Positions 1 to 41,825 of a stretch of DNA of 41,825 nucleotides are shown here, piece by piece. Below the pieces are notes generated by a model. The model saw only the letters and a program-made list of their open reading frames with translations, was not told the origin of the DNA and did not search any database. This DNA is from Kofleriaceae bacterium (GTDB taxonomy: Bacteria > Myxococcota_A > Polyangia > Haliangiales > Haliangiaceae): assembly GCA_022842285.1 (NCBI GenBank), contig JALHPV010000026.1, positions 1-41,825 on the forward strand, read 5' to 3'. Both the position numbers and the translations under genes were made by a program. Each line of letters starts with the position of its first letter. The stretch's first letter is position 1.

Positions 1-7
1 GCCGGCC

Positions 8-646
8 GTGGCCGCCGCGCAAGCTCGCGCCGCCTGGACGAAGATCCGCAGCGCCGCCGCGAGCGTCGCCGCCTATGATCGGTTCTGCCTGTATCGCGGC
101 CAGCTCTGGACGCGTGGCATCACCGCCCCGGCCGGCCTCGAGCTGCACAATTTCATGGAGCCGGACTACGACGCGCTCGACGAGCAGCAGCGCGCCGACC
201 TCGTCGAGCAGCTCGCCTTCGACGAGACCACCGCCCGCATGCAGTGGCGCCGTGGGGATCGCGCCGTGCTCGCCAGCCTCGGCATCCGGCCCGCCGGCAT
301 CTCGTGGGCGGCGCGTGGTCCCATCGAAGCCCCCGAGCTCGGCCGGACCCTACGCATGTCGAAGTACGACGCCTACATCCACAGCGTCTTCGTCGCTCCG
401 GCGGCCCGCGGCCGCGCCGTGGCGCCCGTCATGCTCGAGCACCTCGCGAAGGAGCTCCGCGCGACGGATACGTATCGCTCGTGGGCCCTCATCGCCGCTG
501 ACAATCAGGCGTCGCTGCGCGCGTTCCAGAAGGCGTCGTTCACGCCGGTCTGCGACGTCATCCACGCGAAGCTCGCGACCGCCGACCGCGTGGTGTGCCG
601 TCCGCCCGACCCCGAAGCACAAGAGCTCCTCGGTCTCACGTCGTAG
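8..646 (+). CDS. GNAT family N-acetyltransferase (probably 5'-partial)
   Basis: This is a GCN5-related acetyltransferase, which would transfer an acetyl group from acetyl-CoA to an unidentified amine. The C-terminal half carries the GNAT core: a beta strand (YIHSVFVAP) leading into an acetyl-CoA pyrophosphate loop of the form RGRAVA near residues 133-142, then the usual helix and a later strand with ADNQASLRAFQKASF, where N, A and F match the family's motif B. The first possible start seen is GTG at 8, but the frame is open to the window edge with no visible ribosome site, so the true start is probably upstream. The substrate cannot be told from the sequence. The N-terminal 70 residues do not resemble a domain I recognise. 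Confidence 0.72.
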   Translation: MAAAQARAAWTKIRSAAASVAAYDRFCLYRGQLWTRGITAPAGLELHNFMEPDYDALDEQQRADLVEQLAFDETTARMQWRRGDRAVLASLGIRPAGISWAARGPIEAPELGRTLRMSKYDAYIHSVFVAPAARGRAVAPVMLEHLAKELRATDTYRSWALIAADNQASLRAFQKASFTPVCDVIHAKLATADRVVCRPPDPEAQELLGLTS

Positions 647-650
647 CTGT

Positions 651-656
651 TACACT
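651..656 (+). promoter_or_regulatory. Putative extended -10 element for the Hydin-like lipoprotein gene
   Basis: TACACT preceded by TGT (an extended -10 pattern) ends seven bases before the ATG at 664. No Shine-Dalgarno sequence and no clear -35 are seen. The spacing would start the mRNA at or next to the A of the start codon. Confidence 0.4.
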
Positions 657-663
657 CGCTCGT

Positions 664-1440
664 ATGATCCGAGTGGGGTGGATGGCGTGTGTGCTTGCGC
701 TCTGGGCCTGTGGTGACGACGCCATCGCGCCGACACCGGACGGGGCGACCGATGCGCCTCGCGACGGGATGGCCACCGGGCCCATACTCGCCGTCGATAC
801 AACGTCGCTCGATTTCGGAGTGGTTGGCGTCGGCGATTCGTCGACCGCCACGGTCACGGTCACGAACAGCGGCGACGAGGCGTCAGGGCCACTGACGACA
901 TCGATTGTCGGGCCAGATGGTAGCCAGTTCGAGGTCACGACACCCTGCGGCGTGGTCGCGCCGGGCGGGAGCTGTACGCTGCAGGTCCTGACGAGGGTGA
1001 CCCGCGCTGGCTCCTCGACGGCCACGCTGCGCATCGTCGCGAGCGGCGTCGTGATCGATGTCTCGCTCGAGACGCTCGGGACCAATGTCGACAACATCCT
1101 GGTCATGACTCCAGCCCTGTACCAGCTCGAGGTCCTCGTGGGCGAAGCGAGCTCCCCGACGCCGTTCTACGTCACCAACGTGGGCACGACCACACACGGT
1201 CCGCTCGTCGTGACGGTCTCGGGCGAGAACGCCAACGAGGTGACCGTCACCAATGACACCTGCACCGACGCGCTGCTCGCCGGTGGCGACGTGTGCACGT
1301 TCGACGTGATCGTGCGTCCGCTCTTCGCGGGAACTCACGAGGCGATCGTGGAGGTCGCGGGCGGCGTTCCCAGTCCGCTGATGGCCCCCATCACCACGAC
1401 CGCCATGTCGCCTCCCGGTGGCCGCGTCCGTGCGCCGTGA
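664..1440 (+). CDS. Lipoprotein with two Hydin/ASH-like immunoglobulin-fold domains
   Basis: A 258-residue predicted lipoprotein. A short hydrophobic signal ends in the lipobox LALWAC, and the mature protein begins CGDD followed by an acidic, proline-rich linker. Two repeats of about 100 residues follow, each starting with a strand of the type LDFGVVGVGDSSTATVTVTN and containing a pair of cysteines (TPCG..GGSC; DTC..GDVC). This is the style of ASPM-SPD2-Hydin domains common in myxobacterial surface proteins. ATG 664 is chosen because it begins the signal peptide; the frame is open further upstream but lacks one. It probably acts as an envelope binding or structural protein; the ligand is unknown. 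It converges with the acylphosphatase gene, with ten bases between stops. Confidence 0.75.
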   Translation: MIRVGWMACVLALWACGDDAIAPTPDGATDAPRDGMATGPILAVDTTSLDFGVVGVGDSSTATVTVTNSGDEASGPLTTSIVGPDGSQFEVTTPCGVVAPGGSCTLQVLTRVTRAGSSTATLRIVASGVVIDVSLETLGTNVDNILVMTPALYQLEVLVGEASSPTPFYVTNVGTTTHGPLVVTVSGENANEVTVTNDTCTDALLAGGDVCTFDVIVRPLFAGTHEAIVEVAGGVPSPLMAPITTTAMSPPGGRVRAP

Positions 1441-1450
1441 CGGCCGGTAG

Positions 1451-1723
1451 TCAGCGCTTCACGCTGAACGTGGCGTCGGCGCCGGTGACCGCTTGCTCGG
1501 TCTGGACGACACCGCTCACCCGGGCATCGGGCGGGCCCTTCTCGCACCAGGTGAGGAACGCGGCGACTTTCTCGTCGTCACCTTCGACCTCGAGCTCGAC
1601 GGAGCCATCGCTCTTGTTGCGGACCCAGCCCACCACACCGAGGTGCCGGCCCATGCTGGCGGTGGCAGCGCGATACGAGACGCCCTGGACTCGGCCCGAG
1701 ACGATCGCGTGGACGCGTCGCAT
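1451..1723 (-). CDS. acyP: Acylphosphatase
   Basis: A 90-residue acylphosphatase, which hydrolyses carboxyl-phosphate bonds in small acyl phosphates. It is full length for the family. The N-terminal loop SGRVQGVSYR carries the phosphate-binding arginine (near residue 18), and GWVRNKSDGSVELEVEG supplies the catalytic asparagine (near residue 36) and the following strands. The ATG at 1723 has a TAGGAT hexamer eight bases upstream and no Shine-Dalgarno sequence. It is divergent from the metallophosphoesterase gene. The paired catalytic Arg/Asn and the length make the call secure; the physiological substrate is not known for this family in general. Confidence 0.93.
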   Translation of the reverse strand: MRRVHAIVSGRVQGVSYRAATASMGRHLGVVGWVRNKSDGSVELEVEGDDEKVAAFLTWCEKGPPDARVSGVVQTEQAVTGADATFSVKR

Positions 1724-1777
1724 GCCTGGTCATCCTACATGGAGATCCGAGAGCACGACTGGTAGCGTGGAGATCGA

Positions 1778-2647
1778 ATGGCACGCGTGCTGCGATTACC
1801 CGACCACGGTCGGTTGCTCGTCTGCACCGACCTGCAGGGATGCATGCGCGACTACCAGCGCATGGTGCAGATCTTCGAGCAAGCGTTGCTCGAGCATCAG
1901 GGCGATGCGCATCTGCTGTTCACGGGCGACCTGATTCACGGGCCCCACATCGACGAGGAAGACTGGCCGGACTTCCTCGGCGAGTACTATCGCGATGCGT
2001 CGGGCGAGGTGATGATCGCCTACGCGGGGTTGGCGGCGCAGTATCCGGGGCGTGTGCATGCGCTGCTCGGCAATCACGAGCACGGGCACATCGGCGGCCC
2101 ACACACGGCGAAGTTCGCGGCCGACGAGGTCGCGCTGCTCGAGCACATCCTCGGGCCCGCGGCCACCGCGCGGATGCGCGGCATCATTCACACGTTCGCG
2201 CTCGCGGCCGTGTCGAAGTGCGGGGCGGTGTTCACGCACGGGGCGCCGGCCGCGCAATGCGACTCGGTGGCCGACCTGGAGGCAGCGGACCTGTCGGGGG
2301 CGCAGTACGCGAGCCCGCTCGACGTGCTCGACACCCCGGTGGTCGGAAAGATTCTGTGGGCGCGGTCGGCCACCCAGCGCGAGGCGCAGCGGTTCGTGAA
2401 GGCCATGGGCGGGACCATGTGCATCTACGGCCACGACGTGGTGCCGGAGGGGTTCGAGAAGGTCGGAGACGAGCAGATCGTGGTTTCCACGAGCTTCGGC
2501 GTCTTCGATACGAACAAGGTCTACGTCTCCCTGGACCTGTCCGCCCGGTACAAAGGGGTCCAGGACCTCCGAATTGGCAAAGAGATTCTGCCCCTTTACC
2601 CCGATGTGGCCCTGGCGCGTCTGGGTGGGCGGGCCCGTTCGGCCTAG
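1778..2647 (+). CDS. Calcineurin-like metallophosphoesterase with an altered first metal motif
   Basis: A 289-residue protein of the calcineurin-like (PPP-type) phosphoesterase superfamily. The metal motifs appear in order: CTDLQG (residues 13-18), [26 protein letters not shown] and a C-terminal YGHDV. The arrangement GD-GNHE-H-GH is that of Ser/Thr phosphatases and diadenosine polyphosphatases. The first motif normally reads D-x-H, but here the His is Gln (GAC CTG CAG), so one ligand of the first metal is missing. The start has GGAG five bases upstream, and TAGCGT with an extended TGG lies nine bases upstream. No signal peptide is visible, so it is probably cytoplasmic. The substrate cannot be assigned. 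Confidence 0.82.
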
Positions 2648-2660
2648 GCCTCCTGGGCTG

Positions 2661-2689
2661 TTGACACCGCCGTCTGCGCTGCCTATAGA
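2661..2689 (+). promoter_or_regulatory. Sigma-70-type promoter of rpmE
   Basis: TTGACA at 2661-2666, a 17-base spacer and TATAGA at 2684-2689 form the best consensus promoter in the window. The predicted start near 2696 leaves a leader of only about five bases before the rpmE ATG at 2701. Confidence 0.7.
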
Positions 2690-2700
2690 TACCGGCCGCC

Positions 2701-2922
2701 ATGAAGGACACCGTCGGTCACCCCCACTACATGCCCGCTCGTATCACCTGCGCGTGCGGGGCTGTCCACAACACGTTCTCGACGCGCGGAGACTTCGGCG
2801 TCGACATCTGCTCGCAGTGCCACCCGTTCTTCACGGGCAAGCACAAGGTCATGGACACCGCCGGCCGTATCGACCGCTTCAACAAGAAGTACGCGAACGT
2901 CGCTGGCGCCAAGAAGGACTGA
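2701..2922 (+). CDS. rpmE: 50S ribosomal protein L31, zinc-binding (C+) form
   Basis: A 73-residue ribosomal protein L31, a component of the large subunit that helps bridge it to the small subunit. The four cysteines of the zinc-binding form are all present: Cys17, Cys19, Cys37 and Cys40 (CAC...CSQC), followed by the family signature [21 protein letters not shown] consensus promoter lies just upstream. prfA follows 17 bases after the stop, and rpmE-prfA adjacency is a common arrangement in bacteria. Since this is the C+ form, a zinc-independent paralogue may exist elsewhere, but none is in the window. Confidence 0.97.
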
Positions 2923-2939
2923 GCTAAAGAGCTCGTTCC

Positions 2940-4031
<1,092 letters not shown>

Positions 4032-4034
4032 GCG

Positions 4035-4487
4035 ATGCGCGCCGCGCTCCTGGCGGTGCTGGTCGGTTGGCCGCTTGGCGGATGCGCCCAGGAGCGCCCT
4101 GCGCTCTCGTCCTGCACCGAGAGCCTCACCGGGGTGTGGACCACGGAGACCGGCCAGCAGTGGATGCTCCTCGAGGGCAAGGGCGCGCAGCGCGGCCAGC
4201 TCGAGGGGTACCCGCTCTTCGACGATATCGCCGGCGTACCCGGCAGCGAGGTCTCCCCTCGTGCCCTGGACCTCGCGCGCGACGCGGGCGACGTCCGCGG
4301 TGAGGTCACCCGGCGCTACATGCGGGGCTCCGAGCGCTGCGACCAGAAGGCGCCCATCGTCATGACTGCGTGCCGGGGCACCACGTTGCAGGTCGAGCGC
4401 CGCGAGATCACGCCGCCCGTGGCGTTCGCTCCGTGCGTGCCCGGCCTCCCCGGGCCGATGCGCCACGAGACCTGGACCCGCCACTGA
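4035..4487 (+). CDS. Small putative lipoprotein of unknown function
   Basis: A 150-residue protein I do not recognise. A short hydrophobic N-terminus runs into WPLGGC, an acceptable lipobox, so the mature form would be about 133 residues anchored at Cys17. Further cysteines lie in SSCTES, SERCDQ, MTACRG and FAPCVP, an even set that could form two disulfides in the periplasm. It starts three bases after prfA ends, so it is probably co-transcribed and translationally coupled, although no functional link to translation termination is evident. It converges on the thioredoxin gene, with 15 bases between the stops. Confidence 0.6.
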   Translation: MRAALLAVLVGWPLGGCAQERPALSSCTESLTGVWTTETGQQWMLLEGKGAQRGQLEGYPLFDDIAGVPGSEVSPRALDLARDAGDVRGEVTRRYMRGSERCDQKAPIVMTACRGTTLQVERREITPPVAFAPCVPGLPGPMRHETWTRH

Positions 4488-4502
4488 GCGGCCCGTAGCG
4501 GC

Positions 4503-5027
4503 TCAGGTCTTGGACAGCAGCTTGTCGAGCGCGCCCTGGAGCTTCTTCGACTCGCCCGACGGATCGGACTCGTTGAAGCCCGAGTGCACGTGGCGGACGA
4601 CGCCCTTGGGATCGACGATGAACGTCGTCGGCATCGTCTCGGCGCCGTAACGACCGGCCGCGCTGGAGCTCGCCGCCGGCATGTACACGAGCGTCATGTT
4701 CTTGAGCTTCAGCTTCTTGTGAAACTTCTTGCCGTCGTTGATCTCGTCATCGACATCGAGCGCCACGAAGGTCACCTTGCCCTTGTACGTTGCCGCGAGC
4801 TTGTCCCACACGGGCAGCTCCTTCTTGCAGGGCTTGCACCACGCGGCGCCGACCGTGACGACGACCCACTTGTCCTTGTAGGCCTTCAGCTTGAAGGCCT
4901 TGCCCTTCGCGTCCACGGCGACATCGAGCTCGGCGTACTTCTCGCCGACCTTCAGCACGTCCGCGGAGGCGGGAGTCCCAACCGTTGCGATGACCGCCAG
5001 GACCAGGAGGACGAGCAACGCGCGCAT
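4503..5027 (-). CDS. TlpA-like thioredoxin-fold protein, exported
   Basis: A 174-residue exported thiol-disulfide protein of the TlpA/ResA type. A hydrophobic signal of about 22 residues ends TPASA before DVLKVGEKY. The redox motif is Trp-Cys-Lys-Pro-Cys near residues 62-66, preceded by VVVTVGAAW, and the cis-proline loop is MPTTFIVDPKG. Proteins of this class usually reduce disulfides in the periplasm, for example for cytochrome c maturation; no cytochrome genes are near. The start is ATG 5027 because it begins the signal peptide. It lies 23 bases downstream of the DsbA-like lipoprotein gene on the same strand, so the two are very likely one operon. Confidence 0.85.
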   Translation of the reverse strand: MRALLVLLVLAVIATVGTPASADVLKVGEKYAELDVAVDAKGKAFKLKAYKDKWVVVTVGAAWCKPCKKELPVWDKLAATYKGKVTFVALDVDDEINDGKKFHKKLKLKNMTLVYMPAASSSAAGRYGAETMPTTFIVDPKGVVRHVHSGFNESDPSGESKKLQGALDKLLSKT

Positions 5028-5050
5028 GGGAGTGAGACGGCGCGCCCCCC

Positions 5051-5974
5051 TCACCGATTCACCGCGAGCTCTTCCTCGATCCACATGCTCATGTACTTCG
5101 CGTACAGCGGGCCGGTGTACTTGCGATCATTGACGAAGATGGCGGGCGTGGAGCTGACCCCGGCGGCCTTGCCGTCGTTGCGATCGCTCTCGACCTTGGT
5201 GGCGAAGCTCCGGGCATCCGCCTCGAACTTGGCCACGTCCAGCCCGAGCTGGGTGGCATAGAACTTCACGTTCTCGAGGCTGTGGCGCGGGGCGTTGGCG
5301 AAGAGCAGCGTGTGCATCTCCTTGAACTTGCCCTGTGCGTTCGCGGCATACGCCGCCGCGGCGGCGATGGGCGAGTCCGGCCAGTTCCCGAGGGGGAACA
5401 TCTTGAAGTACTCGACGACCGTCGAGCCGTGCTTCTCGACGACCTCGTCGAACATCTCCTTCGCGTCCGCGCAGTGCGGGCACGCGTAGTCGAAGAACTC
5501 GACGATCCGGATCGGCGCGTCGGAGGGACCAACCTGCGGGGCGCCTGTCACGTCGACCTTCACGGTCGCCTGGTTCGCCTGGTCCTGGTACTTGCTCGTG
5601 TACTCCTTGCGGACGATCGTCTCCGACGCTTCGTCGTCGAGGAGAGCGATGATGAAGCGCACCGCGAACGGCGCACGCTTGCACGTCTGATCCTGCGTGA
5701 CCGACACGCGGAGCGCGTGGCCCTTGCCACACGGCGAGGTGAGGGAGCCGATCAGCTTGTAGAAGAGGTCCTGCTGCTCGGTCGTGAGCTTGCTGACGTC
5801 GACGTTCGGCAGCGGCGTCTTGTCCACTGGCCCGGCCTCTTGGGTCGCGCGATCAGCGGCCTCGACGGCACCGTTGTCGGTCGCGTTCTGGCTCTTCTTC
5901 TCGCACGCCCCGCCCATCAGGAACGGCAGCGTGGCTGCGAGAAGTAAGCTCCGTGATTTCCGCGTAATGGACAC
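5051..5974 (-). CDS. DsbA-family thioredoxin-fold lipoprotein
   Basis: A predicted lipoprotein of about 307 residues. The signal contains Arg/Lys residues and ends in the lipobox LMGGAC, followed by a long acidic linker. An N-terminal region of about 100 residues has a Cys pair (SPCGKG, QTCKRA). The C-terminal DsbA-like domain has VEFFDYACPHCADAKEMFDEV, with Cys-Pro-His-Cys, and the cis-proline loop SSTPAIFVNDRKY. Cys-Pro-His-Cys is the active site of oxidising DsbA enzymes. The start is uncertain: GTG 5974 has TACAAC six bases upstream and gives a normal signal, while GTG 5992 adds six residues. It is the first gene of an operon with a TlpA-like reductase. Confidence 0.84.
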   Translation of the reverse strand: MSITRKSRSLLLAATLPFLMGGACEKKSQNATDNGAVEAADRATQEAGPVDKTPLPNVDVSKLTTEQQDLFYKLIGSLTSPCGKGHALRVSVTQDQTCKRAPFAVRFIIALLDDEASETIVRKEYTSKYQDQANQATVKVDVTGAPQVGPSDAPIRIVEFFDYACPHCADAKEMFDEVVEKHGSTVVEYFKMFPLGNWPDSPIAAAAAYAANAQGKFKEMHTLLFANAPRHSLENVKFYATQLGLDVAKFEADARSFATKVESDRNDGKAAGVSSTPAIFVNDRKYTGPLYAKYMSMWIEEELAVNR

Positions 5975-6021
5975 GACCGGGTTGTAGTGCACCGCGGGGC
6001 CAGTTTCAACGCGTGCGGTTC

Positions 6022-6050
6022 TTGACGCAGCCCGTCACGGAGGGTATCCC
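6022..6050 (+). promoter_or_regulatory. Putative promoter of the fadR-like/etfBA operon
   Basis: TTGACG (6022-6027), a 17-base spacer and TATCCC (6045-6050). Initiation about eight bases later would fall at the ATG at 6059, inside the palindrome, giving a leaderless mRNA. GGAGGG at 6039-6044 could instead act as a ribosome site if transcription starts upstream, but its 14-base spacing is long. Confidence 0.45.
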
Positions 6051-6053
6051 GTT

Positions 6054-6075
6054 GCTGAATGACGATTCATTCAGC
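6054..6075. promoter_or_regulatory. FadR-type operator palindrome overlapping the start codon
   Basis: A perfect inverted repeat: arms GCTGAATGA (6054-6062) and TCATTCAGC (6067-6075) around the four-base spacer CGAT. The inner 18 bases differ by one spacer base from the Bacillus subtilis FadR (YsiA) box as I recall it (TGAATGA, four bases, TCATTCA). It overlaps the ATG at 6059 and the predicted transcription start of the TetR-etfB-etfA operon, so protein bound here should block RNA polymerase and make the operon autoregulated. Operator identity is inferred from symmetry, position and family. Confidence 0.82.
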
Positions 6076-6760
6076 GGACGAGCGAGGCCGGACGGGCGCG
6101 CGAAGCCGTGCCGAAGGGGACGGTGGTGGGATCGATCGGGGCGACAAGCGCGACCGCATCCTGTCGGCGGCTGAGCGCGTCTTTGCCAAGCGGGGTTTCT
6201 TCGCCGCCCGGGTCAGCGAGATCGCGAAGGATGCCGGCGTTGCCGACGGCACGATCTACCTCTACTTCAAGAACAAGGATGACCTGCTCATCTCCTTGTT
6301 CGAGACCCGCATGCAACAGGTGAACGATGCCCTGCGCGCCGCGATCGGGGCCGAGCCGGGGCCTGTCGAGCAGCTCCGCGCGTTCATCCGGACCTATCTG
6401 AAGCTCGTCCACGACGAGCCCGCCGCCGCCGAGGTCCTCACGATCGAGCTCCGTCAGTCGAGCAAGTTCATGAAGGAGTACGAGAACCCCGCCTTCGTGG
6501 AGTTCTTGCGCATGCTCGGCGGCATCGTCACCGCAGGCCAGGACCAGGGCTTGATCGGAGACGACGTGCCGGCGCATGTCGCGGCCCGTATGATCTTCGG
6601 GATGCTCGACGAGCTCGCCCTCGCATGGGTGCTCGCGCGGCAGCCGGCGGTTCCGTCGGCAACACCTGGTGTCCGTCCGAAGAAGTTCGATATCGTGCGC
6701 GCCGCCGACTGGGTGGTTGCGCTGGTTACTCAAGGCCTGACGAAGGAGCTGTCACGATGA
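6059..6760 (+). CDS. TetR-family regulator, FadR-like (fatty-acid degradation)
   Basis: A 233-residue TetR-family repressor. The helix-turn-helix domain spans roughly residues 33-80 (RILSAAERVFAKRGF ... VSEIAKDAGVADGTIYLYF), with the family's conserved YxYFxNKDDL end. The C-terminal ligand domain is divergent. It is joined to etfB by an ATGA overlap, so regulator and electron-transfer flavoprotein are translated together, as in the fadR-etf gene clusters of Bacillus and Thermus. With a FadR-type palindrome at its own start, the likely role is an acyl-CoA-responsive repressor of beta-oxidation. No other ATG, GTG or TTG occurs in frame before the DNA-binding domain, so ATG 6059 is the only candidate start. 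The ligand is inferred, not visible. Confidence 0.85.
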   Translation: MTIHSADERGRTGARSRAEGDGGGIDRGDKRDRILSAAERVFAKRGFFAARVSEIAKDAGVADGTIYLYFKNKDDLLISLFETRMQQVNDALRAAIGAEPGPVEQLRAFIRTYLKLVHDEPAAAEVLTIELRQSSKFMKEYENPAFVEFLRMLGGIVTAGQDQGLIGDDVPAHVAARMIFGMLDELALAWVLARQPAVPSATPGVRPKKFDIVRAADWVVALVTQGLTKELSR

Positions 6761-7578
6761 AGATCCTGGTGCCCGTGAAGCGGGTCCCCGACCCGACGCA
6801 GAAGACGAAGATCAAGGACAACCACATCGACCTCACCGGTGCGTCCTGGATCGTCAACACATTCGACGAATACGCCGTCGAGACCGCCCTCCGCCTCATC
6901 GAGAATGGCGCGGACGGTTCGAAGCATGGCGAGATCGTCGTGGTGTCGATCGGACCTGACGATGCCGCAAAGGAGATCCGCACCACGCTCGCGATGGGCG
7001 CGGACCGTGCGATTCACGTCGTCGCGAACGACAGCGAGATCGACTCGCTGACGGTCGTGAAGATCCTGAAGGCGATCGTCGAGTCCGAGAAGCCGGACCT
7101 CGTGATCATGGGCAAGCAGGCCGTCGACGGCGATGCGAACCAGGTCGGGCAAATGCTCGCCGGCAAGCTCGGTTGGCCGCAGGCGACGTTTGCCGCGACC
7201 ATCGAGCTCGACAGCGCCAACAAGAAGCTCACCGTCGGTCGCGAGGTCGATGGCGGCGTCGAGTACAAGCAGGTGCCGCTGAACAGCGTCATCACCGTCG
7301 ACCTCCGGATCGTCGCGCCGAAGAGCGTGAAGAACGGTGTCACGCCGGACTCGCACAACTACTCCGGCGAGGGCGCTCGCCTCCCGTCGCTGAAGGGCAT
7401 CATGGCGGCGAAGAAGAAGCCGCTCGAGCAGAAGAAGCTGGCGGACTTTGGCGCCGAGCCGAAGCCGGCCATCGAAGAGAAGTCGGTCGCCCTGCCCCCG
7501 CCGCGCGCGGCCGGTCAGTTCGTGTCCGATGTCCCCACCCTCGTGAAGAAGCTCGCCGACGAGGCGAAGGCGCTCTAA
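6757..7578 (+). CDS. etfB: Electron transfer flavoprotein subunit beta
   Basis: A 273-residue EtfB (FixA family). With EtfA it accepts electrons from acyl-CoA dehydrogenases and passes them to EtfQO in the membrane. It begins [13 protein letters not shown] and has [14 protein letters not shown], the AMP-binding stretch with [19 protein letters not shown] near residues 115-135, and the ETF-beta signature around [24 protein letters not shown]. The C-terminal extension of about 35 residues is a little longer than usual. ATG 6757 overlaps the upstream stop by four bases; the frame is open further upstream only within the regulator gene. An 11-base gap leads to etfA. Confidence 0.95.
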
Positions 7579-7588
7579 GGAGATTCCA

Positions 7589-8554
7589 ATGGGCAACGTC
7601 CTCGCATTCTGTGAATACGCCGATGGGCAGCTCCGCACGAGCGCCCTCGCGAACCTGACCGCCTCGCGCGAGATCGCGAAGCACCACGGCGGGGAGGTCG
7701 TGATCCTCCTCGTCGGCAAGGGCGCGCAGGCCGCATCCGCGCACGCCGCGAAGTTCGCCCCCAAGGTGGTGGTCGTCGAGAGCGACGCGCTGGAGCACTA
7801 CCTCGCCGAGACCTACGCGCCCGTCGTGGCTGCGCAGGTGAAGGCCACCGGCGCGACGGTCGTCACCGCCACCGCGACGTCGGTCGGTAAGGACCTCATC
7901 CCGCGCGCCGCCGCGTTGCTCGATGCCGGCCAGGCATCGGACATCTCGAAGGTCGAGTCCGCGACCACGTTCGCGCGCCCGATCCTCGCTGGCAACGCCT
8001 ATTCGACGGTCGCGATCAACACGCCCGTGATCGCCGTGACGGTTCGCCAGTCGGAGTTCGAAGCCGCGGGCGAGTCCGGTATGGGCTCCGTCTCCACGGC
8101 CGATGCCGGCAGCGTGAACGCCCTCGGCGCCACGTTCGTGAAGCTCGACGCCCAGAAGTCCGACCGTCCCGATCTTGGCGACGCGAAGGTCGTCGTCGCG
8201 GGCGGCCGCGGCATGAAGAACGGCGAGAACTTCAAGGTCCTCGAGGAGCTCGCGGATCTCCTCGGCGCGGCGATGGGTGCGTCCCGCGCCGCGACCGACG
8301 CCGGGATGGTCCCCGCCGACTGGCAGGTCGGTCAGACCGGCAAGATCGTCGCCCCGAACCTGTACTTCGCCGTCGCGATCTCCGGTGCCATCCAGCACCT
8401 CGCCGGCATGAAGGGCAGCAAGACGATCGTCGCGATCAACAAGAACAAGGACGAGCCGATCTTCCAGGTGGCGGACTACGGTCTCGTCGCTGACTGGGAG
8501 AAGTCCGTGCCCGAGCTGATCGCCGAGATCAAGAAGCTCAAGGCGAGCCGCTAA
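7589..8554 (+). CDS. etfA: Electron transfer flavoprotein subunit alpha
   Basis: A 321-residue EtfA (FixB family), the FAD-binding partner of EtfB. The C-terminal FAD domain is typical: [21 protein letters not shown], then [13 protein letters not shown], the Q-x-GQTGK loop and [19 protein letters not shown], where the FAD phosphates bind, followed by [19 protein letters not shown] good Shine-Dalgarno sequence (AAGGAG) lies nine bases before the ATG, in contrast to many other starts in the window. It is the last gene of the regulator-etfB-etfA operon. No acyl-CoA dehydrogenase is adjacent, so the operon supplies only the electron carrier. Confidence 0.96.
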
Positions 8555-8607
8555 CCATCTCACCCCCGCGCAGCAGGGCCTACATCGCGGCGCGTCGTCG
8601 TCGGCGA

Positions 8608-8613
8608 TACGAT
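8608..8613 (+). promoter_or_regulatory. Putative -10 element of the RCC1 lipoprotein operon
   Basis: TACGAT ends seven bases before ATG 8621 and has no Shine-Dalgarno sequence after it. The position favours 8621 over the earlier in-frame ATG 8612 as the start. No -35 is recognisable. Confidence 0.35.
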
Positions 8614-8620
8614 GCGGGTC

Positions 8621-10795
8621 ATGCGTGCGGGGTCGGGGCTTCTCTGCATTGCGCTCGTCGCGAGCGCGTGCGGACGCTTGGGCTTCGATGAGCTCGCGAC
8701 CGACGACGGCCTGAATCCCGATGCGATGGGATCGGATGCGCCGTTGCCTGCCGGGCGCTGGGCGCAGGTCTCGATCTCGGGCGCCTCGGGCTGCGGCGTG
8801 ACCACAAATGGCGAGCTGTGGTGCTGGGGCGCGAACTGGAGCAACCATCTCGGTGTTGGGCCAGAGTCGAGCTCGACCGTGCCGCCGTTGCGCGTCGACA
8901 CACGCACCGACTGGGCGGAGGTTGCGGTCGGCCGCGAGCACCAGTGCGCCCTCGACCGCGAGGGCCTCGTCTGGTGCTGGGGGCTGAACCGGCTCGGAGC
9001 CGTCGGCACGGGGCCGCTGGATCTCGTCGCGCCCTCGCCGCAGCACATCGATATCGGCCCGGCGAAGACGATCGCCACCCGCGACTTCACGACCTGCGCG
9101 ATCACGGTCACCGGCGAGCTGTGGTGCTGGGGGGGGAACACCGAGAATCAAGTCGCGCCGGGTACGCCGACGGCCTCCGAGCCGCCGACCCGCCGGGATG
9201 CCGCGACGAACTGGACCGCGATCGGGATCGGGCTCTATCACGTGTGCGGCCTGCAGGGCGACGCACTCATGTGCTGGGGGGACCACGACTCCGGGCAGCT
9301 CGGGCTCGGACCAACGAGCTCGCGCGACACGCCCACTTCCGTGCCGCTCGCTCTCGGATGGACCCAGATCGCCGTCGGGGCGAAGCACACGTGCGCTCTC
9401 GCCGCGAATGGCGAGTCCTGGTGCTGGGGCGTGAACTGGGAGCGCCGCCTCGGGACGGCCGATTGGGACAACCGGGATACCCCGACGCGCACGCTTGCGC
9501 CCGCGCTCGCGTCGATCTACGCGGGCAACGACCACACCTGCGGCCTGACCCTCCAGAACGACCTGGTGTGCTGGGGCCACGCGGGTCGGGGGCGCATCCC
9601 TGGCCACGAGCAGCGCGAGCTCGATCCGACGATCGTGCCGACGAGCATGGCTCCCGCTGCGCTCGTGCTCGGTGCCTTCGCCACGTGCCTGTTCGATGAC
9701 GAAGCCCGCCTGTGGTGCAGCGGCGGAAACTCGGCCGGTCAGCTCGGGACGCCGGCGGGGGAAGTGGCGGTCATGCGCCAGGCCGATGCGCGCACCGACT
9801 GGACCGATCTCGACGGCTCGACCAATCACATGTGCGGACGCACGACGGGCGGGACCACCCACTGCTGGGGCACGGGCGCCAGCGGGCAGCTCGGCGACGG
9901 TGCGGCGGTCGATCGGCAATCGCCCGTCAGTGTTGGGACCTTCGACTCGGTGCACGCCGGCTCGTGGGCGACGCTCGCCCTCCGGGGCAACGAGATGTGG
10001 CTCTGGGGCTACGACATCCACGACGACACGAATCGCCTCGTGCCAGCGCTGCGGAACAGCAACACCCTCGCCGTCACCCAGGGCGGTGATCATGGCTGCT
10101 GGATCGTGACGGGCAACGAGCTGCACTGCACCGGCCTGAACGAGCACGGTCAACTCGGTGACGGGACGACGACCGAGGCGACCGACGTGACCATCCCTGG
10201 TGTCTGGCGCAACGTCTGGGCGGGCCCGAGCGCGACGTGCGGGACCCGGGACGACGGCAGCACGAACCCGCGCCTCTATTGCTGGGGCCAGGCGTACGCC
10301 GCTGGCGTCGGCGCCCAGGACCAGCTCGTGCCGGCGCTCTCGAATCTCCCCGACCTCCCGGTCCGGGAGGTGACGTTCGGCGACGAGTTCGGGTGCGCGA
10401 TCATCGGCGCAGGCGAGCTGTGGTGCTGGGGCCGTGGCGAATGGGGACGGCTCGGGATCGGGACGGAGGATGATCAGGCCATCCCCGTGCGCGTGGGCAC
10501 GCGTGACGACTGGAAGACGATCGATGCCGGCGACTGGCACGTGTGCGCGGTCGCCACTGACAAGACGCTCTGGTGCTGGGGACATGGGGATCAGGGCCAG
10601 GCGGGCCCGAAGGACGTCGGGTTCTCGCTCCTGCCGATCCAGATCGGTGGCGCGGAGTGGGCTGACGTCGGCCTCAGCTATCACAACACCTGCGCGGTGA
10701 AGCTCGACGGAACGCGCTGGTGCGGCGGCGCGAACGACGCCGGCGAGCTCGGAACGGGTACGGCGTGGACCCCTGACCTGGTGGTGGTGCCATGA
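8621..10795 (+). CDS. RCC1-repeat lipoprotein, 14 Cys-paired blades (paralogue 1)
   Basis: A 724-residue predicted lipoprotein. The signal ends in VASAC and the mature protein starts CGRLGFDE, followed by an acidic linker. The rest is built of 14 RCC1-type repeats of about 50 residues, each ending in a strand of the form C-x(6-8)-ELWCWG-x-N-x(4)-LG-x-G. Fourteen equals two seven-blade propellers. Thirteen repeats have one Cys before and one Cys within the WCWG strand, suggesting an intra-blade disulfide; repeat 9 (about 9960-10020) lacks both. RCC1 folds usually bind proteins or nucleic acids, but in an exported, disulfide-rich form a surface binding role is more likely (inference). It overlaps the next gene by ATGA. 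ATG 8612 is an alternative start. Confidence 0.85.
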   Translation: MRAGSGLLCIALVASACGRLGFDELATDDGLNPDAMGSDAPLPAGRWAQVSISGASGCGVTTNGELWCWGANWSNHLGVGPESSSTVPPLRVDTRTDWAEVAVGREHQCALDREGLVWCWGLNRLGAVGTGPLDLVAPSPQHIDIGPAKTIATRDFTTCAITVTGELWCWGGNTENQVAPGTPTASEPPTRRDAATNWTAIGIGLYHVCGLQGDALMCWGDHDSGQLGLGPTSSRDTPTSVPLALGWTQIAVGAKHTCALAANGESWCWGVNWERRLGTADWDNRDTPTRTLAPALASIYAGNDHTCGLTLQNDLVCWGHAGRGRIPGHEQRELDPTIVPTSMAPAALVLGAFATCLFDDEARLWCSGGNSAGQLGTPAGEVAVMRQADARTDWTDLDGSTNHMCGRTTGGTTHCWGTGASGQLGDGAAVDRQSPVSVGTFDSVHAGSWATLALRGNEMWLWGYDIHDDTNRLVPALRNSNTLAVTQGGDHGCWIVTGNELHCTGLNEHGQLGDGTTTEATDVTIPGVWRNVWAGPSATCGTRDDGSTNPRLYCWGQAYAAGVGAQDQLVPALSNLPDLPVREVTFGDEFGCAIIGAGELWCWGRGEWGRLGIGTEDDQAIPVRVGTRDDWKTIDAGDWHVCAVATDKTLWCWGHGDQGQAGPKDVGFSLLPIQIGGAEWADVGLSYHNTCAVKLDGTRWCGGANDAGELGTGTAWTPDLVVVP

Positions 10796-12981
10796 GAGCA
10801 ATTGCACTCGTGATCCTCCTTGCCGGCTGCGGCCGGTTTGGTTTCGACTCCTCGGACGAAACCGATGACATCCCATCGGATGACGACATCGCGGACGCGC
10901 CCAGCGACACCACCGATGGCGTCGAGCCCGACGCGCCACTGCCGGACGGTCGCTGGCGGGCAGTGAGCACGAGTGCGATCTCGGCGTGCGGCATCACGCT
11001 CACGGGCGAGCTGTGGTGCTGGGGCGCGAATGACGATGGCCGCCTGATCGGTTCGGGCGACGGCATCGCCCCGCCTACGCGCATCGGCAGCGACTCGGAC
11101 TGGACGGCCGTCGCGACCGGGGGCGACTACACCTGCGGTCTGCGCGGCGCGGGCGACCTCTACTGCTGGGGCTTCAACTATTACGGCGCGGTCGGGACGG
11201 GCGCGCTCGACGAGCTGTTTCTCGCGCCGACGCGGATCACGGCGGCGCAGTACGCGTCCCTTGCGACGGCGAACTACTCCACGTGCGCGGTGCAGAGCGA
11301 CCGCAAGCTCATGTGCTGGGGTCGCAACCAGGCCGGCCAGCTCGGACTCGGCAGCCTCACGCTCGCCGAACCGCCGCAGGCCGTCGGCGCCAACGTGCGC
11401 ACCGTTGCCATCGGGGCCAATCACATCTGCACCACCAACGCCAGCGGCGAGCTGTACTGCGCGGGTGCGAACTGGCTCGGGCAGCTCGGCACGGGCGACG
11501 GCATGGATCACCCGACGTTTGCCCTCGTCGGTAACGGCTACGCGCAGGTGATCGCCGGCGACGAGCACACCTGCGCGCTCCGCGCGGATGGCGCCTCGGA
11601 GTGCTGGGGCGTCGGCGAACGCGGCCGGCTCGGTACGGGGACCGGCGACTGGTCGGCGACGCCACGCGCGACCGCGGCCCCGCCTCTCACATCGCTCGCC
11701 GCGGGCTTGGGTCACACGTGCGGCGCGACGAGCACGGGCGAGCTGTGGTGCTGGGGCCAGGCCGTGCGCGGCGCGATTCCGGGCCAGTCCGCGGAGACCC
11801 TCGCGCCCACGCGCATCACCGCGCCGCCCACGACCGCCGTCGCGGCCGCCGGCTTCTCGACGTGCATCGTGGATGACGACGCGCACATCCTCTGCAGCGG
11901 CAACAACGCGTACGGCCAGGCCGGCCAGCTCCCCGAGCCAGGCACACTCTTCACGCAGGCGGACACGCGCACCGACTGGGCGAGCATCTCGGCCCAGTCC
12001 GACCACGGCTGCGCCACGACGACCTCCAACCAGACCTTCTGCTGGGGCTCGAATGCCGATGGTCAGCTCGGCGACGGCTCGTACCTCGATCGCCAGGATC
12101 CCGTTCCCGTTCAGGCGGGCACGAGCAAGCTCTCTGGCCTCGAGCTCGGGTCGTGGTCCAGCTATGGCGTCGACGGGACGACCATGTTCGGGTGGGGGTG
12201 GACGCCGCTGTTCGACATGACACTCACCTCACCGGTCATCGTGTCGAACACCGCGGTCTCCGTCGCGTCGGGCTTCGAGCATGCGTGCTGGGTCGAGGCC
12301 GGCGGCGAGCTGCACTGCATGGGCGACAACAAGCACCAGGAGCTCGGGCGCGACGACATCGGCTTCTCGACGGACGAGGTCATCCCCGGCACCTGGATCG
12401 ATGCGTACGCAGGTCGGTACGTCTCGTGCGGCACGCGAACGGATGGCAGCGTGAACCCGCGCCTCTACTGCTGGGGCATCACGGGTCTGCTTGGCACACT
12501 CACCACGAGCGACCAGTTCACGCCCGTCCGCGCGGAGCTGCCGGACCTGCCCATCAACACCGTCGCGTTCGGTGTGCAGTTCGGCTGCGCGATCATCAAC
12601 GGCGGCGAGCTGTGGTGCTGGGGCGCGGGCTGGGATGGCCGGCTCGGCCAGGGCACGTTCGACGACAGCGACGTCCCGGTCCGGGTCGGGGTGCGCAGCG
12701 ACTGGGTCGACGTCGATCTGGGCGACGACCACGCATGCGCGATCGCGGCCGACCGCACGCTCTGGTGCTGGGGCAAGGTCCTCGACGGTGAGGGCGGCGC
12801 CATGACCGTCGCGCTCCAGCCGCAAGCGGTGGGCGGCACCAACTGGGCCGACGTGGCCTGTGGTGACAGCGCGACGTGCGCGCTCAAGACCGATGGCACG
12901 CGCTGGTGTGGCGGAGCGAACGAGGACGGCGAGCTGGGCAATGGTGAGGCCTGGCTTGGAAGCCTCTCCGCGGTGCCGTAG
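10792..12981 (+). CDS. RCC1-repeat lipoprotein, 14 Cys-paired blades (paralogue 2)
   Basis: A 729-residue lipoprotein paralogous to its upstream neighbour along its whole length. The lipobox is LLAGC, the mature start is CGRFGFDSSDETDD, and 14 RCC1 repeats follow, again with two Cys per repeat except repeat 9 (about 12140-12215), where both are absent. Repeat 11 has the same four-residue insertion (DGSVNPRLYCWG) as paralogue 1. These shared irregularities mean the 14-repeat layout existed before the duplication. The four-base ATGA overlap implies translational coupling and probably equal amounts of the two proteins, so a heterodimer or paired surface receptor is possible. The function is unknown. 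Confidence 0.85.
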   Translation: MRAIALVILLAGCGRFGFDSSDETDDIPSDDDIADAPSDTTDGVEPDAPLPDGRWRAVSTSAISACGITLTGELWCWGANDDGRLIGSGDGIAPPTRIGSDSDWTAVATGGDYTCGLRGAGDLYCWGFNYYGAVGTGALDELFLAPTRITAAQYASLATANYSTCAVQSDRKLMCWGRNQAGQLGLGSLTLAEPPQAVGANVRTVAIGANHICTTNASGELYCAGANWLGQLGTGDGMDHPTFALVGNGYAQVIAGDEHTCALRADGASECWGVGERGRLGTGTGDWSATPRATAAPPLTSLAAGLGHTCGATSTGELWCWGQAVRGAIPGQSAETLAPTRITAPPTTAVAAAGFSTCIVDDDAHILCSGNNAYGQAGQLPEPGTLFTQADTRTDWASISAQSDHGCATTTSNQTFCWGSNADGQLGDGSYLDRQDPVPVQAGTSKLSGLELGSWSSYGVDGTTMFGWGWTPLFDMTLTSPVIVSNTAVSVASGFEHACWVEAGGELHCMGDNKHQELGRDDIGFSTDEVIPGTWIDAYAGRYVSCGTRTDGSVNPRLYCWGITGLLGTLTTSDQFTPVRAELPDLPINTVAFGVQFGCAIINGGELWCWGAGWDGRLGQGTFDDSDVPVRVGVRSDWVDVDLGDDHACAIAADRTLWCWGKVLDGEGGAMTVALQPQAVGGTNWADVACGDSATCALKTDGTRWCGGANEDGELGNGEAWLGSLSAVP

Positions 12982-13002
12982 CATCGCTGTAACGTGTCGC
13001 GC

Positions 13003-13011
13003 TGATACGAT
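13003..13011 (+). promoter_or_regulatory. Putative extended -10 element of the ArsB-type transporter gene
   Basis: TGA followed by TACGAT (13006-13011) ends six bases before the GTG at 13018. There is no Shine-Dalgarno sequence and no clear -35, so a leaderless mRNA is predicted. Confidence 0.4.
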
Positions 13012-13017
13012 ACGCGC

Positions 13018-14262
13018 GTGTACGAGCTGTTCGTCGCCGTGTTCGCGATGGCGGTGGCGCTCGGCGTCTCGCTGGCCTGGCGCAATCACTGGGCTCCCGC
13101 CGTGGGGGCGATCGGCGGTCTGGCGATCGCGCTGCTAGGAGGCGTGGCGACGCCGCATGACGTCGAGGATGCCCTCGGCGACCTGTGGCGCCCCCTCATC
13201 GCGATCGTCGGCATCATGCTCACGACGGCGTGCGCCGCCGAGCTCGGCATCTTCACGCGCATCGCGGCGCTGATCGAGCCGACGACGCGTGGCCCGGTCA
13301 AGCGGGCCTTCCGCGTGGTGTTCGTGACCTCCGCGCTGACCGCCGCCCTGCTCTCGAACGACGCGGCGATCCTCCTCCTCACCCCGGTCGTGCTGGAGCT
13401 CCTGCGCACCGTCTACCCGCGGCGCAACCCGAAGTTCCTCCTGCCGTTCGCCTTCGCGGTGTTCGTCGCCGCCGGGGTGGCGCCGCTCCCGACGGGGAAT
13501 CCGATGAACCTGGTCGTGTCGTATCGCGCCGGTATCGACTTCAACACCTACGCCATCCACATGATCCCCGTCGCGATCGCGGGCTGGTTCGTCGCGTACA
13601 AGGTGCTGGGGTGGTGCTACCGCGAGGTGCTCGCCGATACCGGGCCCGCCCTCGGTCCTGCGCTGCCGAGCCGGCCGCTCGACATCCACGCGAAGCTCGT
13701 CCTCGTCGCGACCGGGGCGAGCATCGTCTCGTATCCGATCCTCGCCGCCGTCGGACAGCCGATCTGGCCGGTGGCCGCGACGGCCGCGCTCGCGTGCGTG
13801 GCCATCGCCCTGCACCGCGGCGTCGCCGTGCGGGGCCTCGCCTCGGGGGTGAGCTGGGAGCTCGTTCCCTTCCTGTTCGGCGTCCTCGTGCTGGCCACCG
13901 CCCTCGCGCGCGCCGGCGTGACGGCGACGCTCGGTCAGCTCTACACGGCCAGCCCGTTCCCGCTCGCGACGATCGGCGCCGTCGCCGCCGCCGGCTCCGC
14001 CCTCATCGACAACCACCCGATGGCCCTCCTGCACTCGCTGACTCTCGAGGGCGCGCCCGACGCGCATGTCTTCGCGGCGCTCGTCGGTGGGGACCTCGGG
14101 CCGCGCCTCCTGCCCATCGGCTCCCTGGCCGGTCTCCTCTGGACGCACCAGCTCCGCCGGGGAGGGGTGGCGGTACCGCTCGGCACGTTCGTCCGAGTCG
14201 GATTCATCGTCACCCTACCGTCGCTGGTGGTCTCGCTCGCCGTGCTGCGCCTGGTGGTTTGA
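13018..14262 (+). CDS. ArsB/NhaD-type ion transporter
   Basis: A 414-residue inner-membrane protein with about ten or eleven hydrophobic spans, of the ion transporter superfamily that includes ArsB (arsenite) and NhaD (sodium/proton). Diagnostic stretches are SNDAAILLLTPVVLELL near residues 120-137, PLPTGNPMNLV near 160, and GGDLGPRLLPIGSLAGLLW near 358-376; the last resembles the ArsB signature GVDLGPN...GSLA. No arsR, arsC or other arsenic gene is adjacent, so I do not assign arsenite as substrate. The start GTG 13018 puts the first membrane span at the N-terminus. It appears to be a single-gene unit, followed by an unrelated gene with its own promoter-like element. Confidence 0.82.
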   Translation: MYELFVAVFAMAVALGVSLAWRNHWAPAVGAIGGLAIALLGGVATPHDVEDALGDLWRPLIAIVGIMLTTACAAELGIFTRIAALIEPTTRGPVKRAFRVVFVTSALTAALLSNDAAILLLTPVVLELLRTVYPRRNPKFLLPFAFAVFVAAGVAPLPTGNPMNLVVSYRAGIDFNTYAIHMIPVAIAGWFVAYKVLGWCYREVLADTGPALGPALPSRPLDIHAKLVLVATGASIVSYPILAAVGQPIWPVAATAALACVAIALHRGVAVRGLASGVSWELVPFLFGVLVLATALARAGVTATLGQLYTASPFPLATIGAVAAAGSALIDNHPMALLHSLTLEGAPDAHVFAALVGGDLGPRLLPIGSLAGLLWTHQLRRGGVAVPLGTFVRVGFIVTLPSLVVSLAVLRLVV

Positions 14263-14292
14263 GGTGCTACACAGCCTTCAAGGAGAAGGCCC

Positions 14293-15030
14293 ATGGGATT
14301 CGCTGCCACTGCTCGCGAACGTTTCATTCCCGGCGCCGTCGCCACGCTTGGCGTCAGCGACCGCGTCGCATTCCTGCGCAAGACGTACGGGGTCCTCGGG
14401 ATCGCGCTCGTCGCCTTTGCCGCGCTGACCGGCGGCATCCTGATGTACGCGCCCGAGTTCTCAATGGGCTTTACCCGGTGGGCCTTCGGCGGCCAGCTCA
14501 ACTGGTTGCTCGTCCTCGGCCTGTTCATGGTCTCCGGCGTGATCGCGCAGAAGCTCGCGCTGTCGGACCGTTCGCGCGGGCTGCAGTACCTCGGCCTCGG
14601 GATCGCGGTGACGGCCCAGTCCATCCTGCTCCAGCCGTTGCTCGTGTACGCGATGCTCCGGTTCGGCAGCTCCGACGCCCTGTCCATCGTGGGTCAGGCC
14701 ACGGTCATCACGCTCGGCATCTTCGTCGGGCTCACGCTGACCGTGTTCGTGACCAAGAAGGATTTCAACTTCATGCGGGGCGTCCTCTCGATGCTCACGT
14801 GGGGAGCCCTCGCCGTCATCGTCGCCTCGATGCTGTTCGGGTTCTCGCTCGGCGCCATCTTCATGGGCTTCATGATCATGCTGATGGGCGGCTACATCCT
14901 CTATCAGACGAGCCTGGTCATGCGGGACTTCCCCCCGCAGGCCCACGTGGCGGCCGCGCTGATGCTGTTCTCGACGATCGCGACGCTCTTCTGGTACGTG
15001 CTGCAGCTCCTGATGAGCCGCCGCGACTGA
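14293..15030 (+). CDS. Bax inhibitor-1/YccA family membrane protein
   Basis: A 245-residue membrane protein of the BI-1/YccA family, with a soluble N-terminus of about 30 residues and seven predicted spans. Family features include FLRKTYGVLGIALVAFAALTGG near the first span, the FVTKKDFNFMRGVLSML segment between spans, and IFMGFMIMLMGGYILYQTSLVMRDF near the C-terminus, where conserved acidic residues of the calcium-leak pore normally lie. In E. coli, YccA modulates FtsH proteolysis; a similar quality-control role is possible but unproven here. AAGGAG six bases or so before the ATG is a clear ribosome site. This gene is a useful contrast to the leaderless-looking ones. Confidence 0.9.
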   Translation: MGFAATARERFIPGAVATLGVSDRVAFLRKTYGVLGIALVAFAALTGGILMYAPEFSMGFTRWAFGGQLNWLLVLGLFMVSGVIAQKLALSDRSRGLQYLGLGIAVTAQSILLQPLLVYAMLRFGSSDALSIVGQATVITLGIFVGLTLTVFVTKKDFNFMRGVLSMLTWGALAVIVASMLFGFSLGAIFMGFMIMLMGGYILYQTSLVMRDFPPQAHVAAALMLFSTIATLFWYVLQLLMSRRD

Positions 15031-15037
15031 TCATCGC

Positions 15038-15043
15038 TATACT
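15038..15043 (+). promoter_or_regulatory. Putative -10 element of the moxR-DUF58-transglutaminase operon
   Basis: TATACT ends eight bases before ATG 15052, with no Shine-Dalgarno sequence in the short gap. The predicted transcript would begin at or within two bases of the start codon. No -35 match is seen. Confidence 0.42.
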
Positions 15044-15051
15044 CGGGGCGC

Positions 15052-16016
15052 ATGGTAGCGCCCGCGCCGGTGAGCTCGACTGACATCGGTGCCGTACGCA
15101 AGCTCGAGGACGCGATCGCGACGGTTGTCCGCGGCAAGCCGGAGGCCATCCGCGCCGCGGTCGTGACGCTGCTCGCCCGGGGCCACCTCCTCCTGGAGGA
15201 CATCCCCGGCGTCGGCAAGACGACGCTGGCCCGCGCCCTCGCGGCCGCGCTCGGCGGGACGTTCCGGCGCATCCAGTTCACGAGCGACCTCCTGCCGTCC
15301 GACATCGTCGGCGTGTCGATCTACGACCAGCACGGCAAGATGTTCGAGCTGAAGAAGGGGCCGATCTTCGCGAACATCGTCCTCGCCGACGAGATCAACC
15401 GCACCACGCCCCGCACGCAGTCCGCGTTGCTCGAGGCGATGTCGGAGAACCAGGTCTCGATCGACGACGCGACCCACCAGCTCGACACGCCGTTCATGGT
15501 GCTCGCCACCCAGAACCCGGCCGAGCACTACGGCACGTATCCCCTGCCCGAGTCACAGATGGACCGGTTCCTGATGCGCATCTCGCTCGGCTATCCGGGC
15601 AAGGCCATCGAGCGCGAGCTGCTGAAGGAGCGTGCTGGCGGTGACCCCGTCGCGAAGCTCTCTCCCGTCGTCGACCTCGCGGCCGTGCGCAGCCTCCAGG
15701 ATGGCGTCGAGAGCATCCGCTTCGACGACGCCCTCGTCGACTACGCGATGACGATCGTCGAGGAGACGCGCGGGCACACGAGCATCGCCGTCGGGGTCTC
15801 CACGCGCGGCGCCCTCGCCTGGTACCGCGCCGCGCAGGCCTCCGCGCTCGCCGCCGGTCGCGACTTCGTGGTGCCGGACGACGTGAAGGGCCTCGCCGTG
15901 CCCTGCCTCTCGCACCGCCTCGCCCTCGCGCAGACCTATGACTCGCTCTCCCGCGCACGCATCGACGCGGAGCGGCTGATCGCCGACATCGTCGCGCGCG
16001 TCGCGGTTCCGACTTG

Positions 16017-16017
<1 letters not shown>
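15052..16017 (+). CDS. MoxR-family AAA+ ATPase
   Basis: A 321-residue MoxR AAA+ ATPase. Walker A is GVGKTT within [19 protein letters not shown] (near residue 53), and Walker B is [20 protein letters not shown] (near residue 113), which includes the MoxR-typical NR-TP-x-TQ sequence. Sensor 1 is [23 protein letters not shown]. MoxR proteins act as chaperone-like partners of VWA-domain or DUF58 proteins in assembling envelope or metal-cofactor complexes. It is the first gene of a tight three-gene operon with DUF58 and transglutaminase genes, joined to the next by a TGATG overlap. This triad is widespread in bacteria, but its substrate is unknown. Confidence 0.95.
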
Positions 16018-17168
<1,151 letters not shown>

Positions 17169-17169
17169 G

Positions 17170-19326
17170 ATGAGGTTCGCCGTCGCTCACAAGGTGACGA
17201 CGTACATGCTCGTCGTCTTCGCGTTCCTCGCGATGACGGGCGGCGGGGCCGTCGCCGCCCCCCTCACCCTCGGGGGCCTCGCCGCGATCGCCGTGTCGTG
17301 GTGGTGGGAGCCACCACTCGTGAAGATCGAGAAGTGGACGTGGCTGTGGACGGTCCTCTCCGTCTTCGCGCTCGCCTACAGCGTGCTCATGGCGATCGCG
17401 AGCGGCGACTTCCTCTCGGTCGGCGGCCAGTTCCTGATCTGGCTCGCGATCGTGAAGCTGTTCAATCGGCGCGCGGCGAAGGACTGGCAGCAGATCTACC
17501 TCCTCTCGTTCCTGATGCTCGTCGCGGGCTCGGTGTTGAACGCCGAGCTGACGTACGGCATCTGCTTCCTCGGCTTCGTGATCACGGCGACCTGGGCGCT
17601 CACGCTGTTTCACCTGCGCCGCGAGATCGAGGAGAACCTGCTCGTCAAGCACGCCGCGGATCGCCGCAGCGAGCGCGTGGAGGTGCGCCGCATCCTCGAC
17701 TCGCGCCGCATCATCGGCGGGCGCTTCCTCGCCGGCACCGCGATCCTCTCGCTCGGCGTGTTCCTGCTGTCGGCGGTGATCTTCCTCTCGCTCCCGCGCG
17801 TGGGCTTCGGCTTCTTTCTGAAGCAGCGCGGCGGGCTCACCCTGTCGGGGTTCACCGATGGCGTGAAGCTCGGCGGCCACGGCGTGATCAAGAACGATCC
17901 GACGGTCGTGATGCGCGTGGAGATGGATGGCGTCTGGGGCAGTCGCTCGGCGCCGGCGCTCCACTGGCGCGGCGTGGCCTTCGACAAGTATGCCGACGGG
18001 CGCTGGCTGCGCGGCGGGCGCGCCCCCCGGACGTTACAGACGCTCGAGACGGGTCCCGTGAAGGACCGCCGGGTCCTCTTGTGGACGGGCAAGGCGATCC
18101 CGGTGACCGCGATCGACGAGCTCGCCGAGCGCACCGTGAAGCAGGAGATCTGGCTCGATCCCCTCGACTCGGACGTCCTGTTCGGCGCCAGCAATCCGCG
18201 CATCGTCGAGTACGCGCACGTCGTGCGGCGCCGCAATCCGCCCGAGCGCAACGACGAGATCCGCCTCGAGCACGGCAACACGCTGCACTACACGGTGTGG
18301 TCCGAGCTGACGCCACCGCCGGTCGACGAGCTGCGCGCCGCCACGGGCCCGTTGCCAAACGGCTTCGAGGTCTACACGCAGCTGCCGCCCCAGATCACGC
18401 AGCGCACGCGCGACCTCGCGCAGCGCATCACCGCGGGCAAGACGAACCAGTACGACCGCGCGGTTGCCATCATGGACTGGCTCCAGAGCAACCTGACGTA
18501 CACGCTCGAGCTGCGCGACCCGGGCGAGCAGGAGCCCGTCGACTACTTCCTGTTCGACCGCAAGCAGGGCCACTGCGAGTACTTCGCGTCGGCGTTCGCG
18601 ATCCTCGCCCGCGCGGCCACGCCGCCCATCCCCGTTCGCAACGTGAACGGATTTCTGGGAGGCGAGTGGAACGAGTACCAGGGCTACGTGGCGGTCCGCG
18701 CCGGCGACGCGCACTCGTGGGACGAGGTCTTCTTCCCCGGCGTGAACGGGACCGGCGCGTGGGTCACGTTCGATCCCACGCCCCCGGCCGACGAGCTCGG
18801 TCGCGGTGGTACCGGCTGGCGCGCCCGCCTCGGCCGCTGGCTCGATACCCTGAAGTTTCAGTGGAGCAAGTGGGTCATCGAGTACGACCTCGTCTCGCAG
18901 CTCTCGCTGTTCAAGTCGATCGGCGCCGCGTTGAAAGACGCCGCGAACTGGATCAAGGCCCGCATCAAGTGGCTCGCCCCGCTCGTCGGTGGGATCGTGC
19001 TCCTCGTGCTGGGCGTGACGCTGTGGCGGCGGCGGCGCCTGCGCGCCCGGGATCCCGATGCAGCACCACGCCGGGCGCCCCGGCGGCGCACACCGATCGC
19101 CGAGCTGTATCTGACAGTCCGCAAGAAGCTCGGGGTGGTCGCCCCCGGCGAGACCCCGCGCGAGCTCGCCGCGCGCCTGCGTGCGACCGATCACGTGGCG
19201 GCTACCGAGGTCAGCGAGCTGACGGAGCTCTATTACGCGTCCGAGTGGGGCCGGCGCGCCACGGCGGCGTCCGAAGCGCGGGCGGCCGAGCTCGTCGCTG
19301 CCATCCGTGCCCGTATGGCGTCGTAG
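17170..19326 (+). CDS. TgpA-type membrane transglutaminase-like protein
   Basis: A 718-residue protein of the DUF3488/TgpA class. The N-terminal 210 residues hold about six membrane spans. A periplasmic transglutaminase-like core follows, with the full Cys-His-Asp triad: GHCEYFASAF (near residue 467), DAHSWDEVF (near 513) and WVTFDPTP (near 534). A last span (LVGGIVLLVLGVTLW, near 605) leads to a cytoplasmic tail with a DUF4129-like segment (LYLTVRKKLGVVAPGETPRELAARL ... LYYASEWGRR). It is the third gene of the MoxR-DUF58 operon. The family is inferred to modify or cleave periplasmic proteins or peptidoglycan peptides; the catalytic residues are all intact. Confidence 0.93.
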   Translation: MRFAVAHKVTTYMLVVFAFLAMTGGGAVAAPLTLGGLAAIAVSWWWEPPLVKIEKWTWLWTVLSVFALAYSVLMAIASGDFLSVGGQFLIWLAIVKLFNRRAAKDWQQIYLLSFLMLVAGSVLNAELTYGICFLGFVITATWALTLFHLRREIEENLLVKHAADRRSERVEVRRILDSRRIIGGRFLAGTAILSLGVFLLSAVIFLSLPRVGFGFFLKQRGGLTLSGFTDGVKLGGHGVIKNDPTVVMRVEMDGVWGSRSAPALHWRGVAFDKYADGRWLRGGRAPRTLQTLETGPVKDRRVLLWTGKAIPVTAIDELAERTVKQEIWLDPLDSDVLFGASNPRIVEYAHVVRRRNPPERNDEIRLEHGNTLHYTVWSELTPPPVDELRAATGPLPNGFEVYTQLPPQITQRTRDLAQRITAGKTNQYDRAVAIMDWLQSNLTYTLELRDPGEQEPVDYFLFDRKQGHCEYFASAFAILARAATPPIPVRNVNGFLGGEWNEYQGYVAVRAGDAHSWDEVFFPGVNGTGAWVTFDPTPPADELGRGGTGWRARLGRWLDTLKFQWSKWVIEYDLVSQLSLFKSIGAALKDAANWIKARIKWLAPLVGGIVLLVLGVTLWRRRRLRARDPDAAPRRAPRRRTPIAELYLTVRKKLGVVAPGETPRELAARLRATDHVAATEVSELTELYYASEWGRRATAASEARAAELVAAIRARMAS

Positions 19327-19435
19327 GGAGTGCCAATGTGGCGCGCGGCCGGGAGGTTGCTGCGCCGATCCTCGCGTGATATCAGGCGTTATTGTTGGCC
19401 ACCCGCTCGCCCAACCCTTGCAACGAGCCGCGCCG

Positions 19436-21430
19436 ATGCGTCTGGGTCTAGCCTTCCTGATCCTCGTCGCGCTCGGCTCGACGGCTCACGCGCAGCTGAG
19501 CACTGGCGCCACGATTTCCTTCGACGAGTTCCGGGTCGAGGTCGATGGCAACTTCGTCATCCCCACCACCGAGGAAGCCCAGCGCTTCTTCCTGAACACC
19601 GCGACCTGTGAGTGCTCGCAGGCGGACGCCGAGGAGACGACGATCGCCTACAACATGGGCGTCGAGGGCACGGGCCCGGTCACGCCCGCCGAGATCTGGG
19701 TCGGCACGGGCTGCGATCAGGAAGCAACCCGCATGATGACGTGCCGCAAGCTCGACACGGTCGTCGACAATATCTACGACTTCGACATATCCCAGAACGA
19801 CATCAGGGTCAGCGTGTTCGACCTCGTCAACAGCCGCCCCGGCGACGAGAGCATGAACTGCAAGCCGATCGTGGCCGCCACCCTGTGGGTGCTCGTCGAC
19901 GAGGGCACGAACGGCAGCTACGAGCTCATCGAGAGCATCGGCGTCGGCACCACCGATACCTCGATGCCCATCAACGGCGGCGTCGACACGACCCCCCCCG
20001 CCCTCCCCGAGAACATCGTCGCCAACGCGAGCGAAGAAGCCGTTCGCATCACCTGGGATGTGGCCCTGACGGATCAAGGCATCTTCGGCTATCAGGCCTT
20101 CTGCGCGCAGAACGGCGCCGCCGTGTTCGATGCGGGCGAGCGCGTGTCACCGAAGTACCGCACGGCCGGCCTCGTCTGCGGCGCGGCCGTCGAGGCGGAT
20201 CTCACCGAGTCGCCGGTTGCGGAGGACGACGCGGGTGAGCCGCTGACGGAACCGCTGAGCGCGTTCCGCAACCTCGACGCGACGTTCCTGTGCGGCGAGG
20301 CCATCTCGCCCACGGCCGACTCGCTGACGATCCAGGGCCTCGAGAACGACGTGCCCTACGAGGTGGCGCTGGTCGTCGTCGACCTCCACGGCAACTACAC
20401 GGGGACGTATTTCACGAGCACCGTGCTCCCCAAGTCGGTCACCGACCTCTGGGAGGACATCAATGACCGCGGCGGCGAGATCCAGGGCGGCTGCCTCGGG
20501 ACGACGCTCCCCGGCGATGGCGGCCCCTTCGGCGGCCTGCTCGTCGGCGGCGCGCTCCTCCTCGGCATGAAGCTGCGCGGCCGTCGCCGCACCGTGCTCG
20601 CGGCTGGCGCCGTGGTCGCGACGCTCGCCGGCACCGCCGCTGCCGATGACTTCCGTCCGTACTGGGAGGAAGAGACGCAGATCGACGACGGCACGAACCT
20701 CTACGACCTCGGCGACGTGCGCTGGCATGTCGGCATCAAGGTCGGTCCGTACATCCCCGACATCGATGGCCAGATCGGCGTGAACCCCACCACGGGCCTG
20801 GGCCCGTACGCGGCGATGTTCGGTGACTGGTACGACATCGAGGAGGGCACCGGGAGGCTCGACGCGCACAACGCGCGCGTCTGGCAGATCCTGCCGATGC
20901 TCGACGTCGACTACGTGCTCTGGCGCGGGTTCGGGCAGGTCACGGTCGGCGGCAGCATCGGCTACATGCAGAAGTCCGCGCCGGCGTACCTGGCGGGCAC
21001 GTCCCCCGACGATCCGAAGCGGCTGCGCTCGACATCCAACGAGACGGTGTTTCGCCTGATCCCGACCCAGGCCAACGTCGGCTATCGGTTCACGTACCTC
21101 TCCGATACGTATGGTGTGCCGGTCGTGCCCTTCGTACGGGGCGGCCTCGCCTACTACATGTGGTTGATGAAGGCGCCCAACGGCGAGGCGTCGGCGGTCG
21201 GGATGAACACGGCGAAGGGCGGCACCTTCGGCTTCGTGGGCGCGGTGGGCCTGGCCATTCGCGCCGAGAACATCGATCGCGACACCGCGCGCTCGATGCG
21301 CGAGACGGGCGTCGATCACGCCGGCTTCTACGTCGAGTGGTCGCTCGGCATGGTCGACGGGTTCGGCGCGTCCGACAAGCTCTCCGTCGGAGACTCGACG
21401 TTCTTCGGCGGCTTCGACTTCGAGTTTTAG
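19436..21430 (+). CDS. Fused exported protein: FN3-like, MYXO-CTERM-like tail, second signal and outer-membrane barrel
   Basis: A single 664-residue frame that reads like two genes. Part 1 (residues 1-377) has a Sec signal ending AHA before Q, a Cys-containing domain, a fibronectin-III-like domain (PPALPENIVANASEEAVRITW), and a tail of Cys353, glycine/proline linker, hydrophobic span and Arg cluster, as in MYXO-CTERM sorting signals. Part 2 begins at an in-frame ATG (20567, Met378) with a second good signal peptide ending TAAA before D404. It continues as about 260 residues of amphipathic strands ending in Phe, an outer-membrane barrel pattern. The halves resemble what I recall as the neighbouring MXAN_2561 (MYXO-CTERM) and MXAN_2562 (barrel) families of Myxococcus. 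The start is ATG 19436, where the signal begins. Confidence 0.78.
   Translation: MRLGLAFLILVALGSTAHAQLSTGATISFDEFRVEVDGNFVIPTTEEAQRFFLNTATCECSQADAEETTIAYNMGVEGTGPVTPAEIWVGTGCDQEATRMMTCRKLDTVVDNIYDFDISQNDIRVSVFDLVNSRPGDESMNCKPIVAATLWVLVDEGTNGSYELIESIGVGTTDTSMPINGGVDTTPPALPENIVANASEEAVRITWDVALTDQGIFGYQAFCAQNGAAVFDAGERVSPKYRTAGLVCGAAVEADLTESPVAEDDAGEPLTEPLSAFRNLDATFLCGEAISPTADSLTIQGLENDVPYEVALVVVDLHGNYTGTYFTSTVLPKSVTDLWEDINDRGGEIQGGCLGTTLPGDGGPFGGLLVGGALLLGMKLRGRRRTVLAAGAVVATLAGTAAADDFRPYWEEETQIDDGTNLYDLGDVRWHVGIKVGPYIPDIDGQIGVNPTTGLGPYAAMFGDWYDIEEGTGRLDAHNARVWQILPMLDVDYVLWRGFGQVTVGGSIGYMQKSAPAYLAGTSPDDPKRLRSTSNETVFRLIPTQANVGYRFTYLSDTYGVPVVPFVRGGLAYYMWLMKAPNGEASAVGMNTAKGGTFGFVGAVGLAIRAENIDRDTARSMRETGVDHAGFYVEWSLGMVDGFGASDKLSVGDSTFFGGFDFEF
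20492..20644 (+). other. Internal MYXO-CTERM-like tail overlapping a second signal peptide
   Basis: This is the junction within the fused protein. Cys353 (20492-20494), a Gly/Pro linker, a hydrophobic span (GGLLVGGALLLG) and KLRGRRR form a MYXO-CTERM-like tail. The same KLRGRRR is the positive end of a signal peptide that starts at ATG 20567, runs TVLAAGAVVATLAG and ends at a signal-peptidase I site after Ala403. No Shine-Dalgarno sequence precedes the internal ATG. Confidence 0.6.
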
Positions 21431-21463
21431 GGGCGTCTTCTCGACACCAAGCCGCCGCGGAGC

Positions 21464-22765
21464 CTAGAGCTCGTAGCCGAGCGAGCCGCCGACGTTGGTG
21501 AACGCATCGGTGGCGCCGCTGGCCGAGAATCCCGCCATCGGATTGCCGGCGCCGAACGTCCACGCGTAGCGCGTGTAGCTCGCCTCCACCGTGAAGAAGA
21601 GCTTGCCGGCGTGGAGCAGGACGCCGCCCCCGAGCTTGAGGCCGGTCGCGCTGGGGTTGTTGAAGCGATCCCCGAAGCCCTTGCCCGAGACCACGATGCG
21701 GTTCTCGGCCGCCACGAACGGCTCCAGCTTGGCGAGCTTCACCGAGGCGCGGCCCCCGATGCGCACCGAGCTGTAGTCCGCGTCGGGCACCTGGACGAGC
21801 TGGGAGGCGTCGGTCGCGTTGAAGCGATGAATGTCGCGTACGTAGCCGGCCCCGACCTCGAGGGAGGCGAGGTCACCGAGCAGCCAGCGATGGCGCGCGC
21901 TGACCTGGAACGTCCGCCAGTACGTCGAGAGCCCCGTCTCCATCTCGTTCTCGTCGAGCACGGGCTGGGAGTTCGCGCCGTGGCCGTAGTGGACGATGAG
22001 AGCCAGCCCGCGGAGGGCCTTCACGCCGAGGAGGGTGCCCGGATACACCTCCACGTACGGCCCGACGAGCACCTGGCCCGCCTCGGTCTCGGGCTTCAGC
22101 TCCCCCATGGGGTTCTCGTACTTGAAGTTACGGAAGCCGACCGTGACCAGGGCCGAGACGGCGAGGATGGGCCCGGCACGCGGCGGGCCTGGCTTCTCGG
22201 GCTCCTCGGTCGGCGTCGGGTTCAGGGGATCCGTGTCGTCGATATCCGGCCCCGGGTCCGCGGGCTCGACGAAGCGCTTCCCCTCGACGGTGACCTCGCC
22301 CCCGTTCTCGAGCTCGACGGACTCGGAGTGGACCTCCCGGTCGTCGACCAGGAGCACGACCTTGTGCGTCCCGGGCTCGATCTCGATGCGCGCCGGCGCC
22401 GAGCCGCGCGGCTTGTCGTCGATGGAGATCTCGGCCCCGCGGGGGCCCTTGACCAGGATCGTCCCCGAGGCCGCCTCGAGCTTGAAGGTGAACTTCGGCT
22501 TCTTGTCCCGCTTGCCGACGTCGACGTTCTCGAGGAGCGAGGTGTAGTTCTCGAGCTCGATAATTAGGGTGTGCGAGCCGACCGGAACGCTGACGTTACA
22601 GGGGGTCGTACATAGCGCCCCGTCCTCCTTGAGGTTCAGGTAGACGGTCGCCCCCTCCGGCTCGGTCACGATCTCGACCTTTTTCTTTCCCTGGGCCTCG
22701 GCCCGGGCTGGCGTCCCCAGGGCGACCGCACACGCGACTAGTGTGCTGAGCAGACCGCGGGCCAT
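21464..22765 (-). CDS. PEGA-domain protein with C-terminal outer-membrane-like barrel
   Basis: A 433-residue exported protein. The signal (ARGLLSTLVACAVALGTPARAEA) is followed by two PEGA domains: the first at VEIVTEPEGATVYLNLKEDG with a Cys pair (LCTTPCNV), the second at GTILVKGPRGAEISIDDKPRG. An acidic Pro-rich linker (DIDDTDPLNPTPTEEPEKPGP) joins these to about 210 residues of alternating strands, ending SLGYEL, that look like a beta barrel. PEGA domains are thought to bind cell-wall or surface carbohydrate. The long upstream frame is a shadow; ATG 22765 starts the signal and has TATGAT six bases upstream. It converges on the fused MYXO-CTERM/barrel gene, a possible functional neighbour. 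Confidence 0.8.
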   Translation of the reverse strand: MARGLLSTLVACAVALGTPARAEAQGKKKVEIVTEPEGATVYLNLKEDGALCTTPCNVSVPVGSHTLIIELENYTSLLENVDVGKRDKKPKFTFKLEAASGTILVKGPRGAEISIDDKPRGSAPARIEIEPGTHKVVLLVDDREVHSESVELENGGEVTVEGKRFVEPADPGPDIDDTDPLNPTPTEEPEKPGPPRAGPILAVSALVTVGFRNFKYENPMGELKPETEAGQVLVGPYVEVYPGTLLGVKALRGLALIVHYGHGANSQPVLDENEMETGLSTYWRTFQVSARHRWLLGDLASLEVGAGYVRDIHRFNATDASQLVQVPDADYSSVRIGGRASVKLAKLEPFVAAENRIVVSGKGFGDRFNNPSATGLKLGGGVLLHAGKLFFTVEASYTRYAWTFGAGNPMAGFSASGATDAFTNVGGSLGYEL

Positions 22766-22771
22766 GGCGGG

Positions 22772-22777
22772 ATCATA
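22772..22777 (-). promoter_or_regulatory. Putative -10 element of the PEGA-barrel gene
   Basis: On the reverse strand TATGAT ends six bases before ATG 22765, with no Shine-Dalgarno sequence between. The divergent TerB-like gene starts only 43 bases away, so promoter elements for both genes must overlap here. Confidence 0.42.
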
Positions 22778-22808
22778 GCGCGTTCGATTACCATCTCGCC
22801 AAGTCGCG

Positions 22809-23702
22809 ATGGACCGGAGCGTGAAGGACCTTCTCGGGGGGTCATTGAAACCCAATGACCCCCGGCGCTTCCTTATCGAAGCCATGGTTGGAGCCATGAA
22901 CTCCGACGGGTCGATCGACCCGCGCGAGCTCGCCGTCATCGAGCACCAGCTGGAGCAGCACCCGCTCTTCCAGGGCCTGACCCCGGCGGCGTCGCGCACC
23001 CTGATCGACCTGTCGAGCGACGCCATCCAGTTCGCGGGGAACGCCCTCGCCCGCGCCCCCATGATCGCGCGCGGCCTCCCCGCCCGCATCCACCGCATCG
23101 CCGCCTACGGGATGGCCGCCGAGGTCGCGGTCGCCGACCAGACGATGCACCAGGGCGAGATCGAGTTCCTCGACGGACTTCGCATCGCCCTGCGCATCTC
23201 GCCGCTCGAGTCGGAGCAGATCATCGGCTACGCCCACGCCGGCGTGCTCGGTCCGTACCTCGAGGACCGCTACCTCCGGATCAAGAACCTCATCCCGGCG
23301 GCCTGCGAGGTGTTTGCCCTGCGGGCCCTCGCGCGCGGGGTCGCGACCGATGACCACCGCTTCCGCGTGCGCGACTTCTTCGCCGCGATGCCGGACCTCA
23401 CCCTCTCGCGCGACGAGCTCGACGCGGAGCTGTACCGGTCCTTCCGCCGGCCGCGCTCGCCGCATGCGCAGGTGTTCGGCGAGCTGGCGCGTGTCGCGGC
23501 GGCGATGCCCGACCCTGTCGATCGCTACTGGATGGTCGTCTACGCCCTCGTCGCCGAGACACCGTCCACCGTGCCGAGCTGGCGCGTGGTCCCGTTCATC
23601 GGCGTCCTGCAGACGACGTTTCAGATCTCGGACACCGATATGGGGCTCGCGGTCGCGGACGCACTGACATTCCCGCCTGCCATGCCTCGGCCTACTGTTT
23701 GA
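22809..23702 (+). CDS. TerB-like (tellurite resistance-type) domain protein
   Basis: A 297-residue, mostly helical protein without a signal peptide. Residues 20-60 (LIEAMVGAMNSDGSIDPRELAVIEHQL) and 95-150 (RIAAYGMAAEVAVADQTMHQGEIEFLDGLRIAL) match the pattern of TerB/DUF533-type domains: helix, acidic loop with D-G-x-I-D or D-x-x-M-H-x-G-E, helix. These acidic loops bind metal in TerB. The C-terminal half is a further helical region I do not recognise. It has TACCAT 14 bases before the ATG. It is divergent from the PEGA-barrel gene and followed 34 bases later by a SUKH-family gene. Actual tellurite resistance is not implied; many such proteins act in stress or surface complexes. Confidence 0.7.
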   Translation: MDRSVKDLLGGSLKPNDPRRFLIEAMVGAMNSDGSIDPRELAVIEHQLEQHPLFQGLTPAASRTLIDLSSDAIQFAGNALARAPMIARGLPARIHRIAAYGMAAEVAVADQTMHQGEIEFLDGLRIALRISPLESEQIIGYAHAGVLGPYLEDRYLRIKNLIPAACEVFALRALARGVATDDHRFRVRDFFAAMPDLTLSRDELDAELYRSFRRPRSPHAQVFGELARVAAAMPDPVDRYWMVVYALVAETPSTVPSWRVVPFIGVLQTTFQISDTDMGLAVADALTFPPAMPRPTV

Positions 23703-23717
23703 GGTAGGTATCGGGTC

Positions 23718-23723
23718 TATACT
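23718..23723 (+). promoter_or_regulatory. Putative -10 element of the SUKH gene
   Basis: TATACT ends 13 bases before ATG 23737, which would give a leader of roughly six bases. No Shine-Dalgarno sequence is present. Confidence 0.33.
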
Positions 23724-23736
23724 CGACGCGCTCGCC

Positions 23737-24216
23737 ATGACGTCCAACACCATCGAGCTCGTGGAACGCGTCCGTCGCCATCTGCGCGACCACGAGAGCG
23801 TGTGCGAGATCGCCGGGCCCGCGCCCGAGGCGGCCATCAACGCGGCCGAAGCAGCGCTGGGCGTCCCGTTCCCGCCGTCGTACCGCACGTTCCTTCGTAC
23901 CTTCGGCGGCATCGCGATCCCCAAGCACCTCGGCATCGTCCACGACTTCGTGGGCGTCGAGTCCGTGACGCGGACGCTCGAGGCGCGCGCGCAGAAGAAG
24001 CTCCGTGACCACCTCGTCGTGGTCGGCCTTGGCGCGGATCACCAGGAGTGGTTCTGCCTCGATGCGAGCCGGCCCACGGCCAGCGGCGAGTACCCGGTGG
24101 TCCTCTTCGACGCCCGCGACAACGCCGTCGATCAGCAGTTCTATGATGACTTCGGGCAGATGCTGTCCCAGGTCATGGACTTCGTCGCCGAGAGCCTCGA
24201 ACAGCCTCTGGACTGA
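23737..24216 (+). CDS. SMI1/KNR4 (SUKH) family protein
   Basis: A 159-residue SUKH-superfamily protein. The defining stretch is EAALGVPFPPSYRTFLRTFGGIAI near residues 36-60 (conserved Leu-Pro-like turn, Tyr, Phe-Leu and Gly-Gly). It is followed by strands ending in GLGADHQEWFCLDAS and YPVVLFDARDNAVDQQFYDDFGQML, as expected for the alpha/beta core. SUKH proteins are often immunity proteins to secreted toxins, but many are solitary. No polymorphic toxin, Rhs or Hint gene is visible nearby, so an immunity role is not supported by context. It has its own -10-like element and follows a TerB-like gene on the same strand. Confidence 0.82.
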   Translation: MTSNTIELVERVRRHLRDHESVCEIAGPAPEAAINAAEAALGVPFPPSYRTFLRTFGGIAIPKHLGIVHDFVGVESVTRTLEARAQKKLRDHLVVVGLGADHQEWFCLDASRPTASGEYPVVLFDARDNAVDQQFYDDFGQMLSQVMDFVAESLEQPLD

Positions 24217-24266
24217 GCGACTTTCGTCACGCGAACGTCAAACATCGCGTGCTAGGGTCCGCGCCG

Positions 24267-27200
24267 ATGCGCCGGAGCCTGTCTGTTTTTTGGCTGTCGC
24301 TTGCCCTGCTCGCAGGAGCCCTCGCGGGACCTGGCTGTAGCTGCGGCGGGGATGATTCGTCCGACGACAACCCCGATGGGGACGAGACGATGGACGTCGA
24401 CTCGAACCCGGATGACGGGATCCTGCCCGACGGCCCGGAAGCGACGGAGGTGGTCTGCGAGATCATCTCGCCGCCCGCCTCGGGCACCTGCGAGGTGACC
24501 GCCGGAGGTGAGGCCAAGCTCTTGAAAGGCACCGTGCTCACCCCCGACACGGTCTATATCGGTGGCCAGGTGGCTCTCGACGCCGAGGGTCGGATCAGCT
24601 GCGTGGGCTGCGATTGCGAGGAGGCCGGCCAGACGGTCGTCACGTGCGCGGAGGGCGTCATCTCGCCCGGCCTCATCAACCCGCACGACCACATCACGTT
24701 CACGCAGAACCAGCCCTATAACGATGTCGGCATCCGGTACGAGCACCGTCATCAGTGGCGCATCGGCCAGGACGGCCGCCCGAAGATCCCGTCGCAGGGC
24801 AGCGCCACGGGCGATCAGATTCGGTGGGGCGAGCTCCGCTTCCTCATGGGCGGCGCCACGTCGATCGTCGGCAGCGGTGGTCAGGCCGGCTTCGTCCGTA
24901 ACCTCGACCGCGAGAACCTCCAGGAGGGCCTCGGTCAGGGCGCGGTGAACTTCGACACGTTCCCGCTGAACGACTCGTCCGGCACGCGCCGCGCGGGCGA
25001 CTGCAACTACGGCGGCTCGCCGACGACGGCCGCGAGCATCACCGGCGATGACTCCTACGAGCCCCACACGTCCGAGGGCATCGACGACACCGCGCGCAAC
25101 GAGTTCCTCTGCCAGTCGTCGTCGGAGTTCGACACGATGGCCCCGGGCACGTCGAACAACCTGCTCTTGCCGAAGACGGCCATGATCCACGCCGTCGGCC
25201 TCAAGCCCGCGGACCTCGATGCGATGGCGCAGGCGAGCACCAGCCTCATCTGGTCGCCGCGCAGCAACATCACGCTCTACGGCGACACGGCCCGCGTCAC
25301 GACGGCGCGCGCGCTCGGCGTCAACATCTCGCTGGGTACGGACTGGATGCCCACCGGCTCCATGAACATGCTGCGCGAGCTGCGCTGCGCCGACGAGATG
25401 AACCGGAACTACTACAACAACACGTTCTCCGATCGGGAGATGTGGCAGATGGTGACGACGAACGCCGCGGTCGCCACGAAGACGGACGACGTGATCGGGC
25501 TCCTCGCCCCCGGCAAGGTCGGCGACATCGCGATCTTCAAGGCCAACGGCAAGACGTTCCGCGCCGTCATCGAGGCGGAGCCGCAGGACGTGATGCTCGT
25601 CCTCCGTGGCGGGCGCGCGCTGTATGGCGAGGCCACCACCGTCGATGCGCTCGCCGATAACTGCGACGCCGTCGACGTGTGCACGAGCGCCAAGCGCGTG
25701 TGTGCGACGAGCGAGGTCGGCAAGACCTACGAGGCGCTGAAGACGGGTGCCGGTTCGAGCTACCCCGCGTTCCAGTGCGGCGAGCCGATGAACGAGCCGT
25801 CGTGCCACCCGGAGCGTCCGGAGAGCATCGATGGCTCGACGATCTTCACCGGCGAAGCGACCGCGACGGACAGCGACGGCGATGGCATCCCGAACGCGTC
25901 GGACAAGTGCCCGATGGTGTTCGACCCGGCGCGCCCTCTCGACAACGGCATGCAGGGCGATGCGGACGGCGACGGCGTGGGCGATGCCTGCGATGTGTGC
26001 CCGCTCGATGCCAACAGCACGACGTGCACGCCGAGCAATCCGAACGACCGCGACGGCGATACGGTCGAGAACTCGGCCGACAACTGCCCCGATCTGGCGA
26101 ACACCGATCAGGCGGACATGGACAACGACGGCAAGGGCGACGTCTGTGACGCCTGCCCGATGGCGGCGAACCCGGGCGCGCAGGGCTGCCCGGCGTCGAT
26201 CTACTCGATCAAGACGGGCGCGACGCCTGTCGGCACCGCGGTCCGCGTGACGAACGCGCTCGTGACCGGCAAGGGCGCCAACGGCTTCTTCGTCCAGGCC
26301 AAGATGGGCGACCCCGGCTACATGGGCACCGACAACTCCGGCATGTTCGTGTTCACCTCGAACGCGGCCTACCTCGCCGCCGCCAACGTCGGGGCGCGGG
26401 TGTCGATCGAAGCCACGGTCGAGAACTTCCAGGGGCAGATCGAGCTGTCGTCCGTCTCCGGCGTCACCGTGGATGCGGCGGGCCCCGAGGCGCTGCCCGC
26501 TCCGGTGTCCGCCACGTACGCCGAGGTGAAGACGGGTGGCCCGCGGGCGGCCGCTCTCGAGGGCGTCCTCGTCTCGCTCGGTGCGGCGACCGTCTCGGCG
26601 GTCCAGCCGATGTTCGGCGAGTTCACGCTGACGGCGGGGGCCGACAACCTCGTCGTCGACGACTTCCTGTTCGTGCCGACCCCGGCCCCGCAGGTGGGTC
26701 AGGCCTACTCGTCCACGCGCGGCATCGTCACGCTCCGCTCGGCGGGCGGCGGCGTCTCGGTGATGAAGCTCCTCCCCCGCTCCGCGGCAGATCTGGTCGC
26801 GGGCGCACCGAACCTCGCGAGCCTCACGCCGGCCGTCTCGTTCACGACGGTCGGGACGGTCAACGCCCCGACGTTCCCCACGCCCCTCCGGGTGAACCTG
26901 ACCGGCCCCGCGCAGGGCCCGACGGTGGTGACCTTGACGTCCATGTCGCCGACCACGCTCACGGTCATGAACGTCACCGTCCCCGACGGCGCCACGGGCA
27001 TCGACGTGCCGGTCAGCGGCCTGGTGATGGGCACGACCGTCATCACCGGCCAGATCGGCGCGGGCATGGTGCAGATGGCGATGGTGCGCGTCCTGGGCGT
27101 GGCCGAGCAGCCGACGACGGTCACGCTCTCGCCCACCGAAGCGAGCGTGCCGGCCAGCGGCTCGGTCACCCTCACCGCGACGCTCGACATCCCGGCGCCG

Positions 27201-27935
27201 GCGGGCGGCACGACCGTGAACCTCACGACCACGGCGGGCTCGGTCCCGGCGACGGTCACGGTGCTCGCGAACCAGACTGCGGCGACCTTCTCGTTCACCG
27301 AAACGGTGGGCTCGGGGATGGCGACGGTCACGGCGACGCTCGGGGGCAGCACCAGCACGGCGACGATCACCGTCTCCACCGGCGTGCAGAACCTCGTCAT
27401 CAACGAGGTCGAGTACGACCAGCCGTCCACGGACGAGACGGAGTACATCGAGATCTACAACCCGACGGGCGCGGCCGTCTCGCTCGCCGGCAAGCAGCTC
27501 CTGCTCGTGAACGGCGCGGACGAGACCGTCTACGACACGATCGACCTCTCTCCCGCCGGCTCGCTGCCGGCCGGTGGCTACCTCGTCGTCGCGGGTAGTG
27601 GGGTCAGCGTCATGGCGCCGGCCATCAAGGTCATGACGGGGTGGACCTCGAACGCGATGCAGAACGGCCCGGACGCGATCGCGCTCATCGACAACACCGC
27701 CCACACGCTGATCGATGCGTTCTCCTACGAGGGCGCCGTGAACAACGTGGACCTGCCCGGCTTCTCCGGGCCCGTCAATCTCAACGAGGGCGCGACTCCG
27801 TCGACGGTGACGGACCTGGCGATGGTGGGCCAGGGCGTGTGCCGCAGCCCGAACGGCACGGACACCGACGTCGTCAACGCGGACTGGAAGGCCTGCCCGG
27901 CCAGCGTCGGCGCGGCGAACCCGGTCGTTCCCTGA
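24267..27935 (+). CDS. Giant lipoprotein: amidohydrolase plus TSP3, Ig-like and lamin-tail domains
   Basis: A 1222-residue lipoprotein (lipobox GPGC, then an acidic linker). Residues about 60-480 form an amidohydrolase of the ATZ/TRZ type with a complete metal set: His140 and His142 (NPHDH), His267 (PHTSEG), His308 (MIHAVGL) and Asp359 (LGTDW), then KVGDIAIF near the end. Residues about 535-640 are thrombospondin type 3 calcium-binding repeats (DSDGDGIPN..C, DADGDGVGDAC). Residues about 640-850 contain OB- or Ig-like strands, 850-1040 have repeats of bacterial Ig/Calx-beta style, and 1042-1222 form a lamin-tail domain (LVINEVEYD ... EYIEIYNPTG). A surface-exposed hydrolase is likely, with an unknown amide or cyclic-imide substrate. 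ATG 24267 begins the signal. Confidence 0.85.
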   Translation: MRRSLSVFWLSLALLAGALAGPGCSCGGDDSSDDNPDGDETMDVDSNPDDGILPDGPEATEVVCEIISPPASGTCEVTAGGEAKLLKGTVLTPDTVYIGGQVALDAEGRISCVGCDCEEAGQTVVTCAEGVISPGLINPHDHITFTQNQPYNDVGIRYEHRHQWRIGQDGRPKIPSQGSATGDQIRWGELRFLMGGATSIVGSGGQAGFVRNLDRENLQEGLGQGAVNFDTFPLNDSSGTRRAGDCNYGGSPTTAASITGDDSYEPHTSEGIDDTARNEFLCQSSSEFDTMAPGTSNNLLLPKTAMIHAVGLKPADLDAMAQASTSLIWSPRSNITLYGDTARVTTARALGVNISLGTDWMPTGSMNMLRELRCADEMNRNYYNNTFSDREMWQMVTTNAAVATKTDDVIGLLAPGKVGDIAIFKANGKTFRAVIEAEPQDVMLVLRGGRALYGEATTVDALADNCDAVDVCTSAKRVCATSEVGKTYEALKTGAGSSYPAFQCGEPMNEPSCHPERPESIDGSTIFTGEATATDSDGDGIPNASDKCPMVFDPARPLDNGMQGDADGDGVGDACDVCPLDANSTTCTPSNPNDRDGDTVENSADNCPDLANTDQADMDNDGKGDVCDACPMAANPGAQGCPASIYSIKTGATPVGTAVRVTNALVTGKGANGFFVQAKMGDPGYMGTDNSGMFVFTSNAAYLAAANVGARVSIEATVENFQGQIELSSVSGVTVDAAGPEALPAPVSATYAEVKTGGPRAAALEGVLVSLGAATVSAVQPMFGEFTLTAGADNLVVDDFLFVPTPAPQVGQAYSSTRGIVTLRSAGGGVSVMKLLPRSAADLVAGAPNLASLTPAVSFTTVGTVNAPTFPTPLRVNLTGPAQGPTVVTLTSMSPTTLTVMNVTVPDGATGIDVPVSGLVMGTTVITGQIGAGMVQMAMVRVLGVAEQPTTVTLSPTEASVPASGSVTLTATLDIPAPAGGTTVNLTTTAGSVPATVTVLANQTAATFSFTETVGSGMATVTATLGGSTSTATITVSTGVQNLVINEVEYDQPSTDETEYIEIYNPTGAAVSLAGKQLLLVNGADETVYDTIDLSPAGSLPAGGYLVVAGSGVSVMAPAIKVMTGWTSNAMQNGPDAIALIDNTAHTLIDAFSYEGAVNNVDLPGFSGPVNLNEGATPSTVTDLAMVGQGVCRSPNGTDTDVVNADWKACPASVGAANPVVP

Positions 27936-27947
27936 CCTGAGCGTTTC

Positions 27948-27975
27948 ACGGGTTCGAATCCCGCCGCCGCTACCA
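27948..27975 (+). pseudogene. Orphan 3' end of a tRNA gene (T-arm, acceptor strand and CCA)
   Basis: Immediately after the amidohydrolase stop there is ACGGG, the canonical T-loop TTCGAAT, CCCGC, then CGCCGCT, A and CCA: the last 28 bases of a tRNA. The T-stem has one mismatch at its outer pair (A27948 with C27964). A whole tRNA would need an AGCGGCG strand near 27903 and D and anticodon arms; only AGCGTCG and no arms are found, all inside the upstream coding sequence. It therefore looks like an attachment-site remnant left by integration at a tRNA 3' end. The amino-acid identity cannot be told. Confidence 0.7.
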
Positions 27976-28168
27976 TCCACGCCAAATCGTCACGTCGGTC
28001 TTGGCTTCTACCGTGCGCTTCAAGGCGCCTCTCGCAAGCGGATGCGGGTCCTGAGGGTCCTGAGGGTCCTTTCCATCAGCAGGAGGCCTCGCCCTCAAGT
28101 CTCCTACGGCAGCCCCGGAGCTTGAAACGAGCCTCGCCTCAGCGCTCGTTTCGTGGTGTCGTCTCTAT
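27976..28168. other. Non-coding leader of the low-GC patch, with short repeats
   Basis: This 193-base gap between the tRNA fragment and the first small gene has no convincing reading frame. GGGTCCTGA is repeated in tandem at 28046-28054 and 28055-28063, followed by a partial third copy to about 28070. An inverted repeat follows at 28124-28152. I see no clear promoter and no Shine-Dalgarno sequence before the ATG at 28169. Confidence 0.5.
28124..28152. repeat. Inverted repeat upstream of the low-GC lipoprotein gene
   Basis: Nine-base perfect arms GAAACGAGC (28124-28132) and GCTCGTTTC (28144-28152) flank an 11-base loop. It ends 16 bases before the ATG at 28169. There is no T-run after it, so an operator or RNA hairpin in the leader fits better than a classical terminator. 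Confidence 0.5.
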
Positions 28169-28705
28169 ATGCGTAGTCTTGCGTTGGTGTGTGGGTTGGT
28201 CGGAGTGGCCGCATGCAGTCCCAGTTCATCACTGCCTGAAGAAACCGGGGCGGTGAACCAACGTGCTGTTGTTGCTGGCTCGTCCATCGTCGTTTCTGAG
28301 CAAGATATCTCAAGCCGTCTCGACGACATACTCTCGAACCAGCCAACCGATTTTTGGTGGCTTCGTCTCGATGTACCAGCCAGCCTTCTGCGCGGGGGAT
28401 CGATGAACTTCGACTTGACGAAGGACGACAGTCAAATAGTCTTCGCGCAGAGTTACCGAGACTCTTGTAATCCAATTGATCCGCGAAACATGAATATTTG
28501 CTGGCTCGTCGAATCCTATTCGGCAGGGGAAGCTGGACTCCGTGGGACCCTCTCATTGACTGTGGGCGAGTCGATTTCCGGCGGTTACGACGTGTACTGG
28601 GAAGGAGTTACGGACCGGTTTGAAGGCCCTTCACAATGGCACAGCCACGAAACCGTGGGGCGGATCAGCGTTTCCTCTGGCCAAGTCCTGGAGGCACCTC
28701 GATGA
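28169..28705 (+). CDS. Small putative lipoprotein in a low-GC patch
   Basis: A 178-residue protein I do not recognise. The signal MRSLALVCGLVGVAAC ends in a good lipobox, followed by a Ser-rich segment. The mature part has predicted strands and a Cys pair (RDSCNP, NICWL), consistent with a disulfide-bearing exported domain. Base composition differs from the rest of the window: the sampled line 28321-28380 is 53% G+C against about two-thirds elsewhere, and codons such as TTG, CGA, ATA and TCA are common. It overlaps the next small gene by ATGA. The patch begins beside a tRNA fragment, so recent transfer is plausible. Confidence 0.6.
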   Translation: MRSLALVCGLVGVAACSPSSSLPEETGAVNQRAVVAGSSIVVSEQDISSRLDDILSNQPTDFWWLRLDVPASLLRGGSMNFDLTKDDSQIVFAQSYRDSCNPIDPRNMNICWLVESYSAGEAGLRGTLSLTVGESISGGYDVYWEGVTDRFEGPSQWHSHETVGRISVSSGQVLEAPR

Positions 28706-29330
28706 GAGGCTTTAGGCCAAATGGCGTTGTGCTGTCATCGCTAGTCTTCGGGGCGTTCGGGGCGGTTGCAGTGATGGTATCCGCTGATACTGCATTTGCG
28801 TACTGGGACTGGGCAGACGAGTTCGCTTCGGCCCAGCTGACAACACGCCTCGAGTCTGGAAACTCTGGGGGAGCGTCACTTGCGCATTTTTCGACCCGTT
28901 GGGTACAAATAATGAGCCTAGACCCTGGACGCCGTTGGGTGCGCAGACGATTGCAGGACGCTTCAATACGGTCGAGAAGGTGCAGCGGAACCATAAGGAA
29001 ACGAGTCCAACCTCATGCGGCACTTGGACGGTATCGATCGCCCGGTGGCGGAAGGCCAACCCCCCCGCTGAGGGATCGTCGTGCTCGGCAAACGACGCGT
29101 CACTCGCGGTTCCCATCGGAAGTTCATCATTCACTGTAAACGGCTGCGGCAATGGAATGAACGATCCTACATATGTAAATCGTTTGAAACCGAGTTTTAA
29201 TTTCGCATCGGAGAGTAGCGTCACTCAGGGCACAACCATGGGGTATTTCTCACGGGTTCGACTCAGTAACGTTCAGACGAATCCAGATCCGTTCGAGTCG
29301 TACGGCTGTTTCAAAATTCTCTGGTTTTAG
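28702..29330 (+). pseudogene. Frameshifted small exported protein gene (single base missing in a G run)
   Basis: Read in frame from ATG 28702, the protein has a good signal peptide ending TAFA before YWDWADEFASAQLTTRL. The frame then degenerates and stops at 29139. The next frame, open through 28869 and ending at 29330, reads as convincing Cys-containing protein (SVTCAFFDPLGTNNEP ... YGCFKILWF). Adding one G to the five-G run at 28867-28871 joins the two as LESGNSGG-SVTCAFF, about 209 residues. It may be a true frameshift, a sequencing error at a homopolymer or, less likely, programmed -1 frameshifting. GC is low here (line 29161-29220 is 40%). It overlaps the upstream lipoprotein gene by ATGA. 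No family is recognised. Confidence 0.65.
28867..28871 (+). other. Frameshift point: run of five Gs
   Basis: TCT GGG GGA GCG in the first frame. A sixth G would restore one continuous frame into the downstream sequence. Slippage by one base at GGG-GGA would give the same product. Confidence 0.6.
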
Positions 29331-29390
29331 GAAGGTTCCCGGGGTGATGAAGGCGCTTGCATCAGGTACCGAGCCCACCGAGCCCCGATC

Positions 29391-30575
29391 CTACCGATGC
29401 ATCTGCTGGACGAGCGTCGGGATCCGATCGCTCACCTTCTGGAACCGCGCGGTGAGCAGCGTCGCGCCCTGAGCGACCGCGAGCTCGGGAGCATCGGCGA
29501 GGGTCACGCGGCCCACGCCGAACAGCGAGCTCATCTGGCGGCGGAAGGCCGGGATCATCGAGCTACCGCCGATCAGGCCGACGACATCGACGTCCTGCGG
29601 ACGCCAGCCGGCCCGGCGGAGGAGCTCGCCGACGACGTCGGCTGTGCGCGCGAGCTTCGCGTGCCACGTGGCCTCGGCCCATGGTCCCTCGAGCGTCAGG
29701 CGCAGGTCCTTGCGCACGCCCGCATGCAGATATGCATCGCGCATGACGAGGGGCGCAGACGTGCCCGAGGAGATCTGGCGCTTCGCACTCTCGCAGCGCA
29801 GCACGAGCTCGTTCCAGCGCACGACATCCCGATGCAGGTCGTAGCGCGAGTTGCGGTACACGATGGCGGCGATGGCTTCGGCCATCACGTCATCGAGGTC
29901 ATTGCCGCCGAGAAAGTGATCGCCATAGACCGCCACCGGACGGAAGCGCAGGCCCTCCTGCAGCACGGCCGAGACGTCGAACGTGCCGCCCCCGAAGTCG
30001 CAGACCACCACCCGGCGATGCGCGCTCTGCATGTGCAGATCGAGCGCGAGCGTACCGGCGATCGGCTCGGCGACCAGGTCGAGGACCTCGAGGTGAGCGA
30101 TCCGGGCCGCCTTCGTGATCGCCTCGCGGTAGCCATGCGGCGCATCGGCCGACAGCGTGATGACCGCGCGCTTGGGGGTCAGCCCGAACCGCTTCTCCGC
30201 GAGATCGCGAACGTGAGCGAGGATGGCGGCGGCGATCTGCTCCGGGGCGATCGACTGGGCGAGCTTCAGGACCGGCTTGTCGCTGGTAAGGTCGACCTGG
30301 AACGGCACCCCTGCGGCGTAGCGCCGCACCAGCTCGCTACTGGACGGAAGACCGAGCAGGCGTTTCACCGAGCGGACCACCCGGGACGGATCGGTCCACT
30401 GCCGCGCTGCGGCGCGATGCCCCACCTCGAGTCCGCCCCGGTCGGGTACGAAGGCAATCGAGGGGATGACGGATCCGCCGTTATCTTGGACGAGCTCGAT
30501 CCGGTCGCCCACGAGGGCACCGGCGATGGTCGTGCTGGACCCGAAATCGATCCCGAGCACGAGCTCGCGGGGCAT
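29391..30575 (-). CDS. Hsp70/DnaK-like ATPase, nucleotide-binding domain only
   Basis: A 394-residue Hsp70-type actin-fold ATPase. Phosphate motif 1 is [12 protein letters not shown] (residues 8-19), the connect region is [14 protein letters not shown], phosphate motif 2 is [16 protein letters not shown] (near 188-203), and the adenosine motif is [18 protein letters not shown] (near 340). The protein ends about 50 residues after the adenosine motif, just where DnaK would begin its linker and substrate-binding domain. It is thus a nucleotide-binding domain alone, not a truncation of the frame: the C-terminus finishes the fold. No dnaJ or grpE is next to it. It is divergent from pckA, with 62 bases between starts. 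A regulatory or scaffold role is more likely than protein folding (inference). Confidence 0.85.
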
Positions 30576-30621
30576 ATGCCCGTGGGTCGACCGGATCGTC
30601 GGTGATTAAAGGGGTCCGAGT

Positions 30622-30630
30622 TGGTATAAC
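30622..30630 (+). promoter_or_regulatory. Extended -10 promoter of pckA
   Basis: TGG plus TATAAC (30625-30630) is an almost consensus extended -10. It ends seven bases before ATG 30638, so the mRNA should be leaderless. No -35 is evident. The divergent Hsp70-like gene starts at 30575, so its control elements must share this space. Confidence 0.55.
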
Positions 30631-30637
30631 GCGCCCC

Positions 30638-32218
<1,581 letters not shown>

Positions 32219-33826
32219 CTACGAGATCGAGACCGGGGTCACGGTCGGAATCGGCGTGTCCCGGCGCGGCGCCGCGTCGGCGCGCGGCCCGACGAGCAGG
32301 TACGTGGTCATCAGGCCCTTGCCCTTGATCTCCATGGGCGGGCGCTCCTCGAAGTCGAACTCGTCGCGGGCGCTCTCGTAGGTCACGGCGCTGACATGCA
32401 CGCGGCCGGGTAGCCCGAACGACTCCATGCGGCTCGCGGTGTTCACCGTGTCGCCCCACAGGTCGTAGATGAACTTCTTCTCGCCGATGACGCCCGCGAC
32501 GACCGAGCCGGTGTGCATGCCGACGCGGATCGTGAGGTCGGAGTCCGTTCTCGCCGCGTACTCGTCGATCGCCGCGATCATGTCGATCGCCATGCGGGTC
32601 ATCGCCGTCGCGTGATCGGCGATGGGGCGCGGGATGCCGGCGACGACCATGTACGCATCACCGATGGTCTTGATCTTCTCGAGGCCGTGCCGCTCCGCGA
32701 GTCGATCGAACAGCGAGAACAGCTCGTTCAGCATCGACACGAGCTGCTCGGGGCTCGTACGCGACGACAGCGCGGTGAAGCCCACGATGTCCGCGAACAG
32801 GACGGTCACGGCCTCGAACCGGTCGACGATGAGGCCCTTGCTCGTCTTCAAACGCTCCGCGATCGCGGCCGGCAACACGTTCAGGAGCAGGCGCTCGCTC
32901 GTCGCCTTCTCGGCGGAGAGCTCGCGGGTGCGCTGGGCCACGAGCTCCTCGAGGTTCTCGCTGTGGACCTGGATGCTGTCTGCCATCGCGTTGAAGTTCT
33001 GGCCGAGCTGCCCGATCTCGTCGTTCCCGACGACCGTCGTGCGCGCCGCCAGCTCCTTGTCCGCGAAGCGCTTCACCGTCGCCGACAAGGCGAGGAGCGA
33101 GCGCGTGAGCACCGTGCCCATCGCCACCGAGATGACGAGCGAGAGCACGATGGCCGCGATCGAGATCTCGAGCGCCAGCTCCTTGGCCTCGGAGACCGCC
33201 GCCTGTACCTGGGTGTCCGCGATGTCGATCCCGAGGACGGCGAGGCACGCGCCATCGGCCCGCCGCAGCGGCTCGCCATCGGGGCCGACGAGCGGCTGGT
33301 ACGCGGAGACCGAGCTGAGCTTGAAGGTCTCGTCGTAGACGAACTCGCGCTCGAGCTGCGGCGAGCACTCGCCGAGCGCCTTGCCGAGGAGGGGGGCCGT
33401 CACCTCGTAGGGCTGGGCGAAGTGCGAGATCTCTTCGCTCGCGGCGCCCTTCGCCGTCAGCTCGAGCACGTCCGCATCCGCGATGAAGCGAGCCACCGCT
33501 GGATCGGCCGTCGGCGTCAGCACGTACACGAACCGGATCAGGTCCGGTTCGGCGGCACGGATCGCGCGGAGCTGGGCGACCACCCGCCTGAAGGCCGCCG
33601 TCTCCTCGATGGTCGCCGGTTGCGCCTCGTCGAGCTTGCTCGCCAGCTCGCGCACCTCCGGTCCGTCGACCGAGTGCGCGCCGACGTGGGCGATGTCGTG
33701 CAGGCGCTGGCCGAGGTCCTCGCGCAGGCGCGAGTCGACGAAGCGGTACATGACGACCGCCAGTACGAGCGAGACCAGCGTGCTCACGAGGAAGAACGCC
33801 GTCGTGATCTTTGGACGCAGTCTCAC
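32219..33826 (-). CDS. Membrane-bound class III adenylate cyclase with sensor domain and HAMP
   Basis: A 535-residue sensor cyclase. A first span near residues 8-28, an extracytoplasmic domain of about 165 residues, a second span (ISIAAIVLSLVISVAMGTVL, near 215) and a HAMP linker (RFADKELAARTTVVGNDEIGQL) precede a class III catalytic domain. Metal-binding aspartates are in LFADIVGFTALS and TIGDAYMVVAG. The purine-selecting pair is Lys (EKIKTIGD) and Asp (YDLWGDTVN), as for ATP, and the NTASRME motif supplies the transition-state Asn and Arg. It should make cAMP in response to a periplasmic signal, not known. GTG 33826 has a GGGGGAG sequence six bases upstream. It converges on pckA with no gap between stops. 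Confidence 0.93.
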   Translation of the reverse strand: MRLRPKITTAFFLVSTLVSLVLAVVMYRFVDSRLREDLGQRLHDIAHVGAHSVDGPEVRELASKLDEAQPATIEETAAFRRVVAQLRAIRAAEPDLIRFVYVLTPTADPAVARFIADADVLELTAKGAASEEISHFAQPYEVTAPLLGKALGECSPQLEREFVYDETFKLSSVSAYQPLVGPDGEPLRRADGACLAVLGIDIADTQVQAAVSEAKELALEISIAAIVLSLVISVAMGTVLTRSLLALSATVKRFADKELAARTTVVGNDEIGQLGQNFNAMADSIQVHSENLEELVAQRTRELSAEKATSERLLLNVLPAAIAERLKTSKGLIVDRFEAVTVLFADIVGFTALSSRTSPEQLVSMLNELFSLFDRLAERHGLEKIKTIGDAYMVVAGIPRPIADHATAMTRMAIDMIAAIDEYAARTDSDLTIRVGMHTGSVVAGVIGEKKFIYDLWGDTVNTASRMESFGLPGRVHVSAVTYESARDEFDFEERPPMEIKGKGLMTTYLLVGPRADAAPRRDTPIPTVTPVSIS

Positions 33827-33852
33827 CCGGCTCCCCCGCCCCGATCATCACA

Positions 33853-35913
33853 CTACTTGCCGGCGAGGTACTTCTCGAACGCCTTGAAGTTGTACGGGCG
33901 CCCGAGGAAGTCCGCGACCAGGTCCGCCGCCGGCTTCGTCCCGCCCGCCGCGAGCACCTTGTCGCGATACGCGTGCGCCGTCGCCGTCGACATCAGGCCC
34001 GCCTTCTTGAACGGCGTGAGGAGGTCGGCGGCGATGACCTTGCTCCACATGTACGTGTAGTACATGGACGAGTAGCCGACGAGGTGCCCGAACGAGGTGT
34101 GGAACTTCGTGCCCTCGACGTAGGCAAACGGCGTGTACTTCGCCTGCAGCGTCTTCAGCACCGCGAGCTGGTCGAGCTTCGCCGGATCGGCCTGGTGGTA
34201 CTGGAGCGCGAGCGCCGCGTAGAGCATCTGCTGGACCACGGCGATGCCCTCGCCAAAGCCGCGCGACTTGTTCATCGCGTCGACGAGCTGCTTCGGGATG
34301 ACCTCGCCCTGCGCGTTCTTGGCGAAGCGCGCGAGGGTCTCGTGCGACCAGCCCCACTCCTCGAACATCTGCGACGGCGCCTCGACGAAGTCGTGCTCCG
34401 TGGCGACCCCGCTCTGCGAGACCCAGCGCTGGTTGCCCCCGAGGACGTGGTGCATGAGGTGACCGAACTCGTGGAACATCGTCACGACGTCGCCGTGCTC
34501 CATGAGCGAGCTGCCCTCGGGGAAGTTGCAGACGAGCACGCCCTCGGGCCGCTGCACGTCCGTGACGCCGGTGAGCAGCGTGAACTGCGCCGCGTGCTTG
34601 TACTTGTCGGCGCGGGGATGCATGTCGAGGTAGATGCGCCCGAGGACGGTGGAGCCGCGCGTGACATCGAAGACCTTCACCGACGAGTGCCAGGTGACGA
34701 CGTTCGTGACGGGTGCGAACTTCACGTCGTAGAGCGTGGACGTGATGTCGAGGAGCCCGGCGAGGGTCTGTTCGTACGGGAAGTACGTACGCACGACCTG
34801 ACTGTCGACCGCGTACTTCTCCTTCTTGAGCTGCGTCTCGAGGAGGGCCTTCTGCCAGTCGCCGACACTCTTCGCCGCCTTGTCGGTCTTCTTCAGCTGC
34901 GCGAGGAGCTCGGCGTAGTCCCGCTTCGCGCGCGGCTTCGCGAGCTTCGTGATGCGGTCGATGAAGTCCTGTGCGGCCTTGCCGCCGCGGAGCATCTTGT
35001 CGTCGCTCTGGTAGTCCGCCCAGGTCGCAAAGCCGAGCAGCTTCGCCTTCTCGGCGCGCAGGGTGAACAGCTTCGTGAACAGCGCCTCGTTCGTCTTGTC
35101 GCCGCGGCTGCGGAACTTGATGTACAGCTGCTTCCGCAGCTCGTCGTCGGCCGCGTACGTGACGAAGGGGATGTAGTCGGGGTAGTCGGTCGAGATCTTG
35201 ATGACGCCCTGCGCATCCGGCTTGTGCAGCGCGATCCAGTCCTCGGGCATGCCCGCGAGGCGCTTGGCATCGGTGACCTCGATGTACCGCGTGTCCTCGG
35301 CGATCGCCTGCTGGATCTGCTGACCGAGCGCGGTCATCTCCTCGTCGATGGCCGCGATGCGCGTCCGCTGAGCGTCGTCGAGGGTGACCCCGGCGCGCTT
35401 CATGTCGCGCAGCGAGGTCATGTGGAAGCGCTGGGTGGTCGCATCGGCGGCCTTCACGTCGACGGCAGCGACCGCGTCGTAGAGCGGGCGGTTCAGCGAT
35501 AGCTCCGAGCTGTACTGGGAGACCTCGCTCTCGCACGCCCGGGCGGCGTCTCGCACGCCCTGGTCGGGATGCACCGACTGCATGAGGCTCGCGAGCGCGC
35601 CGGCGTTGCTCAGGAGGCGCATGAGCTCGTTGAACGGCACGAGCGTCGCATCGATGGTGCGCGCGGCGCCGGCCTGCCCGATCACGAGGTCCTGCTGCGC
35701 CTTGGCGCCCGCGATCAGCGCGCGGCACAAGGCGAGGTGTTCCTCGCCCGGCGAGAGGGCCTTTTGACCGGGCGGCACCGGGTCCTCGGGCGGCGGCCTC
35801 GACGTCATGTCGGACGGCGTCACCTCGACAGGCGTCGCGGGCTGCGTCGGGGTGGGCGCGGCGCTGCCACATGCGGCGACGAGCAGGAGGGCGGACAACA
35901 GGCGGAGCTTCAT
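33853..35913 (-). CDS. M3-family (thimet oligopeptidase-like) metallopeptidase, lipoprotein
   Basis: A 686-residue M3 zinc oligopeptidase. The zinc site is TMFHEFGHLMHHVLGG, with HEFGH near residue 480 and the second-shell Glu in the following helix (THEHDFVEAPSQMFEEWGW). The N-terminus MKLRLLSALLLVAAC is a lipoprotein signal, followed by a Pro/Thr-rich linker. Most bacterial M3 peptidases (OpdA, Dcp) are cytoplasmic or simply periplasmic, so a lipid anchor is unusual. It starts eight bases after the M13 peptidase gene ends, so the two are an operon. The longer upstream frame is a shadow of that gene. Together they could digest peptides at the envelope, fitting a predatory or protein-scavenging life (inference). 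Confidence 0.93.
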   Translation of the reverse strand: MKLRLLSALLLVAACGSAAPTPTQPATPVEVTPSDMTSRPPPEDPVPPGQKALSPGEEHLALCRALIAGAKAQQDLVIGQAGAARTIDATLVPFNELMRLLSNAGALASLMQSVHPDQGVRDAARACESEVSQYSSELSLNRPLYDAVAAVDVKAADATTQRFHMTSLRDMKRAGVTLDDAQRTRIAAIDEEMTALGQQIQQAIAEDTRYIEVTDAKRLAGMPEDWIALHKPDAQGVIKISTDYPDYIPFVTYAADDELRKQLYIKFRSRGDKTNEALFTKLFTLRAEKAKLLGFATWADYQSDDKMLRGGKAAQDFIDRITKLAKPRAKRDYAELLAQLKKTDKAAKSVGDWQKALLETQLKKEKYAVDSQVVRTYFPYEQTLAGLLDITSTLYDVKFAPVTNVVTWHSSVKVFDVTRGSTVLGRIYLDMHPRADKYKHAAQFTLLTGVTDVQRPEGVLVCNFPEGSSLMEHGDVVTMFHEFGHLMHHVLGGNQRWVSQSGVATEHDFVEAPSQMFEEWGWSHETLARFAKNAQGEVIPKQLVDAMNKSRGFGEGIAVVQQMLYAALALQYHQADPAKLDQLAVLKTLQAKYTPFAYVEGTKFHTSFGHLVGYSSMYYTYMWSKVIAADLLTPFKKAGLMSTATAHAYRDKVLAAGGTKPAADLVADFLGRPYNFKAFEKYLAGK

Positions 35914-35921
35914 GGACAACC

Positions 35922-38018
35922 TCACCAGACCGTACACGTCTTCGACGGGTTCATCGGCGTGCCGGGGGCGCACTTGAACGCCCGGGCAAACTCGGGATTG
36001 TTGCGGAGGGCGCCGTAGACGCGGAACTTGGGCGGCGCGTGCGGATCGCTCACGAGCAGCTGCTCGAGGTACTGCTTGCGCTCCCGCGAGCACCACGCCT
36101 GCCCCGCGGCGATGAAGAACTGCTGGTCCTCGTCGAAGCCTTCGGCGACGGTGCGATCGGTCGCGTTCGCCCGGAGCTGGCGATACGCCTTGAACGCCAT
36201 CTTGACGCCGCCGATGTCGGCGACGTTCTCGCCGACCGTCAGCTGACCGTTGATGAACGTCTTCGGCAACACCTCGAACGTCGAGTACTGCTCGGCGACG
36301 CAGGTCGTGCGCGCCGCGAACTGCGTCGCGTCGTCGGACGTCCACCAGGACTTCCACAAGCCCGTGCTGTCGAACTGCGAGCCCTGATCGTCGAAGCCAT
36401 GCGTGAGCTCGTGGCCCATCACCATGCCCACGCCACCGAGGTTCGCGGCGACGGACCGCCCGGCGTCGAAGAACGGAGCCTGGAGAATGCCGGCCGGCAG
36501 CGCGGTGCGGTTCTCGGCCGGGCTGTAGTAGGCGTCGACGGAGTACGCGTTCATGTACCACTCGCCGCGATCTACCGACTTGCCCGCGCGGCTCATCACG
36601 CGCTTCGTCTCGGCCGCGAGCGCACGCAGCGTGTTGCCCGCGAAGTCATCGGCCTTCACATCGAAGGTGTAGGGGCGCCATCGGTCGGGATACCCGATCA
36701 TGCGCACCGTCGCGGCGAGCTTCTGGCGCGCCACGGTCCGCGTCGCGGCCGACAACCACTCCGTCGTGGCGAGCTCGGCGTCCATCACCGCCGCGAGCGC
36801 CGCGAACAGCTCGGTGGCCTGCTGCCGCGCCGTCGGCGGAAAGTGAGCGGCCACGTACGCCTCGCCGAGAAGATCGGGCAACGCCTCCGCCGTCGCGTCG
36901 ACACACCGCTTCGCACGCGGCCGCTGCGCCTGCACGCCGCGCGTGACCTTCGCGAGCTGGAACATCTCCTCGTCGAAGGCGGCCGGCAGCTGGAAGGCGA
37001 GCGCCGCGACGTAGTGATAGACGAAGTAGTTCGACCACTGGGCTGGCTTGAACTGCTTGCGCAGCGCATCGAGCTTCGCGAAGTAGGCCGGCGTCCCGAC
37101 GACGACCTGCTTGCCGGGCGTGATCGAGAGCGCCTTCCAGTAGGCCTTCCAGTCGACCGACTTCGTGGTCTTCGCGAGCTTCTTCGGTGATGTCGGGTTG
37201 TAGAAGCTCGCGATGTCCCGCGCTTGCTCGGCCGTCTTCGTGTGCTTCGCGAGCGCGGTCTCGATCGCGACAACATCGGTCGCCGCGCTCTCGCCGCGCG
37301 CCGGATCGACCAGCTTCATGAAGCGCCCGACGTGGGCCTTGTAGGCCGCGAGCTCGTCGGCGAAGCCCGCGTCGACGTAGTAGTCGCGGCTCGGCAGCGC
37401 GAGGCCGCCCGCGTCCACGTACACCGCGTAGCGGCCCGGGTCCTTGATATCGATATCCACGACCGTCGAGAACACCGCGCCCACGCCGACCTTGTGCAGC
37501 TCGATCAACGCGGCCAGCCAGCCCTTCGGGGATGACACCGCCCTCAGCTTGGTCAGGGTCGGCGCCAGCGGCGCGAGCCCCGCCTTCTCGATGGCGTCCG
37601 TCGCCAGGCACGCCTGGTGGAAGTCGCCGAGCTTGCCGGTCGCGGTGGCCAGGAGCGCACCGAGCCTCTCGGTCGTCTGCTCGTGGACCTCGCTGAACCG
37701 GGACCACACCGCGTGGTCGTCGGGGACGGGGTGCTTCGCGATCCAGCCGCCGCACGCGAACTGATAGAAGTCCACACACGGGTCCGCCGTCGTATCGAGG
37801 GAGTCGGCCTCGAGCCCCACCTCGGCGAGCGAGACCAGCCGCGCATCGGAAGCGATGGGCGTACCGGTGATGGTCGTCGGCGCCGCATCGACGGGCGGTG
37901 CATCGGGGGCGACCACCACGCCCGATCCCGCCCCGGTGATGGTCGGGCCCGAGGTCCCGGCACCAGGCCCCGAGCACGCGGCAATCACGAGGAACACGAG
38001 GGAGTTACGCGGCCTCAT
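35922..38018 (-). CDS. M13-family (neprilysin-like) metallopeptidase, lipoprotein
   Basis: A 698-residue M13 zinc endopeptidase (PepO/neprilysin family). The signal ends in VIAAC, and a Thr/Pro/Ala-rich linker follows. Near residue 535 lies VMGHELTHGFDDQGSQFD with HELTH. ENVADIGGVKMAFKAY (near 597) supplies the third zinc ligand, and NAYSVDAYYSPAENRTALPAGILQAPFFD is the substrate-binding stretch. The C-terminal PEFARAFKCAPGTPMNPSKTCTVW is the family ending. ATG 38018 starts the signal; GATAAC ends ten bases upstream. It is the first gene of a two-gene operon with the M3 peptidase. M13 enzymes cut peptides below about 5 kDa, and M3 enzymes trim still smaller ones. Confidence 0.95.
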   Translation of the reverse strand: MRPRNSLVFLVIAACSGPGAGTSGPTITGAGSGVVVAPDAPPVDAAPTTITGTPIASDARLVSLAEVGLEADSLDTTADPCVDFYQFACGGWIAKHPVPDDHAVWSRFSEVHEQTTERLGALLATATGKLGDFHQACLATDAIEKAGLAPLAPTLTKLRAVSSPKGWLAALIELHKVGVGAVFSTVVDIDIKDPGRYAVYVDAGGLALPSRDYYVDAGFADELAAYKAHVGRFMKLVDPARGESAATDVVAIETALAKHTKTAEQARDIASFYNPTSPKKLAKTTKSVDWKAYWKALSITPGKQVVVGTPAYFAKLDALRKQFKPAQWSNYFVYHYVAALAFQLPAAFDEEMFQLAKVTRGVQAQRPRAKRCVDATAEALPDLLGEAYVAAHFPPTARQQATELFAALAAVMDAELATTEWLSAATRTVARQKLAATVRMIGYPDRWRPYTFDVKADDFAGNTLRALAAETKRVMSRAGKSVDRGEWYMNAYSVDAYYSPAENRTALPAGILQAPFFDAGRSVAANLGGVGMVMGHELTHGFDDQGSQFDSTGLWKSWWTSDDATQFAARTTCVAEQYSTFEVLPKTFINGQLTVGENVADIGGVKMAFKAYRQLRANATDRTVAEGFDEDQQFFIAAGQAWCSRERKQYLEQLLVSDPHAPPKFRVYGALRNNPEFARAFKCAPGTPMNPSKTCTVW

Positions 38019-38062
38019 CGCCGACGACGTTATCACCACGCAACCGGGCCAGGGTGCCGCCG

Positions 38063-38833
38063 ATGGGCGCCTCCATCATGACCCAGACCGCCCTCCACAC
38101 CTCGACGACCTCCGCCGCCACCACCGCCAACCTCGCCACCGCGATCGATCGCTACGTCGCCGCGACGTTCGCCGGCTACCAGGCCGCCGTCGTCGCGGTG
38201 GTGCCGTCCCTCGGCGAGCCGCGCGTCACCGACCCCGACCTCGCCCTCCGCACGGTCCGCAAGGCCATCGAGACCCTCGTCGGCGTGGCGGTCGGCTCCA
38301 CCATTGGCACGGTCGCCACCGCCCTCCGGCGGGGCTTCGGCGCCGAGACCCGCGCCGCCGTCGCGGCCGAGCTCGCGCGGATTGCCCACGGCGATGGACC
38401 TCTGTCATCCGTCGCCACGCTGGGCACCCCTCCCCGCTTCCTCCCTCCCGGCGATAACCGGCCGCTCGTCGACGAGCTCGGCGCGCGCCTCGTCGCTCGC
38501 CTCCGCCACGCCATCGCCTTCACGCGCCGCCACATCGCGGCCCTCCTCGCCGGCTGCGCCGAGCGCCCGTCATCCCTCGCGACGATGCTCGACTCGCTCG
38601 CCACCGACGACGCGGCCACGCTGGGGTACTCGGATCAGATCACCGTCGGCTGGTCCCACGTCCGCTCGCGCCTGGCGAACACCCAGATTCCAGCTCTCCC
38701 CGCGCACCCGCGCTTCGCCCGCGCCTCGACGACGTGGATGGCGTGGTCGAGCCGCGTGCGCAACCTCCCCGAGCCCGTGCTCAGCGAGGACGCCGACCTC
38801 GTGGCCTCCGGTTATCTGATGCGCATCGCCTAG
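38063..38833 (+). CDS. Protein of unknown function
   Basis: A 256-residue protein I do not recognise. It is rich in Ala, Arg and Thr, has no signal peptide or clear membrane span, and looks mostly helical. Its codon pattern fits the window. One segment (VRKAIETLVGVAVGSTIGTVATALRRGFG) is moderately hydrophobic and glycine-rich, and a Cys occurs at LLAGCAER. The start is uncertain: ATG 38063 has AGGG eight bases upstream and is preferred; GTG 38054 and ATG 38078 are in the same frame. It is divergent from the peptidase operon and 26 bases upstream of the Uma2-type gene. Confidence 0.55.
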   Translation: MGASIMTQTALHTSTTSAATTANLATAIDRYVAATFAGYQAAVVAVVPSLGEPRVTDPDLALRTVRKAIETLVGVAVGSTIGTVATALRRGFGAETRAAVAAELARIAHGDGPLSSVATLGTPPRFLPPGDNRPLVDELGARLVARLRHAIAFTRRHIAALLAGCAERPSSLATMLDSLATDDAATLGYSDQITVGWSHVRSRLANTQIPALPAHPRFARASTTWMAWSSRVRNLPEPVLSEDADLVASGYLMRIA

Positions 38834-38843
38834 CCATGAGCGC

Positions 38844-38849
38844 TACACT
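38844..38849 (+). promoter_or_regulatory. Putative -10 element of the Uma2-type gene
   Basis: TACACT ends ten bases before ATG 38860, which would give a leader of about three bases. It supports 38860 rather than the earlier in-frame ATG 38836 as the start. Confidence 0.33.
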
Positions 38850-38859
38850 GACCACAGCG

Positions 38860-39423
38860 ATGGCGACTCCCGGCCGCAAGCGCGCGACCTACGACGATGT
38901 GCTGGCAGCGCCCGAGCACATGGTCGCCGAGATCGTGGGTGGTGTGCTCCACACGAGCCCGCGCCCCGCTGCGAGACATAGCCGCGCAACCTCGTCGCTC
39001 CATGGTGACATCGCGGGCCCGTTCGACCGCGGGCGGAATGGCCCCGGCGGCTGGCTCATTCTCATCGAACCCGAGCTGCATGTCGGTGACGACATCGTGG
39101 TGCCTGACCTCGCGGCGTGGCGTCGCGCTCGCATGCCGGAGTGCCCCGATGTCGTGTACTTCGAGCTCGCGCCGGACTGGGTCTGCGAGACGCTGTCGCC
39201 GAGTACCGCCGGATTCGATCGCCGCGACAAGCTCGCCGTCTACGCTCGCGAGCAAGTGACTCACGTGTGGTTCGTCGATCCGATCGCCCGCACTCTCGAG
39301 ATCCTCGCCCTCGATGGACAGACGTACCGCGTGCATGCGGTCCATCACGGCGATGCCGTCGTACGAGCCGAGCCGTTCGACGCGGTCGAGCTCGAGCTCG
39401 CGAGTTGGTGGCTTCCCGGCTAG
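38860..39423 (+). CDS. Uma2-family protein (PD-(D/E)XK nuclease fold)
   Basis: A 187-residue Uma2 (DUF820) protein. The family's restriction-endonuclease-like core is visible: EIVGGVLHTSPRPAARHSRATSSLHG, then the first acidic residue in DIVVPDLAAWRR, the second in WVCETLSPSTAGFDRRDKLAVYAREQVTHVWFVDP, and the trailing strand with a hydrophobic ending. Uma2 proteins are abundant in cyanobacteria and myxobacteria; their biological target is not established, and nuclease function is inferred from the fold. ATG 38860 gives the normal start (MATPGRKRATYDD). No mobile element borders it. Confidence 0.9.
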   Translation: MATPGRKRATYDDVLAAPEHMVAEIVGGVLHTSPRPAARHSRATSSLHGDIAGPFDRGRNGPGGWLILIEPELHVGDDIVVPDLAAWRRARMPECPDVVYFELAPDWVCETLSPSTAGFDRRDKLAVYAREQVTHVWFVDPIARTLEILALDGQTYRVHAVHHGDAVVRAEPFDAVELELASWWLPG

Positions 39424-39437
39424 GGCGAGCTATCCGC

Positions 39438-39443
39438 TATGCT
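39438..39443 (+). promoter_or_regulatory. Putative -10 element of the zinc-finger gene
   Basis: TATGCT ends six bases before GTG 39450 and supports that codon as the start. No Shine-Dalgarno sequence is seen. Confidence 0.38.
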
Positions 39444-39449
39444 GGGTGC

Positions 39450-39788
39450 GTGCAGGATGCATTGCCCGGCGGCCCATGCGAGATCTGCGACGGGACCGGC
39501 ACGTGGCAGGGTGGCTGCGAGCTCCCCGACGACTGCTTCCAGTGCCACGGCACCGGCATCCAGCGCGCGCGCGGCAACTGCGAGGCTTGCAGCGGCTGGG
39601 GCTGGACCTTCGGTGCACGCAAGTGCACCGCGTGCCGCGCGACCGGCTGGACCGACGACGACATCGCCCTCTACTGGTGCAAGCAGTGCCGGCAGACCAT
39701 CGCGAGCGTGCCCACCGCGCCGGACTGCCCGAAGGGCGGCGGCCATGCCATCGCCCGGCTGACGGCCGCGTTCAGGACGGGGTCGTAG
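39450..39788 (+). CDS. DnaJ-type CxxCxGxG zinc-finger protein without a J domain
   Basis: A 112-residue protein made largely of cysteine-rich repeats: CEICDGTG, CFQCHGTG, CEACSGWG and CTACRATG, and a final WCKQC. Four CxxCxGxG-like units are what DnaJ uses to bind two zinc ions and contact unfolded proteins. No J domain, transit region or substrate domain is present. GTG 39450 gives a tidy start at the first repeat and lies six bases after TATGCT; the long frame upstream is shadow sequence of the Uma2 gene. It overlaps the reverse-strand methyltransferase gene by 17 bases, tail to tail. It could be a small redox-active or zinc-holding chaperone (inference). Confidence 0.75.
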   Translation: MQDALPGGPCEICDGTGTWQGGCELPDDCFQCHGTGIQRARGNCEACSGWGWTFGARKCTACRATGWTDDDIALYWCKQCRQTIASVPTAPDCPKGGGHAIARLTAAFRTGS

Positions 39789-40371
39789 CGCGGCGGAAGA
39801 CGAGGACGTGATTGTTGGCGGGCATCGCCACGGTCTCGACGAGCGCGAGCCCGGCCTGCCCGGCCAGCCGCGTCAGATCCGTCACGTCGCGCACCCCCCA
39901 CCGCGCATCGCGCGACTTCAGGGATCGATCGAAGTCCTCGTTCGAGGGCGCCGTCACGCCGTCGAACCGGTAGGGGCCATAGGTCACGAGCACGCCGTCC
40001 GGGGCGAGCACGCGCCCGGCCCCCGCGAACAGCGCCTCCGCGGCGTCCCACGGCGCGATGTGGATCATGTTGATGCACACGATCACGTCGACCGCCGCGA
40101 CGGGCCAGGTGCCGGTCACATCGAACGCGAGCGGCGCGGCGAGGTTTTCCAGCTGCGCCTCCTCGCGCCACGCCGCGATGCTCTCCCGCGACGTCGCGTC
40201 GGGGTCGGTTGGCTGCCAGGTCAGCCCCGGGAACGCCCTCGCGAACGCGACCGCATGCTCGCCCGTCCCGCTCGCGATCTCGAGGACGTGCCCCGTCGCC
40301 GGTAGCACGCGCGCGAGCACCTCGCGGATCGGCTCGCGGTTGCGCGCGGTCGCGGGGGCGAACTTCTTCAT
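39772..40371 (-). CDS. DUF938 class I SAM-dependent methyltransferase
   Basis: A 199-residue methyltransferase-fold protein. The SAM-binding loop is VLEIASGTGEHAVAFARAF (near residues 29-47), motif II is PTDPDATSRESIAAW, and the later motif is VDVIVCINMIHIAPWDAAEALFAGAGRVLAPDGVLVTYGPYR. The IHIAPW and YGPYRFDG sequences are characteristic of DUF938. The substrate is not known for the family. Upstream of the ATG is TAAGGTGG, which could act as a ribosome site or, as TAAGGT six bases before the ATG, as a -10 element. It overlaps the zinc-finger gene at the 3' end by 17 bases. Confidence 0.92.
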   Translation of the reverse strand: MKKFAPATARNREPIREVLARVLPATGHVLEIASGTGEHAVAFARAFPGLTWQPTDPDATSRESIAAWREEAQLENLAAPLAFDVTGTWPVAAVDVIVCINMIHIAPWDAAEALFAGAGRVLAPDGVLVTYGPYRFDGVTAPSNEDFDRSLKSRDARWGVRDVTDLTRLAGQAGLALVETVAMPANNHVLVFRRATTPS

Positions 40372-40433
40372 GGCGCCACCTTAGAACGGATCCGAAACAT
40401 CGGTACCGCGCCGTTCTCCTTCTCGGTTCGTCC

Positions 40434-41825
40434 TTAGCGCGGCGCCGCCAGCTCGCGGTCCACGAGCTCGAACAGGAGCTGCTGCATCCGCGCGAGGATG
40501 GCGGGGTCGGATGCGGCCCGGTCGTGCGCGTCGGTCACATCGGCGAGGGCGAACAACGACCAGGCGTTGGCCTCGCGGTCCCAGATGACCTTCCAGCCGC
40601 CGGCGATTGCGCCCACCAGGTCGCGCGTGATCTGCCGGTCGGGGGGCAGCTCCAGGAGTACCGCGCGCGCGGTCGCGCCGGCCTCCGCGGGGGGTGCGCC
40701 ACGCACCGTCGCCGCGAGCGACTGCCCCGACAAGCCGGGTGGCGCCGGCACCCCGGCGAGCTCCAGCACCGTCGGCATCACATCCACGAGGCTCACCGGG
40801 CTCTCGACCACCTGCCCCGGGCTGTCCGGCGCGCGGACAATCAGGGGCACGCGGATCACCTGGTTGTAGAGGCTGCGCGCATGAAACCGCAGCCCGTGCT
40901 CGCCGAACTCCTCTCCGTGATCGGCGGCGAGCACGATGATCGTGCGCATCGGGTCGACGACGGCGAAGAGGCGGGCCAGCTCGCGATCCGCGGCCGCGAT
41001 CTCCGCGTCATACCGATCGATCTCGCGCGCGCCGAAGTCCGGGCTCCCCGGCGGCGCCACGTAAGGATGATGCGGCTCGTAGAGATGGACCCACAGGAAC
41101 GCCGGCCCCCGCGGCTCGCCCGTCGTCCGCGGTCCCCACCAGCGCAGAGCCGCGTCGACGACCGCGCCCGCATTGTCGAGGCCGGGGCTCGCCGCCCGCG
41201 CCGCTTCCGCCCCGCGGTCCACCTCCTGGAACCCGCGCAGGGCATCCGCGACGACGAGCCGCTCGCCGCACAGCACGGCGCCCGTCGCATAGCCCGCCGC
41301 CTGCAGCACCTCGGCGAGCGAACCGGGTCTCCCCTCGCGCTGTGCGAGCGAGGCGTAGCGGCCGTCGAGGAGCGCCGGCAACGCGTGGCGCGTCGTCGGG
41401 CTCGGGGTCACGGCCCACGCGAAGCGGGTGCCCGCCGCGGCGAGCGTGTCGATCGCAGGTGACGTGGGGCGGTCGTAGCCCCACGCGGAGAGGTGGTCCG
41501 CTCGCAGCGCATCGATCGAGACGAGGAGGATGTCGGGTCGGGCCCCGTCATGGCTGGCGGGCCCGGTGACCGCGTCGCGGGGCCGCGCGACTGCATCCGC
41601 GCCCGTGCAGTTCTCGTCGATGCCGTTGCCGACGATATCGATCGCGGCCGGATGGCGATGGGGGTTCGCGTCATCGCAATCGGAGCCGCCGAAGCGGCCG
41701 GCGTAGCCATCGCCGTCGCGATCGCCCAAAGCCAGCAGCCGACGCACGACGCGCGGGCTCGCGATGCCTTGCTCGATCGCCGCCGCGCGCGCCGCGGGCG
41801 CGAGGCCCATCCGCAGCGAGCCCAC
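40434..41825 (-). CDS. Sulfatase-like hydrolase with N-terminal MopE-type DCDD motif (5'-partial)
   Basis: At least 463 residues of an alkaline-phosphatase-superfamily enzyme, cut by the window edge. An N-terminal segment of about 45 residues (DRDGDGYAG, SDCDDANPHRHPAAIDI, GNGIDENCTG) matches the calcium/metal motif of MopE-type surface proteins. The catalytic domain begins ILLVSIDALRADHLSAWGYDRPTSPAIDTLAAAG; the metal residues also include AADHGEEFGEHG. At the nucleophile position the sequence is SPTTRHALPALLDG, so a Thr replaces the Cys/Ser of the sulfatase C/S-x-P-x-R motif, as in phosphoglycerol- or phosphoethanolamine-transferase relatives. Formylglycine sulfatase activity is therefore unlikely. 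The enzyme is probably exported, but its signal lies beyond the window. Confidence 0.83.
   Translation of the reverse strand: MGSLRMGLAPAARAAAIEQGIASPRVVRRLLALGDRDGDGYAGRFGGSDCDDANPHRHPAAIDIVGNGIDENCTGADAVARPRDAVTGPASHDGARPDILLVSIDALRADHLSAWGYDRPTSPAIDTLAAAGTRFAWAVTPSPTTRHALPALLDGRYASLAQREGRPGSLAEVLQAAGYATGAVLCGERLVVADALRGFQEVDRGAEAARAASPGLDNAGAVVDAALRWWGPRTTGEPRGPAFLWVHLYEPHHPYVAPPGSPDFGAREIDRYDAEIAAADRELARLFAVVDPMRTIIVLAADHGEEFGEHGLRFHARSLYNQVIRVPLIVRAPDSPGQVVESPVSLVDVMPTVLELAGVPAPPGLSGQSLAATVRGAPPAEAGATARAVLLELPPDRQITRDLVGAIAGGWKVIWDREANAWSLFALADVTDAHDRAASDPAILARMQQLLFELVDRELAAPR

Follow-up and report, generated by a model that had tools for sequence, protein, structure and literature searches.

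Guo, Haft and Wall (2025) described MXAN_5598, a protein in which an internal MYXO-CTERM precedes a barrel and OmpA domains; a gene fusion was suggested for this case and processing of the N-terminal part was proposed by the authors (PMC11980579). In the same work C-terminal sorting tags are reported to be functional from the middle of a protein, with MXAN_5598 proposed as a case, and the frames of TraA and TraB are noted to overlap (PMC11980579). No paper naming MXAN_2561 or MXAN_2562 was found in the literature collection searched. To our knowledge, bacterial polyproteins that need cleavage into two separate envelope proteins have rarely been documented.

The window, that is the whole analysed stretch of 41,825 nucleotides from a Kofleriaceae bacterium (contig JALHPV010000026.1), contains at positions 19436-21430 of the plus strand a single frame of 664 codons, which opens with ATG at 19436 and meets its first stop at 21428-21430. 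A preceding sequence-only reading had placed two proteins in this frame, and no stop was indeed found between these points. Signal peptide 1, FN3-like domain(s), a Gly-Gly-Cys tail, a span, an Arg cluster, signal peptide 2 and an OmpA-like barrel follow each other in the order listed below, in agreement with the layout proposed earlier, where the second signal peptide, starting from the internal ATG at 20567 (M378), led into the barrel.

19436-21430, plus strand: whole open frame of 664 aa, surface-type protein fused to an outer-membrane barrel (sequence; homologous fused frames in relatives)
19436-19492, plus strand: signal peptide 1, residues 1-19, predicted cut after AHA19 (sequence; conservation)
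19493-20485, plus strand: exported domain with FN3-like folds, distant match to the MXAN_2561 family (NCBIfam, 47.1 bits; AlphaFold2 and Foldseek)
20486-20494, plus strand: Gly-Gly-Cys motif, residues 351-353, proposed lipidation/cleavage site (invariant in 20/20 Kofleriaceae)
20528-20566, plus strand: first hydrophobic span, residues 365-377, proposed stop-transfer part of the sorting tail (sequence; CFI-box-CTERM at the same position in most relatives)
20567-20569, plus strand: internal ATG (M378) without Shine-Dalgarno (-1.7 kcal/mol), not conserved (start-site scoring)
20570-20590, plus strand: KLRGRRR, residues 379-385, proposed cytoplasmic loop, end of the tail and n-region of signal peptide 2 (sequence)
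20591-20644, plus strand: signal peptide 2, hydrophobic core 386-400 and A401-A402-A403, predicted cut before D404 (A401 and A403 invariant in 20/20)
20645-21427, plus strand: mature outer-membrane barrel, residues 404-664, about 8 strands (NF040596; model pLDDT 83.5; Foldseek)

Signal peptide 1 reads MRLGLAFLILVALGSTAHA^Q, and its A17 and A19 are at least 90% conserved among 20 Kofleriaceae. Residues 1-384 match the model of the MXAN_2561 family (NF045522) over its full length with 47.1 bits (E 2e-12), which is below the cut-off of 150 bits, a value reached in none of the 188 genomes of the phylum sample. Judging by this match, the N-terminal half is homologous to the MXAN_2561 family and, by the NF045522 cut-off, is not its equivalog. 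Residues 429-664 cover positions 1-208 of the 208 in the model of the MXAN_2562 family barrel (NF040596) with 162 bits, above the cut-off of 100. The N-terminal half stands directly upstream of the MXAN_2562-type barrel, an arrangement implied by the locus tags MXAN_2561 and MXAN_2562 themselves, and the adjacency of these two families, named in the sequence-only reading, was recovered in the right order, with the first match below its cut-off and the second above. Pfam gave no match to either half. In the AlphaFold2 model (20 fused relatives) the exported part and the barrel are confident and residues 353-424 have pLDDT below 50. Foldseek returned FN3 proteins for the whole chain, so that the FN3-like domain suspected from the letters has its counterpart in the predicted fold, and OmpA (E 6e-6), Ail, NspA and OmpW for the barrel alone (pLDDT 83.5, about eight strands).

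Based on this layout one can assume that the gene would encode an MXAN_2561-type anchored surface protein plus an MXAN_2562-type barrel, for which relatives use two genes with a 4-nt overlap, and that one ribosome would produce one precursor of 664 residues. Its export would be begun by signal peptide 1; the first span would stop the transfer, with the exported FN3 part staying attached through it and the Arg cluster remaining cytoplasmic. The second hydrophobic run may then restart export as an internal signal peptide, and a cut by signal peptidase I at A401-x-A403^D404 would free the barrel for outer-membrane assembly. At Cys353 the tail would probably receive a lipid and be cleaved by a CPBP protease of the myxosortase type, so that the FN3 protein remains anchored and some 50 residues of hairpin are discarded as waste. 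Instead of coupled initiation the fusion would give a fixed 1:1 output. Processing of the fused precursor into anchored protein and barrel, by signal peptidase I and probably a myxosortase-type protease, is in our opinion its probable fate. We infer both cuts, lipidation, the final location and the role of the 1:1 output, the cuts at Cys353 and at TAAA^D from conservation of these sites.

The cut at Cys353 is the weakest step of this scheme, since the tail of the 664-aa protein scores 8.7 bits against MYXO-CTERM (TIGR03901), below the cut-off of 20, and its first span is short (about 13-15 residues). The order of MYXO-CTERM elements, namely Cys motif, hydrophobic span and Arg cluster, is present at residues 351-385, and KLRGRRR can indeed be read both as the end of the tail and the start of the second signal, as had been noticed from the sequence. 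Assignment of the tail to MYXO-CTERM, made in the same reading, was not supported: besides the low TIGR03901 score, most relatives carry CFI-box-CTERM (NF041770, cut-off 40 bits) in this place. It matches the tail position in 17 of the 20 aligned Kofleriaceae at E 0.01 or better, with 72.3 bits (above the cut-off) in relative G016 and 29 (below it) in G004; the NF041770 search of the 664-aa window protein gave no match. The window tail retains GGCL..T..GDG and looks, by its letters, like a shortened derivative of CFI-box-CTERM. Within this CFI-box-CTERM clade of fused Kofleriaceae, the window and the pair G019/G022 have short tails, which means that the fusion and the Cys were retained through a change of the tail. 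The GGC motif (351-353) is invariant in 20/20 aligned Kofleriaceae fusions, and the junction otherwise varies in sequence and length. We suppose that the Cys may be the anchoring residue in both short-tail and CFI-box-CTERM forms, and cleavage at Cys353 appears plausible. The automatic tail labels of G012 and G050 are wrong by pattern, which bears solely on a count of tail changes that plays no part here.

A candidate enzyme is encoded in the same genome: the CPBP protease at C123:14904-15578 (L093) scores 105.7 bits with the myxosortase core model Mrt_core (cut-off 100), staying below the cut-offs of MrtX, MrtC and MrtP, with the best subtype score for MrtP. In this genome 47 places exceed the MYXO-CTERM cut-off. 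TraA and MrtX have already been co-expressed in E. coli. Alternatively, signal peptidase may make the only cut; the FN3 protein would then either remain in the inner membrane by its span or be set free by a different protease. The low-scoring tail with its short span would fit such an outcome, as does the fact that in mrtX mutants of M. xanthus part of TraA reaches the surface without the protease (PMC11980579). However, Cys353 and the two Gly are invariant in 20/20 in a tail that was otherwise replaced or shortened, and we regard this outcome as unlikely.

As for the second cut, the frame most likely encodes a polyprotein that is cleaved at least by signal peptidase I. A-x-A is the recognition pattern of signal peptidase I, and residues 379-403 contain a basic n-region, a hydrophobic core and such a site, as in an internal signal peptide; A401 and A403 are invariant in 20/20 aligned Kofleriaceae fusions within the otherwise variable junction. 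The next residue is mostly Gln across this alignment and D404 in the window. One may suppose that the second signal stays uncut and that the two hydrophobic runs pair as a plain hairpin in the inner membrane, tethering the protein, the more so as a hairpin is the topology predicted by the sequence before any cut. The invariance of A-x-A speaks against it, as does the barrel of split relatives, which has an ordinary N-terminal signal peptide at the corresponding place. Moreover, most members have only a short linker between the hairpin and the OmpA-type barrel, which leaves an uncut chain little chance of reaching the outer membrane. A tethered protein is therefore quite improbable.

Conservation of the frame and loss of internal start signals, like the frame and the conserved cut sites themselves, were computed directly. 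The genome search covered 56 genomes (own genome and relatives) and gave matches in 53. Since open-frame lengths over-call fusions in GC-rich genomes, loci were classified by frame and stop; open frames of 600-900 aa in several of these genomes (e.g. G040, G075, G104), considered as fusions, proved to be split pairs. At the class level 91 loci were classified, 45 as fused and 46 as split, and 3 more had no identifiable N-half on the available piece. Every Kofleriaceae locus whose two halves share a contig is fused, and in-frame fusions are found also in other families of the class (f2, f3, f4, f7, f9, f13). Both forms were thus registered when the locus was compared in relatives, which is the check that had been suggested together with the polyprotein idea. 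Junctions of the fused loci of the class (n=44, G038 left out) have 28 different lengths, all multiples of 3 and without stops; as a clean fusion G038 is doubtful, its linker of about 100 residues reading like non-coding sequence, with an ATG at -23. A phylum-wide sample gave 29 further barrel loci, 20 fused (all outside the class) and 9 split, one of which (G100) comes from within the class and was excluded from later counts. A tblastn search against plasmids gave no match.

Split pairs reveal how the barrel is started as a separate gene. In 40 of the 46 its start overlaps the upstream stop by exactly 4 nt (ATGA in 25, GTGA in 15), and a strong Shine-Dalgarno is present at 43 of 45 barrel starts (median -8.6 kcal/mol). 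In many pairs it is formed by Arg codons of the upstream sorting tail, e.g. CGGAGGCGG. At split junctions such as those in L117, L129 and L131 the tail Arg codons double as Shine-Dalgarno (AGGAGG, CGGAGG) next to an ATGA/GTGA overlap. In a rival reading the barrel would mostly come from its own start at ATG 20567, the long product being minor or degraded; the ATG sits in the window at the right place, where split relatives start the barrel with their 4-nt overlap. Yet it has no Shine-Dalgarno (-1.7 kcal/mol), and 33 of 44 fused loci lack ATG, while 17 of 44 lack any ATG, GTG or TTG in the stretch where the signal peptide could start. The best start candidate of fused loci has a median of -2.5 kcal/mol, the same as control internal codons. 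AGG makes up 31 of 191 Arg codons in split tails vs 2 of 255 in fused junctions (p 2e-10), the background share being 5-6% in both sets and fused junctions falling below their own (p 0.003), and strong Shine-Dalgarno sites occur in 5 of 44 fused loci vs 43 of 45 split starts (p 3e-17), though these p-values overstate independence because the loci are related to one another. What counts is the repetition of lost start signals over several fused lineages. With Shine-Dalgarno and AGG codons gone and 17 of 44 loci having no usable start, internal initiation in fused genes is unlikely, and for the barrel of the window we give it a low probability. Thus the preference of the sequence-only reading for a polyprotein over internal initiation gains support from the codons of fused relatives. 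The result is weaker for the 20 extra fused loci outside the class: only 3 are devoid of a start, and 11 offer one or more candidates at -4 or better; this fair Shine-Dalgarno at some candidate start makes internal starts less firmly excluded there.

The fused/split label changes on the barrel tree at least 7 times (91 rows) or at least 11 times (119 rows), of which well-supported branches alone force 3 and 4 changes, respectively, and gain of the fusion is indistinguishable from its loss in these counts because the trees are unrooted and made by a quick method. Locus L067, from the 1.6 Mb genome G033 of the same order, is split although its clade is fused; it has a TAA stop and a tail resembling CFI-box, and possibly represents fission. 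The fusion of two proteins is genuine and conserved. An assembly or sequencing error joining two genes has a negligible probability, as even for a draft of 550 contigs the join is no slip when the same fusion appears in dozens of genomes from different species, each assembled separately, and 45 of 91 class loci, including all readable Kofleriaceae, are fused in frame.

The gene environment is conserved as well. Upstream of the fused frame the window contains:

15052-16017, plus strand: MoxR-type AAA ATPase, first gene of the conserved upstream set (domain match; synteny)
16014-17168, plus strand: DUF58 protein (domain match; synteny)
17170-19326, plus strand: TgpA-type membrane transglutaminase, directly upstream in fused and split loci (domain match; synteny)

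This MoxR-DUF58-TgpA set lies upstream of both forms, fused and split, in Kofleriaceae and in families f3, f7, f13, f15 and f22; this supports the view that the two arrangements are orthologous and that the halves share a function. That the pairing has lasted beside this set implies joint work of the anchored FN3 protein with the barrel, as for TraA and TraB. Downstream, a PEGA-domain protein (21464-23098, minus strand) is convergent with the fusion, and a large lipoprotein-like frame with amidohydrolase, thrombospondin type 3 and lamin-tail domains occupies 24249-27935.

In the own genome, most MYXO-CTERM places that were examined end 0-10 residues before the stop. Six others are followed by at least 216 in-frame residues, which open with a second signal peptide:

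C261 (L208:2842-6264), minus strand: adhesin-like N-part, internal MYXO-CTERM, second signal peptide, TraB-like barrel with OmpA domain
C236 (L209:2364-7724), minus strand: the same arrangement
C54 (L210:1964-6853), plus strand: the same arrangement
C34:2502-6365 (L207:2003-5866), plus strand: internal MYXO-CTERM, lipoprotein-type signal peptide, further domain
C122 (L206:2-2845), minus strand: as in C34
C18 (L212:755-5503), minus strand: as in C34

The first three continue into TraB-like OmpA proteins (220, 266 and 169 bits to NF033763 for C261, C236 and C54, all below the cut-off of 700), the last three into lipoprotein-type signals. The C34 type is a single frame in most Kofleriaceae genomes searched and also in related families; 14 relatives read directly have the Cys motif, span, Arg cluster, second span and a lipobox-like Pro-Gly-Cys or similar. 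The place at C55:25098 was not counted as an internal motif, its downstream sequence resembling off-frame translation.

We see an even chance that two-signal polyproteins form a general class in Myxococcota. In such a chain a second signal peptide would immediately follow the internal Cys sorting tail, and processing by signal peptidases together with proteases of the myxosortase type would give a surface-anchored protein and one of at least three sorts of partner (small barrel, TraB-like OmpA barrel, lipoprotein); 4-nt-overlap pairs would have repeatedly become fusions or the reverse. Fused and split pairs across the phylum provide a natural test of one chain cut into two envelope proteins: related genomes carry the same pair in both forms, overlapping genes and fusion, so one can test directly whether internal initiation, each cut site and equal amounts of the partners are needed.

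In comparison with known systems, the frame of the window shares with MXAN_5598 a surface-type N-part, an internal sorting tail and an outer-membrane barrel in one frame, and the C261, C236 and C54 frames of the own genome also resemble it; MXAN_5598 differs in its C-part, composed of a barrel and OmpA cell-wall-binding domains, and was reported as a single atypical protein rather than a family that has split and fused members. The models of the MXAN_2561 and MXAN_2562 families (NF045522, NF040596) match the halves in order but represent separate proteins, whereas the window has one frame with its N-half below the cut-off. TraA and TraB, engaged in outer-membrane exchange, likewise combine a MYXO-CTERM surface protein with a barrel partner in overlapping genes; they are two proteins with other domains, and a TraA-TraB fusion is not reported in that work (PMC11980579). 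CFI-box-CTERM (NF041770) is a sorting-type domain that most fused Kofleriaceae relatives carry at this junction, but it is named as a C-terminal domain and the window protein has lost most of it. The name of midcut-by-XrtH proteins (NF033207) implies a cut in the middle of a protein, and the G019 junction resembles them weakly (13.4 bits, below the cut-off of 45); they belong to an exosortase system. Thus, the polyprotein idea is already published for one protein, MXAN_5598 (PMC11980579), while a second family, which is phylum-wide and occurs both as 4-nt-overlap pairs and as fusions, is new, as are the codon-level evidence against an internal start and the exchange of the tail type inside a fusion.
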